Assembly (NCBI RefSeq): GCF_019739195.1
Contig: NZ_JAHHDS010000002.1
Span: forward strand, 62,001-126,000
Direction of reading: 5' to 3'
Length of the DNA stretch: 64,000 nucleotides
Origin: Microcella sp.
GTDB taxonomy: Bacteria > Actinomycetota > Actinomycetes > Actinomycetales > Microbacteriaceae
Part shown: positions 1 to 64,000 of the stretch, in pieces
Position numbering within the stretch: the stretch's first letter is position 1
Layout: each line of letters opens with the position of its first letter
Position numbers and translations under genes: made by a program
Notes under the pieces: model-generated
What the model saw: the letters and a program-made list of their open reading frames with translations, nothing else
The model's database searches: none
What the model was told of the DNA's origin: nothing

Positions 1-253
1 CGGACCGGTCGATGACCAGCACCCGCGTGCCGTAGAGCTCGTAGTAGCGCTCGGCTTCACTAGCGACGAGATCGGGGCTTCCCGATCGCAAGGCCTGCCG
101 TGCGCTCGTGACGAAGTAGGCAACATCGCCCAGCAGCTCAGAGAAGTGCTCCTGCTGGATGCTGCGCGCGGCACTCCACGCGTACGCACCGCCCAGAACC
201 AGCAGCACCGCGACGAGCGGAACGAGGAACACGGTGACCAGTCGGCGGCGCAC
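1..253 (-). CDS. Sensor histidine kinase, N-terminal part (cut by window edge)
   Basis: Only the first 84 codons lie in the window. The GTG start sits 2 nt after the stop of the response regulator gene upstream, so the two are co-transcribed. A short basic start (VRRR) is followed by one hydrophobic segment at about residues 6-24, then a soluble stretch that would be the start of an extracytoplasmic sensor region. No kinase motif (HisKA or HATPase) is visible because that part lies outside the window; the kinase call rests on position behind an OmpR-type regulator and on the membrane-anchored start. The sensed signal cannot be inferred. Confidence 0.7.
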   Translation of the reverse strand, partial: MRRRLVTVFLVPLVAVLLVLGGAYAWSAARSIQQEHFSELLGDVAYFVTSARQALRSGSPDLVASEAERYYELYGTRVLVIDRS

Positions 254-255
254 GG

Positions 256-927
256 CTACCTCCCCGCGAATCGATAGCCGATGCCGCGCACCGTCTCGAT
301 CAAGTCGCCTCGCCCGGTCTTGCGCCGAATGGAGCCGACGTGCACCTCGAGCGAACGACTGAAGGCGTGCCAGTCGGTCTGCCAGACCTCGCGGATGATG
401 CGCTCACGCGGCACGACAACCCCGGGATACCGAGCGAGTACGGCAAGGATGTCGAACTCGGTGCGCGTCAGCTCAACCGGGTGTCCGTCGACGATCAACT
501 GGCGAGCCGACAGATCGATCCGCGTTCCCGACACGTCGATGACCTGCTCCTGAACCGGTTCCGCCACGAGCGACCGCGACCGCCGCGTGACCGCCTCGAT
601 GCGTGCCACCAGCTCGAGCACGTTGTAGGGCTTGACGACGAAGTCGTCCGCGCCGGCTCGCAGGCCCCGGATGCGCTCCTGAACATGACTGCGGGCGGTG
701 GCGATGATGATCGGCACTCCTGACCGCTCGCGGATTCGACGACAGAGCTCGATGCCGTCCATGTCGGGCAGACCGAGATCGAGAAGCACAACCTCGGTGT
801 CAGTGCCGAGGGCCTCGAGCGCCTGAGCGGCATCCGCGGCGCTGACCGTGTCGTAGCCGGCCTTGCGCAGAAACGCGCGCAGCGCATCCATGAGTCGATC
901 GTCGTCCTCGACGATCAGAACGGCCAT
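256..927 (-). CDS. OmpR/PhoB-family response regulator
   Basis: DNA-binding response regulator of 223 residues. The receiver domain occupies about residues 1-115, with the acidic pocket EDDD (7-10), the phosphoacceptor Asp at about residue 50 (LLDLGLPDMDG) and the conserved Lys at about 99 (VVKPYN). A winged-helix trans_reg_C domain fills residues 130-223 (ELTRTEFDIL, GYRFAGR end). The ATG at 927 is preferred because the receiver begins at once; a GTG four codons earlier (939) is also open. It precedes the histidine kinase by 2 nt. The target genes are unknown. Confidence 0.92.
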   Translation of the reverse strand: MAVLIVEDDDRLMDALRAFLRKAGYDTVSAADAAQALEALGTDTEVVLLDLGLPDMDGIELCRRIRERSGVPIIIATARSHVQERIRGLRAGADDFVVKPYNVLELVARIEAVTRRSRSLVAEPVQEQVIDVSGTRIDLSARQLIVDGHPVELTRTEFDILAVLARYPGVVVPRERIIREVWQTDWHAFSRSLEVHVGSIRRKTGRGDLIETVRGIGYRFAGR

Positions 928-1111
928 GCGACCGCCCACGGGATGACCCGGTCGCAGAGCGCACCGTGAAGACCGGTGTCGGCACTGACGTCGGCGGACA
1001 CCCCCTGCTTTCTGGCGCGGTGCACATCGCCGAGGCTAGCAGTCGCACCGCGGCCGCTCTCGTGCGCGCCAAAATGCCCGAGCAGCTGTCGAGCGCTGCC
1101 TCTCAGTGCGC

Positions 1112-1912
1112 CTACGCCCGCTGGGCGAAGGCGCTCTCGTAGAGGCACACCGCGGCGGCGGTAGCGAGGTTGAGCGACTCGGCCTTGCCGTAAATCGGCA
1201 CGATCACCGCTCGGTCGGCGAGGTCGAGCTGCTCGCGAGTGAGCCCACGAGCCTCGTTGCCGAACAGCCACGCCGTGGGCCCATCGAGGTGGCCGTCTGA
1301 CCGCACTGCGAGCAGGTCGTCGCCCGAGATGTCGGCCGCAAGAATACGGCTGCCTGCCTCGCGCAGCTTCTGCAGGGTCGGCTCGAGAGCCACACCCACG
1401 ACGACGGGCACGTGGAAAAGCGACCCGGTCGTCGCCCGCACGACCTTCGGGTTGAAGACGTCGACGCTCGTGCCGCTGAGGATGACGGCGTCAGCACCTG
1501 CCGCATCCGCGACGCGGATGATCGTGCCCGCGTTGCCCGGGTCGCGCACTTCTTCGAGCACGGCGACGAGGCGCGGGCGACGGCTTAGCAGCTCGTCGAG
1601 GGAAAGGGGAAACTGGCGGCAGACCGCGACGACACCCTGCGGCGTCACGGTGTCGGCGATGGTCTCGAGCACGGCATCCGTCACCTGCTCGACACGGCAT
1701 CCGGCGTCGGCCGCCGCGCGCCCGATACCGACGTAGCGGTCGAGAGCGGCTTGCGTGGCGAAGATCTCGACAATGAGCTCCGGGCGGTACTGCAGTGCTT
1801 CGGCGACGGCCTGCGGGCCTTCGAGCAAGAACAGGCCGGTCTCGGCGCGCTGGTTCTTCTTGGCCAGCTTCGCGGCGGCGCGCACGCGCGGCGAGCGCGG
1901 GTTGTCGATCAC
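1112..1912 (-). CDS. TrmH/SpoU-family RNA 2'-O-methyltransferase
   Basis: SAM-dependent RNA ribose 2'-O-methyltransferase of the SPOUT superfamily, 266 residues. The three family motifs are visible: motif 1 with the catalytic Arg region (EEVRDPGNAGTIIRVADA, about 141-158), motif 2 (LFGNEARGL, about 216-224) and motif 3 (VPIYGKAESLNLATAAAV, about 238-255) that forms the knotted SAM site. The N-terminal part (LLEGPQAVAEAL) resembles the substrate-binding domain of RlmB/TsnR-like enzymes. The start is GTG. The next gene downstream in the actinobacterial order is often pheS; here it is a regulator. The exact rRNA or tRNA target is not determined. Confidence 0.9.
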   Translation of the reverse strand: MIDNPRSPRVRAAAKLAKKNQRAETGLFLLEGPQAVAEALQYRPELIVEIFATQAALDRYVGIGRAAADAGCRVEQVTDAVLETIADTVTPQGVVAVCRQFPLSLDELLSRRPRLVAVLEEVRDPGNAGTIIRVADAAGADAVILSGTSVDVFNPKVVRATTGSLFHVPVVVGVALEPTLQKLREAGSRILAADISGDDLLAVRSDGHLDGPTAWLFGNEARGLTREQLDLADRAVIVPIYGKAESLNLATAAAVCLYESAFAQRA

Positions 1913-1992
1913 AGCGTCATGCTAGCGAGACGAGTGTGAACGCCAGGTGAACCCGTCTCGGCGCGCCCGCGCCGCATGCGCGTGAACGTCGA

Positions 1993-2025
1993 CGCGGCGC
2001 GCCCCCGAGTCGGGGACGCGCCGCG
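1993..2025 (-). terminator. Hairpin terminator after rplT
   Basis: Inverted repeat 1993-2006 / 2012-2025 with a 5-nt loop (14 bp stem, one G-T pair) about 20 nt beyond the rplT stop. There is no T run on the transcribed side, as is common for GC-rich actinobacterial terminators. It closes the infC-rpmI-rplT operon. Confidence 0.7.
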
Positions 2026-2044
2026 ATGACGGTCAGCGGGTGAA

Positions 2045-2434
2045 CTACGCCGCGTCGGTCTTCGGTGCCGAGGTGTCGGCCGGAAGGGCCTCCTTGGCGA
2101 CCTTGACGAGCGCCGTGAAGGCCGCGGGCTCGTTGACCGCGAGCTCGGCGAGCATACGACGGTCGACCTCGACGCCAGCCAGGCCGAGGCCCTGGATGAG
2201 GCGGTTGTACGTCAGGCCGTTCGCGCGCGAAGCGGCGTTGATGCGCTGGATCCAGAGACGGCGGAACTCGCCCTTCTTCGCACGGCGGTCGCGGTACGAG
2301 TAGACCAGCGAGTGCGTGACCTGCTCTTTGGCCTTGCGGTAGAGGCGCGACCGCTGACCGCGGTAGCCCTCGGCCCGCTCGAGGATGACCCGACGCTTCT
2401 TGTGGGCATTGACCGCCCGCTTGACTCTAGCCAT
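2045..2434 (-). CDS. rplT: 50S ribosomal protein L20
   Basis: Ribosomal protein L20 (129 residues), an early assembly protein of the large subunit that binds 23S rRNA. The classic basic N-terminus [15 protein letters not shown], the LYRKAKEQV segment and the [12 protein letters not shown] block are visible. The last 15 residues ([13 protein letters not shown]) form an acidic tail beyond the E. coli length. It is the third gene of infC-rpmI-rplT, starting 32 nt after rpmI, and is followed by a strong hairpin. Confidence 0.98.
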
Positions 2435-2466
2435 TTCTTCTTATCCTTAGGGTTCTGTCTCGGGTC

Positions 2467-2664
2467 TTACTTCTTGCCGATGAGCTTCTTGATGACCTTG
2501 GCGTCTTGCGGAGCAAGAACGACCTCACGGTTCAGGCGGCGCGTGACCTTGCTGCTCTTCTTCTCAAGGTTGTGGCGCATGCCGGCGCCCTGCTTCATGA
2601 CCTTGCCGGAGCCGGTCAACTTGAAGCGCTTCTTGGCACCGGAGTGCGTCTTCTGCTTGGGCAT
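2467..2664 (-). CDS. rpmI: 50S ribosomal protein L35
   Basis: Ribosomal protein L35, 65 residues, very basic. The family pattern [21 protein letters not shown] and the C-terminal block with KKLIGKK are visible. A GAGGA ribosome binding site lies 4-5 nt before the ATG. The gene starts 23 nt after the infC stop and precedes rplT, the usual translation-factor and ribosomal-protein operon. Confidence 0.98.
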
Positions 2665-2687
2665 CGTTTCCTCGTTTCGTCGTGGTT

Positions 2688-3527
2688 CTACTCCGCCGTC
2701 GCCGAAGCGCCGTCGGTGGTGGTCGTGGGGGTCTTGCTCGCAGCCTTCGCTGTGGGCTTCGCGGCCGCAGGCTTGGCTGCAGCGGACTTGGCTGCCGTCG
2801 GCTTGGCTGCCGCCGGCTTCGCAGTGGCCGGCTTCTTCGCTGCAGCTGGCTTCTCGTCAGGCTGATCGGCGACCGCGGTCTCCTGCGGCTCGGCGACGAC
2901 TGCCTTCTTCGCAGCAGGAGCCTTCGCAGGAGCCTCAGCTGCCGGAGCAGCCTCATTCTCTTTGCGCGCCGCCTTGGTGGCTGCACGAGCCGCCATCTGC
3001 TCGGCCTTGGCGTCAGCCTTGTTGCGCAGCGGGCCGATGATCATGACCATATTGCGGCCGTCGATCATGGGGGTCGACTCGACGGTGCCGTACTCGGCGA
3101 CGTCTTCGGCGAAGCGCTGCAGCAGGCGCACACCCTGCTCGGGGCGCGACTGCTCGCGGCCGCGGAACAGGATCATGGCCTTGACCTTGTCGCCCGCCTG
3201 CAAGAAGCCTTCGGCGCGCTTGCGCTTGGTCTCGTAGTCGTGCTTGTCGATCTTCAGGCGGAAGCGCACCTCTTTGAGGATCGTGTTCGCCTGGTTGCGA
3301 CGCGCCTCTTTCGCCTTCTGCGCCGCCTCGTACTTGAACTTGCCGTAATCCATGATCTTGACCACGGGCGGCTTCGAGTTGGGGGCGACCTCGACCAGAT
3401 CGAGGTCGGCTTCTTGGGCCAGGCGCAGTGCCACCTCGATCTTGACGACTCCGACCTGCTCTCCGGCGGGGCCGACGAGGCGTACCTCAGGCACTCGGAT
3501 GCGATCGTTCGTTCTCGGTTCGCTGAT
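2688..3527 (-). CDS. infC: Translation initiation factor IF-3 (ATC start)
   Basis: IF-3 prevents 70S association and proofreads the start codon. The N-domain ([18 protein letters not shown]), the linker with [17 protein letters not shown] and the C-domain ([31 protein letters not shown]) fill about residues 1-180. A tail of about 100 residues rich in Ala, Pro and Lys follows, absent from the E. coli protein. The predicted start is the ATC at 3527-3525, preceded by an AGAGGAGA Shine-Dalgarno sequence at a 6-7 nt distance. No ATG, GTG or TTG with a binding site lies nearby; the only upstream in-frame start (GTG at 3602) would add 25 unconserved residues. Non-AUG infC starts are known and serve autoregulation. 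Confidence 0.93.
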
Positions 3528-3616
3528 GCGATTCTCCTCTGTTGGTTCACCACGGTTGTTCGGTGAAAGAGGAGAGCACCCCTGGCGCACGGCCAGCACC
3601 ACCCACGGTCTTCGCG

Positions 3617-3634
3617 CGGCTCTCGGAAGAGCCG
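3617..3634 (-). other. Hairpin in the infC leader
   Basis: Perfect 7-bp stem (CGGCTCT / AGAGCCG) with a TCCG tetraloop on the transcribed strand, 90 nt upstream of the infC start. It may be part of a structured leader that regulates the operon; no known L20 leader fold was recognised. Confidence 0.35.
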
Positions 3635-3807
3635 ACGAACGGGGTGATTCGACCCGGTAACCTAAAGGCGGTCAAGCGCGGGTGGGAGGATTCTCCACTT
3701 TCGTACCGGGGATCTGGCCCCGGAGCCCGCATAACCCTACCAGCACCGCACCGTTTTCGAAACGCGGGCGGCGATCCTTCCCGCAGTCACCGCAACCGAG
3801 AGGCACC

Positions 3808-4149
3808 ATGAGCGAGCTAGACGCCGACATCGACCCCGCCCGCGACATCGCCGATGTGCCGGCCGTCGAGATCATCAACACGGTCGCCGTGCACCTGCTC
3901 AGCGCCGCCGCGGTGAAGTGCGGGCTCTCGGAACACGGCGACGACGAGATCGACCTGGCCGAGGCGCGCAAGCTCATCGTCGCACTCGCCGGCCTCATCA
4001 CTGCCGCGTCGCCCGAGCTCGGCGACCACCACGCGCGCGTACTGCGCGACGGTCTGCGGTCGGTACAGCTCGCGTTCCGCGAAGCCTCGCCTTTTCCCGA
4101 TGCACCCGGCATGGGTCCGGGCGAGAAGCTCACGGGTCCGGTGAACTAG
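3808..4149 (+). CDS. DUF1844 domain protein
   Basis: Small acidic protein of 113 residues matching the DUF1844 family that often sits beside infC in actinobacteria. The core is about residues 15-80, with the pattern VEIINTVAVHLLSAAAVKCGL and EARKLIVALAGLI. The function of the family is unknown. The ATG at 3808 is chosen because the family core starts soon after it; it runs divergent from infC. Its stop overlaps by 3 nt the stop of the convergent sseB-like gene. Confidence 0.85.
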   Translation: MSELDADIDPARDIADVPAVEIINTVAVHLLSAAAVKCGLSEHGDDEIDLAEARKLIVALAGLITAASPELGDHHARVLRDGLRSVQLAFREASPFPDAPGMGPGEKLTGPVN

Positions 4150-4913
4150 AGCGGCTCGGCGGCAACCGGCTGCACCGACATCGAGTCGATGCGCTCGGCA
4201 ACGGTCGCATCCTGAGCCCAGGCGGCGCTCAACGACTGCACAATCGTTCGCAAGCCCTCGGCGTCGAGGCCAGGCTCGACCGCGAGTCGCACGATCACTT
4301 CAGGCGCGACTCCCCGCGCCTGCTCGTCTCCGGCAATAAGCGAGACCGCCCAGATCTGTGGATGCTGTGCCGCGGGCCGCGCAATCGCCTCGAGCACTTC
4401 GGCATCATCGACGGCCGGCACCCAGGGCGCGCCCTGCGCGATCGCCCACACGGCCGGCCGGGGCAGAACGACCTCGTCACCGCCCGACCGAGGGTCGATC
4501 ACGATGCGATCGGTGTGCTCGCTCGCCGCCGCGAGGGCGACGCGCACAGCGTCGGCCGGCACGGGCCGAGCATCCGGCCGCCACCGCGACATCGCGGCGA
4601 CCGACGAGAACACCGGCAGGATCGGGCGCCCGTCGGGGCCAGCGACCGTGATGATCGACAGTTCTTGACTCTTGTCGACGACGAGACCGTGATCGGTGAC
4701 GCTCGTCTCGCCCGCGACCGCGACGAGGGGGATCAAGAAGCGACAGGTGCGCAGACTGTCAACGAAGCTTGCGAGGGTCAGCTCGCCAGCCCGGAAGGCC
4801 GACCGCGCGCGAAGGAAGGCCTCGGGCGCTGAGCCGTCGTCGTCGGCGTTCGTGTTGGGCTCGAAATGCCGACCTTGCCAGGGTTGGCCAGCCGAGTCAG
4901 CGGCCGGCGACAT
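4146..4913 (-). CDS. SseB-family protein
   Basis: Protein of 255 residues with an SseB N-terminal domain at about 30-140 ([35 protein letters not shown]). The actinobacterial members of this family have no proven activity; the name comes from an enterobacterial serine-sensitivity suppressor. The ATG at 4913 overlaps the end of priA by 17 nt, so translation is probably coupled and the gene is the last of the his operon. The C-terminal half (about 150-255) looks like a second alpha/beta module, as in other family members. Confidence 0.85.
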
Positions 4914-5646
4914 CCAGCGCTTCGGGCAGGGTGAAGGCACCGGCGTAGAGCGCCTTGCCGACGATCGCGCCCTCGAGACCGAGCGGCACGAGCTCACGCA
5001 GCGCGGCGATGTCGTCGAGGCTCGCCACGCCGCCCGACGCGATCACCGGGCGGTGGGTGCGCTCCATGACCGAGCGCAGCAGGTCGAGGTTCGGGCCCTT
5101 GAGCGTGCCGTCTTTCGTGACGTCGGTGACGACATAACGGGCGCAGCCTGCCGACTCGAGCCGCTCGAGCACCGACCATAGATCGCCGCCCTCTTCTGTC
5201 CAGCCACGAGCTGCAAGAGTCGTGCCGCGCACGTCGAGCCCGACCGCGATCGCCTCGCCGTACTCGGCGATGACGTGCGCCGCCCACTCGGGGTTCTCGA
5301 GCGCGGCGGTGCCGAGGTTGATGCGCTTCGCGCCCGTCGCGAGCGCCGCCTCGAGCGTCGCGTCGTCGCGAATGCCGCCCGAGAGCTCGATGTTGACGTT
5401 GCGAGGGGTCGTCTTGACCACCTTCTTGATGATCGAGCGGTTGCTGCCGCGACCGAATGCCGCGTCGAGGTCGACGAGGTGAATCCACTCTGCGCCCTGG
5501 TCTGCCCACTCGTGAGCGGCATCGATGGGGTCGCCGTAGCTCGTCTCGGTGCCGGCTTCACCTTGCGTGAGGCGCACGGCCTTGCCCCCTGCGACATCCA
5601 CCGCCGGAAGGAGCGTAAGGGCGGGGATCGTCGAGAACTCGCTCAT
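4897..5646 (-). CDS. priA: Bifunctional HisA/TrpF isomerase PriA
   Basis: (Beta-alpha)8 barrel of 249 residues that isomerises ProFAR in histidine synthesis and, in actinobacteria lacking TrpF, phosphoribosyl anthranilate in tryptophan synthesis. Visible signs are the catalytic Asp in [15 protein letters not shown], the barrel motifs [10 protein letters not shown] and ELSGGIRD, the second catalytic Asp in [14 protein letters not shown], and phosphate loops [11 protein letters not shown] and [10 protein letters not shown]. The ATG at 5646 is chosen because residues encoded upstream are not family-like. It follows hisH by about 100 nt. Dual activity is inferred from the phylum and is not shown by the sequence alone. 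Confidence 0.93.
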
Positions 5647-5746
5647 CGATGGCTTTCTGATCGTCGTGTCATGGTGGTGCATCGTGGTGGTCGGCTGGTC
5701 GCGACCAAACACAGCATCGTACCCCGTCGATGGGCACGGGCCGAGT

Positions 5747-6379
5747 TCAGAAAGTGCCCAGCCAATTGCTCAGCAGCCGCAGGCCTGCCGCGCCCGACTT
5801 TTCGGGGTGGAACTGCGTGCTCGTCAGCGGACCGTTCTCGACCGCCGCGATGAACCTCTCGCCGTGCTCGGCCCACGTGACGATCGGCGCTGGAATCGCC
5901 GGGTGCGGGTCGAGCGTCCACTCGTGGGCGGCGTAGGAGTGCACGAAATAGAACCGCTCGTCGTGCAGGCCCGCGAAGAGCCTCGAGTCGTCGTCGGCCT
6001 CGACAGTGTTCCAGCCCATGTGGGGCACGGTCGGGGCGCGCAGGGCTGTCACCGTGCCGGGCCACTGCCCGAGCCCGGCAGTCACGACGCCCCGCTCCTC
6101 TCCGCTCTCGAACATCACCTGCTGACCCACGCAGATGCCGAGCACGGGCCGACCGCCCGCGAGCCGCCGATCGATGAGCTCGTCGCCGCGCACCGCGCGG
6201 AGAGCATCCATCACCGCGCTGAATGCCCCCACGCCGGGAACCAGTAGTCCGTCGGCGGCCAGCACGCGATCACGGTCGGCCGTCAGCTCGACTCGGGCCC
6301 CGGCGGCCTCGAGGGCTTTCGCCGCCGAATGCACGTTGCCAGAGCCGTAGTCGAGCACGACCACGTCAGGAGCGCTCAC
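5747..6379 (-). CDS. hisH: Imidazole glycerol phosphate synthase, glutaminase subunit HisH
   Basis: Class I glutamine amidotransferase of 210 residues that supplies ammonia to HisF. The N-terminal DYGSGNVHS motif, the nucleophile Cys in LGICVGQQ (about residue 82) and the His-Glu pair in FHPEKSG (about 192-194) complete the catalytic triad. It starts with GTG 2 nt after hisB. HisF is not in the window. Confidence 0.96.
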
Positions 6380-6381
6380 GA

Positions 6382-6987
6382 TCAGAGCGCGCCTTTCGTC
6401 GACGGAATGCCGTGCACGCGCGCGTCGAGCTGCACGGCCTGGCGGAACGCTCGCGCGAAAGCCTTGAACTCGGCTTCGGCAATGTGGTGCGGGTCGCGGC
6501 CGGCGAGCACAGTGAGGTGCACCGTGAGGCCCGCGTGCATCGTGATCGCCTCGAAGACGTGGCGCACCATCGAGCCCGTGAAGTGGCCGCCGATGAGGTG
6601 GTGCTCGAACCCCGCCGGCTCGCCCGTGTGCACGAGATAGGGCCTGCCGCTGATGTCGACCACGGCCTGCGCGAGCGCCTCGTCGAGCGGCACGAGCGCA
6701 TCGCCGAACCGGGCAATGCCCGCCTTGTCACCGAGCGCGCGAGCAATCGCGGTGCCGAGCACAATGCCGGTGTCTTCGACCGTGTGGTGCACGTCGATGT
6801 CGGTGTCACCGCTCGCCGAGATGTCGAGGTCGACGAGCGCGTGCTTGGCAAACGCCGTCAGCATGTGGTCAAAGAACGGCACGGTGGTCGAGATCGACGA
6901 ACGACCGGTGCCGTCGAGGTCGATGCGCAACTCGATCGACGATTCGCTCGTCTCACGGCTCAACTCGGCAATGCGGGGGGTACTCAC
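6382..6987 (-). CDS. hisB: Imidazoleglycerol-phosphate dehydratase
   Basis: IGP dehydratase of 201 residues, monofunctional (no phosphatase domain). Both metal-binding repeats are visible: [12 protein letters not shown] with [11 protein letters not shown], and [10 protein letters not shown] with [17 protein letters not shown]. The GTG start overlaps the hisC stop as GTGA. It catalyses the dehydration to imidazole acetol phosphate, the substrate of HisC encoded just upstream. Confidence 0.97.
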
Positions 6988-8060
6988 CGGCTCATCTTAG
7001 CGAGCACATCCAGGAACTCTGTGGTCTCGTCCTCGGTGCCCGCCGTGACCCTCAGGTGGTGCGCGAGACCGATGTCGCGGATGAGGATGTCGTGGTTGAG
7101 CAGGTAGCGGAAGGTCGCCTGCGGATCGTCGACGCCGCCGAAGAGTACGAAGTTGGCCCCGCTCTCGTGGGGGCTATACCCCAGTGCGGAGAGCTCGACC
7201 ACGAGGCGATCACGCTGGCGGCGGATGTCGTCGACGGTGCGCAGCATGGTCGGGGCGTGCTCGAGCGCGGCGGTGGCCGCCGCCTGGGTGAGGGCCGAGA
7301 GGTGGTACGGCAGGCGCACGAGCCGCAGAGCGTCGATCACCGCGGGGTCGGCGGCCAGGTACCCGAGCCGAGCGCCGGCGAAGGCGAACGCCTTGCTCAT
7401 CGTGCGCGAGACGACCAGCCGCTCTCGGCCGGGCAGCAGACTGAGGGCATCGGGCTGCCCAGCCGGCATGAATTCGGCATAGGCCTCATCGACCATGACG
7501 ATGCCACGGCTGGCCTCGTAGACCGCGGCGATCGTGTCGAGACCGAGCGGTGTGCCCGTGGGGTTGTTGGGCGCGCACAGAAAGACGAGGTCGGGATCGA
7601 ATCGCTTGACGGCGGAGACTGCTGTGGCGGGCGTGAGTGCGAAGTCGTCGTCGCGGTCGCCGGCGAGCCACCTCGTGCCCGTGCCCGCCGCGATGATCGA
7701 GTGCATCGAGTAGGTCGGCGGGAAGCCGAGCACCGAGCGTCCGGGGCCGCCGAACGCCTGCAGAATGTGCTGAATTACTTCGTTCGAGCCGTTCGCAGCC
7801 CAGATCTGCTCGGGGGTCACACCATCGCCGAGATACTGAGCAAGATGCTCGCGCAACCGCGTGAACTCGCGATCGGGATAGCGGTTGACCGACTGCAGCT
7901 CGCGTGCGACCGCTGCCAAGACATGCGCGATGACCTCGTCAGGAACAGGATGCGTGTTCTCGTTGACGTTGAGCGCGATGCGCACCGTCTTCTGGGGTGC
8001 GCCGTACGGGGTCAAGCCCCGCAGATCGTCACGGATCGGCAGATCGTCGAGGGTCGTCAC
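6984..8060 (-). CDS. hisC: Histidinol-phosphate aminotransferase
   Basis: PLP-dependent class I/II aminotransferase of 358 residues. Seen: [11 protein letters not shown] at the N-terminus, the nucleotide-like loop [10 protein letters not shown], the PLP ring contacts [10 protein letters not shown] and MVDEAYAEF, and the Schiff-base Lys in [17 protein letters not shown]. The GTG at 8060 ([15 protein letters not shown]) fits the usual family N-terminus; a GTG at 8090 is an alternative. It is the first gene of hisC-hisB-hisH-priA-sseB; hisD, often upstream, is not present here. Confidence 0.95.
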
Positions 8061-8135
8061 CCGCTCATCGTAGCCGCGGGCATCGGGCACCTCTCACGAG
8101 GCAGTCCCGCGTGCGCAGGGAGTCAGAGGAGGCGC

Positions 8136-8513
8136 TCAGTCGACGTAGCGTTCAGGAACGACGAGCTGCTGGCCGGGCACGACCGACGCGCTCTCGAGCG
8201 CGTTGATCGACATGAGGTCGGCGACGACATCGGCCGTGGAGGAGTCGGGAGCGATCGTCGCTGCGAGCGACCACAGTGATTGGCCGGCTTCGACCGTCAC
8301 GGTCGTGACCGCCGCGCTGTCACCGCTGGTCGAGGTGGCCGTCGCTCCCCCGCCGTTGAGTGACATGCTCACCAGCGCGATCACGAGCGGCAGCGAGACG
8401 AGCACCGCGATCACGGCCCGGCCGCGACGCGTCAGACGCAGACGCGTGCGAGGCACGAGACCGACCGAGGGCATCGTCGATGCGAAGCGGTGGTCGTAGA
8501 TGACTGCGCTCAT
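8136..8513 (-). CDS. LysM-domain membrane protein divergent from lexA (probable SOS division inhibitor)
   Basis: 125-residue protein with a cytoplasmic basic N-terminus, one membrane span at about residues 32-52 and a single extracytoplasmic LysM domain (VEAGQSLWSLAATIAP, INALESASVVPGQQLVVP) that would bind peptidoglycan. A GAAGGG site precedes the ATG. It is transcribed away from lexA with three SOS-box-like sequences between them. The same layout holds for YneA in Bacillus and the LysM protein ChiZ in mycobacteria, which stop division during DNA damage; that role is inferred from layout and architecture. Confidence 0.8.
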   Translation of the reverse strand: MSAVIYDHRFASTMPSVGLVPRTRLRLTRRGRAVIAVLVSLPLVIALVSMSLNGGGATATSTSGDSAAVTTVTVEAGQSLWSLAATIAPDSSTADVVADLMSINALESASVVPGQQLVVPERYVD

Positions 8514-8643
8514 GGTGTCGCCCTTCGGTCGATGCTGCTGCGGTGTTTCGATGGTGCTGTGCTGCGTGGTACAGGTCCCCCGGCAGGGGGCTGCCGGGGG
8601 ATGCACCGCTTCTCGGCCGGGAGAGGCGATGCGAACCTGTGTT

Positions 8644-8659
8644 CCGAACATACCTTCGA
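8644..8659. promoter_or_regulatory. SOS box-like site 1 (LysM side)
   Basis: CCGAACATACCTTCGA matches the actinobacterial LexA site TCGAAC-N4-GTTCGA at 10 of 12 fixed positions. It abuts the next site directly and lies 131 nt upstream of the LysM gene start. Confidence 0.5.
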
Positions 8660-8675
8660 TCGAACACAGTTTCAA
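8660..8675. promoter_or_regulatory. SOS box-like site 2 (LysM side)
   Basis: TCGAACACAGTTTCAA matches the TCGAAC-N4-GTTCGA consensus at 10 of 12 positions and is contiguous with site 1, suggesting a tandem LexA operator for the LysM gene. Confidence 0.6.
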
Positions 8676-8713
8676 GCCCTCGCCCCACTTTCGTGACCAA
8701 TCGTGCGACACAC

Positions 8714-8729
8714 TCGAACAGATGTTTGA
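8714..8729. promoter_or_regulatory. SOS box (LexA operator) at the lexA promoter
   Basis: TCGAACAGATGTTTGA matches the consensus at 11 of 12 positions. It overlaps a possible -35 element (TTTGAT, 8725-8730), followed after 18 nt by TAGAGT (8749-8754) as -10, so LexA binding would block lexA transcription. The whole 333-nt interval 8514-8846 holds no other feature I can support. Confidence 0.8.
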
Positions 8730-8846
8730 TATGAGCCGTTCGACTGGATAGAGTTTCGAGGGTTCGAGAGCATTCCACTCGACACCACCGACATTCGCGA
8801 GGACCACCGACAGTCGACAGAACGCATCTGTCAGGACGGAGCCGAC

Positions 8847-9569
8847 ATGGCCGACGAGCTGCACGACGACCTTCGTGATCTCGACACCGGCGCCTCGCCG
8901 AGCGCTCCGTCGACCCGCCGTCGTACGACGCTGAGCGACAAGCAGCGCGAGATTCTCTCGGTCATTCAGGCCTCTGTCGCTCGACGCGGCTACCCGCCGA
9001 GCATGCGGGAGATCGCCGAGGCGGTCGGTCTCGCCTCGCTTTCGAGCGTCTCGCACCAGCTGGGGCAGCTCGAACTGAGCGGCTACCTGAGGCGCGACCC
9101 CAACCGGCCTCGCGCCCTCGAGGTGCTCATCGACCTCGAACCCGACCCCTCGCACGCGGTCGACTCTGACGCCCTTCCTGGCCCGTCAGTGGGCGATGCT
9201 GCGATGGTGCCGCTCGTGGGGCGCATCGCCGCAGGTATTCCGATCACTGCCGACCAGATGGTCGAAGAAGTGGTTCCGCTGCCGCGGCAGCTCGTCGGCA
9301 AGGGCGAGCTCTTCATGCTCACCGTCGTCGGCGACTCGATGATCGACGCAGCGATCTGCGACGGCGACTGGGTCGTCGTGCGTCAGCAGAGCACTGCCGA
9401 GAATGGCGAGATCGTCGCGGCCATGCTCGACAACGAGGCGACCGTCAAGGTGTTCAAGCAGCGCGACGGGCACACCTGGCTGCTGCCGCAGAACTCGGCC
9501 TACGAGCCGATCCTCGGTGACCATGCGACGGTGCTGGGCAAGGTCGTCGCGGTACTGCGCTCGGTCTAG
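8847..9569 (+). CDS. lexA: LexA repressor
   Basis: SOS repressor and self-cleaving protease of 240 residues. The winged-helix DNA-binding domain lies at about 27-93 ([28 protein letters not shown]). The cleavage site is Ala129-Gly130 (GRIAAGIPI), the nucleophile Ser164 (GDSMIDA) and the general base Lys201 (EATVKVF), all intact. A GGAG site precedes the ATG by 5 nt. An SOS box overlaps its promoter, so it is autoregulated; recA, with its own SOS box, lies 8 kb away. Confidence 0.98.
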
Positions 9570-9596
9570 TCCGACGAGCGCTCCGCGAGCATCCGG

Positions 9597-11159
9597 CTAG
9601 CCCGCCGGCTGCACCGTGTACTGCTCGACCAGCGTGGCGATCTCGGGGGTCGCGAACGCGTGCACGCGCGTGCCCGACTCCACGTAGTCGGTCGCGATGA
9701 TGCGCCCGCGCTCGTGCAGCAGCGAGACGAGATCGCCTCGCTCGTAGGGCACGACCACGGTCAGCTCGATCTCGGGATTCGGCAGCAGGGCAGCGATGCG
9801 CGCCTGCAGCTCGTCGATGCCCTCGCCGGTCTTGGCCGAGACGAACACCGCATCAGGCACGAGGCCACGCAGAAGCAGCCGGGCGTCGTCGTCGAGCAGG
9901 TCGCTCTTGTTGATGGCGACCAGCTCGGGCAGTTCGCGTGCACCGACCTCGCCGATGACGTCGCGCACGGTCGCGAGCTGAGAGGCAGGGTCGGGGTGGG
10001 CTCCGTCGATGACGTGCAGCACGACGTCGGCCTCGGCAACCTCTTCGAGTGTCGACCGGAAGGCCTCGACGAGCTGATGCGGCAGGTTGCGCACGAATCC
10101 GACCGTGTCGGCGATCGTGTACGGACGGCCGTCGGGCGTCGTCGACTTGCGCACTGTCGGGTCGAGCGTCGCGAACAACGCGTTCTCGACGAGCACACCC
10201 GCACGCGTGATGCGGTTCAGCAGACTCGACTTGCCTGCGTTGGTGTAGCCAGCGATCGCGACGCTCGGCACCGAGTAGCGGTCGCGGTTCGCCCGCTTCG
10301 CGGCGCGCGCCGGAGCGAAGCCCTTGATCTGGCGGCGCAGCTTGGCCATGCGCGTGTTGATGCGTCGACGATCAAGCTCGATCTTCGTCTCACCCGGGCC
10401 ACGGCTGCCCATGCCGGCTCCCGCCGCACCGACCTGGCCACCGGCCTGGCGCGACATCGACTCGCCCCAGCCGCGCAGTCGCGGCAGCAGGTACTCGAGC
10501 TGGGCCAGTTCGACCTGAGCCTTACCCTCTCGGCTCTTCGCGTGCTGGCTGAAGATGTCGAGAATCACGGCCGTGCGGTCGATGACCTTGACCTTGACGA
10601 CGTCTTCGAGTGCACGCCGCTGGCTCGGGGCGAGCTCGGTGTCGGCGATGACGGTGTCGGCTCCGAGTTCTTTGACGACGAGCGCGAGTTCTTGTGCCTT
10701 GCCCTTGCCGAGGAAAGTGCTCGGATCAGGGTGCGGGCGTCGCTGCAGCAACCCATCGAGCACGACGGCACCCGCGGTTTCAGCCAGGGCGGCGAGCTCG
10801 CGCAAAGAGTTCTCGGCGTCGTCAAGTGCTCCCTGAGGGTAGATGCCGATGAGCACGACGTTCTCGAGCCGCAGCTGCCGGTACTCGACCTCGGTGACGT
10901 CGTCGAGCTCTGTCGACAGGCCTCCGACCCTGCGCAGTGCGGCTCGGTCTTCTCGGTCGAACTGATCGCCGTCGCGGTCGGCCGAGTAGCTCGCGTCAGC
11001 GTTGAGGGCCGCCGCGCCGTGCAACGTCACCGAGCGCGCCCGCGCGTCGCCATGCGCCAGCACGCGCGCCACAGCATCCGCCCCGGCGTCGTGGGTCTGG
11101 GCGGCAGAATCTGCAGCGTTCGCAGCGTCGGTGTCGTCGTGGTCAATCATCGCGTTCAC
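9597..11159 (-). CDS. hflX: GTPase HflX
   Basis: Ribosome-associated GTPase of 520 residues that splits stalled 70S ribosomes. The HflX N-domain (about 95-290) holds KAQELALVVKELGADTVI and the glycine-rich linker with MSRQAGGQVG. The G domain begins at about 305 with the P-loop GYTNAGKSSLLNR, then DTVGFVRNLP (G3), INKSD (G4) and VSAKTGEG (G5). An extra 90-residue N-terminus of low complexity is present. The GTG at 11159 has a GGAG site 4 nt upstream; an ATG three codons later is possible. It is convergent with lexA. Confidence 0.96.
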   Translation of the reverse strand: MNAMIDHDDTDAANAADSAAQTHDAGADAVARVLAHGDARARSVTLHGAAALNADASYSADRDGDQFDREDRAALRRVGGLSTELDDVTEVEYRQLRLENVVLIGIYPQGALDDAENSLRELAALAETAGAVVLDGLLQRRPHPDPSTFLGKGKAQELALVVKELGADTVIADTELAPSQRRALEDVVKVKVIDRTAVILDIFSQHAKSREGKAQVELAQLEYLLPRLRGWGESMSRQAGGQVGAAGAGMGSRGPGETKIELDRRRINTRMAKLRRQIKGFAPARAAKRANRDRYSVPSVAIAGYTNAGKSSLLNRITRAGVLVENALFATLDPTVRKSTTPDGRPYTIADTVGFVRNLPHQLVEAFRSTLEEVAEADVVLHVIDGAHPDPASQLATVRDVIGEVGARELPELVAINKSDLLDDDARLLLRGLVPDAVFVSAKTGEGIDELQARIAALLPNPEIELTVVVPYERGDLVSLLHERGRIIATDYVESGTRVHAFATPEIATLVEQYTVQPAG

Positions 11160-11191
11160 TGTACTCCGCCGCAGTTCGATAGATTCTGGGC

Positions 11192-11848
11192 ATGGCTCAC
11201 GAGCACTACTTCAGCGCTCACCCGAGCGGCGAGTTCATCGCCAAGCCTCTGACGGTTGCGATCGCCGGTCGCGAGGTTCAACTGCAGACGGCCGGCGGCG
11301 TCTTCAGCCCCAACGCTCTCGACGCGGGCACGCAGGTGCTTCTCAGCCACGTGCCCCCTCCCCCGCCCAGCGGAGACCTTCTTGACCTCGGCTGCGGCTG
11401 GGGGGCGATCGCGCTCACGCTCGCCACCGAGTCTCCGCATGCGACCGTCTGGGCCGTCGACGTCAACGAGCGCGCGCTTGAGCTGACCCGTCGCAATGCC
11501 GAGCTGCTGGGCCTCAACAACATTCGCACCGCCCTGCCGCACGAGGTGCCCGACGACGTGCGCTTCATGTGCATCTGGTCGAACCCGCCGATTCGCATCG
11601 GCAAGAACGAGCTGCACGGTCTGCTCGACGCCTGGCTGCCGCGGCTGCGCGAATCGGCCGACGGATGGCTGGTCGTCGCCCGCAATCTGGGTGCCGACTC
11701 GCTGCAGCGGTGGATGGATGCCCGCTACGACGGCGAGCTCACCATCTCGCGGCACGCCACCCACAAGGGCTACCGCGTGTTGCGCGTGCGCAACCGGTCG
11801 GGCCGGACCGGTGCTATCCCGGTCATGCCCGACATTCCTGAGGTCTAG
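11192..11848 (+). CDS. RsmC/RlmG-like class I methyltransferase
   Basis: SAM-dependent methyltransferase of 218 residues with the MTS domain. Seen: the [17 protein letters not shown] block, SAM motif [17 protein letters not shown] (about 63-78), the acidic motif [14 protein letters not shown], and the catalytic motif [11 protein letters not shown] (about 128-136), which is the NPP-type motif of enzymes methylating exocyclic amines of rRNA bases. It lacks the N-terminal duplicated domain of E. coli RsmC, so it is a short, single-domain form. It is divergent from hflX and its 3' end overlaps dapF by 4 nt. Confidence 0.88.
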
Positions 11849-12720
11849 GCGCGCAACTCGCCGTCGTAGACCAGCACCGCGGGCCCCGAGAGTGCCACGT
11901 GCTCGCCGTCTTCGGCCGCGAACATGCGCACGCCGAGCACGCCGCCCGGCACGGTCACCCGCCACTCGTTCGGCGCGCCCGCACCCGCCCAGTGCCGCAC
12001 CGCGAGGGCAGCAGCAGCGGCGCCGGTGCCGCACGAGAGCGTCTCGCCGCTGCCGCGCTCGTGCACCCGCAGCCGGATGCGCCCGACGCCATCGACCACG
12101 AGCGGGTCGGCGGGGACGACGAATTCGACATTCGCTCCGGCTGGCGGCGCAGGCTCGAGTGCGGGCGGGGCGCTCAAGTCAAGGCTGTCGAGCTCGTCGT
12201 CGCTTGCCAGCGCGACGACGACGTGCGGATTGCCGACATCGATGCCGAGTCCGGGGCGTGCGACGGGAAGCTCGCGGGCCTTCACGAGCGGCTCTGAGCC
12301 GTCGAGGCGCCAGCGGCCGAGGTCGGCGGCGTAGCCGTCGGCGAGGCGGTGCACGTCGCGCACCCCCGCGCGCGTGCCGATCGCGATCGAGTGGCCCGGC
12401 GCGATCTCGGCGAGTCTGCGATCGAGCAAGTAGTGCACGAACACGCGGATGCCGTTGCCGCACATCTCGGCCGTGCTGCCGTCGCTGTTCGAGTAGTCCA
12501 TGAACCACTCGGCGTCCGGAGCCTGCTCGAGAAGAGCACGCCCCTCTGCGAGATGCTCAGATCGCACGACCCTGATGACGCCGTCGCCGCCGACCCCGCG
12601 GTGCCGGTCGGCCAGCGCCGCGAGCTGCTCGGTCGAGAGCTCGAGCTCGCCGTCGGCATCGGCGATGAGCACGAAGTCATTGGCAGTGCCGTGGCCCTTG
12701 GTGAATCGCAGCGTCGTCAC
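11845..12720 (-). CDS. dapF: Diaminopimelate epimerase
   Basis: PLP-independent racemase of 291 residues converting LL- to meso-diaminopimelate for lysine and peptidoglycan. The two catalytic Cys residues are visible in [11 protein letters not shown] (about residue 87) and [12 protein letters not shown] (about 229). The N-terminal [12 protein letters not shown] and the DYSNSDGS loop are typical. It follows miaA with a 4-nt overlap; dapA and dapB lie elsewhere in this window. Confidence 0.97.
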
Positions 12721-13652
12721 CGACCCATGCTATCGACGAGCCCATCGACGACGCTGCGGTCGACTTGCGACGCGAGGTCGTCGGCAGCGGCATCCAGCCA
12801 CTCGACCGCGGAATCTCGACGCAACCAGCTGACCTGCCGTCTCGCGTAGCGGCGCGTGAGCGACTGCGTCTGCTCGATCGCCTGCGATTCGTCGAGCTCG
12901 CCGCGAAGTTGCGCGATCGCCTGCGCGTAGCCGATGGCCCTGCTCGCCGTCACTCCGCGCTCAAGGCCAAGCGGCAGAAGCCCTCGCACCTCGTCGAGAA
13001 GTCCGGTTCGCCACATGCGCAGCACGCGCTCATCGAGACGGCCGACGAGTGCGTGGCGCTCGAGGCCGAGAGCGAACTGCCGGTAGGGCCGCCACTCGCT
13101 GCTGCGCGCGCCCAATCCGGCGACGAAAGGCGCGCCCGTCAGGTCTCCGACCTCGAGGGCGCGCACGAGTCTGCGGCCGTTGTGCGGGCCGATGGCGGCG
13201 GCCGCGGCGGGATCGCGCGCCTCGAGCACGGTGTGCAGCCCGCCGGGGCCGAGTCTCTCGAGCTCGGCCTCCCAGTGCGCCCGACGATCGGGGTCGGTGC
13301 CCGGAAAACGGAAATCGGTGAGCACCGCCGCGAGGTACAACCCCGAGCCCCCGACAAGCAGCGGCACCGCTCCGCGCGCCTGAATGCCGTCGATGGCCGC
13401 TCGTGCGTTGACCTGGTACTGCGCGACGCTCGCCTCGTCGGTGACGTCGAGCACGTCGATAAGGTGATGCGGCACGCCCCGTCGTTCGGCGAGCGAGAGC
13501 TTCGCCGTGCCGATGTCCATGCCCCGATACAGCTGCATCGCGTCGGCGTTCACGACCTCGGCGGCGATGTCGCGAGCCTGCCAGAGATCGGCGAGCCGCA
13601 GCGCGAGTTCGCTCTTGCCGGTGCCGGTCGCGCCGGTGATGGCGATGATCAT
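12717..13652 (-). CDS. miaA: tRNA dimethylallyltransferase MiaA
   Basis: Transfers the dimethylallyl group to N6 of A37 in tRNAs reading UNN codons. P-loop GATGTGKSE (7-15), the conserved Asp-Ala-Met-Gln-Leu-Tyr segment ([17 protein letters not shown]), [12 protein letters not shown] and the tRNA-binding [10 protein letters not shown] and [14 protein letters not shown] segments are visible in 311 residues. It overlaps dapF by 4 nt. The product is the substrate of MiaB, encoded just upstream. Confidence 0.97.
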
Positions 13653-13685
13653 GACGGATGCCCTCCGGCGGTCAGCGCGGGGCGC

Positions 13686-15197
13686 TCAGCCTCGCGCGCC
13701 ACCCGGCACGCGCACCGTCGGCAGGCCGAGGCCCACCCGGGCGGTCGTAGCACCCGTGCCGCTCGTCGGGGCGGGCACGCCGCAGCTCTCGGCCTGAGCG
13801 CGATCCCAGGCGTCGCCCGCGCGCGTGCGTCGGATCGAGAGCGGTGCATCGTGATCGGCCACGAGGTGAAAGGCCGCGGCGCCCGTGATCGTCGTCGTCA
13901 CGAGGTCACCCGGCCGCGGCTCGTCGCTGCCTGCGGGCACGGTGAGGTGCACGAGACGGTTGTCGTCAGCGCGACCCGAGATGCGGTTGTGGAGAGCGTC
14001 TTTCTTGCCGTCGTGGCTCGAGATGAGCACGGTGACCTCGCGGCCGATCTGTCGCTGGTTCTCTTCGGCGCTGATGCGGTCTTGTAGGGCGGCGAGACGC
14101 TCGTAGCGCTCTTGCACGACGGCCTTGGGTACCTGATCGGGCATCGTAGCCGCCGGGGTGCCGGGCCGGATCGAGTACTGGAACGTGAACGCGCTCGCGA
14201 ACCGAGACTGCTCGACGACCCGCAGGGTCTCGGCGAAATCTTCTTCGGTCTCGCCGGGGAAACCGACGATGATGTCGGTCGTGATGGCGGCGTGAGGGAT
14301 GCGCTCGCGCACGCGGTCGAGGATGCCGAGAAACTTGTCGCTGCGATACGAGCGCCGCATCGCCTTGAGCACGCGGTCAGAGCCGGACTGCAGAGGCATG
14401 TGCAGCTGCGGCATGACGGCGGGCGTCTCGGCCATCGCGTCGATGACGTCGTCGGTGAACGCGGCGGGGTGCGGACTCGTGAAGCGGATGCGCTCGAGAC
14501 CTTCAATGGTGCCTGCGGCCCTCAGCAGCTTGCCGAAGGCGAGCCGGTCGCCGAACTCGACGCCATACGAGTTGACGTTCTGGCCGAGCAGCGTGACCTC
14601 GATGGCCCCGTCGTCGACGAGCGCCCGCACTTCGGCGAGGATATCGCCGGGGCGACGGTCTTTCTCTTTGCCGCGCAGGGCGGGCACGATGCAGAAGGTG
14701 CAGGTGTTGTTGCAGCCGACCGAGATGCTGACCCACCCGCTCGACGTCGACTCGCGTCGCGTCGGCAGCGTGGAGGGGAAGGTCTCGAGCGATTCGAGAA
14801 TCTCGAGTTGCGCTTCACCATTGTGACGGGCGCGGTCGAGCAGAGCCGGCAGCGAGCCCATGTTGTGGGTGCCGAACACGACATCGACCCAGGGTGCCTT
14901 CTCGAGGATGACCGAACGGTCTTTCTGGGCGAGGCACCCGCCGACGGCGATCTGCATGCCCTCTCGTTCGCGCTTGACGCTCGCGAGGTAGCCGAGGTTG
15001 CCATAGAGCTTGTTGTCGGCGTTCTCGCGCACCGCGCACGTGTTGATGACGACGACGTCAGGTGCCCCGTCGGCCGCCTTCACGTAGCCGGCAGCCTCGA
15101 GCGAGCCGCTCAACCGCTCGGAGTCGTGCACGTTCATCTGGCACCCGTAGGTGCGCACCTCGTAGGTGCGCGGGGCGGACAGAAGCGTGGTCGACAT
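13686..15197 (-). CDS. miaB: tRNA-2-methylthio-N6-dimethylallyladenosine synthase MiaB
   Basis: Radical-SAM methylthiotransferase of 503 residues. The N-terminal UPF0004 domain carries the three cluster Cys ([27 protein letters not shown]); the radical SAM domain has the CxxxCxxC motif in [12 protein letters not shown] at about 156-167; a TRAM domain occurs near 400-465 ([15 protein letters not shown]). The ATG at 15197 is preferred because the conserved region starts right after it ([13 protein letters not shown]). It lies 25 nt downstream of recX. Confidence 0.97.
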
Positions 15198-15222
15198 GCC
15201 CCCCAGTTTACGGTCGGCGGTG

Positions 15223-15917
15223 CTAGCGGAACTGCACGCGGTGCACGGTGGCACGGTGACCGGGTTCATCGGCATCATCGAACGAGGAGTCGTCGCCATC
15301 GAGGGCCTGCCGCGCAGCGTCGCGCGCAGCGCTGCCCGTGTGGCCCTTGCGGGCGAGAAAGTCGACCAGTCGCCGTTCGGCCGTGGTGCGGTCGAGGCCA
15401 CCCAGTCGACGTGCCCGGTCGCGCGCGAGGTCGAGCAGCAGGTCATCATCGTCGTCGTGCGCCGATTCGGCCAGGGCCTCGTCGATCGCGGCTCGATCGA
15501 GCTTGCGCTGCATCAGCTCGTTGCGCAGAGCCGAGGGGCCGAGCTTCTTGCGGCTGCGCAGTCGGTCGACGAGATCGAGCGCGAGCGCCCGGTCGTCGAT
15601 GAGGCCCACCGACTCGAGCCGCGTCAGCTCGGTCTCGGCCGTGACCGAGTCGATCTCGCGCCGACGCAGCAGGTCGGCGACCTCGGCCCGCGACTGCCCT
15701 CGGCGGGTGAGCGCGTGCATCGTGATGTTCTCGGCACGGCGTGCGTCAGCCGCGCGTGTCTTTTCGACTTCGAGAACAGCGAGCGCCTCACGCTCTGCCG
15801 CGGCTTCGCGCACCCCGGGCAGGTAGGTCACGGGGGCGATCACGTCGTTCTCAGCACCGTCGTCGCCAGTGCTGTCGTGATCAGTGCCACCCTGCCCGGT
15901 GGTGCGCGAGCCCGTCA

Positions 15918-15918
<1 letters not shown>
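15223..15918 (-). CDS. recX: Regulatory protein RecX
   Basis: RecA modulator of 231 residues built of the three-helix RecX repeats ([62 protein letters not shown]). The N-terminal 45 residues are acidic and unordered, and so is the last segment. The ATG shares one base with the recA stop (TGATG), giving translational coupling, which is the usual actinobacterial arrangement. Confidence 0.93.
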
Positions 15919-17072
<1,154 letters not shown>

Positions 17073-17270
17073 GGCGTTCTCCGTTTCATCTCGTGCGCGG
17101 TGTGCCTGTCTGCTGTCGCTCCTCGTCCGGCCGATGGAGCAAGGCCGGACGGTTCACGACAAGGCGTGACGGCGTTCGCCGACGAGACCGACGGTACGCT
17201 CCTGACCCGACATTCTCGGGTTCGGCGCGCAGCACGTGCAGTGACTCGTGTTCGAGTGCCGCTGGGGAGG

Positions 17271-17300
17271 AGTCTACGCGACAGGCGAACACATGTTCGA
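17271..17300 (-). promoter_or_regulatory. recA promoter with SOS box
   Basis: The sequence 17285-17300 (GCGAACACATGTTCGA on the plus strand) fits TCGAAC-N4-GTTCGA at 11 of 12 positions. Read on the minus strand, TCGAAC (17300-17295) can serve as -35 and TAGACT (17276-17271) as -10 with an 18-nt spacer, so LexA would cover the -35. The leader to recA is about 190 nt. Confidence 0.75.
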
Positions 17301-17336
17301 AGAAGCTGGCGTGCGGCGTGTCGCGAGCGCGAGCAC

Positions 17337-17594
17337 CTAGTCGCGCTTCGGCTCAGGGCGACCCGCGCCGTACCAGCGCTCGCGCGGAACATCCATCGCA
17401 GCGCACAGCGCCAGCCAGACCTCACGAGGCGCGAGACCGGCCGCGAGCGCTTCGTCGGCCGTGCGCTCACCGAGCGCCGAGATCACGAGGTCGCGCACCA
17501 GACTGCGGCCGTAGGCGTCGCCGAACTCGTCGACGATCGCGCGCGCGAACTCGCTGCGAGTCAGAGTGGAAACCGTTCGTCGAGCGCGGGTCAG
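17337..17594 (-). CDS. DUF3046 protein with no standard start codon
   Basis: Small protein of the DUF3046 family that sits between clgR and recA in many actinobacteria; function unknown. Seen: SEFARAIVDEFGDAYGRSLV, DLVISALGERTADEALAAG, PREVWLALCAAMDVPRERW and a basic end PEPKRD. The family usually starts just before the SEF segment, yet no in-frame ATG, GTG or TTG exists there or further upstream before a point well inside clgR. A CTG at 17594 overlaps the clgR stop as CTGA and could be used by coupling; another CTG lies at 17564, three codons before SEF. The start is therefore uncertain. Confidence 0.72.
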   Translation of the reverse strand: MTRARRTVSTLTRSEFARAIVDEFGDAYGRSLVRDLVISALGERTADEALAAGLAPREVWLALCAAMDVPRERWYGAGRPEPKRD

Positions 17595-17899
17595 CGCATC
17601 GCGAGATCGGCGTCGAACTCGGCCACGAGCTCGTCGGGAAGCGTGTCGGGCACGACACTCACACCCTCGATGACCGCGAGGCGATCACCGACTTCGCGCA
17701 TGATGACCGAGATCGGGGTATCGAGCGCGTCGGCGACGGAGGCGAGAATCTCGCTCGAGGCCTCCTTTTGGCCGCGCTCCACTTCACTCAAGTAGCCGAG
17801 CGCCACACTGGCACGGCTCGCCACCTGTCGCAGCGTGCGGCCCTTCTGCAGGCGCACGTCGCGGAGGACCTCACCGATTTCTTGTCGAACCAGAACCAT
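17591..17899 (-). CDS. clgR: XRE-family regulator ClgR
   Basis: Helix-turn-helix regulator of 102 residues. The HTH covers about residues 8-63 (LRDVRLQKGRTLRQVASRAS, LGYLSEVERGQKEASSEILA), matching ClgR, which in actinobacteria activates clp protease and other stress genes. The position between cinA-pgsA and recA supports this. A strong AAGGGGG site precedes the ATG. ClgR of other species carries a C-terminal degradation tag ending in Ala; here the end is LAMR, so turnover may differ. Confidence 0.85.
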   Translation of the reverse strand: MVLVRQEIGEVLRDVRLQKGRTLRQVASRASVALGYLSEVERGQKEASSEILASVADALDTPISVIMREVGDRLAVIEGVSVVPDTLPDELVAEFDADLAMR

Positions 17900-18067
17900 G
17901 GGGACCCCCTTTCACTGAACTCTCGTTCATCGTCGCGCCGGGAGCGTCACACTACCCGATGCGAATACCTTCACTGTAATCGCCGACACCTGTGGAACGG
18001 TTGTCAGCTTGCTGTCTGTAACACGACTGTCACCCACGGCATTCCCCAGAATCGACGACGGCTTTTG

Positions 18068-18565
18068 TCACTCTTTCGGAGTTGAGCGGGCGAGCCGATC
18101 GGTCACGAGCTCGATCGCAGCATCCACCGCCTGCGCGCGGATCTCGGCGCGATCGCCCGTGAGCCGCAACTCGCGCACCTGGGTGCCCGCGGCATCCGCC
18201 ACGGCCACGAAGACCAGACCGACCGGAGCGTCGCCCTGCGCGTCGGGGCCGGCAACTCCGGTGGTCGCGACGCCGATATCTGCGGGATGCCCTCCGGCGG
18301 CCGCGGCAACACGCACTCCCTCGGCCATGAGCGCTGCCACCTGCTCATGCACGGGCCCGCGGTCAGCGAGCAGCTCGGCGGGCACACCCAGCAGGCTGGT
18401 CTTGAGCGCCGTGTCATAGGCGACGACGGCCCCGCGCAGCACGGCTGAGGCACCCGGCACGCGAACGAGCTCTGCCGACACGGCTCCCCCGGTGAGCGAC
18501 TCGGCCACGGCGAGAGTCAGACCGCGCTGGGTGAGTGCGGCGATGATCGCGTCGGCCCGAGTCAC
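18068..18565 (-). CDS. cinA: CinA-family nicotinamide-nucleotide amidohydrolase
   Basis: C-terminal CinA domain protein of 165 residues (PncC-type, deamidates NMN in NAD salvage). Conserved blocks: AVAESLTGGAVSAELVRVPGAS, GAVVAYDTALKTSLLGV and TTGVAGPDAQGDAPVGLVF. The GTG start overlaps the pgsA stop as GTGA. The N-terminal COG1058 domain of full-length CinA is absent, as in many actinobacterial members. Confidence 0.93.
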   Translation of the reverse strand: MTRADAIIAALTQRGLTLAVAESLTGGAVSAELVRVPGASAVLRGAVVAYDTALKTSLLGVPAELLADRGPVHEQVAALMAEGVRVAAAAGGHPADIGVATTGVAGPDAQGDAPVGLVFVAVADAAGTQVRELRLTGDRAEIRAQAVDAAIELVTDRLARSTPKE

Positions 18566-19191
18566 GCCTTCTGAGCCCGGTTGAGCCGCCATGCCTGCAC
18601 GAGATAGTCGATGCCCGTGATGACCGTGAGCACGACCGCCGCCGACATGAGCACGGTGTTGACGATGTGCACCCACTCGCCGAACCACTGCCAGAACGGC
18701 ACGAGCGCGAACGAGATGGCGACGGCCTGCACGACGGTCTTGAGCTTGCCCCCGCGCGAAGCGGGCACGACGCGGTCGCGCAGCACCATGAAGCGGTAGA
18801 GCGTGATGCCCCACTCGCGCACGAGGATCACGATGACGACCCACCACGGCAGCTCGGCGAGCACCGCGAGCATCACGAGCGCGGCCCCGGTGAGCAGCTT
18901 GTCGGCGATCGGATCGAGCAGAATGCCGAGGTCGGTGACGAGGTTGCGGCGGCGGGCGAGCATGCCGTCGACACCGTCGGTCGCGATCGCGACGATGAAC
19001 AGGGCCGCAGCAGCGATGCGCAGGGGCCCGTCGGCTCCACCGTCGAGCACGAGCAGCACGACGAAGAGGGGCGCGAGCAGAATGCGCACGACCGTGATGA
19101 TGTTGGCGAGGTTGCCGCTGCTGGCGGGCGTCTCGCCCGCCTTCACGACGCGGCCGCGCATGGAGTACGACCGATCGGTGCTCTCAGCCAC
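18562..19191 (-). CDS. pgsA: CDP-diacylglycerol-glycerol-3-phosphate 3-phosphatidyltransferase
   Basis: Membrane enzyme of 209 residues making phosphatidylglycerol phosphate. The CDP-alcohol phosphatidyltransferase signature D-x2-D-G-x2-A-R-x8-G-x3-D-x3-D is complete (DGVDGMLARR then GILLDPIADKL). Several membrane spans are visible (IITVVRILLAPLFVVLLVL; AALFIVAIAT; LVMLAVLAELPWWVVIVIL). It precedes cinA with a 4-nt overlap, downstream of ftsK. Confidence 0.95.
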   Translation of the reverse strand: MAESTDRSYSMRGRVVKAGETPASSGNLANIITVVRILLAPLFVVLLVLDGGADGPLRIAAAALFIVAIATDGVDGMLARRRNLVTDLGILLDPIADKLLTGAALVMLAVLAELPWWVVIVILVREWGITLYRFMVLRDRVVPASRGGKLKTVVQAVAISFALVPFWQWFGEWVHIVNTVLMSAAVVLTVITGIDYLVQAWRLNRAQKA

Positions 19192-19231
19192 TGAACTCTC
19201 CGGCTCATCGGCGGCCCTGCCCGGGTGGGCG

Positions 19232-21901
19232 TCAGTCGCGGTCGGTCAGCTTCCAGGCGTCCTCGTCGGAGTCGCCCTCAACCTCAGGATACCCCTCCGT
19301 CATGCGCTGCACGGGGTCGGAGGAGGCGGGCGACGCCGCGGGAGCATCCTCGCCGCGAAGCCGCGCGAGCACGTCGGCCAGCTGGTCAGGGCTGACGAGA
19401 ACATCGCGCGCTTTCGAGCCCTCGGAGGGGCCGACGATCTCGCGCGATTCGAGCAGGTCCATGAGGCGTCCGGCCTTGGCGAAGCCGACGCGCAGCTTGC
19501 GCTGCAGCATCGACGTCGAGCCGAACTGCGTGCTGATGACGAGCTCGGCGGCCGCGAGCAGCACCTCGAGATCATCCCCGATGTCGGCATCGATCTCGCG
19601 CTTGGTGGTCTCGGCGGCGACATCGTCGCGGTATTCCGGCTGCGCCTGCTTCTTGACGTGATCAACGACTGCAGCGATCTCGGCTTCGGTGACCCACGCG
19701 CCCTGCACGCGGATCGCTTTGGAGGCACCCATCGGCAGGAAGAGCGCGTCGCCCTGGCCGATGAGCTTGTCGGCGCCCGGCTGGTCGAGAATCACGCGGC
19801 TGTCGGTCATGCTCGACACCGCGAACGCGAGGCGGCTGGGCACGTTGGCCTTGATGAGGCCCGTCACGACATCCACGCTCGGGCGCTGCGTGGCGAGAAC
19901 AAGGTGGATGCCCGAGGCGCGAGCCAGCTGGGTGATGCGCACGATCGAGTCTTCGACGTCGCGCGGGGCGACCATCATGAGGTCGGCGAGCTCATCGACG
20001 ACGACGAGCAGGTACGGGTACGGCTGCAGCTGCCGCTTGCTGCCCTCGGGCAGCTGGATCTCGTCGGCAAGCACGGCTCGGTTGAAGTCATCGATGTGCC
20101 GGAAGCCGAACGAGGCGAGGTCGTCGTAGCGCATGTCCATCTCTTTCACGACCCACTGCAGCGCCTCGGCGGCTTTCTTGGGGTTCGTGATGATGGGCGT
20201 GATGAGGTGCGGAACACCCTGGTACGCGGCGAGCTCGACGCGTTTGGGGTCGACGAGCACCATGCGCACCTCGGCAGGCTTCGCCCGCATGAGCACGCTC
20301 GTGATCATCGAGTTGACGAAGCTCGACTTGCCCGAGCCGGTCGAGCCCGCGACGAGCAAGTGGGGCATCTTGGCGAGGTTGGCGACGAGGTAGCCGCCCT
20401 CGACGTCTTTGCCGACGCCGATCGTCATGGGGTGCAAGGCCTTCGCCGCGGCGCTCGAGCGCAGCACGTCGCCGAGGCTCACGATCTCGCGGTCGATGTT
20501 CGGAATCTCGACGCCAATCGCGCTCTTGCCCGGAATCGGCGACAGGATGTTCACCTCGTTGCTCGCGACGGCGTACGAGATGTTCTTGGTCAGAGCCGTG
20601 AATCGCTCGACCTTGACGCCGGGGCCGAGCTCGACCTCGTAGCGCGTGACGCTCGGGCCGCGGCTGAAACCGGTGACCCGAGCATCCACCTGAAACTGCT
20701 CGAGCACTTCGGTGATCGAGGCGACGACAGCATCGTTCGCCGCCGATTTCGACTTGGGCGGGTCGCCCGGCGCGAGGATCGACGCCGCCGGAAGGCGGTA
20801 GGGGCGGCTCGACCGCGACGTCGCCGGTGAGGCAGGCGGCTCGTCGAACTCGCCGGCCGCGCCCTTCTCGCTCGCGCGCGTCGTGAAACCCGGCAGCACG
20901 GCCGGCGCGATGCCCGCGCCCGGCGCGACGTCACCCGTGAAGCGCTGCACGGCCTGCTCGGCCTTCTCGAGCTCGCGCTCGAGATCGCCCGTGACGCTCT
21001 GGCGCACAGCGGGGTCGATGACGTCGGTCTGCTGATCGCGCTCGACGGGGCTGTCGAACGCCGCCGACTCGCGCCCCGCCTTGCCCTTGCGCCACCAGGG
21101 CATTGAGGTCGAGTCGTCCATGTCGAGGCCGAGGTCGGTGAGCGAGCCGAACTCGACGGTCTCGGGCTCAGCCTTCTGCTTCGGCTCGCGCGGAGTGAGT
21201 TCAGCGCCGAAGAGGTAGGCGTAGAGCTCGCGCAACCGGTCGCCGATGCGGTTCGGCGGCGTCTTCGTCATGATGAGCACCGACAGCGCGGCGAGCAGCA
21301 CGAGCGCGGGAACCGCCACGTACACGGTGGCAAGCAGGAGCACGCCGCCGAGAATCCAGCCGACGATGCCGCCCGCCTGGGCGAGCGCGAGCGGCGGCAA
21401 GGCCGGCTGAGGGGCGCCGAGAGCGACGTGGCACAGCGCGCTGACGCTCGCGATGAGCAGGCCGAGCCCGATGCCGATGCGGGTGTTGTCGTGCACGCTG
21501 GCCGGGTGCCGGAACAGCCAGGCGGCGAACACGATCATGATGACCGGTAGCGCAAACGAGACTCGACCGACCAGACCCCCGAACGTGTAGGCGTTGAGGG
21601 CGACCGCGACCGGGTCGGCCATGAAGAACCACTCGACGAAGGCCCCCGCGATGGCCAGCACAACGATGAAGAACGGCACCCCGTCGCGTCGCTCGTCTTT
21701 CGCGAGCGTCTCACGGCCGAGTACGCGGAAGGCGGCGCCCGTCGCGTGGGCAAGGCCCATCCACGCTTTCGTGAGGATGCCCTGCTCGGGCTCAGGGGGC
21801 GGCAGCTTCTTCGTCGCCTGAGTGCGCGAGCGACTCGAGCCCGAGTTCGAGCGCGACGACGAGGCGCGCGAGCGCGACGACGATCGAGTGCTCGAGGCCA
21901 T
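19232..21901 (-). CDS. ftsK: DNA translocase FtsK
   Basis: Septal DNA translocase of 889 residues that clears chromosome DNA at division. A Ser/Arg-rich N-terminus is followed by about four membrane spans (about 70-215), a linker, then the motor domain with Walker [14 protein letters not shown] (about 540-552) and Walker [15 protein letters not shown] (about 645-658). The C-terminal gamma domain ([36 protein letters not shown]) recognises KOPS. An acidic tail follows. Confidence 0.97.
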
Positions 21902-21966
21902 TCACTCACGGTACTCGCGCGGTGCGACGGGTGCCGGGGCGACACGCGCGCGAGCATCCGCCCTGG

Positions 21967-22719
21967 TCAACCGAAGTTGCAGCCGCCGACCGCGTTGCCG
22001 CTCGCTGCGACCGTGAAGACTCCCAGCGCCGGGGTCACCGCGTGGATGTACAGCACCTGACCGTCGGGGATGCTCACCGAGTCCCAGTACGCGTCTTGAT
22101 CTGGGGTGGCTCGGGAAGCGACCTCGATCTGAAGAATGCCGCTCGGCGAGCTGATCACGTAGATGTCAGTCAGGAACTGGCTGGAGACGACCGCGCTCGG
22201 GTGCGCCGCGATCACATCGGCCCGATCGTCGCCGATTCTCACCCCGCCGTCGGTCGGAATGTCGTCGGTGTACAGGTCGATGCGCGTGACGACGCCGCTC
22301 GAGTCGACTCCGACCCCGAAAGGTCGGCCACTGTCGGTCGGCGACGGAGGCACTTCGTACGAGGGGTCGATGAACCAGCCCCCCGCGAGCGGGTCGCCGG
22401 CGAGAATGCCGAAACCGTATCCGGTGACGTCGTCGGTGCAGCCGATGGGATCGAAGGCGACCATGCTCAGAGTGGGATCCGTCTCGGGTGCTTGACCGAG
22501 CGCGAGCGGGAGGAGCCCTTCGGTGCTGAGCTCCAGATCAGCGAGCGCCGGTCGGGTAGGCGGGGTGGTCGGCTCAGCAGACGCTTCCGACGCCTCCGGT
22601 GAGCTGGTCGGCTCGACAGCGGGGTCAGCACCGGGCGGATTCGTGCACCCTGCGAGTACGACGAGCGTTGCGACGCCCAACGCCACGAGAACTCCAGAGG
22701 TGCGCAGAGAAGTCGACAT
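21967..22719 (-). CDS. Hypothetical lipoprotein
   Basis: Protein of 250 residues with a lipoprotein signal peptide: a hydrophobic segment at about 10-25 ending in a lipobox VLAGC. A Pro/Ser/Thr/Glu-rich spacer of about 35 residues follows, then a folded domain with YGFGILAGD, GGVRIGDDRADVIAAHPSAV and ISSPSGILQIEVASR. That last part resembles the secreted beta domains in which a hydrophobic-strand core is used for binding, but I do not recognise a named family. It lies downstream of rnj and is separated from it by two hairpins. Confidence 0.75.
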   Translation of the reverse strand: MSTSLRTSGVLVALGVATLVVLAGCTNPPGADPAVEPTSSPEASEASAEPTTPPTRPALADLELSTEGLLPLALGQAPETDPTLSMVAFDPIGCTDDVTGYGFGILAGDPLAGGWFIDPSYEVPPSPTDSGRPFGVGVDSSGVVTRIDLYTDDIPTDGGVRIGDDRADVIAAHPSAVVSSQFLTDIYVISSPSGILQIEVASRATPDQDAYWDSVSIPDGQVLYIHAVTPALGVFTVAASGNAVGGCNFG

Positions 22720-22800
22720 GAGGCACACGCTAGTGCGAGCGCACCGCTGCCGATATAGGCAGTTTCTGCTCAGTGCCGAGGCCAACGCCTCGGCCCGCGC

Positions 22801-22862
22801 GGCCGCGCGGCGCAGCAATCCGGCGCGGCCTGGGTGATCGAGGCATTCAGGCCTCGATCACC
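22801..22862 (-). terminator. Two hairpins at the end of rnj
   Basis: First, a perfect 12-bp stem 22833-22844 / 22851-22862 whose 6-nt loop contains the rnj stop codon. Second, an 8-bp stem 22801-22808 / 22823-22830 just beyond. Together they form a likely terminator between rnj and the lipoprotein gene. Confidence 0.6.
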
Positions 22863-24523
22863 ACCGGCACGATCATGGGGCGACGACGGTGTTGGGTGTT
22901 GACCCAGCGGCCGACGACACGACGCACGACCTGACTGAAGGCGTGGCTGTCGCGCGTGCCGTTCGCCGCCGCTTCGGCGAGCGCCTTGACGATCTGGGGT
23001 TTGACGTCGTCGAAGATCGCCTCGTCGGGCGCGAACCCGCGAGCGTGAATCTCGGGGCCGACGACGACCTTGCCGGTCTGAGCATCCATCGCCACGAAGA
23101 TCGAGATGAAGCCCTCCTCGGCGAGGATGCGGCGATCTTTCAGATCGGCGTCAGTGATCTCGCCGACCGTCGAGCCGTCGACGTACACGAAGCCGATGTC
23201 GAGCTGGCCGACCACGGTGGCGACGCCGTCGCGCAAGTCGACGACCGTGCCGTTCTCGCCCACAATGACGTTCTTCTCGGGCACGCCCGTCGCGATCGCG
23301 AGCTCGGCGTTGGCGACAAGATGGCGTTGCTCGCCGTGCACGGGCATGACGTTCGTCGGGTGCAGCACGTTGTAGAAGTAGAGCAGCTCGCCTGCCGATG
23401 CGTGACCCGAGACGTGCACGCGCGAGGTGCCCTTGTGCACGACCTTCGCGCCGAGCTTCATGAGCCCGTTGATGACGCGGTAGACGGCGTTCTCGTTGCC
23501 GGGGATCAGGCTCGACGCAAGAATCACGGTGTCGCCGTGGCCGATCTCGATCTGGTGCTCGAGGTTCGCCATGCGCGCGAGCACGGCCATGGGCTCACCC
23601 TGGCTGCCCGTCGACATGTAGACGATCTTGTCGTCGGGCAGGTTCGCTGCCTTCTTGTGATCGATGAGCAGGTCATCGGGCACGTTGAGAAAGCCGAGGT
23701 CAGCGGCGATCGTCATGTTGCGCACCATGCTGCGGCCCATGAGCGCGACCTTGCGGCCGTTCGCGTGAGCGGCGTCGAGAACCTGCTGCACGCGGTGCAC
23801 GTGGCTCGAGAAGCTCGCGACGATGACGCGGCGCGGGGCGCGCGCGATGACGTTCTCGAGCACAGGGCCGATGTCGCGCTCGAGGGCGGTGAACCCCGGA
23901 ACGTCGGCGTTCGTCGAGTCGCTCAGCACGAGGTCGACGCCCTGCTCGCCCCAGCGCGCGATCGCGCGCAGGTCGGTGATGCGGTCGTCGAGCGGCAACT
24001 GGTCCATCTTGAAGTCACCGGTGTGGAGCACCGTGCCACCCGCGGTCTGCACGACGACGGCCAGAGCATCCGGAATCGAATGGTTCACGGCGATGAATTC
24101 GAGCGTGAACGGTCCGAGCTTCTCTACCTGTCCTTCCCTGACCATGTGGGTGTACGGCTGAATGCGGTGCTCTTTGAGCTTCGCCTCGATGAAGGCGAGC
24201 GTGAGCTTCGAGCCGAGAATCGGGATGTCTTGCCGCATGCGCAGCAGGTAGGGCACCGCGCCGATGTGGTCTTCGTGACCGTGCGTGAGCACCACCGCGA
24301 TGATGTCGTCGAGACGATCGCGAATGGGTTCGAAGTCGGGAAGGATCAGGTCGACGCCGGGCTGGGTCTCTTCGGGGAAGAGCACGCCGCAGTCGATGAT
24401 GAGCAGCTTGCCGTCGATCTCGAAGACGGTCATGTTGCGACCGATCTCACCGATGCCGCCGAGCGGGATGATGCGCAGGGTTCCGGAGCCGAGAGCGGGA
24501 GGGGTGAAGAGTTCTGTGGTCAT
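22847..24523 (-). CDS. rnj: Ribonuclease J
   Basis: Metallo-beta-lactamase/beta-CASP ribonuclease of 558 residues (5'-3' exo- and endonuclease). The metal motif is HGHEDH (81-86), with further ligands at VNHSIPDA and HTGDFKMDQ. The beta-CASP part shows IVASFSSHVHRVQQVL and the C-terminal SGHASAGELLYF, VMPVHGEQRHL. It is preceded by dapA with 54 nt between them, an arrangement shared by many actinobacteria. Confidence 0.96.
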   Translation of the reverse strand: MTTELFTPPALGSGTLRIIPLGGIGEIGRNMTVFEIDGKLLIIDCGVLFPEETQPGVDLILPDFEPIRDRLDDIIAVVLTHGHEDHIGAVPYLLRMRQDIPILGSKLTLAFIEAKLKEHRIQPYTHMVREGQVEKLGPFTLEFIAVNHSIPDALAVVVQTAGGTVLHTGDFKMDQLPLDDRITDLRAIARWGEQGVDLVLSDSTNADVPGFTALERDIGPVLENVIARAPRRVIVASFSSHVHRVQQVLDAAHANGRKVALMGRSMVRNMTIAADLGFLNVPDDLLIDHKKAANLPDDKIVYMSTGSQGEPMAVLARMANLEHQIEIGHGDTVILASSLIPGNENAVYRVINGLMKLGAKVVHKGTSRVHVSGHASAGELLYFYNVLHPTNVMPVHGEQRHLVANAELAIATGVPEKNVIVGENGTVVDLRDGVATVVGQLDIGFVYVDGSTVGEITDADLKDRRILAEEGFISIFVAMDAQTGKVVVGPEIHARGFAPDEAIFDDVKPQIVKALAEAAANGTRDSHAFSQVVRRVVGRWVNTQHRRRPMIVPVVIEA

Positions 24524-24577
24524 GAAGCGCCTGACTGGTTGTCGTGCTCGGTGGGGCTCGCAGCCCCCTTGTGTGGT

Positions 24578-25552
24578 CTAGCGGGTGGTGCCGGCCACCT
24601 TGGGCAGGGCACCGCCGGCCGCAGCATTGCGGTCGGGCCGGAAGTTGTGGAAGTCGACGCCCTCGACGTTCGTGACGAGATCAAGCTCGTCTTCGATGAT
24701 CGCGGCCTCGTGCTCTTCGGGGCCGACCAGCGGCAGTCTCACGCGCGGGGTGCCGATGCGGCCGAGTCCGTGCAGCACGTACTTGGTCGCCACCGTGCCG
24801 GGCACGTGCGTCATGACGGCGCGCACGAGGGGCTCGAGATGCTGGTGCTCGGCCGTCGCCGTCGCGAGGTCGTTGTTGTTCACGGCGTCAACGATCGTGC
24901 GGTACGGCCCCGGGGCGATGTTGGCCGTGACGCCGATGAGCCCGGTGCCCCCGATCGCGAGTGTCGGCAGCACGTTGGCGTCGTCGCCCGCGAAGTACAT
25001 CAGGTCGGTCTGGTTGAGCACGCGGCTCACCTCGCTGAGGTCGCCCTTGGCGTCTTTGACCGCGAGGATGTTCGGGTGCTTCGCCGCGCGAAGGATCGTC
25101 TCGTACATGATCGGGATACCCGCGCGGCCCGGGATGTCGTACAGGATCACCGGCAGATCGGTCGCGTCGGCCACCATGCGGAAGTGCGTGAGCACCCCGG
25201 CCTGAGTGGGCTTGTTGTAGTAGGGCGTGACAATCATGACGCCGTCGGCGCCGGCCTTGGCGCTGGCCTTGTAGAGCTCGATGGCGTGCGCCGTCTCGTT
25301 CGAGCCGCCGCCCGTGATGACTGATGCCCGCCCCGCGCTCACCGACTTGCCGACCTCGACCAGCCGGATCTTCTCGGCATCGGTCAGGGTGCTCGTCTCC
25401 CCCGTCGTGCCCGTGACGACGATGCCGTCGGCGCCCGCGGTGATGACGTCGTCGATGTGCTTCTCGACCCCGGCCCAGTCGACTTCGCCGTCAGCCAGCA
25501 TAGGCGTGACGAGCGCGACGAGCACTTGGCCGAAGGGGTTGGAGGCAGACAC
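24578..25552 (-). CDS. dapA: 4-hydroxy-tetrahydrodipicolinate synthase
   Basis: Lysine/DAP pathway aldolase of 324 residues. Seen: the TTGETSTLT motif (49-57), the Schiff-base Lys at 166 (LAVKDAKGD), the catalytic Tyr region LYDIPGR (138-144) and GGTGLIGV. The GTG at 25552 is chosen since family similarity begins with NPFGQVLVALVTP; the upstream extension is not conserved-looking. It heads dapA-rnj; dapB and thyX lie upstream on the same strand. Confidence 0.96.
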   Translation of the reverse strand: MSASNPFGQVLVALVTPMLADGEVDWAGVEKHIDDVITAGADGIVVTGTTGETSTLTDAEKIRLVEVGKSVSAGRASVITGGGSNETAHAIELYKASAKAGADGVMIVTPYYNKPTQAGVLTHFRMVADATDLPVILYDIPGRAGIPIMYETILRAAKHPNILAVKDAKGDLSEVSRVLNQTDLMYFAGDDANVLPTLAIGGTGLIGVTANIAPGPYRTIVDAVNNNDLATATAEHQHLEPLVRAVMTHVPGTVATKYVLHGLGRIGTPRVRLPLVGPEEHEAAIIEDELDLVTNVEGVDFHNFRPDRNAAAGGALPKVAGTTR

Positions 25553-25690
25553 GTGCTTCAGGGTATCGCGCCAGCCCCCGGCCGCGCGCGGGCGCCTGAG
25601 TGCTGCAGTCGTCGGCCCTGGTGTCGCAACGCCCCGGCGAACGCGCCGACGTGCCGCACACGAACACGAACCCGCCGAAGTGTCACACAC

Positions 25691-26572
25691 TCAGCCGGGG
25701 CGATGCGACAGATGATCTGCCCGAGCAACAATGGCCGCGACGGTCGCGACGACCCCGGCCGGGTCACCGAACACCTGGCGATAGTCGGGCCGATAGACGA
25801 TGAAGCCGAGGGCTATGAGCGACTCGTCTCGCCGAAGATCTGCTCGTCGGTTGGCCGGCTCGGCGTGGTGAGCCTCGCTGTCGCACTCGATGATCAGCCG
25901 GTCGCCGACAAGCAGATCGGCACGCGCGAGATTACCGATCGGAAGCGGCGCCTGCGGCGTTGCGTGGATGCCCGCCTCGCGCAACAGCACCCTCAGTACG
26001 CTCTCGGTGCCCGACTCTGAGCGCTCATCGGCGAGTGACGCCGCAGCCTTTGCCCGTGGCCGCCAGCTCGCTGCCAGAAACTGCAGGTCGACCGGAGTCA
26101 GTGGGGTGGCTCGAAGCGCCGAGTCGAGCACCGCCACGGCGTACGACAGTGGTAGTTGTTGTGCTGCTCGGGCGAGCGTTGCCTCGAGCGGTGCAACTCC
26201 GAAGCGGGGGCGAGAACCGGCCGCGAGCCAGTGTACGAGCACAGGTCTGCCCTGAGCTTCTGCTGGTCGTTCTTGCAGTTCGTCGGCGACCTCGACCTGC
26301 AGCACTGACCTCGCCCCGGGAGGCACCCACAGACCGTGGTGCCGAAGTGCCGACACCCCAGCGACTCGCCCACCGACGCGAGCCGCCGCGGCAACGTCTG
26401 CATCGAGTTCGGGCACGCCATAGACGCCACGTCTCAAGCGCACGAGGTGACCCCGAGCCGTGGCCCTCTCGAGCGCGCGCCGCTCCGCTCGTGTGGAGGC
26501 GAGATGTGAGGCCCGGGCGACCCCGCCCGCAATCCTCGCTGCATGCACGAAGTCGATCATGCGGGACAGCAT
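25691..26572 (-). CDS. AbiEi-like antitoxin/DUF559 endonuclease-fold protein
   Basis: Protein of 293 residues with two regions. The N-terminal part (about 5-90) resembles the AbiEi-type wing-helix plus antitoxin fold (GHLVRLRRGVYGVPE, VGGRVAGVSALRHHGLW). The C-terminal part (about 200-290) resembles DUF559, a PD-(D/E)XK nuclease-like fold related to Vsr (ESVLRVLLREAGI, ADLLVGDRLIIECDSEAHH, DLRRDESLIALGFIVYR), with plausible Asp, Glu-x-Asp and His residues. A GAGGA site lies 4-5 nt before the ATG. No toxin gene is adjacent. Inverted repeats flank the gene, and it sits within the usually tight thyX-dapA interval, so acquisition by transfer is likely. Confidence 0.75.
   Translation of the reverse strand: MLSRMIDFVHAARIAGGVARASHLASTRAERRALERATARGHLVRLRRGVYGVPELDADVAAAARVGGRVAGVSALRHHGLWVPPGARSVLQVEVADELQERPAEAQGRPVLVHWLAAGSRPRFGVAPLEATLARAAQQLPLSYAVAVLDSALRATPLTPVDLQFLAASWRPRAKAAASLADERSESGTESVLRVLLREAGIHATPQAPLPIGNLARADLLVGDRLIIECDSEAHHAEPANRRADLRRDESLIALGFIVYRPDYRQVFGDPAGVVATVAAIVARADHLSHRPG
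25695..25710 (+). repeat. 16-bp repeat A, at the 3' end of the AbiEi/DUF559 gene
   Basis: CCGGGGCGATGCGACA inside the last codons of the gene. An exact inverted copy lies beyond the 5' end of the gene at 26677-26692. Confidence 0.7.
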
Positions 26573-26675
26573 CCAGTCCTCTTTGGGAGCGCGGCTTGCG
26601 TGACCAGCTCTTGGGGAGCCACTCGCGATCGGGCTCGAGAGGGAGGAGTGCCACGGCGCACGAAGTCGAGTCGAC

Positions 26676-26765
26676 GTGTCGCATCGCCCCGGTGCCTCGA
26701 GCAACACGCCGGGCTCCACATGCGACACGCCGGGAAGCGCGGCGGGCACCGGGTCGATGCGACAC
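26676..26765. repeat. Large imperfect inverted repeat upstream of the AbiEi/DUF559 gene
   Basis: Arms 26676-26696 and 26745-26765 are complementary at 20 of 21 positions. The loop contains a direct repeat ACACGCCGGG (26704-26713 and 26725-26734) and a third ATGCGACAC motif. The region would fold into a long hairpin, like a REP or BIME element. The interval 26573-26853 holds no gene. Confidence 0.7.
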
Positions 26766-26853
26766 CGGACCGGGCGTGAGGTGCCCGGGCGGAGCCACGG
26801 GGCGGGCGCGCGGGACGCGTGCGCCCGGGTGCGCGGGTGCGAGGACCGCGCGG

Positions 26854-27597
26854 CTAGGGGGCGACGCGGCCGTTGCCGTTGAAGGTCTCGTAGGTGAGGG
26901 GCATGAGCTCGGCGAAGTGGTGCTCCATGAGCTCGGCGACCATCTCGATCTCGCGCTGCGGGAACGACGGGAAGTGCGTGCCCTCACGCTTGGTGCGCAG
27001 GCTCAAGAAGTTCATGAGCGAGCGGGCGTTCATCGTGACGTACATCGAGCTGTAGATCGTCACGGGGAGGACAGCGCGGGCCACTTCGCGCGCGATGCCC
27101 GCGGCAAGCATCCGCTGATAGGAGGCGTAGGCCGCCTCGCACACGCCGCGCACTTCAGTGTCGACGAGGGCCGTCTGCTCGGGGGTGCCGGGCAAGAAGT
27201 CGTAGGCACCGGGCTTGCCGACCTGCACCAGATTACGCTCGGGGCCAGGCACGAAGAACACGGGGCGCAACTCGCGGTAGCGTCCGCTTTCTTCGTTGTA
27301 CGACGCGATGCGGTGCCGCATGAACTCACGAAACACGAAGATCGGCGCCTGCACGTAAAAGGTCATCGAGTTGTGCTCAAAGGGCGAGCCGTGGCGGTCG
27401 CGCATGAGGTAGTTGATGAGTCCGCGGTCGCGATCAGTGGCGTCGGCGCCGGCCGTAGCGGCCTCGAGCGTCTGCTCGCCCTGCGTCGACACGCGCGCGG
27501 CGAACAGCACGTCGCTGTCGTGGGCACTGGCCCGCACGAGCTCGACGGTCACGTCAGAACGGAACTGGATCTCGGTCGCCTCGGTCACGCTCGTCAC
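26854..27597 (-). CDS. thyX: FAD-dependent thymidylate synthase
   Basis: ThyX of 247 residues makes dTMP from dUMP with methylenetetrahydrofolate and NADPH. The ThyX motif RHR-x-x-S-x-N-E-x-S-x-R-Y is complete (MRHRIASYNEESGRYRE), with further blocks SPFEHNSMTFYVQ and LMNFLSLR. It starts with GTG. It shares the strand with dapA and rnj downstream and dapB upstream, though a plus-strand cluster is inserted between thyX and dapB. Confidence 0.97.
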   Translation of the reverse strand: MTSVTEATEIQFRSDVTVELVRASAHDSDVLFAARVSTQGEQTLEAATAGADATDRDRGLINYLMRDRHGSPFEHNSMTFYVQAPIFVFREFMRHRIASYNEESGRYRELRPVFFVPGPERNLVQVGKPGAYDFLPGTPEQTALVDTEVRGVCEAAYASYQRMLAAGIAREVARAVLPVTIYSSMYVTMNARSLMNFLSLRTKREGTHFPSFPQREIEMVAELMEHHFAELMPLTYETFNGNGRVAP

Positions 27598-27666
27598 CCT
27601 ACCGGGGGCGGCACGCGGTCACAGAACGTCACACACGGGAATAGATGCAGGTTGTTTCGTATTTTC

Positions 27667-28095
27667 ATGAGCATGGATGCTCTCACCGCCCTCATCGTGA
27701 TCGTGGCGCTCGTCGCCCTCGCGACCGTGCTCGGCCTGACGCTGCGCGCCCGCGGCACGCGCGTCGCGAAGGGATGCGGCGGAGACGAGCACCAGCTGAC
27801 CGTCGAGGGTGCCGAGGTGACCCTCGTGCAGCTCTCGAGCCCCGTGTGCTCGGCCTGCGTTGCGATGCGGCGCGTGGCCACCGAGCTCACCGTCGCCGAT
27901 GAGACCGTGGCGCACCGCGAGATCGACGTGGTCGACGAGCCCGAGGTGGCCCGTCGGCACTCGGTCTACTCGACCCCCACGACGCTCGTGCTCGATCGCG
28001 AGGGCCACGTTCGTGCGCGCTTGATCGGGGCCGTCAAGGCCGCCGACGTGCGCGCGGCTGTCGACGCCGCCCGCTCTGAGCTGGTGCGCGCATGA
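27667..28095 (+). CDS. Membrane-anchored thioredoxin-fold protein
   Basis: 142 residues: an N-terminal membrane span (about 5-25), then a thioredoxin-like domain with the redox motif CSAC in SSPVCSACVAMRR (Cys at about 60 and 63) and the cis-Pro segment YSTPTTLVLDREG. It probably reduces or oxidises thiols at the membrane face. It overlaps the DUF4395 gene by 4 nt, a common pairing in actinobacteria. The ATG at 27667 is used; another ATG two codons on is equally possible. Confidence 0.85.
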   Translation: MSMDALTALIVIVALVALATVLGLTLRARGTRVAKGCGGDEHQLTVEGAEVTLVQLSSPVCSACVAMRRVATELTVADETVAHREIDVVDEPEVARRHSVYSTPTTLVLDREGHVRARLIGAVKAADVRAAVDAARSELVRA

Positions 28096-28604
28096 CCGCC
28101 GCTGAGCGCGAGACTGCGCAGCCGTTCGGCATCGACCCGCGCGGCCCCCGGTTCGGCGCGACGATCACCTCGGTACTGCTGCTGGTCGTCGTGCTGCTCG
28201 GGCTCACCGAGCCGCTGGGTGCTGACGTCGTCGAGCGCGCCCTGCAGCCGTCGGCACTGCTGCTCACGGTGCTCGTGGCACTGTTCGCGTGGGGAGCGTT
28301 CGCGGGCATCCAGAAGCACCCGTACGGCGCTGTCTACCGACGCCTCATCGCCCCGCGTCTCGCGCCGCCGACCGAGCGCGAGCACCCGGCGCCGCCAACG
28401 TTCGCTCAGCTCGTCGGGCTGCTGGTCACCGCCACGGGTCTCGTGCTGCACCTGATCGGTCTGCCGGGTGCCCTCGTCGTCGCGGCGGGCGCCGCGTTCA
28501 TCGCCGCCTTCCTCAACGCCGCGTTCGCCTACTGCCTCGGCTGCCAGCTGTATGTGCTGCTGGTTCGGGCAGGAATCATTCGCCGCTCAGCCGCTCGCGC
28601 GTAG
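28092..28604 (+). CDS. DUF4395 membrane protein
   Basis: 170 residues with four predicted membrane spans (about 24-42, 52-70, 104-120, 122-142) and the CLGCQ motif near residue 150. DUF4395 proteins accompany thioredoxin-like or rhodanese-like genes; the role is unknown. A possible reading is that the two Cys near the C-terminal span exchange electrons with the CSAC protein encoded just before it. Confidence 0.85.
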   Translation: MTAAERETAQPFGIDPRGPRFGATITSVLLLVVVLLGLTEPLGADVVERALQPSALLLTVLVALFAWGAFAGIQKHPYGAVYRRLIAPRLAPPTEREHPAPPTFAQLVGLLVTATGLVLHLIGLPGALVVAAGAAFIAAFLNAAFAYCLGCQLYVLLVRAGIIRRSAARA

Positions 28605-28646
28605 GCTGAAGGCCCGCAGCCCCCGCGAACCGTCAGGAGAACTGCC

Positions 28647-29072
28647 ATGGCCGTCACCAGCGAAGCAACCACTCTGTGGATCGGAAGCCTGCTCGAAGGG
28701 TCGGGCACCACGTCGCTTGACTCGTCCGATGCGGGCGAGTTTCCCGTCACCTGGGCTGCACGGTCGGAAGGTGTCACGGGCATGACCAACCCCGAAGAGT
28801 TGCTCGGCGCCGCGCACTCAGCCTGCTACTCGATGGCGCTCTCGAACGCGCTGAGCAAGGCCGGCCACACCCCGTCGAGCCTGCAGGTCACCGCCGCCGT
28901 GACCTTCGTGCCCGGTGAGGGCATTACGGGCAGCCACCTGCTGGTGAGCGCGTCGGTGCCGGGTTTGAGCGCCGACGAGTTTCAGACCTTCGCCGAGAAC
29001 GCGAAGACCGGATGCCCGGTCTCGGCCGCGCTGACCGGCACGTCGATCACGCTCGAAGCGACGCTCGCCTAG
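28647..29072 (+). CDS. OsmC-family peroxiredoxin
   Basis: Organic hydroperoxide-reducing OsmC/Ohr fold of 141 residues. The two redox Cys are visible in AAHSACYSMALS (about 60) and AKTGCPVSAAL (about 122), with the conserved Glu in NPEELLGAAH. This is the OsmC subtype, with EGVTGMTNPEE before the first Cys. A GGAG site precedes the ATG. It sits with the thioredoxin-like gene, suggesting thiol-dependent peroxide defence. Confidence 0.92.
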   Translation: MAVTSEATTLWIGSLLEGSGTTSLDSSDAGEFPVTWAARSEGVTGMTNPEELLGAAHSACYSMALSNALSKAGHTPSSLQVTAAVTFVPGEGITGSHLLVSASVPGLSADEFQTFAENAKTGCPVSAALTGTSITLEATLA

Positions 29073-30022
29073 TGGCCGCGGTGACGCCGCTGCGCGTGCT
29101 CATCGGCGGCGCATCCGGCCTCGTCGGCACCGAGCTGCAGCGTCAACTGCGCGCCGAGGGCCACGAGGTACGCACCCTCGTGCGTCGTGCTCCGCGCACC
29201 GAGACCGAGTTCTCGTGGTCGCCCGATGCCCGCGTCATCGACGCCGGCGTCTTCGACACGGTCGATGTCGTCGTGAACCTCTCGGGCGCCTCGATCGCCC
29301 GCATTCCGTGGACGCGCGGCTACCAGAAGAAGATCGTCGACTCGCGAGTGAACGCGACGCGCACTCTCGCCGAGGGTATGGCTCGCGCGAGCACTCCCCC
29401 GCGCGTTTTTCTCAGTGGTTCGGCCGTGGGCTTCTACGGTGACCGCCCTGCTGTGCGCCTCACCGAGAGCGCCGACAAAGGCGAGGGCTTTCTCAGCGAC
29501 GTCGTCGCGGCGTGGGAGGCGGCGGCCGGCCTCGCTCCCGAGTCGACCCGAACGGTGCTGCTGCGCACGGGTCTCGTCGTGGGCGACGGCGGGGCGATGA
29601 CGCCGTTGCGCCTGCTCACCTCCCTGGGTGTCGCGGCCCGCATCGGTAGCGGTGGCCAGCACTGGCCGTGGATCAGCCTCTACGACGAGGCTGGCGCCAT
29701 CCGCCACCTGATGACCTCGACGCTGCGAGGCCCCGTCAATCTGGCCGGCCCGACTCCCGCGACCGCCGACCGCTTCACCCGAGCACTCGCCGAGGCGATG
29801 CACCGCTGGCACCTGCTCGCGATTCCCGAGCCGGTCATCGGCACGCTTATGGGCGACGCGGGCCGCGAACTGCTGCTGGCGAGTCAGAAGCAGATTCCCG
29901 CCGCCTTGCTCGCCGACGGATTCCGCTTCCGTCATGAGACGGTCGAAGCCGCGATTGCGGCGCTCGTCAGCCCGCCGGCTGATCAGGAGCCGTCGACCGA
30001 TCGGCCCGCTCCCACCGAATAG
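29072..30022 (+). CDS. TIGR01777-family epimerase (SDR)
   Basis: NAD(P)-binding extended short-chain dehydrogenase of 316 residues. The Rossmann motif is LIGGASGLVG (near the N-terminus), followed by VVNLSGASI, FLSGSAVGFYGDR (Ser and Tyr region) and the C-terminal DUF1731 block (EPVIGTLMGDAGRELLLASQK, PAALLADGFRFRH). The GTG start overlaps the OsmC stop by one base. Substrate unknown. Its last 56 nt overlap the convergent gene. Confidence 0.92.
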   Translation: MAAVTPLRVLIGGASGLVGTELQRQLRAEGHEVRTLVRRAPRTETEFSWSPDARVIDAGVFDTVDVVVNLSGASIARIPWTRGYQKKIVDSRVNATRTLAEGMARASTPPRVFLSGSAVGFYGDRPAVRLTESADKGEGFLSDVVAAWEAAAGLAPESTRTVLLRTGLVVGDGGAMTPLRLLTSLGVAARIGSGGQHWPWISLYDEAGAIRHLMTSTLRGPVNLAGPTPATADRFTRALAEAMHRWHLLAIPEPVIGTLMGDAGRELLLASQKQIPAALLADGFRFRHETVEAAIAALVSPPADQEPSTDRPAPTE

Positions 30023-30440
30023 CCTCGCGCAGCGCCCACCGGGCGCGACGACGATCGCGTGCGGCGTCGTAGGCGAGCGCGAGCCTGAACCAGTGGGCCC
30101 ACGATTCGGGATGCTGCTGCAGGGCATCCGCATGGCGCGAGAACGCCGCATCGGCCGCATCGCGCTCCACCCGCCCGCTTGCCCGCACGGGAACCGGGTC
30201 GTCGGGCAGACCGCCCTCGGCCTCGAGGCGACGCGTGAGCCGCTCGGCCGCGAAGCCGAAGCGCACTTCGGCGACGAGCGCCCACGCCCCGATGAGGGGC
30301 AGCACGACGAGCGCCCAGCCGATCGCCTGCGCGACCGGCAGGGGGTCGCCGATGAGACGCACGGCGTACGTGATGACGACGCCAATGTAGAGGGCGAGCA
30401 GAGCGGCCATGCCGAGGGCGCCCCAGCGGGCACGCGTCAT
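29967..30440 (-). CDS. Hypothetical membrane protein beside dapB
   Basis: 157 residues with two membrane spans (about 8-30 and 36-58) and a charged C-terminal half (DAADAAFSRHADALQQHPESW) that resembles a single helical repeat unit. No named family recognised. The start overlaps the dapB stop by 4 nt, so the two are probably translated together; in related genomes a small protein often sits in this position. Confidence 0.7.
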   Translation of the reverse strand: MTRARWGALGMAALLALYIGVVITYAVRLIGDPLPVAQAIGWALVVLPLIGAWALVAEVRFGFAAERLTRRLEAEGGLPDDPVPVRASGRVERDAADAAFSRHADALQQHPESWAHWFRLALAYDAARDRRRARWALREAIRWERADRSTAPDQPAG

Positions 30441-31198
30441 GCGTCGTCGTCCACGTCGATCGCACCCTCGGCCAGACCGATGAGGGCATCGAGGCCGACG
30501 ATGAGCCCGGTCGCCTCGGCCGCGGCGCGCAGCCCGATGAGGATTCCCGCCTCATACGAACTCGCTGACAGCGTCTCGTGGCTGATCGACAGCACTTCGC
30601 CCGTGCCACCGAAGTGCACGTCTTGGCGTGCCTGCGCACCCTGAAGCCGCAGGGAGTGAATGGGCACGCTCGCGACCTGCTGGCCGCGTGCGCGCTGATC
30701 GGTGTGCGGCGCCACCACGGGCCCGAGCTCAGCGCGCGCGTGCCCGATCAGCTCGGCCGTGCGTACGGCCGTGCCCGAGGGCGAGTCAACCTTCGCGGCG
30801 TGATGGGTCTCGACGATCTCGATCGACTCGAAGTAACGCGCGGCGATGGTCGAGAGGTGCGTGGCGACCACACTGCCAATCGAGAAGTTCGGCACCACGA
30901 CGACCCCGGCATCCGTCTGCGAGTCGATCAGGGTGCGCAGGCTTCGCAGGCGGTCTTCGCTCCAGCCGCTCGTGCCCACGAGCACTTTGAGACCGTTGCG
31001 CACGGCGTGGTCGACCACCGTCGCCGAGACGCCGGGAGCCGTCACGTCGAGCACGACGTCAGCGCCGAGCATCTCACCCAGATCGCTGCGCGAGTCGAGG
31101 CGGGCGACGAGCGTGAGGTCACTCTGGCGCTCGATGAGATCGCAGGCGATCGACCCGAGTCGCCCGGTTGCTCCGACGACAGCGACGCGAATGACCAT
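30437..31198 (-). CDS. dapB: 4-hydroxy-tetrahydrodipicolinate reductase
   Basis: DapB of 253 residues, second enzyme of the DAP pathway. The dinucleotide loop is VVGATGRLG (about 8-16); the catalytic and substrate block is ETHHAAKVDSPSGTA (about 130-144), with the His-His, Lys and SGTA residues intact. An ATG start precedes a short 42-nt divergent region to the GNAT gene. It is the upstream end of a minus-strand DAP/DNA block that continues at thyX. Confidence 0.97.
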   Translation of the reverse strand: MVIRVAVVGATGRLGSIACDLIERQSDLTLVARLDSRSDLGEMLGADVVLDVTAPGVSATVVDHAVRNGLKVLVGTSGWSEDRLRSLRTLIDSQTDAGVVVVPNFSIGSVVATHLSTIAARYFESIEIVETHHAAKVDSPSGTAVRTAELIGHARAELGPVVAPHTDQRARGQQVASVPIHSLRLQGAQARQDVHFGGTGEVLSISHETLSASSYEAGILIGLRAAAEATGLIVGLDALIGLAEGAIDVDDDA

Positions 31199-31240
31199 GG
31201 CGCCATCCTACGGCGGGGCCATGGCGCTTAGGCTGTGCCC

Positions 31241-31726
31241 ATGGTGACCTGGCGCGAGGCGATGCCGAGCAGCGATGCGGCGGGCGTGCTGCTCGATCAG
31301 TACTTCACGGCGCGCGCCCTCGATTTTCCGGCGGGCGCCGAGCACTACCAGCGCACGGTCGTCAGCGACGAGCAGTTCACTCCCCCGCGCGGAGTCTTTC
31401 TCATCGTCGAGGGCGAGAATCTCTCGGGCGAGCCCGCCGATGTCGGATGCGGGGGAATTCGCCGCATCGACGACGGGCCGGCCGGCGCGCGCTTCGAGAT
31501 CAAGCACCTCTGGGTGCAGCCGCACACGCGGCGCCTCGGCTACGGACGCGCGCTCATGAGCGAGCTTGAGCGGCGCTCTCGCGAGTTCGGCGGCCGCGAG
31601 CTCGTGCTCGACACGCACGAGAGCTTGGAGCAGGCGGCGGGGCTCTATCGCGCCCTGGGTTTCACGCCGATCGAGCCCTATAACGAGAACCCCAACGCGA
31701 CGACCTGGCTGGGTCGGGTGCTCTAG
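31241..31726 (+). CDS. GNAT-family N-acetyltransferase
   Basis: 161-residue acetyltransferase. The acetyl-CoA loop is HTRRLGYGRALMSELERR (about residues 91-108), followed by ELVLDTHESLEQAAGLYRALGF, the usual beta-4/alpha-3 and beta-bulge region. Substrate unknown. The ATG at 31241 is preferred over a GTG two codons earlier. It is divergent from dapB and convergent with the CsoR-family gene. Confidence 0.88.
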   Translation: MVTWREAMPSSDAAGVLLDQYFTARALDFPAGAEHYQRTVVSDEQFTPPRGVFLIVEGENLSGEPADVGCGGIRRIDDGPAGARFEIKHLWVQPHTRRLGYGRALMSELERRSREFGGRELVLDTHESLEQAAGLYRALGFTPIEPYNENPNATTWLGRVL

Positions 31727-31786
31727 GCGAGGCTCGGAGGGTTGCCGTCAGGCGAGGCTCGGAGGGTCGCCGCTAGGCGAGGCTCA
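31725..31786. repeat. 25-bp tandem repeat between convergent genes
   Basis: About 2.5 copies of a 25-bp unit beginning AGGCGAGGCTC at 31725, 31750 and 31775. The first copy holds the stop of the GNAT gene and the last the stop of the CsoR-family gene, so the unit derives from a gene end. Confidence 0.8.
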
Positions 31787-32036
31787 TGAAGAGCTTCTCG
31801 AGGTCGGCGACCTCGACGGGGTCACCCTCGCCGTCGCGCAGGCACTCCTTCATGGCCGAGGCGATGATGGCAAAGCCGGCGCGGTCGATGGCGCTGGATG
31901 CTGCGCTCAACTGCGTGATGATCTCACGACAATCGCGGCCCTCTTCGACCATGCCGAGCACGGCGCCAAGCTGCCCTTGAGCGCGACGAAGACGGTTGGC
32001 GATCTTCTTGGCCTCGTCGGCCGGAATGCTGGTCAT
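31773..32036 (-). CDS. CsoR-family repressor, CstR-like (His61 missing)
   Basis: DUF156 all-helical repressor of 87 residues. The fold motifs NRLRRAQGQLGAVLGMVEEG and CREIITQLSAA are intact. Two Cys (36 and 65) are present, but the copper-CsoR position His61 is Ala (IASAMKECL). This C-x-C pattern without His fits CstR, which senses persulfides rather than copper. It is the last gene of an operon with a CoA-disulfide reductase-rhodanese fusion and a rhodanese, consistent with sulfide or persulfide detoxification. It overlaps the rhodanese gene by 4 nt. Confidence 0.85.
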   Translation of the reverse strand: MTSIPADEAKKIANRLRRAQGQLGAVLGMVEEGRDCREIITQLSAASSAIDRAGFAIIASAMKECLRDGEGDPVEVADLEKLFMSLA

Positions 32037-32350
32037 CGGTCATCTCCTGTTTCGTAGTCGAGCCCGCGCTGAACCCAGGCCATGGTGCCGCCCGCGACCG
32101 AGATCGCGTCGAAGCCGTTTGCGATGAGAAAGTCGGCCGCGCGCAGGCTGCGGGCACCCGAGCGGCAGATCACGTAGAGGGTCTCGTCTCTCGGCAGAGC
32201 ATCCAGCTCATCGGGAATCGTGCCGAGCGGTACGAGCCGCACCCCGGGAACATGCGCATCGATGTACTCGTCGACCTCGCGCACGTCGATCACGGTCGCT
32301 CCGCGCTCGCGCTCGATCACAAGCTGGTCGACGGAGATCTCGTCAGCCAT
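32033..32350 (-). CDS. Rhodanese-like sulfurtransferase
   Basis: Single rhodanese domain of 105 residues. The active-site loop is CRSGARS with Cys62; the CH2A-like IDVREVDEY and GGTMAWVQ blocks are present. It would transfer sulfane sulfur to thiols. It lies between the CoA-disulfide reductase fusion and the CstR-like repressor in one operon. Confidence 0.92.
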   Translation of the reverse strand: MADEISVDQLVIERERGATVIDVREVDEYIDAHVPGVRLVPLGTIPDELDALPRDETLYVICRSGARSLRAADFLIANGFDAISVAGGTMAWVQRGLDYETGDDR

Positions 32351-32387
32351 GGGGCTCCTTCTGGTCGGGTGGTGCAGTGCAGTCGGG

Positions 32388-34037
32388 TCAGACGGCGACG
32401 GGCACCGGGGCGACAGCCGAGGTGCCGGCGAGCCAGGTCGTGTAGCCGCCGTCGAGATTGGCCACGGTCACACCGTACTGCCGCAGCAGCGACGCGGCGG
32501 TGTGGCCGCGCTGGCCGACCTTGCACGTCACGATGACACGCTCGCCGCGCAGCCGCTCGGCGTGGTCGCGCAGCTCGTCGAGCGTGATGAGCTCGCTGCC
32601 CGGAATCGCGCCGAGCGCGTTCTCACCCTCGGTGCGCACGTCGATGAGCCGCCACCCGTCGGCCTGCTTCTCGGCGAGCTCGTGCCACTGCACGCTCAGC
32701 TCGCCGTCGATGAGGTTGTCGTCGACGTAGCCGAGCATGTTGACGGGGTCTTTCGCCGAGCCGAACTGCGGCGCGTAGGCGAGCTCGAGGTCGGCGAGCC
32801 CGCGCGCGGGAATGCCGCCGGCCATCGCTGTCGCGATGACGTCGATGCGCTTCTCCGCGCCACCGCCGATGGCCTGCGCGCCGAGGATGGCGTCGGTCTC
32901 GGCATCGACGATGAGCTTGAGCGAGAGCTGCTCGGCGCCCGGGTAGTACCCGGCGTGATGGGTCGGGTGGGTGTGGATGACGCGGATCGTGCGGCCCTCG
33001 TCGCGCAGCTCGCGCTCGGTGCGGCCGACTGCGGCGGCAGTGAGGCCGAACAGCCCAATGACAGCAGTGCCGAGGGCCGGGACGGCTGCGTGCGGGCGGC
33101 CGGCGATAACGTCGGCGGCGAGGCGACCGTGCCGGTTGGCCAGGCCCGCCAGCCACACGGGCGAGGGGTCTCCGTCGAAGCGCTGCTTCACGACGGCGTC
33201 ACCCACCGCGAAGATCGCCGGGTCGGAGGTGCGCTGCTCGGAGTCGACGACGATGTAGCCGCGGGGGTCGAGGTCGAGTCCCGCGTCGCGGGCGAGGCCG
33301 CTCTCGGGCCGCACCCCGACCGACAGCACGACGAGGTCTGCCGGCAGGGTCGATGCACCGCCGTCGAGCACGACGTGGTCGTCTTCGATGCCGCTGAGCG
33401 CCGTGCCGAGGTGCAGCTCGATTCCGTTCGCCCGCAGGCGCTGGGCGACAATGTGTGCCATCTCGACGTCGAAGGGCCGCAGCACCTGGGGCAGCATCTC
33501 GACGACGGACACCTCGAGACCGCGGTGGCGCAGGTTCTCGGCGAGTTCGAGGCCGATGAAGCCCGCACCGGCGACGACGACTCGGCGAGCATCCTGCGCC
33601 GCGGCGATGATGCGGTCCATGTCGGCGATGTCGCGCAGCACCAGGCCGCGCTCGACGCCGGGGATGGGGATGCGCATCGGCGAGGCGCCGGGGCTGAGTA
33701 CGAGAGCGTCGTACGCAAGCACATCGTCGGCGCCCGTCGCGAGGTCGCGCACAGTGACGGTGCGGGCCTCGCGGTCGATCGCGATCGCCTCGGTGCGCAC
33801 GCGCACGTCAAGGGCGAAGCGTGCGCCGAGCGACGCGGGGGTCTGCAGAATCAGCGCATCACGATCGGTGATGACGCCGCCCACGTGGTACGGCAGGCCG
33901 CAGTTGGCGAACGAGACGTGCTCGCCACGCTCGAGAACGATGATGCGAGCGGTCTCGTCGAGACGGCGCAGGCGGGTCGCGGTCGACATGCCGCCGGCCA
34001 CGCCGCCGATGATGACGTAGGTTCGAGGGGAGGTCAT
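32388..34037 (-). CDS. CoA-disulfide reductase fused to rhodanese
   Basis: FAD- and NAD(P)H-dependent enzyme of 549 residues. FAD motif VIIGGVAGGMS (8-18), the single redox Cys46 in SFANCGLPYHVGG, the NAD-binding AGAGFIGLELAEN and FAVGD segments, the dimerisation domain, then a C-terminal rhodanese domain (about 455-549) with Cys505 in VTCKVGQRGH. Such fusions reduce CoA or glutathione persulfide and polysulfide. First gene of the operon; the ATG lies 7 nt after a -10 element, so the mRNA may be leaderless. Confidence 0.94.
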   Translation of the reverse strand: MTSPRTYVIIGGVAGGMSTATRLRRLDETARIIVLERGEHVSFANCGLPYHVGGVITDRDALILQTPASLGARFALDVRVRTEAIAIDREARTVTVRDLATGADDVLAYDALVLSPGASPMRIPIPGVERGLVLRDIADMDRIIAAAQDARRVVVAGAGFIGLELAENLRHRGLEVSVVEMLPQVLRPFDVEMAHIVAQRLRANGIELHLGTALSGIEDDHVVLDGGASTLPADLVVLSVGVRPESGLARDAGLDLDPRGYIVVDSEQRTSDPAIFAVGDAVVKQRFDGDPSPVWLAGLANRHGRLAADVIAGRPHAAVPALGTAVIGLFGLTAAAVGRTERELRDEGRTIRVIHTHPTHHAGYYPGAEQLSLKLIVDAETDAILGAQAIGGGAEKRIDVIATAMAGGIPARGLADLELAYAPQFGSAKDPVNMLGYVDDNLIDGELSVQWHELAEKQADGWRLIDVRTEGENALGAIPGSELITLDELRDHAERLRGERVIVTCKVGQRGHTAASLLRQYGVTVANLDGGYTTWLAGTSAVAPVPVAV

Positions 34038-34043
34038 GCCCTC

Positions 34044-34072
34044 ACTATATACCCCCTGGGGTATTTTTGCAC
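34044..34072 (-). promoter_or_regulatory. Promoter with CsoR/CstR-type operator
   Basis: Perfect inverted repeat ATACCCC-CT-GGGGTAT at 34049-34064, the GC-tract type bound by CsoR-family repressors. On the minus strand TATAGT (34049-34044) is a -10 and GTGCAA, 17 nt upstream, a weak -35, so the operator fills the spacer. The start codon is 6 nt after the -10. Confidence 0.75.
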
Positions 34073-34162
34073 GCCGGTTCGCTGGGGGCGATGCGCGCCC
34101 AGCGAGAGCGTTCACAGCCGTCGCGCGAGAGTCGCCCAGTTCACTGTGCCAGAGTCTGTAGC

Positions 34163-35092
34163 ATGGCCCGGTCAGCACTGGCGACGCGCGCTCGAGGGCG
34201 CATCCTCACGATGTTCTCGGGCGACCCGAACGGCACTCCCGACTGGGTCACGGCCCTCGGGACCGGTGACGATGCGGGCTACTTCGGTCCGGGCTCGGCC
34301 GTCTGGGAGGTGCACAGCGGGCTGCCCACAGTCGTCGCCGGCATTCGCGCTCTGCTCATGCAAACGTTGCACCCGGGCGCCATGGCCGGCGTTCACGACC
34401 ACTCTCGATACCGCGAAGACCCACTCGGTCGACTGGCGGGCACCGTGCGCTGGGTGCTCACGACGACGTTCGCCGACCGTCGACAGGCCGAGGCCGCCTG
34501 CGCGTGGGTCTCGCAGCTGCACCACCGCGTGACCGGTGAGTACCTCGGTGCGGACGGAACGACGATCGCGTACTCGGCGGGCGACTCTGACCTCGTCGCC
34601 TGGGTGCACTGCGTGTTCGCCGATGCGTTCATCGGCAGTCACGAGACCTGGGGCGGCGACATTCCAGGGGGGTCAGATCAGTACGTGCGCGAGTGGGCTC
34701 TTGCCGGCGAATTGATGGGGATGCCCGCACCGCCCCGCAGCCGCGCCGAACTCGATGCGGCCATCGCCGCCTACCTGCCCGTGCTGCGACGCGACGAGCG
34801 CGTCGACGAGGCTGTGCGATGGTTGCGCAAACCCCCGCTCGGTGCCGGTGTGGGGCCCGCCTATCGCGTGCTCTTCGCCGGCGCGGTGGCATCGCTGCCA
34901 GACCGCTACCGCGAACTGCTCGGGCTGAAGCGCCCCCGCTGGCCCGCGATCGCGCTCACCGGCATCGCCCTCTCAGTGATGGGTCGTCTACTCGGCTCAG
35001 AGTCGTCGAGCCTCGCCTACACGCGCCGCCGGCTCGATCGGCTTGCCACCGAGCAAGCTGCCGCCCCGTCGCACGGGGATCAGAATGGCTGA
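34163..35092 (+). CDS. MpaB-like oxygenase family protein (DUF2236)
   Basis: 309 residues with the ER/MpaB-family motif LHPGAMAGVHDHSRYREDPLGRL at about 70-92, whose His residues would ligate haem, and RVTGEYLGADGTTIAYSAGDSD. Members of this family include latex-clearing and peptide-macrocyclising oxygenases; the substrate here is unknown. It is divergent from the CoA-disulfide reductase gene. The ATG at 34163 is preferred because residues encoded further upstream show no family similarity. Its 3' end overlaps the next gene by 13 nt. Confidence 0.85.
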   Translation: MARSALATRARGRILTMFSGDPNGTPDWVTALGTGDDAGYFGPGSAVWEVHSGLPTVVAGIRALLMQTLHPGAMAGVHDHSRYREDPLGRLAGTVRWVLTTTFADRRQAEAACAWVSQLHHRVTGEYLGADGTTIAYSAGDSDLVAWVHCVFADAFIGSHETWGGDIPGGSDQYVREWALAGELMGMPAPPRSRAELDAAIAAYLPVLRRDERVDEAVRWLRKPPLGAGVGPAYRVLFAGAVASLPDRYRELLGLKRPRWPAIALTGIALSVMGRLLGSESSSLAYTRRRLDRLATEQAAAPSHGDQNG

Positions 35093-35682
35093 TCGACCGG
35101 AAGGCCCGTGCGCAGCTCGGCCGGAAGGTGCCCGAGGTCGTTGTGGGTCACGAGCACCGGAGGTTTCGCCGATCGCACGCGGATGATCGTCAATCCGCAG
35201 TTCGCCTGATTGATGCCCATCCAGCGCCATGACGCCGCACCGAACACCTCCCGCACGAACCACGCGATGACGAAGTTGTGAGTGATGAGCAGCTCGTGAC
35301 GGTCATCGCGCGACGGCGACAGCCACTCGGCCGTCGCGTCGGCCATTTGCGCCTCTCCTGCGGCGATCTCCTCCGGCGTGACGCCGCCGAAGAATGGCTC
35401 GAAGGCGTGCGGCATGTCGGGCGAGGGTCCGGCCGGAATGCAGTCCATGAGCAGTGCAGAAGGCTGTGGCTCGATCGATGGCATGAGCTCGGTCATCGAC
35501 AAGGCGGTCTCGACCGCCCTCTGCAGCGGCGACGTGTGCACGCTCGCGAACGGCACTCCGCTCAAGCGCTCGGCGATCGCGCGAGCCTGCCGCTGGCCAC
35601 GACCGCTGAGGGGTCCGTCCGGAAGCCCGTGCTCCGCATCCTGCTGCTCACCATGACGCACCAGATACACATACCGAGACAC
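35080..35682 (-). CDS. Histidine phosphatase family protein
   Basis: Phosphoglycerate-mutase-like phosphatase of 200 residues. The catalytic RHGE (VYLVRHGEQQD, near residue 8-11) and second Arg in HTSPLQRAVETA, the Glu in FEPFFGG, and the second His in LLITHNFVIAW are visible. It ends in a MpaB-convergent 13-nt overlap. Substrate unknown. Confidence 0.9.
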   Translation of the reverse strand: MSRYVYLVRHGEQQDAEHGLPDGPLSGRGQRQARAIAERLSGVPFASVHTSPLQRAVETALSMTELMPSIEPQPSALLMDCIPAGPSPDMPHAFEPFFGGVTPEEIAAGEAQMADATAEWLSPSRDDRHELLITHNFVIAWFVREVFGAASWRWMGINQANCGLTIIRVRSAKPPVLVTHNDLGHLPAELRTGLPVDQPF

Positions 35683-35758
35683 GACCCACGCTCCTCACCG
35701 AACCCCGTCGAGCATAGGCCATGCCTTCGAACGCTTCGGAGACACGACGATTCATCAC

Positions 35759-35784
35759 GGGGACAGACAACTCTGTCTGTCCCC
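35759..35784. promoter_or_regulatory. Perfect TetR-type operator over the promoter
   Basis: Inverted repeat GGGGACAGAC-aactct-GTCTGTCCCC, 10 bp arms and a 6-nt centre. It overlaps a promoter with -35 CAGACA (35764-35769), 17-nt spacer and -10 TATGAT (35787-35792) that drives the TetR gene at 35868. Confidence 0.8.
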
Positions 35785-35867
35785 TCTATGATCACTAGTG
35801 CGGCGAACCTGCACACTCTGCTCACTTCGACGCGCATACCCCCGTCACCCTGTCTGGAGCTTGACCC

Positions 35868-36473
35868 GTGCTGACCGCTCACCCCGCCGCCGACGGCAAC
35901 CGCCCCGACCCTCCCGCGAAGTTGCGCATTCTGCAGGCCGCGACCGCGCTCTTCGCCGCCGAGGGCATCCGTGCCGTAGGGGTCGACAAGCTGATCCAGC
36001 AGTCGTCGGTCACGAAAGCGACTTTCTACAAGCACTTCGGCTCGAAGAACAAGTTGATCAGCGCCTATCTGACGTCAGCATCCGCCGCAGCTCTGACTGC
36101 TCTGGACGCGCGCATCGCGGCGGGCGCCGACGGACGCGACTCGCTGGCCGCGGTCGCTGACACGGTGCGCGACGCCCTGCACGCTGACGACTTCAGAGGC
36201 TCGCTCTTCGTGAACGCCGCGGCCGAGTTTCCTGACCCGCGAGACCCGGCGCGGCACATCATCGCCGATCATCACGAGGCGGTCTCAGAACGCTTCACGA
36301 GGCTGCTCAAGGCGATCGAGCACCCGCTGCCCGGCGAGGCGGCCGACGAACTCATGCTCGCGTACGTGGGCGCCTTCGCGTGGGGTCACGTCGGCGACCC
36401 GATCGGCGCCTCGGTCGCCTTCCGACGCAGCGTCGAGCGCGTCATCGGCGACGCCCCGGCGATCAGACGCTGA
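35868..36473 (+). CDS. TetR/AcrR-family regulator
   Basis: 201-residue repressor with an N-terminal HTH at about 18-65 (ILQAATALFAAEGIRAVGVDKLIQQ, TKATFYKHFGSKNKLI). The C-terminal ligand domain is not recognised beyond the family. The GTG start has a GGAG site upstream. A perfect palindrome covers its promoter, so autoregulation is likely. The aldo/keto reductase lies convergent downstream; the true target is unknown. Confidence 0.92.
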   Translation: MLTAHPAADGNRPDPPAKLRILQAATALFAAEGIRAVGVDKLIQQSSVTKATFYKHFGSKNKLISAYLTSASAAALTALDARIAAGADGRDSLAAVADTVRDALHADDFRGSLFVNAAAEFPDPRDPARHIIADHHEAVSERFTRLLKAIEHPLPGEAADELMLAYVGAFAWGHVGDPIGASVAFRRSVERVIGDAPAIRR

Positions 36474-36500
36474 AGGGTCGGTCACTCGGGCGAGAGGCGA

Positions 36501-37481
36501 TCACTCGCTCACGCGGTCGAGCTCGGTCAACTGATGACGCGAGAGCGGCGTGAACGGCGCCGCCATGATCGCCTCCAACTGCAGGGGGTCGCTGACCGAG
36601 ACGACGGGCGCGACGACGCGCGGCCGGCTCAGTAGCCACGACAGCGCGACGGTCGGCACCGAGCTCGAGGTCTCGTTAGCGAGGCGATCGAGAGCGGCGA
36701 GCACCCGCAGCCCCCGTCGGGTCAGATACTCGGCCACCTCGTCTCCGCGACGATAGCGGTCGAGGTCGGCGCGCGACCGGTACTTGCCGCTGAGAAAGCC
36801 CGCGGCGAGGGCAAACCGCGGCAGCACTCCGAGATCGAGTTGTGCGGCGATGCGGGCCAGTCCGTTCTCGTACTCGGAGCGGTGCATGAGGTTGTAGTGC
36901 TTCTGCACCGCCACCATGTGGGCCACCCCCAGCTGCCCCGATGCGATGCGCGCTTCGAAGAGGCGGTTGGCCGTGTGGTCGCTACCGCCGAAGTAACGCA
37001 CGTGGCCTGCGCGAATCAATTCGTCGACCGCGAGCAACGTCTCGTCGAACGACACAGACGGGTCGTCGACGTGCAAGAACAGCAGGTCGATGCGGTCGAT
37101 GCGCAGTCGGCGCAACGAGGCCTCGACCGCTGCCCGAATGGCAGGGGCCGAGAGGCCAGGGTGGTCAGGACCCTTGCCGACCTTGGTGGCGATCGTGAGA
37201 GCGTCGCGGTTGCCCCGCTCGCGCATCCAGTTGCCGATCATGATCTCGCTACGCCCGCCCGCGTAGGCATCTGCGGTGTCGATGAAGGTGCCCTGCAGCT
37301 CGACGAAGCGGTCGAGAATCGCCGTGGTCGTCGGCCCGTCGGCTGTCCAGCCGAACACGGTGCCGCTCAGAGCGATCGGGAAGACGTCGAGATCGCTCGG
37401 CCCGACGCGCCGCGTCACGGGAATCGGGCCGGTCTGCACCGCAGACGCGGCCGACTCTGCGTGGCCTTCGGGGTCGATCAC
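36501..37481 (-). CDS. Aldo/keto reductase
   Basis: NADPH-dependent (beta-alpha)8 oxidoreductase of 326 residues. The catalytic tetrad is visible: Asp and Tyr in FIDTADAYAGGRSE, Lys in TIATKVGKG, His in DLLFLHVDD. NADPH-binding LGVLPRFALAAGFLSGKY and the C-terminal helix ITELDRVSE-like end fit the AKR family 11-type. Substrate unknown. It is convergent with the TetR gene and lies downstream of the rhodopsin gene on the same strand, with a terminator between them. Confidence 0.93.
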   Translation of the reverse strand: MIDPEGHAESAASAVQTGPIPVTRRVGPSDLDVFPIALSGTVFGWTADGPTTTAILDRFVELQGTFIDTADAYAGGRSEIMIGNWMRERGNRDALTIATKVGKGPDHPGLSAPAIRAAVEASLRRLRIDRIDLLFLHVDDPSVSFDETLLAVDELIRAGHVRYFGGSDHTANRLFEARIASGQLGVAHMVAVQKHYNLMHRSEYENGLARIAAQLDLGVLPRFALAAGFLSGKYRSRADLDRYRRGDEVAEYLTRRGLRVLAALDRLANETSSSVPTVALSWLLSRPRVVAPVVSVSDPLQLEAIMAAPFTPLSRHQLTELDRVSE

Positions 37482-37617
37482 GGTGCGAACATCTCTCTCG
37501 AGACCCCGGCACGGGGTCGGGCTGTGGTTGGCGCGACAATACCGCTCAGCTGAGCAGTTTTCTGCGATCGGCGCGCGATCGTTACGGTGCTGTGCTGCGG
37601 GGCATGCACCGCCTTCA

Positions 37618-37665
37618 CGACAACGGCGTGGCCGTGCCCAGAGGCACGACCACGCCGAGGTGTCG
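37618..37665 (-). terminator. Hairpin terminator after the rhodopsin gene
   Basis: Arms 37625-37638 and 37643-37656 pair at 13 of 14 positions around a CAGA loop; flanking CGACA / TGTCG (37618-37622, 37661-37665) extend it. It starts 20 nt past the rhodopsin stop. Confidence 0.75.
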
Positions 37666-37685
37666 ATCAGGTGCAGTGATGCGGT

Positions 37686-38435
37686 CTAGACGCCCTGAAC
37701 CTTCTTGATCTGAGCCGACTCGTCGACGCTGCTCTGCTTTGCAGCGCGCACCGCGATAAGGCCGAAGCCCACCTTGTTGAGCACGTCGGCGATGACGTAG
37801 ATGATCGCCGCCACGCCGATGGCGAGGGCCGCATCGCTGCCGCTGAGCTCGAGGAACTCTTGGGTCGCGGTGCCGATCGGGTAGATGGCCCAGCCGGCGA
37901 TGACAAACCACTTCATGATGCCCACCGCGCGCTTGACGTGCGCAGGCGCACCGTCGCCGATCTTCAGCGTGAAGACCACGTAGACGATGTAGAGCCACGC
38001 GAGCGACGACACGACGAAGAACACGATGTTGCCGATCGAGCCCGGCTCGCCGATCTCACCGAGGTAGCCGGTGACGATCATGATGATGTCGGCGATGATG
38101 AGCTTCGTCAGCAGGCCCTTTTTGAGCGCACCTGCGATTGCCACGATGAGCGCGAACTCCACCAGCAGCAGCGGCGTGGTCAGCAGCCAGTCGATGTACC
38201 GCAGAGGCAGAGTGGCGTCGACGTCGGCCGCCGTGATCTCGCCGCCCGGAAACTTGACGACGTCTTTCATGACGTAGTACATGATCGCGGCGATGAACGT
38301 GATGACCGCGGCGTAGGTCGCCACCGAGCGCAGCTCGGGCTTCAGGTCATTGCGCTCGAGATAGAACCACAGGGTGCCGGCCGCCATGGCGACGAAGCCG
38401 AGCATGAAAAACGCTTGGACGATGTGGAAGTCCAC
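37686..38435 (-). CDS. Light-driven proton pump rhodopsin (proteorhodopsin type)
   Basis: Seven-helix retinal protein of 249 residues. Helix C reads RYIDWLLTTPLLLVEF: Asp82 (proton acceptor), Thr86 and Glu93 (proton donor) give the DTE triad of outward proton pumps. Leu90 sits at the spectral-tuning position, predicting green absorption. Helix G has Asp217 and the retinal Lys221 (IADVLNKVGFG); helix F has WAIYPIG. By-eye alignment puts Met52 where proteorhodopsin has the His that pairs with the counterion. The GTG at 38435 is preferred: GAAGGAG lies 4 nt upstream, whereas an upstream in-frame ATG (38486) would add 17 unlikely residues. No carotenoid or retinal synthesis gene is in the window. 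Confidence 0.93.
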   Translation of the reverse strand: MDFHIVQAFFMLGFVAMAAGTLWFYLERNDLKPELRSVATYAAVITFIAAIMYYVMKDVVKFPGGEITAADVDATLPLRYIDWLLTTPLLLVEFALIVAIAGALKKGLLTKLIIADIIMIVTGYLGEIGEPGSIGNIVFFVVSSLAWLYIVYVVFTLKIGDGAPAHVKRAVGIMKWFVIAGWAIYPIGTATQEFLELSGSDAALAIGVAAIIYVIADVLNKVGFGLIAVRAAKQSSVDESAQIKKVQGV

Positions 38436-38656
38436 AATTCTCCTTCGAATCGTGCCAGCAGAGCGCACGACGCGCAGAGCCGACAAGGGGGGTGATGTCG
38501 ATGAACGAGTGTTCTTCGGCAGCCACAGGGATCGGGACCAGCGGTGTCGGATTAACCATGACTGTACGTCGGTGCGACCCCTCCCACCCGGAAATTCGCT
38601 GGAAGTGGCTGGAGACTCGCTGAGTGTTTCGTCAGCGGGTGACTTGCGCCTGGGTT

Positions 38657-38688
38657 GAACGCTCGTTTAGTATACTGAACATGCGTTC
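38657..38688. promoter_or_regulatory. 32-bp palindrome over the TetR-ABC operon promoter
   Basis: Core GTTTAGTATACTGAAC (38665-38680) is symmetric at 14 of 16 positions. Outer arms GAACGC (38657-38662) and GCGTTC (38683-38688) share the same centre. It covers the -10 (TAGTAT or TATACT) and the ATG at 38681; TTGCGC (38644-38649) is a possible -35 with an 18-nt spacer. The transcript would be leaderless. Confidence 0.75.
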
Positions 38689-39403
38689 ACCCTCTCCCGA
38701 TCTGACGACGCGTGCCCGCATTCGGGATGCTGCGCTCGGGCTCTTCGGGGCGAATGGGTACAGCGCGACCTCGGTGCGCGCCATCGCTGAGCACGCCGGG
38801 GTGAGCGCGGCCCTCGTCATGCACCACTTCGGCTCGAAAGAGGCCCTGCGCGCCGAGTGTGACGCCCACATCGTCGACGAGGTCATCGGGCGCAAAGAAC
38901 AGCTCGCGACCGACAGCGATCTGTCGTCGACGATGCGTCGCTGGCTCGCTGACGTCGATGCTCATCGGGCGAGCCTCGACTACCTCGCGCGCATGATCTC
39001 CGACGGCACCGAGGCCGGCGCCCGACTGTTCGACGACCTCGTCGACCGCACGGCGGCGATGATCGATGCCGAGGTTGCGGCGGGCCGCATGCGCACGTCG
39101 AGCGACCCGCGCATGACCGCGGTTATCGTGGCTGCACACGGGCTGGTGCCTCTACTGCTCGAGAGCCAGCTGGGTCGAGCGCTCGGCGAGCCGGGTCTGA
39201 CGCCAGCGCTCATCGCCCGCATGACGCTGCCGACACTCGAGCTCTACACCCACGGCCTCTACCAGTCGACCGATGTGCTCGACGCGGCCACCGCCGCGCT
39301 CGCGGGTACCCCTGACACGACGCGCGGCCCCCGATCTGACAAGGGCGCTGGCGATCCGAATCAAGATCCTGATCCGCCTCGACGCGCGGGAACCGATCTC
39401 TGA
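38681..39403 (+). CDS. TetR-family regulator of the ABC exporter
   Basis: 240-residue repressor; HTH at about 12-58 (IRDAALGLFGANGYSATSVRAIAEHAGVS is typical, with ALVMHHFGSKEALR following). It heads an operon with an ATPase and a permease gene. The ATG lies inside the palindrome that should be its operator, so it probably represses its own operon and is released by the exporter's substrate. The last 30 residues are a low-complexity tail rich in Asp, Pro and Arg. Confidence 0.9.
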   Translation: MRSPSPDLTTRARIRDAALGLFGANGYSATSVRAIAEHAGVSAALVMHHFGSKEALRAECDAHIVDEVIGRKEQLATDSDLSSTMRRWLADVDAHRASLDYLARMISDGTEAGARLFDDLVDRTAAMIDAEVAAGRMRTSSDPRMTAVIVAAHGLVPLLLESQLGRALGEPGLTPALIARMTLPTLELYTHGLYQSTDVLDAATAALAGTPDTTRGPRSDKGAGDPNQDPDPPRRAGTDL

Positions 39404-39445
39404 CCCGTGCCGACCGGCACGACACTTCGACGAAAGGAACCGGGG

Positions 39446-40375
39446 ATGACCCCCGTCATTGAGACACGTGCGCTGACGAAGCGCTATGGACGCCGCACGG
39501 CGCTGCACGGCATCGATCTCACGATCGAGCCTGGCCGCGTCTTCGGCGTCATCGGCCCCAACGGGGCCGGCAAGACCACGACCATGCGGGTACTGCTTGA
39601 CATCATCCGTGCGACGAGCGGTGACGTTCGAGTGCTGGGCCACGACCCACGCACGGGCGGGCCGGCCCTGCGGCGACGTATCGGCTACTTGCCGGGCGAA
39701 CTGTCGCTCGCCGGTCGAGCAACAGCGCGCAGCCTGCTGAACCACTACGCCGAACTCAACGGCGGCATCGAGCACGGTCGCATCGATGAGCTGGCCGACC
39801 GGCTCGGACTCGAGCTCGGGCGCCCGGTGCGTTCGCTGAGCAAGGGCAACAAGCAGAAGGTCGGCCTCGTGCAAGCCTTCGCGCACCGCCCCGACCTGCT
39901 GGTGCTCGACGAACCGACGAGCGGTCTCGACCCGCTCGTGCAGCAGGAGTTCTTGACGATGGTGCGCGAAGCGCGCGAAGCGGGCCAGACGGTCTTCCTC
40001 AGTTCGCACGTCATCAGCGAGATCCAGCAGGCCGCCGACGATGTCGCGGTGCTGAGGTCGGGTCGCATCGTCGACGTCAGCACTGTCGAGCGCTTGCGCG
40101 CGGCAGCGCGGCGATCGGTGCGCATCACGGTGCGCGCCGCCGACCGCGAGGCCCTGCTCGGCAGGCTCAGCTCGGTTGCTCGGCTCGATGACGTCACGGT
40201 GACCGAGGTCGACGGCACGGCCGTCGTGCACGGCATGCTCGGCGACGGCGTTGCACCCTTCGTCTCGGCAGTCGCCGCGAGCGATCTGCTCGATCTGGTC
40301 GTGCAAGAGCCCGACCTCGAGAGCGCCGTGCTCGGCTTCTACGGGCCGGGCGCCGAGCAGGAGGAGCAGTCATGA
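39446..40375 (+). CDS. ABC transporter ATP-binding protein
   Basis: ATPase of 309 residues. Walker A GPNGAGKTTTM (about 37-47), signature LSKGNKQKVGL (unusual K-G-N-K form also seen in multidrug exporters of this class), Walker B LLVLDEPTSGLD, H-loop SSHVISEI. A C-terminal extension of about 80 residues follows. It starts with ATG after AAAGGAACC and overlaps the permease gene by 4 nt. Likely part of an ABC-2-type exporter regulated by the TetR gene upstream. Confidence 0.94.
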   Translation: MTPVIETRALTKRYGRRTALHGIDLTIEPGRVFGVIGPNGAGKTTTMRVLLDIIRATSGDVRVLGHDPRTGGPALRRRIGYLPGELSLAGRATARSLLNHYAELNGGIEHGRIDELADRLGLELGRPVRSLSKGNKQKVGLVQAFAHRPDLLVLDEPTSGLDPLVQQEFLTMVREAREAGQTVFLSSHVISEIQQAADDVAVLRSGRIVDVSTVERLRAAARRSVRITVRAADREALLGRLSSVARLDDVTVTEVDGTAVVHGMLGDGVAPFVSAVAASDLLDLVVQEPDLESAVLGFYGPGAEQEEQS

Positions 40376-41205
40376 GTGCCACGATGCAGAGTTCGCGCGC
40401 CGCTGTGCGCGCCCGTCCGCTTCCGCTACTGCGGCGGCAGCTCGCTGAGACCTGGCGAGGCCTCATCGGCTGGAGCCTGGGTCTTGCCGGCGTCGTCGGC
40501 ATGTACCTGCCGCTCTACTCGACGATCGGCGGCAACCCGGAGTTTCTCGCCATCATCGAGAGCCTGCCGCCCGAGCTCGTGGCGGCACTGAGCTACGACC
40601 AGATCACGACCGGTGCCGGTTACACGCAAGGCACCGTGCACGGCCTCATCGGCTTCGTGCTCGTGACGATCGCGGCCGTGGCGTGGGGCTCGTCGATCAT
40701 CGCCGGCGACGAAGAACGCGGCACCCTCGAGCTCGTGCTCGCACACGGCGTCGGGCGCACGCAGGTCGTTCTCGAGCGGTTCGCGGCGATCGCGCTCAAG
40801 CTCACCGCGCTGGCGGTGCTGCTGGGCCTCATGGTGCTCGGACTCAATGAGCCGGCCGCGCTCGAGCTCTCGCTCGAGGGCATCGTCGCCGGCTCGGTGG
40901 CGTTGCTCGGCCTGGGTTTGCTGACCGCTGCCGTGGGCACGATGACGGGAGCCATCATTGGTCGCCGAACCATTGCGGTCGGCGCCGCTTCCGGTGTCGC
41001 CGTGCTCGGCTACGCACTGAACGCGCTCGGCAACCAAAACCCCGACCTCGAGTGGATGCACGTGCTCTCGCCCTACTTCTGGGCGTACGGCGCTGCACCA
41101 CTGGCCGACGGGTTCGACCCACTCATGGGGCTGCTTTACGCGGTGTCGGCGGCGGCGTTGACCGTCGCGGTCATCGCGTTCCGGCGCCGAGACGTGGCGG
41201 TCTAG
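40372..41205 (+). CDS. ABC-2-type exporter permease
   Basis: 277 residues with about six membrane spans, including GWSLGLAGVVGMYLPLY and several near 95-115, 140-160, 170-200, 205-225 and 250-270. The EERGTLELVLAHGV motif is characteristic of ABC-2 type permeases related to antibiotic exporters. It overlaps the ATPase gene by 4 nt. Substrate unknown. Confidence 0.9.
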   Translation: MSATMQSSRAAVRARPLPLLRRQLAETWRGLIGWSLGLAGVVGMYLPLYSTIGGNPEFLAIIESLPPELVAALSYDQITTGAGYTQGTVHGLIGFVLVTIAAVAWGSSIIAGDEERGTLELVLAHGVGRTQVVLERFAAIALKLTALAVLLGLMVLGLNEPAALELSLEGIVAGSVALLGLGLLTAAVGTMTGAIIGRRTIAVGAASGVAVLGYALNALGNQNPDLEWMHVLSPYFWAYGAAPLADGFDPLMGLLYAVSAAALTVAVIAFRRRDVAV

Positions 41206-41236
41206 CGACAGGTCACGCACCAGCGGCACGACACAC

Positions 41237-41269
41237 GGATGCCCGCCCTCAGATCGAGGGCGGGCATCC
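41237..41269. terminator. Bidirectional terminator between permease and pnp
   Basis: Perfect 14-bp stem 41237-41250 / 41256-41269 with a 5-nt loop, lying between convergent genes and 32 nt after the permease stop. Confidence 0.85.
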
Positions 41270-41294
41270 GGTCGTTCAGAACGCAGTCGGGCTG

Positions 41295-43562
41295 TTAGCC
41301 GTCTTCGCCCTCGGCGGGGGCGTCGCCGCCTTCGCCCTCAGCCAGCACCGGTGCGAGCGAGAGCTTGCCGCGGTCGTCGGTCTTCGTGATCTCGACGAGG
41401 ATCTTCTGGCCCACGGCGAGCACGTCTTCGACGTTCTCGACGCGCTTGCCGCCGGCGAGCTTGCGCACCTCGCTGATGTGCAGCAGACCGTCTTTACCCG
41501 GCATGAGCGAGACGAACGCACCGAAGGCGGCGATCTTGACGACCGTTCCCAGGTACTGCTCGCCCACCTCGGGGTTGATGGGGTTGGCGATCGCGTTGAC
41601 CTGCAGGCGAGCCGCCTCGGCCGAAGCGCCGTCGACCGCGCCGATGTAGACGGTGCCGTCTTCCTCGATCGAGATCTGCGCGCCGGTCTCGTCTTGGATC
41701 GAGTTGATCGTCTTGCCCTTCGGGCCGATCAGCTCGCCGATCTTGTCGACCGGAATCTGCACGCTGATGACGCGAGGCGCGGTGGGCGCCATCTCGTCAG
41801 GCGCGTCGATCGCCTGGTTCATGACGGCGAGGATCGCCATGCGGGCGTCTTTCGCCTGACCCAGCGCCTGCTGCAGCACCGACGACGGAATGCCGTCGAG
41901 CTTGGTGTCGAGCTGAATCGCAGTGACGAAATCGCTCGTGCCGGCGACCTTGAAGTCCATGTCGCCGAGGGCATCTTCGGCACCGAGAATGTCGGTGAGG
42001 GCCGCGTAGCGGGTCTCACCATCCACAACATCGCTGATGAGGCCCATCGCGATACCCGCAACCGGCGCGCGCAGCGGCACACCGGCGTTGAGCAGCGAGA
42101 GCGTCGAGGCGCACACCGAGCCCATCGAGGTCGAGCCGTTCGAGCTCATGGCCTCGCTGACCTGACGGATCGCGTAGGGGAACTCTTCGCGGCTCGGCAG
42201 CACCGGCACGAGAGCGCGCTCGGCCAGGAAGCCGTGCCCGATCTCGCGACGCTTGGGGCTGCCGACTCGGCCGGTCTCACCGGTCGAGTAGGGCGGGAAG
42301 TTGTAGTGGTGCATGTAGCGCTTGCTCGTCACCGGGTTCAGCGAGTCGATCTGCTGCTCGAGCTTGAGCATGTTGAGCGTCGTGACGCCGAGAATCTGCG
42401 TCTCGCCGCGCTGGAAGATCGCCGAGCCGTGCACGCGAGGAATGACCTGCACCTCAGCGTCGAGCGCACGGATGTCGGCGAGGCCGCGACCGTCGATGCG
42501 CACGCCTTCGGTGAGCACGCGCGCACGCATGATTTTCTTCGAGACCGACTTGTAGGCGGCGCCGAAGTCTTTCAGCGACTCCTCGGGCAGCGAGCCGTCG
42601 GCGACCTTCGCCTCGATAGCCTGCTTGGTGCGGGCCTTGAGCGCGTCGTCAGCCGTCTGCCGCTCGACCTTGTCGGCGATCTGGTAGACCGACGCGAGCT
42701 CGGCCTGGGCAGCCTCTTCGACGGCGCTGTAGAGCTCCGGGCTGTACGACAGAAAGACCGGGTAGTCCTGAATCTCCTTGGCCGACTGCGCAGCGAGCTC
42801 GGCCTGAGCCTTCGCGAGCTGCATGATGAACGGCTTTGAGGCTTCGAGGCCCTGGGCCACGATCTCTTCGCTCGGCTTGACGGCGCCGCCCTGAATCAGG
42901 TTCCAGCTGCCCTCGGTGGCCTCAGCCTCGACCATGGTGATCGCGACGTCTTCAGAGCCGTCGGCGTTGGTGACGACGCGGCCCGCGACGATGATGTCGA
43001 AGACGGCCTCAGCCAGCTGGCTGTGCTTCGGGAAGGCGATCCACTGGCCGCCGCCGTTGTTGTCGGGCATGAGTGCCAGTCGCACCGAGGCGATCGGGCC
43101 GCTGAACGGCAGGCCCGAGATCTGCGTCGAGGCGCTCGCCGCGTTGATCGCGAGGGCGTCGTAGAACTCGTCGGGCGCGATGCTCAGCACCGTGATGACG
43201 ATCTGCACCTCGTTGCGCAGGCCTTCGATGAAGGTCGGGCGCAGCGGGCGGTCGATGAGTCGGCAGACGAGGATCGCCTCGGTCGACGGGCGGCCCTCAC
43301 GGCGGAAGAACGAACCGGGAATCTTGCCGGCGGCGTACGAGCGCTCTTCGACATCGACCGTCAGCGGGAAGAAGTCGAACCCTTCACGGGGGTGCTTGCC
43401 AGCGCTCGTCGCGCTCAGAATCATGGTCTCGTCGTCGAGGTAGGCGGCGACGGCGCCTTGGGCCTGCTGCGCGAGGCGGCCCGTTTCGAATCGAACAGTG
43501 CGCTTGCCGTACGTGCCGTTGTCGAGCACGGTTTCGGCGAACTTGATTTCAGGACCTTCCAC
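41295..43562 (-). CDS. pnp: Polyribonucleotide nucleotidyltransferase
   Basis: PNPase of 755 residues, a phosphorolytic 3'-5' exoribonuclease. Two RNase PH domains are visible (first with [29 protein letters not shown], second with [17 protein letters not shown] and the catalytic [27 protein letters not shown]), then a KH domain ([17 protein letters not shown]) and an S1 domain near the C-terminus ([15 protein letters not shown]). GTG start with GGAG upstream. rpsO, its usual neighbour, is 7.2 kb away. Confidence 0.97.
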
Positions 43563-43832
43563 GAGGTCTCTCTCCTTTGCGTCTGTGCGCGAGCCCTCCG
43601 TATGAGGGCACGCGCGTGCACGCGGAGCAGGAGCGGGCAGGAAGGGACGGTGTCATCATGTGACGCCGGTCTGCTCTGGCCAACAGTAGAGATGCACCGA
43701 CGCGCAGCTCTGTGCGCTTCGGGAGACCACCACCGGTGACCAGCTTCGAGCCGGCCTGCTCCGTGCGGTATTCACTTGAATGGCGCGAGGAATCGCGCCA
43801 CCTGCCAGACTATCAGCCCGGCGTGTCGCGGC

Positions 43833-44351
43833 CTAGTGAACGCTGGGCGTCGGCGGGTCGGCGGTGCCTCTGCGTGTCGGCGGGCCGTCGATGTCGGTCA
43901 CCGGTATCCCCAGCGCCAAGGCGAAGCCCTCGAGCTGCAGTGGGCTCAGCAGAGGGCTCAGGGGTGCGACGAGCGACCCGCGTTCGACGAGCCAGAGCAC
44001 GGGCCGATGGGTGCGGCCGTCGAGCCAGCGCACGAAGCCGAGCTCGGCGCTCAACGGCACCACCCGGGCGCCGAGCGGGTCACGCAGCACCAGGCTCTCT
44101 CCGTCACTGCGCACTGAGGTGCGCCAGCGCACAGTGATCGCGGCGAGACAGACGACGACCCCCGCGAAGGCCACGAGCACGAGAGCCCCCGCGATCGACG
44201 TCGGGATGCCCGAGGCGACCATATCGGTGAGCAACGCCGCCGTGCCGAGACTCACGACGGTGCCCAGCACGACGAGCCACCGCACCCACCTGCGTGCCGG
44301 AGCGCGCACGACGACGTGCGGCCACGGCTGCTGGTCACGCTCGCTCGTCAC
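43833..44351 (-). CDS. Two-span membrane protein ending the lipoprotein operon
   Basis: 172 residues. Two membrane segments (about 23-42 and 47-65) are followed by a small domain with SVRSDGESLVLRDPLGARVVPLSAELGFVRWLDG, which resembles the bacterial PH-like (bPH2) pattern. The GTG start overlaps the stop of the fourth lipoprotein gene as GTGA. It is the last of five genes joined by 4-nt overlaps, so it likely works with them. Confidence 0.7.
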   Translation of the reverse strand: MTSERDQQPWPHVVVRAPARRWVRWLVVLGTVVSLGTAALLTDMVASGIPTSIAGALVLVAFAGVVVCLAAITVRWRTSVRSDGESLVLRDPLGARVVPLSAELGFVRWLDGRTHRPVLWLVERGSLVAPLSPLLSPLQLEGFALALGIPVTDIDGPPTRRGTADPPTPSVH

Positions 44352-44947
44352 TGCTCCCCCGCGACGAGCTCGAGCTGCCGCCGCAGTTCGTCGTCGCTCG
44401 GCGGGCAGAGTGCCGCTGCACGCACCGCTTCGGCGGTGGGCGCTGGTGGCGTCGAGACCCCGAGACCGCGCAGGCACGGCAGCAACCGTTGCACGACGTC
44501 GTGTTCGAGCCAGGCGACCTCGACGGGCCCGGGCGGCGGCAGCTCGGCGAGCAGCCCGTACTGCACCATGCAGCTCTCGATCGTCCAGCGAATGCGGTCA
44601 TAGGCGCCGTCAGGCAGGCCGAAGTAGTTGACCCCGAACCCGCCCTCCTGCCGTGAGACCCGCACGTCGGTGTCGAGCGACTCGACGCACCCGATCACGG
44701 CTTCGCCCCAGCGCTCGGGCTCGACGACGCCCTGAAACTCGGGCCGGGGCAGTTGCAACTCATTGAGCCGATCGGCGTTCTCGTCGAGGAACGAGTCGAA
44801 CACCGCGCGGCTCTGCGCCTCAGCCGCGAGCTCGCGCTCGAGCAGCACGTCGTGCGCCGTCACGGCGGGGGCTGCCGCGGAAGCGCAACCCGCGGTGAGG
44901 GCGACCGCGAGCGAGCATCCCGCAACGGCGACGAGGCGGACCCTCAC
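44348..44947 (-). CDS. Tandem lipoprotein 4 of 4
   Basis: 199 residues. Lipobox LTAGC follows a hydrophobic segment (about 6-21). Four further Cys are in conserved places: VIGC, ESC, LLPC and ALCP. Shared family blocks include PRPEFQGVVEPERW and GPVEVAWLEHDVVQRLLPCLRGLGV. The three neighbours have the same pattern, so this is a paralogue family of unknown function anchored to the outer face of the membrane. The GTG start overlaps the previous gene as GTGA. Confidence 0.8.
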   Translation of the reverse strand: MRVRLVAVAGCSLAVALTAGCASAAAPAVTAHDVLLERELAAEAQSRAVFDSFLDENADRLNELQLPRPEFQGVVEPERWGEAVIGCVESLDTDVRVSRQEGGFGVNYFGLPDGAYDRIRWTIESCMVQYGLLAELPPPGPVEVAWLEHDVVQRLLPCLRGLGVSTPPAPTAEAVRAAALCPPSDDELRRQLELVAGEQ

Positions 44948-45630
44948 GAGCGGATCTCTGCAGGGCCGAGCTGAATCAAGGTGCGACCCGGGTCGGGGCA
45001 CGTCGCGCGAATCTGCCGCGCCGTCGCCTCGTCGGCGTTGCGCAGCTGCGCGGCGAGCCAGACGCTCTGCAGCGGCTCAACCGAGCGACCGCTCGACGTC
45101 GGATAGATCGACGCGTCGATGGCCGCGTCAAGATCGACGATCTCGAGATCGGCGCCCCACCGGCGCACGCAGGCCGGCAGTGCCACAGTGACCTGGTGGC
45201 GCACCCAGGCCTGCTCGACCGGCCCGCCGAACGGGTACAGGCCCGTCCAGGCGATGACCTGCAGCGAGCAGCGCACCTGCGCGACCGGCAGCTCCCACGC
45301 GGGCTCTCCCGTCGGGCGCGGGTTCAGCACTAGCAGGCCTGTCTCACCGATGCTTCCCGCAGTGCGGTCGACGACCCGGTTCATGCACTGCAACAGGTCG
45401 GCCAACTGCCTCTCGGGCTCGACCCAGCGCTCGAACCTCAGGGGCGGATACACCGCCTCGGGCCATTCGGCCTCGAGGTACTCGGTGGCCGCGTTGGCGG
45501 CGAGCCGCCACTGCTCGGTGACCGTATGCGACCGCTCTTCTGCGACCTCATCAAGCGTGGGTGCAGTCGGCGTCGCGGCGCAGCCCGTCAGCGCGATCAC
45601 GAGCGCGCCGAGAAGCAGCCCCCGCATCAT
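44944..45630 (-). CDS. Tandem lipoprotein 3 of 4
   Basis: 228 residues. Lipobox ALTGC at about 13-17, then the family blocks: EYLEAEWPEAVYPPLRFERWVEPER, the Cys in LLQC, VRC, LPAC and ATC, and GGPVEQAWVRHQVTVALPACVRRWG. It is a little longer than its neighbours between the second and last Cys (about 60 residues). ATGA overlap with gene 2 upstream, GTGA with gene 4 downstream. Confidence 0.8.
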   Translation of the reverse strand: MMRGLLLGALVIALTGCAATPTAPTLDEVAEERSHTVTEQWRLAANAATEYLEAEWPEAVYPPLRFERWVEPERQLADLLQCMNRVVDRTAGSIGETGLLVLNPRPTGEPAWELPVAQVRCSLQVIAWTGLYPFGGPVEQAWVRHQVTVALPACVRRWGADLEIVDLDAAIDASIYPTSSGRSVEPLQSVWLAAQLRNADEATARQIRATCPDPGRTLIQLGPAEIRS

Positions 45631-46295
45631 TGAGGCTCTCCGACGGCAGAGATAGTGTTGAGCACCGTCGACGGATGCGGGCACAGGGCCGAGACACGTC
45701 GCAGTTCGCCGGCATCGCCACGCACCGTCGCATACGGATCCCAGCGCGGGGTCGAGCCCCCGGAGAGAATCGCGAACGGCTCGTCGGCGAGAGGAGGCGC
45801 GACGACGCCATGCCGCCGCAGGCAGGCGGGCAGATCGGTGCGGGCGTAGGCGGTCACCCAGGCGACTTCGACCGGGCCGGGCTCGTTGCGCCCGAGGTTC
45901 GGCGGCGGAAAGCGACCCTGGCAGAGATAGATCGACACCTCGAAATCGCGCATCTGGCCGGCCGTCTGCGGCGGCGGATTCGCGAAAACGCCCGCTGTCG
46001 CGTCAGTGCGCACCGTGAGCCCGGACAAGTCGCTCGCGCATGCCTCGAACACCGCCGGCCACTCCCCCAGACTCAGCCACTGCTCAATGCTCGTCGGCGG
46101 CAGCACAACGCCAGGCCACCGGCTCGTGAGGTAGTCGGCGTAGGTGTCGAGCAGAGTCTCGACCCGCGCTTGGGCGCGCAACGAGCGCTCCGCCGCGACG
46201 TCGTCGATCGTCGGCGCAACGCTCGGCGGCGACGCGCACGCCGCGAGCATGCCCAGCGCGACCACGGCGCTGGTGATGCTGAACGCGACCCTCAC
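45627..46295 (-). CDS. Tandem lipoprotein 2 of 4
   Basis: 222 residues; hydrophobic signal and lipobox MLAAC. The family blocks are the clearest of the four: YLTSRWPGVVLPPTSIEQW, Cys in FEAC, YLCQGRFPPP, GPVEVAWVTAYARTDLPACLRRHGV and ALCPHP. Four Cys beyond the lipid Cys would allow two disulfide bonds. Function unknown. GTG start, overlapping gene 1 by 4 nt. Confidence 0.8.
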   Translation of the reverse strand: MRVAFSITSAVVALGMLAACASPPSVAPTIDDVAAERSLRAQARVETLLDTYADYLTSRWPGVVLPPTSIEQWLSLGEWPAVFEACASDLSGLTVRTDATAGVFANPPPQTAGQMRDFEVSIYLCQGRFPPPNLGRNEPGPVEVAWVTAYARTDLPACLRRHGVVAPPLADEPFAILSGGSTPRWDPYATVRGDAGELRRVSALCPHPSTVLNTISAVGEPQ

Positions 46296-46990
46296 GGAAC
46301 CGAGTCCAGCACGTCATCGGCGGCCGGGCACGTCGTCTCGGCCCGCACCCGCATCTCGGGCGCCCGACCGATGAGCGCATAGGGGTCGAACTGCTGCTCA
46401 GTGCGCCACGTCTGGCCGAACGCCTGCTGATCGGGCACGGGCGGCACCTGGAATCCCGCGGCCAGCAGACAGGGCACGACCACATCGAGCGTGTAATCGT
46501 GCGCCCAAGGCACCTCGACATCGCGCACGGCGCTCGCGAACCACGCCCGCACTGGGAAGCGTGACTGGCAGTCGAAAGTCGCGATATCGATCTGGAACAG
46601 CTCTCGCACGTCGTCGACGCGCAGCGCACTGAAATCGAGGCGCTCGCCGTCGTCGGCCGACAGCACCCCGGGGTAGCCCGCGTCAGCGAGGCATCGTGCC
46701 ATGGTCGGAGCCCACTCGTTCGCGGCGACCCACCGCTCGATCGGCGACTCGGGCAGCGGCACGGGGCCCCACTTATCGCGCACGAAGGTGGCGACACGAG
46801 CGGTGCTTTCGACGTGGGCGGCGACCGCGATGCGGTCGCGCTCGAGCAGCGTGCGCTCGAGCTGCTGAGAGGTGGTCGCGGCCGACACCGAGCATCCGGC
46901 CACCGCCACCAGCGCGAACGAGGCGACGGATGCGGCCACGACCACGCGCATGCGGTCGCGCCGCCGGCCCGCGCCCCTGCTCCCTCGCAT
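46292..46990 (-). CDS. Tandem lipoprotein 1 of 4
   Basis: 232 residues, or 219 if the second ATG at 46951 is used. Lipobox VAVAGC. Family blocks: FVRDKWGPVPLPESPIERWVAANEW, Cys in MARC, TFDCQSRFP, VVPC and TTCP, with VEVPWAHDYTLDVVVPCLLAAGF. It is the first gene of the five-gene operon and is divergent from a large membrane protein gene, with a 133-nt shared promoter region. Confidence 0.8.
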   Translation of the reverse strand: MRGSRGAGRRRDRMRVVVAASVASFALVAVAGCSVSAATTSQQLERTLLERDRIAVAAHVESTARVATFVRDKWGPVPLPESPIERWVAANEWAPTMARCLADAGYPGVLSADDGERLDFSALRVDDVRELFQIDIATFDCQSRFPVRAWFASAVRDVEVPWAHDYTLDVVVPCLLAAGFQVPPVPDQQAFGQTWRTEQQFDPYALIGRAPEMRVRAETTCPAADDVLDSVP

Positions 46991-47123
46991 GGCGACAGCG
47001 TGCCACGGGCCGCGGCGAAACGGCTGACAGAATGCTCATCGTCGTACCACCGCACCCCGCGGAGTCTGCCTATGCTGGCCTCGTGACGGAGATTCTGGGG
47101 CGCGGCGCGGTCTGGCGCCTCGC

Positions 47124-48836
47124 ATGAGCGACGGTCGTTGGCTGCCCCCGGAGCCGATCGAGCCGCTGCAGCCCACCCCGTCGGCCGTTGACCAGCGCCG
47201 AGTCGCGGCGCCCTGGTCCGAGCCCGGGCAGGCGCCTGCTCTGCATGCACGCACGGGATCTGCGTGGACCGCTCGGCGCAAGTGGGCGCTCGGCATCGGG
47301 ATCGCTTCAGCGGTGCTCGGCGTCTTCGCTGCGATCGGAGCCGCGGGCGCCGGGATCTACACCGCGTTCATCGCCCCGCTCACGTCATACGTCGAGCCGC
47401 TACCTCTGCTCGAGGGCGAGCCGGGCAGCCCTCGACCACTGGAGGCCACCGACTGCCCAGACCCTTGCTACACCGAAGACCATCAGTGGGAGGCCAAGCT
47501 CGACGCAGCCGACTTCGAAGCGCTGGGCACCCCTGTTGTGCGTGATCCCTCGGGCACCTTCTTCGACTCGACGCCGAGAGAGCAGTACGACAACACGGTG
47601 GAGTATTGGCGAGCGAATGGCTACTCGCCCGATCAGTGTGCCTTCACCGGCACCGAGAGCCCTGTCGCCACCGTGATCGGATCGCCTCCGTCGAGCGGCG
47701 ATCCGATCTACTGGCTCACGAGCTTCGAGAGTGACGACGGCATCTCGATAGCCACCCGCGCCATGCGGCTGTTCCCCACCGCCGCGGCCGCGCAAGAGCA
47801 TCTTGAACTGCAGCACCGACTTCTCGCGATGTGCGACGGCTACGGGTATTCCGACGACGAACGGGGCTGGGTCAGCATCGTCACTCCGATGCCCGCGCTG
47901 GAGATTCCGCCCGTCGTCGCCGCTGTCGGCTGGACAGAATCGCTCGACGGTTTCGGGCGCTACTACGTGGTCGACGTGCTGCGCTCGAATGTCGTGGTGC
48001 GCCTTCTCGTCTGGACCAACAACTCGATCACGGAGGAGTCGTTTCGAACGCTGGCCACCACGATGGCCGTCGACATGTCGGAATGGCCGGAAGTGGCGGG
48101 TGGACTGGGGTTCATCGATGGGCCGGGCCAGCCTGAGACAGGTTTCCAGCCCGAGACTGGCGGCACGCAGGAACCGCGCTTGGCGTGCACCGGCGACTGC
48201 TTCACGGCCGAGCAGGCGCTGTCGCTGGCTCCCAGCACGGCCGACCTCGCGGCACTAGGCCTCACTGCCGTCGGCCCCGCGGGCCCTGTGGCGACGGAGG
48301 CCGGACCAGCGCTCGATGCCAGACAGCTCATCGAGACCTCGAACGCGCAGTGCCGCTTCGCGCTCGGGGTGGAGCCGGTCGTGCGGGGAAATCCACGAGT
48401 CGACTCGGGCTCGCGCATCGACGAGCTCGTCGATCTCGGCAGGTACGAGCGCTCGGGAACGAGCATGCGCGTCGTCGCGCGTGTGTTCGAGAACCCAGGC
48501 AGGGCAGAGGCCTACGCGGCCGCGGCTCAGTATGCGCTGAGTCTCTGCTCGCGTCAGCTGATCGTCACCCCGCAAGGCGACGTCGAGGTGACGATGCTTC
48601 CGGCTCAGATCACGGGCTATGACTCGATCGACGACCCCATCGTGCCGAACAGGCCGACGACGCACTTCGGCTGGCAGCATGACGGCGGTCGCACCGACCG
48701 GGGGCACGACCTACAGCACGGCAACCTTGTCGTGCGGGTCGTCATCGAGTCGAACGGGTCAGACTCTCTCGATGAGCAAGAGATCGCTGGCCTGCTGCTG
48801 CCCCTGATCAAGCGGCTCGAAGCTCTCGAACCTTAG
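47124..48836 (+). CDS. Membrane protein with internally duplicated Cys-rich domain
   Basis: 570 residues: a Pro-rich cytoplasmic N-terminus, one membrane span (about 55-78), then two copies of a domain of about 230 residues (about 108-340 and 356-568). The copies share a CPDPCYT/CTGDCFT start, an E-x-L-G-T/L turn, the Cys in DQC/NAQC, a long helix ending in MC/LC, and an NVVVRLL/NLVVRVV strand. Each has four Cys. It resembles the extracellular sensor-like domains of actinobacterial membrane proteins, but no named family is certain. It is divergent from the lipoprotein operon, so a shared envelope function is possible. Confidence 0.75.
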   Translation: MSDGRWLPPEPIEPLQPTPSAVDQRRVAAPWSEPGQAPALHARTGSAWTARRKWALGIGIASAVLGVFAAIGAAGAGIYTAFIAPLTSYVEPLPLLEGEPGSPRPLEATDCPDPCYTEDHQWEAKLDAADFEALGTPVVRDPSGTFFDSTPREQYDNTVEYWRANGYSPDQCAFTGTESPVATVIGSPPSSGDPIYWLTSFESDDGISIATRAMRLFPTAAAAQEHLELQHRLLAMCDGYGYSDDERGWVSIVTPMPALEIPPVVAAVGWTESLDGFGRYYVVDVLRSNVVVRLLVWTNNSITEESFRTLATTMAVDMSEWPEVAGGLGFIDGPGQPETGFQPETGGTQEPRLACTGDCFTAEQALSLAPSTADLAALGLTAVGPAGPVATEAGPALDARQLIETSNAQCRFALGVEPVVRGNPRVDSGSRIDELVDLGRYERSGTSMRVVARVFENPGRAEAYAAAAQYALSLCSRQLIVTPQGDVEVTMLPAQITGYDSIDDPIVPNRPTTHFGWQHDGGRTDRGHDLQHGNLVVRVVIESNGSDSLDEQEIAGLLLPLIKRLEALEP

Positions 48837-48853
48837 GCAGAGCATCCCGGAAA

Positions 48854-48928
48854 ACCACGAAGGCGACCATCCGACTTCTCGGCTACGGCTTTCGGAGAAG
48901 ACGCTCGCACTGTCTCTCGAACGACGCG
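48854..48928 (-). repeat. Diverged copy of the rpsO terminator region (downstream of the cell-wall-binding gene)
   Basis: These 75 nt align without large gaps to 50720-50793 at about three-quarters identity. The copy ends at the stop codon of the cell-wall-binding gene. It contains a weaker hairpin (CGAAAGC / GCCTTCG region) followed by TTTT on the minus strand, so it probably terminates that gene. Confidence 0.65.
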
Positions 48929-48929
48929 A

Positions 48930-50603
48930 TCAGCAGCTCGTCAAGGCAGCCACTCGGCTCGACAGCACGCCGGTGCCGCCGAGGAGCGTGACCTGGGCGG
49001 GATCGAGCCCCGAGGGCCCGAGTTCGCTCAGCACCTCCGCAGGCACGCACGTCGGGGGTACCAGGAACAACGCCGCGTTTCGCGCTCCTGCAAGGGCAGC
49101 CCCTGCGAGTGCGTCGGCGAATCCTGTTCCTGTCGCGAAATATGCCGTACCGGAGGTCTTGGATCCGGTTCCGTTGATCAAGAGGGATGTCGCGTAGCGA
49201 TCGGCCCCGCCCAACCGCGTCACCGAAGTCGGCCCAAATGCAGTCTGCAACTGGGTGGCGATACCTGCCGAGACTGATCCCGTGCCACCAGCGATGATGA
49301 ACTCGGTCGCGCCGCTCGAGGTCAACCATGAGAGTTGAGTGGTCGAGAGACTGGAGGCGTTGCCGTCAACGAGCACGACAGGCCAGTCCAGTCCGCCTGC
49401 CGATGCTGCCGCTGCCAGGGCATCGGCATAGTTGCGGCCCGTCGCAATGAACGCGCCATCGAAACCCGTCGGGAACGCATCATCGACGAGCAGTCTGGCG
49501 GTCGCGTAGCGATCAGCACCACCCATGCGGCGCACTACGGGCGCGAGCGCCTCGAGCTGAGTCTGCACGGTAGCGGAGACGACGCCTGTTCCGCCAGCAA
49601 TCACGATCTGGCCGGGTTGGAACCGCTGAATCTCTGCGATCACCGCAGGCGGGAGGGAGTTCGAAGGGGTCAAGAGCAACGGACTATTGAACTTCGCCGC
49701 GAGCGCGGCGGCGGCCAGGGCATCCGGATAATTGGTCCCGCCGGCGATGTACAAGATGGCTCCCGGGTCACCGTTCGCTGTGGTGAACTCGCCCGATATC
49801 GCCACTGCGGTCGCGTATCGATCGTCGCCCGACAGGCGACCAACCGTGATCGGACCGAGCACCGACATCTCTGCGGCAACCGACTCCGACTGGTTGTTGG
49901 AGAGCACGATGTTCTGCGCGCCCGGCTCATTCTTGGCCTGCGAGTGATACATCGTGCGGTAATCCGTTGCGCCGATGTCGAAGTAGCGGAGCCGGTACTG
50001 ACCGGGCTGAAGGTTCTCGATGCTCCACTCACCTGTCGCGTCCAGCGCCACGAACACGCTGCTGCTGTACAGCCAAGTGCCGAAGCCGTTGTTCGCGAGG
50101 ATGTCGACGAGGAGGTACCAGTTGTCGCTGGGACCGTTCTCGCCGGTGACGGTGCCGCTGATCGTCACTCCCGTTACGACTTCGATGTCGTCTAACGTCT
50201 CGGTTGCGCTCTCCGCGACAGGAAAGGTTTCGGACGATTGGCGTGTGGGCTTGTAGTCCCAGCAGACGTCGGCGTGGACGGGGCTCGCCACATCGCCATC
50301 GACGCAGACCTTGTAGTCACCCGCCGCAAGGCCGACGAACTCGTAGGCGCCGAATTCGTTGGTCACCGCCGTGTCGACCGACTCATTGGTCGAATCGAAC
50401 AGCGTGACAGTCGAATTCAGCACCGGGGCACCACCGGGAAAGAAGGTCACAACGCCCTGGACGACGGCGTCATCGACGGCCTGCGCAGGTGCTGCCGGAA
50501 TCAGCAGTGCTGCTCCGGCCACGACGCTCGTCGCAAACCCGGCCCAGCGGGATCGCCTCTTCCTCGATGTCGCGTGCACGGCGGGCGTCGTCAGTCTCGT
50601 CAT
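48930..50603 (-). CDS. Secreted protein with three cell-wall-binding repeats (CWB2) and two SD-type beta domains
   Basis: 557 residues with a signal peptide (about 18-42, ending AAPAQA). Two Cna-B/carboxypeptidase-regulatory-like beta domains follow (about 45-125 and 145-245; GEWSIENLQPGQYRLRYFD). The rest is three CWB2 repeats (about 255-350, 350-450 and 450-557), each with GGADRYATA-type, YADALAAAA-type and IAGGTGSVS-type motifs. CWB2 repeats hold proteins in the cell wall non-covalently. Single copies of the repeats are common in clostridia and actinobacteria. The partner or substrate is unknown. Confidence 0.92.
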   Translation of the reverse strand: MTRLTTPAVHATSRKRRSRWAGFATSVVAGAALLIPAAPAQAVDDAVVQGVVTFFPGGAPVLNSTVTLFDSTNESVDTAVTNEFGAYEFVGLAAGDYKVCVDGDVASPVHADVCWDYKPTRQSSETFPVAESATETLDDIEVVTGVTISGTVTGENGPSDNWYLLVDILANNGFGTWLYSSSVFVALDATGEWSIENLQPGQYRLRYFDIGATDYRTMYHSQAKNEPGAQNIVLSNNQSESVAAEMSVLGPITVGRLSGDDRYATAVAISGEFTTANGDPGAILYIAGGTNYPDALAAAALAAKFNSPLLLTPSNSLPPAVIAEIQRFQPGQIVIAGGTGVVSATVQTQLEALAPVVRRMGGADRYATARLLVDDAFPTGFDGAFIATGRNYADALAAAASAGGLDWPVVLVDGNASSLSTTQLSWLTSSGATEFIIAGGTGSVSAGIATQLQTAFGPTSVTRLGGADRYATSLLINGTGSKTSGTAYFATGTGFADALAGAALAGARNAALFLVPPTCVPAEVLSELGPSGLDPAQVTLLGGTGVLSSRVAALTSC

Positions 50604-50719
50604 CGTCAGCTTCTCTCATCGGGATGTGAGGCCGACTCTAGGTCTGGCCCACCATCGAGCACCATCGCCAAATTTGCCTAGAGGGATCGCCGCAGTTCTG
50701 GCTCGATGAGCGGCCACAG

Positions 50720-50793
50720 ACCACGAAGGCCGCCACCCGATTGTTCGGAGGCGGCCTTCGCAGAAGAAGTTCGCGGTGTCGATCGACGACGCG
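50720..50793 (-). repeat. rpsO 3' region, other copy of the duplicated segment
   Basis: Begins ACCACGAAGGC like the copy at 48854 and contains the rpsO terminator. It ends 14 nt before the rpsO stop codon. Confidence 0.65.
50724..50760 (-). terminator. rpsO terminator
   Basis: Perfect 11-bp stem 50724-50734 / 50750-50760 with a 15-nt loop, about 50 nt beyond the rpsO stop. Confidence 0.8.
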
Positions 50794-50806
50794 CTAACGC
50801 ACAGGG

Positions 50807-51076
50807 TTAGCGGCGCAGTCCCAGTCGCTCGATCAGCGAGCGGTAGCGCTCGATGTCGATATCGGCCAGGTAGCCCAGCAGACGGCGACGCTGCCCGACG
50901 AGCAGCAGCAGGCCACGACGTGAGTGGTGGTCGTGCTTGTGCTCTTTCAGGTGCTCGGTGAGGTCTTTGATGCGACGCGTGAGCATCGCCACCTGAACCT
51001 CAGGGGAGCCCGTGTCACCGGGGTGGGTTGCGTATTCGTCGATGATCGCCTTCTTGACGTCTGATTCCAGTGCCAT
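50807..51076 (-). CDS. rpsO: 30S ribosomal protein S15
   Basis: S15 of 89 residues, a primary 16S rRNA binder. The pattern [42 protein letters not shown] and [21 protein letters not shown] is standard. An AAGGGGG site precedes the ATG. pnp normally follows directly; here five lipoprotein-operon genes, a membrane protein and a wall-binding protein intervene. Confidence 0.98.
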
Positions 51077-51265
51077 AGAGGGACCCCCTTCTGTGCTCGT
51101 TGCGCGGTGCCCGCAGCAGGATGCTCGAGCTCTCTTTATCCGCGGCCGTTAGACGGCAACCTTCAAATGCTACCAGGGGCTCGAACTGGCTGGAGCCGCG
51201 GGACCTTCGTCCTGACTGTGCTCCCGGCGCTCGCGAGATCGACGAACCCCCCGCAGACTGGCCTC

Positions 51266-51658
51266 ATGCTGCTGCCCGCGATCATCCTCATCACTCTGGC
51301 CCTCGTCTTCTACACGATCGGCGTCTGGGCCGAGCGCGCCCAGAAAGTGCTCAAGCCCTGGCACACCGTCTTCTTCGGGCTGGGGCTCGCGGCCGACGCG
51401 AGCGGCACCTACCTCATGAGCCTCATCGCCGACGCGAACAGGGCGGCGGGGGTCGAGCCCAGCATCCTGAACCAGGTCATGGCCGTCAGCGGACTCGTGG
51501 CACTCATTCTCATGGCGGTGCACTTCGCGTGGGCGGTCGTCGTTCTCGTGCGCGGTCGTGAGGCCGAGCTGCACCGCTTTCACCGCTTCTCGGTGATCGT
51601 GTGGGCGATCTGGCTCGTGCCCTACATCACCGGTGCACTCGGTTCGAGTCTGGGCTGA
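51266..51658 (+). CDS. HsmA-like membrane protein
   Basis: 130 residues with four predicted membrane spans (about 3-20, 32-52, 70-92, 105-125) and the family pattern FYTIGVWAERAQKVLKPWHTVFFGLGLAADASGTYLM, which matches the TIGR03987 (HsmA) family, whose members occur beside haem-related or stress genes. Function not proven. The ATG at 51266 is chosen because the extra upstream codons are not family-like. It is divergent from rpsO. Confidence 0.8.
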   Translation: MLLPAIILITLALVFYTIGVWAERAQKVLKPWHTVFFGLGLAADASGTYLMSLIADANRAAGVEPSILNQVMAVSGLVALILMAVHFAWAVVVLVRGREAELHRFHRFSVIVWAIWLVPYITGALGSSLG

Positions 51659-51663
51659 ACGCG

Positions 51664-52092
51664 ATGACCACCCCGCCCCTCACCTATTCGGTCACGGCCC
51701 GCGCAGATGCTGACGGCGGCATGCTGCGCGCGGTGGGCGACGACCTCGCCCTTGAGACTCGATGGCAGCCGGATGCTCCCTCGACGCATCCCGGCCCCGC
51801 CGAGTTGCTCGCCGCAGCCTTCGCCGCCTGCCTGCTCAAGAACGTCGCGCGCTCGAGCGTGATGCTGCCGTTCGCCTACGAGAGTGCCAACGTGACGGTG
51901 ACGATGCATCGACAGGATGCTCCCCCGCGGTTCACCGCGATCGAGTACTCGCTGCACCTCGTCTCGGCCGAGCCCGCGCACCGCGTCGAGCTGCTGCACC
52001 GCAACCTGCAGAAGTTCGGGACGGTCTACAACACGCTCGCCGCCGTGTGCGACGTCTCGGGTGATGTGACGACGAGCCCGCCCTCCTTGTGA
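51664..52092 (+). CDS. OsmC-family protein
   Basis: 142 residues of the OsmC fold. The conserved block HPGPAELLAAAFAACLLKN (Glu and first Cys at about 55-60) is present and the second Cys lies in AVCDVSGDV near the end. The pattern differs from the OsmC at 28647, so the two are distant paralogues. It lies just downstream of the HsmA-like gene and is convergent with the oxidoreductase gene. Confidence 0.88.
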   Translation: MTTPPLTYSVTARADADGGMLRAVGDDLALETRWQPDAPSTHPGPAELLAAAFAACLLKNVARSSVMLPFAYESANVTVTMHRQDAPPRFTAIEYSLHLVSAEPAHRVELLHRNLQKFGTVYNTLAAVCDVSGDVTTSPPSL

Positions 52093-53016
52093 TCAGTCGG
52101 CTGTGAGCACGACCTTGCCGCGCAGGTGGCCCGCTTCGAGAAACTCGAAGGCTGCGCGCACCTCGCTGAGGGGGAAGGTCGCCGCGATCGGAACGTCGAG
52201 AGCGCCGTCGGCGACGAGGGCTGCGAGGGCATCCAGCGTGGGCGGATGCACAGCGCCACGCCCCACATTGCGCACCCCGTAGACGGTCGCATCAGTCGCG
52301 ATGGTGTTGATGCGCTCCGACGGCACGTCGAGGGCGAGTGCTGCCTCGATCGTCTCGGGTCCGTGCTGGTCGAACACCGCGGTGATGCCCTCGGGTGCCG
52401 CGGCGGCGAGGCGATCGGCGAGTCCGTTGCCGTAGAGCACCGGCTCGACGCCGCGCGACTGCAGCCACTCGTGGTTCGCGGCGCTCGCCGTGCCGATCAC
52501 GCGGATGCCGCGCAGGGCGGCGAGCTGTGCCAGCATGCCGCCGACGCCGCCCGCCGCGGCACTGACGACGATCACGTCGCCGGCCCGCAGCTGCTGCGAC
52601 TCGAGGGCATCCCACGCGGTCTGGCCCGCGAGGGCGAGCCCGGCGGCGACCTCGAGCGGCACCGCCTCGGGCACGCGCGCGATCACCGTCGCCGGAGCGA
52701 CCACGTAGTCGGCAAACGCACCCTGCGGAATCGAACCGAAGACGGCATCGCCCACCGAGAAGTCGCCGATGTCGCTGCCGAGCTGCTCGATCACGCCCGA
52801 GAATTCTCGACCCACCCAGACCGGCAACGGAAGCTGCATGCGCGATCGACCGGCTCGCAGCTTGGCGTCGACGGGGTTCAGGCCCGCGGCGACGAAGCGC
52901 ACCACAACCTCACCGTTACCGGGTGCGCCTACCGGGCGTTCGGCGAACTGCAGCACCTCGGTGCCGCCGTGCTCGTGGTAGACGATGGCCCGGCCTTGCA
53001 GTGGTGCGGAGATCAT
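52093..53016 (-). CDS. Zinc-independent alcohol dehydrogenase/quinone oxidoreductase
   Basis: NADP-dependent MDR-family oxidoreductase of 307 residues. The GroES-like N-terminal part (GLNPVDAKLRAGRS) and the Rossmann loop VVSAAAGGVGGMLAQLA at about 150-166 are visible. No structural or catalytic zinc Cys cluster is seen, matching the quinone oxidoreductase branch. Substrate unknown. It ends 1 nt after the OsmC gene on the opposite strand and is divergent from the PPOX gene. Confidence 0.92.
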   Translation of the reverse strand: MISAPLQGRAIVYHEHGGTEVLQFAERPVGAPGNGEVVVRFVAAGLNPVDAKLRAGRSRMQLPLPVWVGREFSGVIEQLGSDIGDFSVGDAVFGSIPQGAFADYVVAPATVIARVPEAVPLEVAAGLALAGQTAWDALESQQLRAGDVIVVSAAAGGVGGMLAQLAALRGIRVIGTASAANHEWLQSRGVEPVLYGNGLADRLAAAAPEGITAVFDQHGPETIEAALALDVPSERINTIATDATVYGVRNVGRGAVHPPTLDALAALVADGALDVPIAATFPLSEVRAAFEFLEAGHLRGKVVLTAD

Positions 53017-53096
53017 GGCGTCAGCGTATCGAGACGACGGTGATCGACGTGTTCAGGACCTTCGGCCCTACTCTGCCCCGCCCTCTTGCCACTGAG

Positions 53097-53561
53097 ATGG
53101 AGGACATCATCGGCGGCGTTGACGAGAAGGGCGGAATCATGGTCATGGGATTCGGAGGCATCGTCGAACTGAGCCCGTCGGCCTGCTGGCAACTGCTGCG
53201 CGAGAACACGCTCGGACGCATAGCGGTGACGGCCGCGGGCACGGTCGACATCTTTCCGATCAACTACGCGGTCGACGACGAGACCATCGTGTTTCGCACC
53301 GCGCCGGGTACGAAGCTGCTCGAACTCGCCATCAACGACCGCGTCGCGTTCGAGATCGATCACCACGACGAGCACGAGGCATGGAGCATTGTGGTCAAGG
53401 GCATCGCCGAGCGCATGGAGCGGCAGAGCGAGATGGATGCGGCAGAAGAACTGGGCCTCGCACCGTGGATTCCGACCCTCAAGTACCGCTGGGTGCGCAT
53501 TCACCCCACCGAGGTCACCGGCCGCCGATTCGCTCTAGGGCCCGAGCCCGCGCGCGTCTAG
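53097..53561 (+). CDS. Pyridoxamine 5'-phosphate oxidase-family protein
   Basis: Flavin-binding split-barrel protein of about 154 residues, or 138 from the ATG at 53145. The core motif is NTLGRIAVTAAGTVDIFPINYAVDDETIVFRTAPGTKL, in which the GRI-x-V and PINY segments contact FMN, F420 or haem in this superfamily. Substrate unknown. The ATG at 53097 follows GAG; the later ATGs at 53139 and 53145 have a GGGCGG sequence upstream and are also likely, so the start is uncertain. Confidence 0.85.
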   Translation: MEDIIGGVDEKGGIMVMGFGGIVELSPSACWQLLRENTLGRIAVTAAGTVDIFPINYAVDDETIVFRTAPGTKLLELAINDRVAFEIDHHDEHEAWSIVVKGIAERMERQSEMDAAEELGLAPWIPTLKYRWVRIHPTEVTGRRFALGPEPARV

Positions 53562-53619
53562 GCTGACCTCGAGGCAGGGCGGCAGGCTCTGCCCACCACA
53601 CTCGAAAGCAGGAAGAACC

Positions 53620-54201
53620 ATGGCGTCATCCACTTCTGCCCCCTCGCCGCTCGCGCTCGAGCGCGGTTTCGTCATCGCCTCGGCGATCACGGCCATCGTG
53701 CTCGGCATCGTTGCACTCATCTGGCCCGGGGCTACTCTGCTCACCGTCGCGCTGCTGTTCGGCGCGTTCCTCGTCGTGAGCGGCATCTTCCGGCTCGTCA
53801 TCGCCTTCACGAGCGACAACCTCGGCACGGGGCTGCGCTGGCTCGTCGGCATTCTCGGCGCCCTCGTCGTGGTCGCGGGCGTGTTCGCTCTCGCGAATCC
53901 GCTGCTCTCGCTCGAGATTCTCGCTTACGTCATCGCCTTCGGCTGGATCTTCGACGGTGTCGCCGCGATCGCCGCCGGCGTGCGCGGCGAGTCGGCGACG
54001 CCGCGCTGGCTCGCCATCGTCTCGGGTGTCATCTCGATCATCGCCGGTGGCGTCATGCTCTTCCTGCCCGCTCTCGGAATCGCCACGCTCGTACTCGTCG
54101 GCGGCTGGATCCTCATCGCGATCGGCATTGCGACGTTCTTCTCGCTGCCGTCGAAGAAAGCTCCTGCCGCGACGACTCCGGTCGAGACGTCGAACGCCTA
54201 G
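53620..54201 (+). CDS. HdeD-family membrane protein (DUF308)
   Basis: 193 residues with six predicted membrane spans. The DUF308 pattern AITAIVLGIVALIWPGATLLTVALLFGAFLVVSGIFRL is typical of HdeD, an acid-stress-linked membrane protein in E. coli. A pentapeptide-like Gly at each turn supports it. RBS GAAAGCAGGAAGAACC precedes the ATG. Role in this organism unknown. Confidence 0.9.
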   Translation: MASSTSAPSPLALERGFVIASAITAIVLGIVALIWPGATLLTVALLFGAFLVVSGIFRLVIAFTSDNLGTGLRWLVGILGALVVVAGVFALANPLLSLEILAYVIAFGWIFDGVAAIAAGVRGESATPRWLAIVSGVISIIAGGVMLFLPALGIATLVLVGGWILIAIGIATFFSLPSKKAPAATTPVETSNA

Positions 54202-54216
54202 CTCGAACTCGAGTCG

Positions 54217-55005
54217 CTAGACGTCGAGGGCCCCGCGCACGATGGAGTCTCCTGAGTGCGTGGGGTCTCCATCCACCGGCTCGGCGCTGATGTCGACCAC
54301 CGAGTAGCGATCGAGATCGACCGACGCGGGAATCAAGAATTCTCCGGTCGGGCCCGACAGCAGACCAAGGCTGATGAGGCCGTCGACGTTCTCCGTCAGC
54401 AGCCAGACCTCGCGCACGAGCGTGTCGTCGACCTCGGCATCGAGCGCGACTCTCATCACGCGCTGGCCGTCGACGAGCTCAGCCACCGTCGCCTGGCCGC
54501 TCGACCCCGACCACGCCGGAAGCGCGTCGAGCTGCGCGGCAGCGAGCGTGACGCCCATGTCTCGCGGGGCTCCCGCGCTCCACGTCACCACGAGTGCGGC
54601 GACGAGAGCGGCCGCGGCAGCTGAGGCAAGAACCGGGGCGATGAAGCGCCGGATGCCCGCACGGCGCTCGCGCACCGCATCAAGCCGTACGGGCTCGGCG
54701 AGAGCGGGTGCCGCACCGTCGGTCTGCGCCGTCATCACTGCGGCCGTCGTCACTGTGCCGCGGGGCGGCACGAGGTCGGGCGAGAGGGCGAGCTCTGCGC
54801 GAATCGACCGCCAGACATGCGCTGGCGCGGCGTGCAGTTCGTTCTCACCGACAGTCGATCGGGCCACCGAGACCGTCGAGCGCAGGGCGTCGATCTCGCG
54901 TCGGCACGACTCGCACGAGGCGAGGTGGCCCGCGCGACGATCGTCGGGCATCGGTTCGCCGAGCGCGGCGAGTGCCGCCGTATCAGCATCAAGATGCGGG
55001 TCCAT
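54217..55005 (-). CDS. RskA-family anti-sigma factor
   Basis: 262 residues. The zinc-anti-sigma N-terminal part holds HLASCESCRREI (H-x3-C-x2-C, about 27-38), then a membrane span (about 117-140) and an extracytoplasmic C-terminal RskA-like domain (GVTLAAAQLDALPAWSGSSGQ, SLGLLSGPTGEFLIP). It overlaps the sigma gene by 17 nt and should hold it inactive until cleaved. A PrsW-like protease is encoded 4.2 kb downstream on the same strand. Confidence 0.9.
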   Translation of the reverse strand: MDPHLDADTAALAALGEPMPDDRRAGHLASCESCRREIDALRSTVSVARSTVGENELHAAPAHVWRSIRAELALSPDLVPPRGTVTTAAVMTAQTDGAAPALAEPVRLDAVRERRAGIRRFIAPVLASAAAAALVAALVVTWSAGAPRDMGVTLAAAQLDALPAWSGSSGQATVAELVDGQRVMRVALDAEVDDTLVREVWLLTENVDGLISLGLLSGPTGEFLIPASVDLDRYSVVDISAEPVDGDPTHSGDSIVRGALDV

Positions 55006-55630
55006 GGCTCACCTCCAGTCTGTTTCTCAGTCTGCTCAGACTTCGTCTGATGTGCGATTTCACGGTGCCGACCGGCATGTCGAGCCGTTCGGCAATCTGC
55101 GTGTGGGTCAAGTCGTCATAGAACGCGAGGTGCACGACCGTGCGCGGCACCGGGTCGAGCTGAGCGATCTCGTCAGCGATGAGCAACCGGTCGGCCAGGT
55201 CGACCTCGGCGCTCGGTGCGACCTCGTCAGGGGCGACTGCCGCAGCCTGCGCGGTCAACTGCCGTTCGCGCGTGCGCGCCTGGTGAGCATCCGCCACCAT
55301 GTTGCGAGTGATGCCGACCAGCCACGCAGAGATCGACGCGCGTTCGGGATCGAAGCGCTCGCGACCGCGCCATGCCGCCACGAAGACCTTCTGCGTCACG
55401 TCTTCAGCGTCGGTGGCGTGACCCAGTGACCGCAGCGCCAAGGAGTACACCAGCGACGACCACTCACCGTAGATCGCCGCGAGGGCGGTCTCGTCGCCGT
55501 CGGCGAACCGACGACCTAGCTCGGTCGCGTCGTCGATAGTCGTAGACACCGGTGATGACCGCCCTCGGCTCGATGACCCCCGGATGCTCCCTGCATCCGT
55601 CGGCGCCATCGTAGCTGTCGAGGCTGTCAT
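54989..55630 (-). CDS. ECF sigma factor (SigK type)
   Basis: Sigma-70 family ECF factor of 213 residues. Region 2 (about 40-105: YGEWSSLVYSLALRSLGHATDAEDVTQKVFVAAWRGRERFDP) and region 4 (about 155-205: LDPVPRTVVHLAFYDDLTHTQIAERLDMPVGTVKSHIRRSLSRL) are clear. The first 30 residues are low complexity and may be unneeded if a later start is used. It lies between the sortase and its anti-sigma factor, overlapping both. Confidence 0.94.
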   Translation of the reverse strand: MTASTATMAPTDAGSIRGSSSRGRSSPVSTTIDDATELGRRFADGDETALAAIYGEWSSLVYSLALRSLGHATDAEDVTQKVFVAAWRGRERFDPERASISAWLVGITRNMVADAHQARTRERQLTAQAAAVAPDEVAPSAEVDLADRLLIADEIAQLDPVPRTVVHLAFYDDLTHTQIAERLDMPVGTVKSHIRRSLSRLRNRLEVSHGPAS

Positions 55631-56268
55631 GTCACCTTCTCGGCCGTCACGATGTAGTTGTCGTCATAGCTGCCCACCCGCGGGTCGTACTCTCCCCCGC
55701 AGGTGATGAGAATGAGTCGCGGATCGCCTGCTGTGGAGAAGTAGGTCGCCCACGGCACCACGCCCTTGTCGAGACGTTCCACCGACACGACGCGGTACAC
55801 GTGCACCTCACCCGATGCGTCGATGATTGACGCCTCGGTTCCGACGTCGAGCGACCTCAGGCGGGAGAAGGGACCGAGCCCCTCGCCGATGGCGTCGACG
55901 TGCGCGGCCAGCACCGTGGCTCCGGCCGGGCTGTTCGGGGCTGCAGCGTACTCGTACCAGCCGGCCCGGAAAGGGCTGACCGGCAGGCTCATGTCGCCGT
56001 TGGGCTCCAGCCCTTTGGTGTCGACCCGCATGTCGAGATCGATAGCCCCGACGATCAATCTCGTCGGAGCAGACTTGACCGTGGTCAGTAGCTCAGAGCT
56101 CGACACGAACTCGTCGGTGCGAGAGGTGCGGAAGGGATCGAATTCGGCCGACCCGCGTTCGCGCTCGAGAGGCTCTGCGGGGGCACTGCACCCGGTAACG
56201 AGCAGCAGGCCGACGAAGGCCAGAACTACCGCCTTCGTCGACCTGCTGCTCATGATGATTCGCGTCAC
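55627..56268 (-). CDS. Class F sortase with a lipoprotein signal
   Basis: Sortase of 213 residues. His in LAAHVD (about 121) and Cys in LITCGGEYDPR (about 190) with the Arg nearby form the catalytic set. The N-terminal segment ends VTGCSAP, which looks like a lipobox, unlike typical sortases with a membrane anchor. It overlaps the sigma gene by 4 nt and follows a DUF4397 gene. Class F sortases occur in actinobacteria; their sorting motif is not well defined. Confidence 0.88.
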   Translation of the reverse strand: MTRIIMSSRSTKAVVLAFVGLLLVTGCSAPAEPLERERGSAEFDPFRTSRTDEFVSSSELLTTVKSAPTRLIVGAIDLDMRVDTKGLEPNGDMSLPVSPFRAGWYEYAAAPNSPAGATVLAAHVDAIGEGLGPFSRLRSLDVGTEASIIDASGEVHVYRVVSVERLDKGVVPWATYFSTAGDPRLILITCGGEYDPRVGSYDDNYIVTAEKVT

Positions 56269-56278
56269 GCTTTCGCGA

Positions 56279-57115
56279 TCAGCGCTGCTCTGCCGTCATG
56301 CGGCGGGCGACGATGACGCCACCCGCGATCAGCAGGGCGAGAAGAGCCGCACCGCCAGCGATCAGGCCGGTCGAGCCAGCACCGTTCTCAGCAGCCAGAC
56401 CCGCGGAGCCCGCGGGAACGCCGGCCGGCGAGTCAGCGATGGTGAACAGCACGACGCCGAAGCTGTCGTCGCTCTGCGGGCCGAAGGCGTGGATGAAGTA
56501 GTGCGTGCCCGCCGCCAGAGCCGTGTCGGGCAGGTCGATGGCGACCGAGTCATCCGCGGCCACCTGCACCTGGATGTCGTAGGTGCCAGCAGGAACCGAC
56601 GTGGTGCCGGCCTGCGTGTTGGTGACACCAGCGAACAGGACCGTGTCGGGCAGGGCGACGACGTTCACAGCCGGCGCGTTGGCGGTGTGGCGAACCGTGA
56701 CGCTCGCGTTGCCCGCACCGACCGAGCTCAGGTCGTTCACGAACGGCGTGAGGATGGGGTCACCCGAGGTGTTGGGGTGAGCCACGAGGCTGTACGAGGT
56801 GGCCGCGGCCACATCGACACCGCCGGCACCCGTGCCGAAGAGTCCGTCACCGGGAGTGATGGTGGTGTCGGCCGAGTCGGCGGCGATGTCGATCACGTAG
56901 TTGCCAGCCGGCACGTCGACCAGCGGCTCGACGTCACCGGGCGCGAACGCGTCGATGGCGAGGTCGCCGTTGATGAAGACGTCGACGGTCACGCCGGGGA
57001 AAGCGTGCACGACCCAGACATCGGCCGTGGTGCTGCTGAGGGCGTTCGCCGGAGCGGCGACGCCGACGGTGGCGAGGGCGGCGACGCCCAGCCCCGCGAG
57101 AATACGGTTGCGCAT
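56279..57115 (-). CDS. DUF4397 surface protein with C-terminal sorting-like tail
   Basis: 278 residues. Signal peptide ending APANA (about 1-26), a DUF4397 domain (about 30-200; VVHAFPGVTVDVFINGD, LVAHPNTSGDP, VRHTANAPAVNVV), a linker, and a membrane segment near 250-268 with a positive end RRMTAEQR. That tail looks like a cell-wall sorting signal, but no LPxTG is present; GAGSTG lies before the membrane segment. The adjacent sortase is the obvious candidate to process it. Confidence 0.88.
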   Translation of the reverse strand: MRNRILAGLGVAALATVGVAAPANALSSTTADVWVVHAFPGVTVDVFINGDLAIDAFAPGDVEPLVDVPAGNYVIDIAADSADTTITPGDGLFGTGAGGVDVAAATSYSLVAHPNTSGDPILTPFVNDLSSVGAGNASVTVRHTANAPAVNVVALPDTVLFAGVTNTQAGTTSVPAGTYDIQVQVAADDSVAIDLPDTALAAGTHYFIHAFGPQSDDSFGVVLFTIADSPAGVPAGSAGLAAENGAGSTGLIAGGAALLALLIAGGVIVARRMTAEQR

Positions 57116-57267
57116 GGTTCCTCCTTGGTAGGTCTCCCGAGGGAGTGATCCCCTCTCGGGGCGTCAGGCGGAAGTGCCTTCACTCACTACTTCTGGCCGG
57201 GAGGCCGATTCGGATGCGCTGCAACCTGGCAGAAGCCTGGCAGCTTGCCGAGTCGAAGCTGGTGACG

Positions 57268-57849
57268 TCAGACGAGCACGAGGTTGAGGCCGCCGACCGT
57301 GACGACGAGACCCGCGACCCAGAGCACGAGATTGACACCGCCGGCGGCGAGCCCCGCCACGGCGAGCGGACGACCGTGGGTGATGCCGTTGGCGGTCTCG
57401 CGGATGCCGCGAACGCCCATGATCGCGCACACCGTCAGCAGGGCCGCGTTGCCGACGAAGACGAGCGCGAGCACGGTGAGCACCGGCGCCCACGCACCTT
57501 GCACATCACCTGCCTCGATGCGCGCGAGTGCGGCGACGCCGAGTTGCGACGACACCAGGTTGCCCACTATCGAGACCGCAAGCGGCGCAACGCCGACCAC
57601 GAGCGCCCAGGTCGCCGCTGTACTGCGGGTCAGCACCCGCGCGCTGCGGCGCTGCGGTTCGATGCGGGCGGGCACCACAGACTGCGCAGGCTCGGGCTCA
57701 ACGGTCGGCAGCGCAACAGGCTCGACCGGCATCGTCGCTCGAGCATCCACGCTCTCGAACTGCACGGCGGCGCCGCACCGAGTGCAGAATCGTGCCCCCT
57801 CGCGCAACGGAGCAGTGCAGGCAGCGCAAGTCGGCATCGTGTGCGTCAC
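57268..57849 (-). CDS. Zinc-ribbon and DUF4190-type membrane protein
   Basis: 193 residues. The N-terminal zinc ribbon is CAACTAPLREGARFCTRCG (two CxxC pairs, about 7-25), a Pro-rich linker follows, then three membrane spans (about 78-98, 120-140, 160-185), with a pattern resembling DUF4190. Function unknown. It lies downstream of the DUF4397 gene's promoter side with a 152-nt gap that holds no other gene. Confidence 0.75.
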   Translation of the reverse strand: MTHTMPTCAACTAPLREGARFCTRCGAAVQFESVDARATMPVEPVALPTVEPEPAQSVVPARIEPQRRSARVLTRSTAATWALVVGVAPLAVSIVGNLVSSQLGVAALARIEAGDVQGAWAPVLTVLALVFVGNAALLTVCAIMGVRGIRETANGITHGRPLAVAGLAAGGVNLVLWVAGLVVTVGGLNLVLV

Positions 57850-58036
57850 CCTTCGCGGTTCGCGTCACGCCGCGGCGATCAGTGGTGGGCCGCCCGTCGG
57901 TATGCAGGTCGGTCGCTGGCCAGGGTAGCAAGGGCGCGCACCGCGCGGTCTCCCCCCATCGGGGGCTGTGTCTTCGACGAGTTGCTGCCGGGTCTTGCCA
58001 AACCGAAACCGCGAGGCGCACACTGGTGTCAGGTCA

Positions 58037-58087
58037 ACTCGCCGCCCAGGTGCGCCGGAGGCATCGCCCCGCCACTGGGCGGCGAGT
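58037..58087. repeat. 13-bp perfect inverted repeat upstream of the gene at 58129
   Basis: Arms ACTCGCCGCCCAG (58037-58049) and CTGGGCGGCGAGT (58075-58087) with a 25-nt loop, 41 nt before the start codon. Could be an operator or a leader hairpin. The rest of 57850-58128 shows nothing else I can support. Confidence 0.5.
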
Positions 58088-58128
58088 CTGTTCTGGGGCG
58101 GCGCTCGCTGCCATGGCAGGCTGAGCGG

Positions 58129-59193
58129 GTGGACCGCACGATCGACTACACGCCGCTCTTCGTGCCCGTCGCGCGCGACGAGGTCGTGCAGTTTCGTACT
58201 GATGCGACGCGCGTGTCGGCGGTGGGATCAGCCGAGCAAGTGAGGGCCATCATCACCTGGATTCTCGGTGTGGTCATCGCCTTCACGATGGTCATCACCG
58301 TGCTCGTCCCGATGCTGGTCGCGCTCGGAACGCTTGCTACAGGATCCGGCGACCTCGTCGACGTCGTGCTGCTGATTCCCGGCATCGCGATCTTCGCCAT
58401 CGGCGCAGTACTGGGCGTGCGAGCGTTACGGCGCTCACGCGGTGTCTGGGAGCAGCGCCTGCGCATGACCCGGTTCGCCCTCGCGAACGGTCTCGTCTAT
58501 GAACCGCGAAGCCCCGCGCCCTCCTACCCCGGGGCGATCTTCGGGCTCGGATCGTCGCGTGCCGTCACCGACCACTTCCGCACCGCAGAAGGGCGGTTCA
58601 TCGACTTCGGCACCTATAGCTATGTCACGGGCAGCGGTAAGAACCGAACGACCCACCGCTGGGGGTTCTTGGCGATGCAGCTCGACCGGGCCCTGCCGCA
58701 CATGGTGCTCGATTCGCGCGCGAACAACGGCCTCTTCGGCAGCACCACCCTTCCCACGACCTTCCGCCGTGATCAGGTGCTCTCGCTCGAGGGCGACTTC
58801 GACCGCTACTTCACCCTCTATTGCCCGCGCGAGTACGAGCGCGATGCACTCTATGTCTTCACCCCTGACCTGATGGCACTCGCCATCGACGAAGCGGCGC
58901 CCTTCGACCTCGAAATCGTCGACGAATGGCTCTTCGTCTACTCGACGGCGCCCTTTCCGCTCGCCGATGCCGCGACGTATCAGCGGTTGCTGCGCATCGT
59001 GTCGACGGTCGGCGCGAAAGCTCTGTCGCAGACCGACCGCTACGTCGACGAGCGCATCGGTGAGTTCTCGGCGAACCTCGTCGCCCCGCGCGGGCGTCGT
59101 CTCGAGCGCGGTTTTCCGTGGGGCGTCGTCGCCGTGGGTGCTGTGGTCGTGGTCTTCTGGGTGGGGCAGTTCGCCCTGCGTTCCGTTTTCTGA
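58129..59193 (+). CDS. Membrane protein of unknown function
   Basis: 354 residues. Two membrane spans near the N-terminus (about 42-68 and 75-95), a cytoplasmic-looking middle domain with RFIDFGTYSYVTGSGKNRTTHRWGFL and YFTLYCPREYERDALYVFTPDLM, and a third span near the end (about 325-345). It resembles DUF3137-type proteins. GTG at 58129 is in frame and close to the domain; the ATG nearby is out of frame. Function unknown. Confidence 0.75.
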   Translation: MDRTIDYTPLFVPVARDEVVQFRTDATRVSAVGSAEQVRAIITWILGVVIAFTMVITVLVPMLVALGTLATGSGDLVDVVLLIPGIAIFAIGAVLGVRALRRSRGVWEQRLRMTRFALANGLVYEPRSPAPSYPGAIFGLGSSRAVTDHFRTAEGRFIDFGTYSYVTGSGKNRTTHRWGFLAMQLDRALPHMVLDSRANNGLFGSTTLPTTFRRDQVLSLEGDFDRYFTLYCPREYERDALYVFTPDLMALAIDEAAPFDLEIVDEWLFVYSTAPFPLADAATYQRLLRIVSTVGAKALSQTDRYVDERIGEFSANLVAPRGRRLERGFPWGVVAVGAVVVVFWVGQFALRSVF

Positions 59194-59212
59194 TGACGGA
59201 GCACGCCGGTGC

Positions 59213-60460
59213 TTACGCCGTCGGCGCCGGACCCCGGAGCGTATGCCGCGATGCAGCGACTCTCTGCAGAAGCACTGCCTCGTCTGACTGGGAACCGATC
59301 GAGTCGCGGTCGCCGAGAATGCGCTGGCGTGCGTAGGCGAGACTCGTCGCATCACGAATGAAGTCGCGCATGACGGGCGCCACACCGTGAGCCTTCGCCC
59401 AGCGCTTCGCATCGCGACGGCCTGTCGGGCTCGAGAGCATGGCCACTTCTTGCTCGTGGAACCAACCGACCGCGGCATACTCGCCCAGTCGTTCGCGGAT
59501 GATGCGCTGCTCTTGGCGCCTCAACTGAGACACGAGCCAGACAGCGACCACGAACAGCGGCACCTGCACGAGCAGGTAGTACCCGTAGAAGTCACTGATG
59601 AAGAAGAGCACGCCGTTCCAGAAGGCGTGCAGTAGCACCGCCGGAATCAGGCCGATGCCGAACGCGACCACCCCGCGCCACCGACCGGGCCTCTGCGCCG
59701 CGAACCCGATGGCGGCACCGATGAAGGCCGTGAACATGACGTGCGCGAAGGGTGACATGAGGCCGCGGATGAAGAAGACCTCGACCGTGCTCGCTCCGCC
59801 GGCAGCGAGCTCGCTGCCGAAGTAGAGAATGTTTTCGGTGAAGGCGAACCCGCCCGCCACCCAGGCGCTGTAGACGATGCCGTCGACGGGGCCGTCGAAG
59901 TGCCGTCGCACGGCGAAGAAGAGCAGCAGCACGCCGAGGCCCTTACCCACCTCTTCGACGATGGGGGCCTGAATCGCGGCGCCAAAGAACTCGGCACCGA
60001 AGTCGCCGAGGCCCGCTGCTGCGATGACGTTCTGAATCTCAGCATCCACCGCAAGTGCGATGAATACGCTCATGCCCGCGCCCCACAGAAAAGCGAAAAC
60101 AAGGGCACCGCGCGGTTCGGGCTCCCATCGGTCGATCCAGCGGATGCCCCAGAACACGATGCCGAGCGGCACGAGAGCGAGCACGCCACCGATGATGACG
60201 CCGGCTGCCCCCAGGCCGACGAACAGATAGGCGAGTACGAAAAGCAGCGATAGCGCCACGATGATGTAGCCGATGACGGATGCGACCACGAGACCAGGGC
60301 TCGCGCGTCGCGTCGTCGGCAGGCCCGCCTGCGCGGTCTGGGTCTCGAGCCGCACCTCGTTCGGGGCGGCATGCAGGGCGGGCGCGCTCGATACCCCGGT
60401 TGCCGTGGCGCTGTAGTCGGGAGTAGCGCTCGACGGCGTAGCGCCTGAAGGGTCGGTCAT
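59213..60460 (-). CDS. PrsW-family intramembrane metalloprotease
   Basis: 415 residues with about eight membrane spans. The PrsW motif is PIVEEVGKGLGVLLLFF (glutamate pair EE and Lys) and further residues lie in FTENILYFG and FAHVMFTAFIGAAIGF. PrsW cleaves the anti-sigma factor RsiW in Bacillus; here the RskA-type anti-sigma at 54217 is a candidate substrate but nothing in the sequence proves it. The C-terminus carries a soluble domain of about 100 residues. Confidence 0.88.
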   Translation of the reverse strand: MTDPSGATPSSATPDYSATATGVSSAPALHAAPNEVRLETQTAQAGLPTTRRASPGLVVASVIGYIIVALSLLFVLAYLFVGLGAAGVIIGGVLALVPLGIVFWGIRWIDRWEPEPRGALVFAFLWGAGMSVFIALAVDAEIQNVIAAAGLGDFGAEFFGAAIQAPIVEEVGKGLGVLLLFFAVRRHFDGPVDGIVYSAWVAGGFAFTENILYFGSELAAGGASTVEVFFIRGLMSPFAHVMFTAFIGAAIGFAAQRPGRWRGVVAFGIGLIPAVLLHAFWNGVLFFISDFYGYYLLVQVPLFVVAVWLVSQLRRQEQRIIRERLGEYAAVGWFHEQEVAMLSSPTGRRDAKRWAKAHGVAPVMRDFIRDATSLAYARQRILGDRDSIGSQSDEAVLLQRVAASRHTLRGPAPTA

Positions 60461-62038
60461 GGGTGAAACTGTAGTGCTCGGGCTGCCGTTCGGGTCAGCG
60501 CAGCAATGTCTGATTTCCGCTGGCGTGTCGGCTCGGCGCCTGACACGCTGGCCGCATGGGCCTCGATCACGACCGCTGCTACCGCGCGCTGTCGGCGCGT
60601 GACGCCCGCTTCGACGGCCAGTTCATCGCCGGTGTGCACTCCACGGGCATCTACTGTCGCCCGAGCTGCCCCGCCGCGACACCGCGACCCCACAATGTGC
60701 GGTTCTACCCGACCGCGGCTGCGGCGCATGAAGCAGGCTTGCGGGCCTGCAAGCGGTGTCAGCCCGATGCGCTGCCCGGGAATCCTGATTGGAACCTCCG
60801 CGACGACCTGGCCGGGCGCGCCATGCGCCTCATTCTCGACGGAGTAGTGGAGCGCGAGGGTGTGGCTGGCCTGGCTTCACAGCTCGGCTACAGCAGCCGA
60901 CACCTGGCACGAGTTCTCGCTGACGAGCTCGGCGCTGGCCCACTGGCTCTCGCCCGAGCGCATCGCGCCGAGTCGGCACGAGCACTGCTCGCCGCGACCG
61001 ACCTGCCGGTGTCGCACGTCGCGTTCGCTGCCGGGTTCGCGAGCATAAGACAGTTCAACGACACGATGCGCGAGGTCTACGACCTGACGCCCAGCGAGCT
61101 GCGCACTCTGGCGCGCCGAAGTCGACAGGGCCGTCGAACGGGGCCGAGCATCGAGGGCACGACGGTGTCGGTGCGCCTGGCAGCACGGCCTCCGTTCGAT
61201 GGCGAGGGAGTGCTGCGCTACTTCGCCGATCACGCGATCACCGGCGTCGAGCGCATCAACCTCGACGAGGGCAGCATCGAGCGGCTGCTGCCCTTGCCCG
61301 GGGGCGAGGCGTTCGTGCGCGTCGTGCTCGATCGTTCACGACCCGGCGTGCGAGTGAGTGCCCGGCTCGCGACGCTCAGCGACCTGCAGCCACTCACCGC
61401 CCGCGTGCGACGGTGGTTCGACCTCGATGCAGACTCGCCCGCGATCGATGAGCAGTTGCGCGAGCATGCGCTGTTGGCACCCCTCGTGCATGCCGCGCCG
61501 GGCATCCGGATTCCTGGCTCAGTCGATGCCTCAGAGACCCTGCTGCGCACGATGGTCGGTCAGCAGATCTCGCTTGCCGCCGCGCGCACGGTGCTCGGTC
61601 GGCTGGCTGCCGAGTTGGATGCCGCGTCGCGGGCGGTGCGCCCCCCGGAAGGCTTGACGAGTTTCCCCTCCCCCGCCGTCGTGGCCGAGCACGGACTCTC
61701 GGTGCTGCGAGGGCCGCGCACCCGGGTGCTGGCGATTCACCGTGCAGCCAGCGCTCTTGCCTCGGGCGAGCTGCGCCTCGACGTAGGACTGACGTCAGGC
61801 GAACTGCGATCGAGGCTCGTCGACCTCGACGGGGTGGGACCGTGGACGGCCGACTACGTCACGATGCGCGTGCTCGGATCACCCGACCTGCTACTCAGCA
61901 CCGACCTCGTGCTCTTGCGCACGCTGCGGGCGCGCCGAGCGGCACAGAGCGCGCGCGAGGCGGCTCGACTGGGCGAGCAGTGGGCACCGTGGCGGTCGTA
62001 CGCAACGCTGCATCTCTGGCGCGCGGCACCCCCAGCAC

Positions 62039-63571
<1,533 letters not shown>

Positions 63572-63652
63572 GCTGAATGTCCTCTTCCTTGAGGGTCGAT
63601 GTCGTGGCGGTGGCGCGCCCAGCCTAGCGGCGTCGGTCGAAGCTCGGCGCGC

Positions 63653-64000
63653 TCACGCGCGGGGCGCGGCCAGATGCAGGCGCGACGTCGCGAGTCGGTC
63701 GGCGACGGGGGTGTGCGAGATCACGATGATCGCGCGATCCGGAGCGGCGGCGGCGCCGAGCAGCTCGTCGAGCAGCGATTCGGCGCGATCAGGATCGACG
63801 TTCGCGGTCGGCTCATCGAGCACGAGCACGGGCGCATCGGTCAGCAGAGCGCGAGCCAGGGCAATGCGCTGCGCCTCGCCGCCACTCACGAGCCGGCCCC
63901 GTTCGCCGACCAGCGCATCCAAACCCCCTCGGGCGTGGCACCACTCACCCAGCCCCACGCGCTCGAGCACACCGAGCAGTTCGTCGTCGGTGGCGGTATC
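63653..64000 (-). CDS. ABC exporter ATPase, C-terminal part (probably CydC-like; cut by window edge)
   Basis: The last 115 codons of an ABC ATPase. The signature is VSGGEAQRIALARAL (about 37-51 of the visible part), Walker B VLVLDEPTANVD and the H-loop SHTPVADRL. The reading frame remains open to the window end. The GLGEWCHARGGLDALVGERG lead-in is typical of the CydC half of the cysteine/glutathione exporter needed for cytochrome bd, but other heterodimeric exporters cannot be excluded. The protein's N-terminal membrane domain lies outside the window. Confidence 0.75.
   Translation of the reverse strand, partial: DTATDDELLGVLERVGLGEWCHARGGLDALVGERGRLVSGGEAQRIALARALLTDAPVLVLDEPTANVDPDRAESLLDELLGAAAAPDRAIIVISHTPVADRLATSRLHLAAPRA

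Follow-up and report, generated by a model that had tools for sequence, protein, structure and literature searches.

The window analysed here, a stretch of 64,000 nucleotides from a Microcella genome, carries a rhodopsin gene that is real and constrained, belongs to a known family and occurs in most genomes of its genus. Judged by its DTE motif, its family and its relatives, the product is best read as a light-driven proton pump. Taken as a whole, we propose an outward proton pump of the Exiguobacterium sibiricum rhodopsin (ESR) family that binds retinal and absorbs green light, and which would be encoded by a single-gene unit at one slot of the Microcella genomes and would draw its retinal from the strain's own crtE-crtB-crtI and crtY-blh genes; we give this explanation, the strain's own retinal supply included, a probability of roughly 80%. 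The most unusual feature of the rhodopsin, on which the original prediction was silent, is the absence of the counterion histidine. As far as the open literature was searched, mainly through titles and abstracts, the loss of this histidine across the clade has not been described, and PMC9601134 makes no mention of ESR, Exiguobacterium or Microbacteriaceae. The presence of such a rhodopsin in Pontimonas and in Yonghaparkia, which resolves to Microcella in the NCBI taxonomy, is already in print (PMC6106888). The available text of that study places the Pontimonas protein in an Exiguobacterium subcluster and mentions, as data not shown, that Yonghaparkia and acMicro-4 have orthologues in syntenic positions; its own Microcella isolate had a different rhodopsin.

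The features of the locus are collected in Table 1. The rhodopsin frame is intact and gives its full-length product when read from the GTG codon, from which all residue numbers are counted. It matches Bac_rhodopsin (PF01036, E 5.3e-44), and a search of NCBIfam assigned no family. The closest solved relative by sequence is ESR (4hyj, 191 bits); an AF2 model built from an 18-row alignment (mean pLDDT 88.8) has helices compatible with seven membrane spans, and its two top fold matches in the PDB are both 4hyj chains (best E 4.7e-13). With this Pfam match, a seven-helix fold and the retinal lysine in the last helix, the protein is a type-1 microbial rhodopsin, as the original prediction of a seven-helix rhodopsin had it. 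The four residues named in that prediction (D82, T86, E93 and K221) all stand at functional columns of the alignment, together with M52, Y53, R79, L90, A210 and D217. By column, D82 is the proton acceptor, E93 the donor and K221 the retinal lysine, M52 replaces the counterion histidine and A210 replaces a release-side glutamate, and L90 stands at what we take to be the green-tuning position. The proposed GTG start and length of 249 residues also proved correct, with a conserved start and ribosome-binding site and with in-frame stops upstream in relatives. Among 21 chosen loci whose upstream regions were aligned (L027 being among those left out), 14 read exactly GAAGGAGAATTGTG, conservation drops just 5' of the ribosome-binding site, and ATG stands at the aligned start in five (L032, L033, L034, L041 and L043). 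A second listing, of 35 loci, has ATG there in L032, L033, L034, L009 and L010, where L009 and L041 are one contig and L010 and L040 another; an in-frame stop lies only eight codons upstream in L005, L006, L026, L027, L009 and L010. A longer protein from position 38486, where an ATG had been supposed, was rejected on the upstream conservation and the stops in relatives, and the codon at that position is TTG.

Table 1. Features of the rhodopsin locus, in window coordinates
Feature	Position	Strand	Basis
Aldo/keto reductase, conserved neighbour	36501..37481	-	Window protein search; synteny
Probable terminator: 15-pair hairpin directly 3' of the stop codon, lacking a T-run	37624..37657	-	Folding; alignment of relatives
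ESR-type rhodopsin, 249 aa, GTG start	37686..38435	-	ORF; Pfam match; tree; residue columns
Ribosome-binding site GAAGGAG, 5' of the GTG	38440..38446	-	Read from sequence; conserved in relatives
TetR-type regulator, divergent from the rhodopsin, variable cassette	38624..39403	+	Window protein search; synteny
ABC exporter ATPase, variable TetR-ABC-permease cassette	39407..40375	+	Window protein search; synteny
ABC-2 permease, variable TetR-ABC-permease cassette	40372..41205	+	Window protein search; synteny
Conserved flanking gene used for synteny	41295..43562	-	Sequence reading; synteny

A rhodopsin phylogeny, which the original prediction had suggested as a check, places the protein in the ESR family as a member of an actinobacterial sister clade. 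The tree holds 67 proteins, a duplicate row having been removed from the initial 68. In it, 42 Microbacteriaceae sequences group together (support 100/99), Exiguobacterium and Jeotgalibacillus form a second (100/98), and the two are joined at 99/94, with two proteorhodopsins next to the joint clade and the actinorhodopsin- and xanthorhodopsin-like rows apart. The tree program issued a long-branch warning for the node uniting the actinobacterial and Bacillota halves; we consider it supported nonetheless, because identity between the halves is 46-51%, against at most 36% to other Microbacteriaceae rhodopsins in the set. The protein thus clusters with the Exiguobacterium rhodopsins and not with proteorhodopsins, actinorhodopsins or xanthorhodopsins, and its position in the tree led us to reject the last two identities. 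Matches of at least 50% identity occur in 35 of 398 Microbacteriaceae genomes, in seven genera and with one broken copy among them. Across the order, a search of 396 genomes gave no match as good as E 1e-30 outside the window's own genome; as the 21 rows shown are all Microbacteriaceae, it has little bearing on other families. For a viral carrier, two peptide patterns found no relative in the viral_contigs set. A mirror proteorhodopsin was likewise rejected, the window protein having DTE where the accessible part of PMC10154332 gives DTG or DTS motifs.

The window protein and ESR share a common core of R79, D82, T86, L90, D217 and K221, and differ at three positions that separate the two halves of the family. 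Position 52 is histidine in ESR and all five Bacillota rows, and never histidine in the 42 actinobacterial rows, which have methionine (29), leucine (11) or phenylalanine (2). At position 93 the Bacillota lysine is replaced by glutamate in 40 actinobacterial rows and by serine in two, and at position 210 the Bacillota glutamate is replaced by alanine in all 42. These counts were made after removal of L002-L010, nine of 51 actinobacterial rows whose contigs were already present as whole-genome loci; the broken rhodopsin of G003 is not among the 42 rows, and the position-52 counts leave out G192, G037, G228 and G309, which are family-level matches of 52-57% identity without a locus. Across the same rows R79, D82, T86, D217 and K221 are kept without exception, and histidine exceeds 21 of 42 rows in no column, being most frequent in columns 35 and 166. 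Position 140, presumably the carotenoid window of helix E, is phenylalanine in 41 rows and methionine in one; a carotenoid antenna was rejected for the window protein, which has F140 and not glycine. The actinorhodopsin- and xanthorhodopsin-like proteins of the Microbacteriaceae share the DTE motif, as does Gloeobacter rhodopsin, but they stand apart in the tree, have histidine at position 52 in 12 of 12 cases (and in six of six PDB references, with 3ddl, 6nwd and 7ytb among the structures of this type), glycine at column 140 in 11 of 12, and Glu, Gln or Asn at position 210 in these 12 and the six references. Green and other proteorhodopsins resemble the window protein in the DTE motif and in the leucine at the position that we assume to tune green absorption, and differ in their identity of at most 34% (fold-search rows) and in the histidine of 4jq6 and 9jov. 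Halobacterium bacteriorhodopsin has a lone aspartate acceptor like that of the window protein, at 27-29% identity in the fold-search rows; the comparison of its release pair covered columns 193, 196, 209 and 210. A third, remote group of Microbacteriaceae DTE rhodopsins (L071, L072 and L073), whose branch measures 3.41 changes per column, has serine at position 52 in all three members, so that absence of this histidine is not confined to the ESR-type clade; the three share a C-terminal stretch, HPES.WISS. In the available text of PMC12002130 the His-Asp acceptor pair is stated to be fully conserved in cluster B, the proteorhodopsin-type pumps; the window protein has the other residues given for this cluster (Y53, R79, T86, E93 and D217), while histidine 52 is absent from the whole clade. 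Its E93 also departs from the lysine expected as cytoplasmic proton donor in the ESR family, and the clade may be regarded, by analogy, as a natural counterpart of the H57M and K96E mutants of ESR. By comparison, the rhodopsin type given for Actinomycetota in PMC12422013, as available, is actinorhodopsin.

In the mechanism that we propose, light would isomerise the retinal on K221 and the Schiff-base proton would pass to D82, a lone aspartate next to M52 in place of an Asp-His pair. On the cytoplasmic side, E93 would hand a proton back to the Schiff base, and the proton would leave past R79 and Y53 without the exit-side glutamate of ESR and the actinorhodopsins, alanine 210 standing at that position. 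Because the clade members examined lack a histidine reported as constant in bacterial pumps of this kind, this one may run closer to archaeal bacteriorhodopsin, and transport in this direction would presumably benefit growth. The pump reading is favoured by the invariant R79, D82, T86, D217 and K221 together with Glu93 in nearly all of the clade, by the fact that the nearest solved relative, in both sequence and fold, is the ESR pump, and by purifying selection on a gene whose genome holds a retinal pathway. Work on the His57 mutant of ESR (Balashov 2012) is summarised in a review (PMC10743670), according to which replacement by methionine moves the pKa of the aspartate from below 2 to 6.3 and the mutant's absorption lies at 565 nm for pH 5 and at 517 nm for pH 8.5. 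In proteorhodopsins, according to the part of a 2025 study available to us (PMC12002130), the histidine raises the aspartate pKa to about 7, and its replacement by methionine restores function at low pH and recreates the Schiff-base region of bacteriorhodopsin. By analogy, the two sets of mutant data predict opposite shifts for the working pH range of the window protein. The ESR K96E mutant, which has glutamate as the window protein does, is reported to keep pumping in E. coli cells with an M decay about ten times slower (PMC8387761), and this too favours a pump. So does the rhodopsin of Pontimonas salivibrio (WP_104913209.1, presumably our L043), a member of the same actinobacterial clade with Met52 and Glu93 and 68% identity to the window protein over the matched part. 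Expressed with retinal in E. coli it absorbs at 538 nm (PMC7979833, Table 1), and from this relative retinal binding is predicted for the window protein; the transport assays in the available text of that paper cover four proteins, with the Pontimonas rhodopsin not among them.

Two points that count against this explanation would suit a different role, that of a light sensor or slow photoswitch which gives the cell no energy and in which the histidine and the exit glutamate were lost as the demand for fast proton turnover relaxed. PMC6106888, as far as available, refers to the Exiguobacterium protein as characterised as a poor pump and a sensor, and two Microcella species (L026 of G020 and L027 of G019) have lost the donor carboxylate, with Ser93 and hence a DTS motif, in a gene that is still constrained (dN/dS 0.088 between the two). 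A sensor, however, would have no need of the glutamate donor that 40 of the 42 rows retain, and among eight window proteins searched around the rhodopsin there is no transducer. Of the neighbours, the reductase persists where the rhodopsin is gone (G016 and G017), and the TetR-ABC cassette comes and goes. The authors of PMC6106888 themselves preferred photoheterotrophy for Pontimonas, no transduction system being found according to the portion available. We regard a sensor as unlikely, though as the likeliest of the alternatives.

The energy-giving pump would require retinal, and the original prediction stated that no retinal-synthesis gene is present, which is true of the window and wrong for the genome (G000; 2.88 Mb in four contigs, the window lying on C2). 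The genome-wide search for a lycopene cyclase and a Blh oxygenase that had been suggested found both, adjoining on contig C3, where crtY (PF05834) directly precedes the genome's single blh match (PF15461, 148 bits) at about C3:1475.4-1477.7 kb. A phytoene synthase gene, crtB, lies elsewhere on C3 between frames that we name crtE and crtI from reading their sequences. Among 26 Microcella genomes, 15 have a blh match, which is incomplete in G003 and, at a contig end, in G013. An intact rhodopsin is present in 17 of the 19 near-complete genomes; 11 of these 17 also have full-length blh and crtY, and the remaining six (G002, G009, G010, G019, G020 and G022) have neither blh nor a full-length crtY. 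An RPE65-type enzyme was found in none of nine genomes searched (these six, G000, G016 and G003), and retinal synthesis by that route was rejected. Because the six genomes are without blh, full-length crtY and an RPE65-type enzyme, a retinal supply of its own is, judged by gene content, not universal in Microcella. These six count against the overall explanation, as does G024 (82% complete), with both blh and crtY but without a rhodopsin match. Both observations favour a pump that would run mainly on retinal or carotenoid taken up from neighbours, crtY-blh serving another purpose, and most genomes of the related Luna-1 group are reported to be without blh (PMC12422013, as available). The complete gene set in the window's own genome and the absence of full-length blh from both near-complete genomes without an intact rhodopsin (G003 and G016) speak against such uptake, which we consider quite improbable. 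The two genes have decayed together in G003, a near-complete genome on a single contig. Its rhodopsin (L085 8020-8640) has lost an internal stretch with a change of frame; of its blh (L089 2718-3494) the last 40% of the profile is left, in a short frame. The upstream portion of this frame looks, by eye, like part of a cyclase, and a search of the genome gave no full-length crtY. This joint decay fits a joint function, in one case, and favours the proposed pump.

The original prediction had named a TetR regulator, an ABC ATPase, a permease and an aldo/keto reductase as neighbours, which protein searches bear out, and had placed the rhodopsin in an accessory segment, which the comparison of genomes contradicts. 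A rhodopsin match is present in 21 of 26 Microcella genomes, broken in G003. In all 12 Microcella loci drawn from whole genomes (L077-L087 and L090) it occupies the same slot, with one copy broken (L085), and the order is the same throughout: the flanking gene at 41295-43562, presumably polyribonucleotide nucleotidyltransferase, then rhodopsin, aldo/keto reductase, TetR, phosphatase, MpaB-like protein and the gene at 32388-34178. The presumed Pontimonas genome (G055, L088) keeps part of this order, its rhodopsin standing between two of the same neighbours, the flanking gene and the phosphatase gene. The variable part is the TetR-ABC-permease cassette (38624-41205), complete in five of the 12 loci, reduced to ABC and permease in L083 and to a fragment in L087, and without a match in five. 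In G016 the flanking gene and the reductase are present, and in G017 the reductase and TetR, with no rhodopsin match between them or elsewhere. Because the order is conserved in Microcella and the gene is missing at its slot in these two genomes, the locus looks ancestral, and sometimes lost, rather than accessory.

The rhodopsin is under purifying selection. By the Nei-Gojobori method, dN/dS lies at 0.03-0.16 for 11 of 13 chosen pairs; the other two, each matching a Ser93 species with one outside that lineage, give 0.22 and 0.29. Between the window rhodopsin and its four closest tested relatives it is 0.08-0.11. A non-functional relic or mis-called frame, for which one could cite the decay that does occur in the genus (the deletion with frame change in G003, the empty slots of G016 and G017), is already contradicted by this test, as well as by the intact frame, the functional residues and the conserved start, and has a negligible chance of being right.

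The single-gene unit was predicted to end in its own terminator, and this stands in part. Just 3' of the stop codon the sequence can fold into a strong hairpin (z -5.18 when 101 bases are folded), which is found at one place in the window; it has no T-run, and a scan for the terminator consensus does not list it. Strong hairpins lie 3' of the stop in all 20 loci folded, the window's own included, the best 44-base windows reaching -28 to -41 kcal/mol in a comparison without shuffle control, and a run of about four or more T follows only in L034, L035 and L041. An alignment was made of 11 of the 20 loci, leaving out L029 and L032 as near-copies and L018, L021, L025, L034, L035, L041 and L043 as having hairpins that differ in sequence, so that covariation concerns the similar ones only. 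In these 11, 98.8% of the cells pair, four of the 15 pairs show changes on both sides, and no shuffle out of 500 attains the covariation score; further pair types number 8, which is not above the shuffled mean of 8.2. The hairpin likely acts as a transcription terminator.

The pH range of bacterial pumps is attributed to the His-Asp pair, and a clade whose evolution dispensed with the histidine would reveal which other changes a working pump needs. The natural proteins on offer have methionine, leucine or phenylalanine at site 52 and glutamate or serine as donor. We give slightly better than even odds to a broader proposal: that the whole actinobacterial DTE-pump clade gave up the His-Asp pair and the exit-side glutamate and works with a lone, bacteriorhodopsin-like aspartate, a natural His-to-Met version, and that in the lineage of G019 and G020 the donor carboxylate is gone as well and crtY and blh are not recognisable, while the protein stays under selection, which points to a changed role. 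A genome search found no blh match and no full-length crtY in either of these two genomes, and a Ser93 lineage without them that is nevertheless under selection is a lead only, being limited to two species. As a separate observation, two small genomes of one genus, G270 (L054 and L074) and G391 (L055 and L075), each carry an ESR-type rhodopsin with Phe52 together with an actinorhodopsin-like one, similar to the two-rhodopsin case described for Rhodoluna in the available part of PMC12422013.
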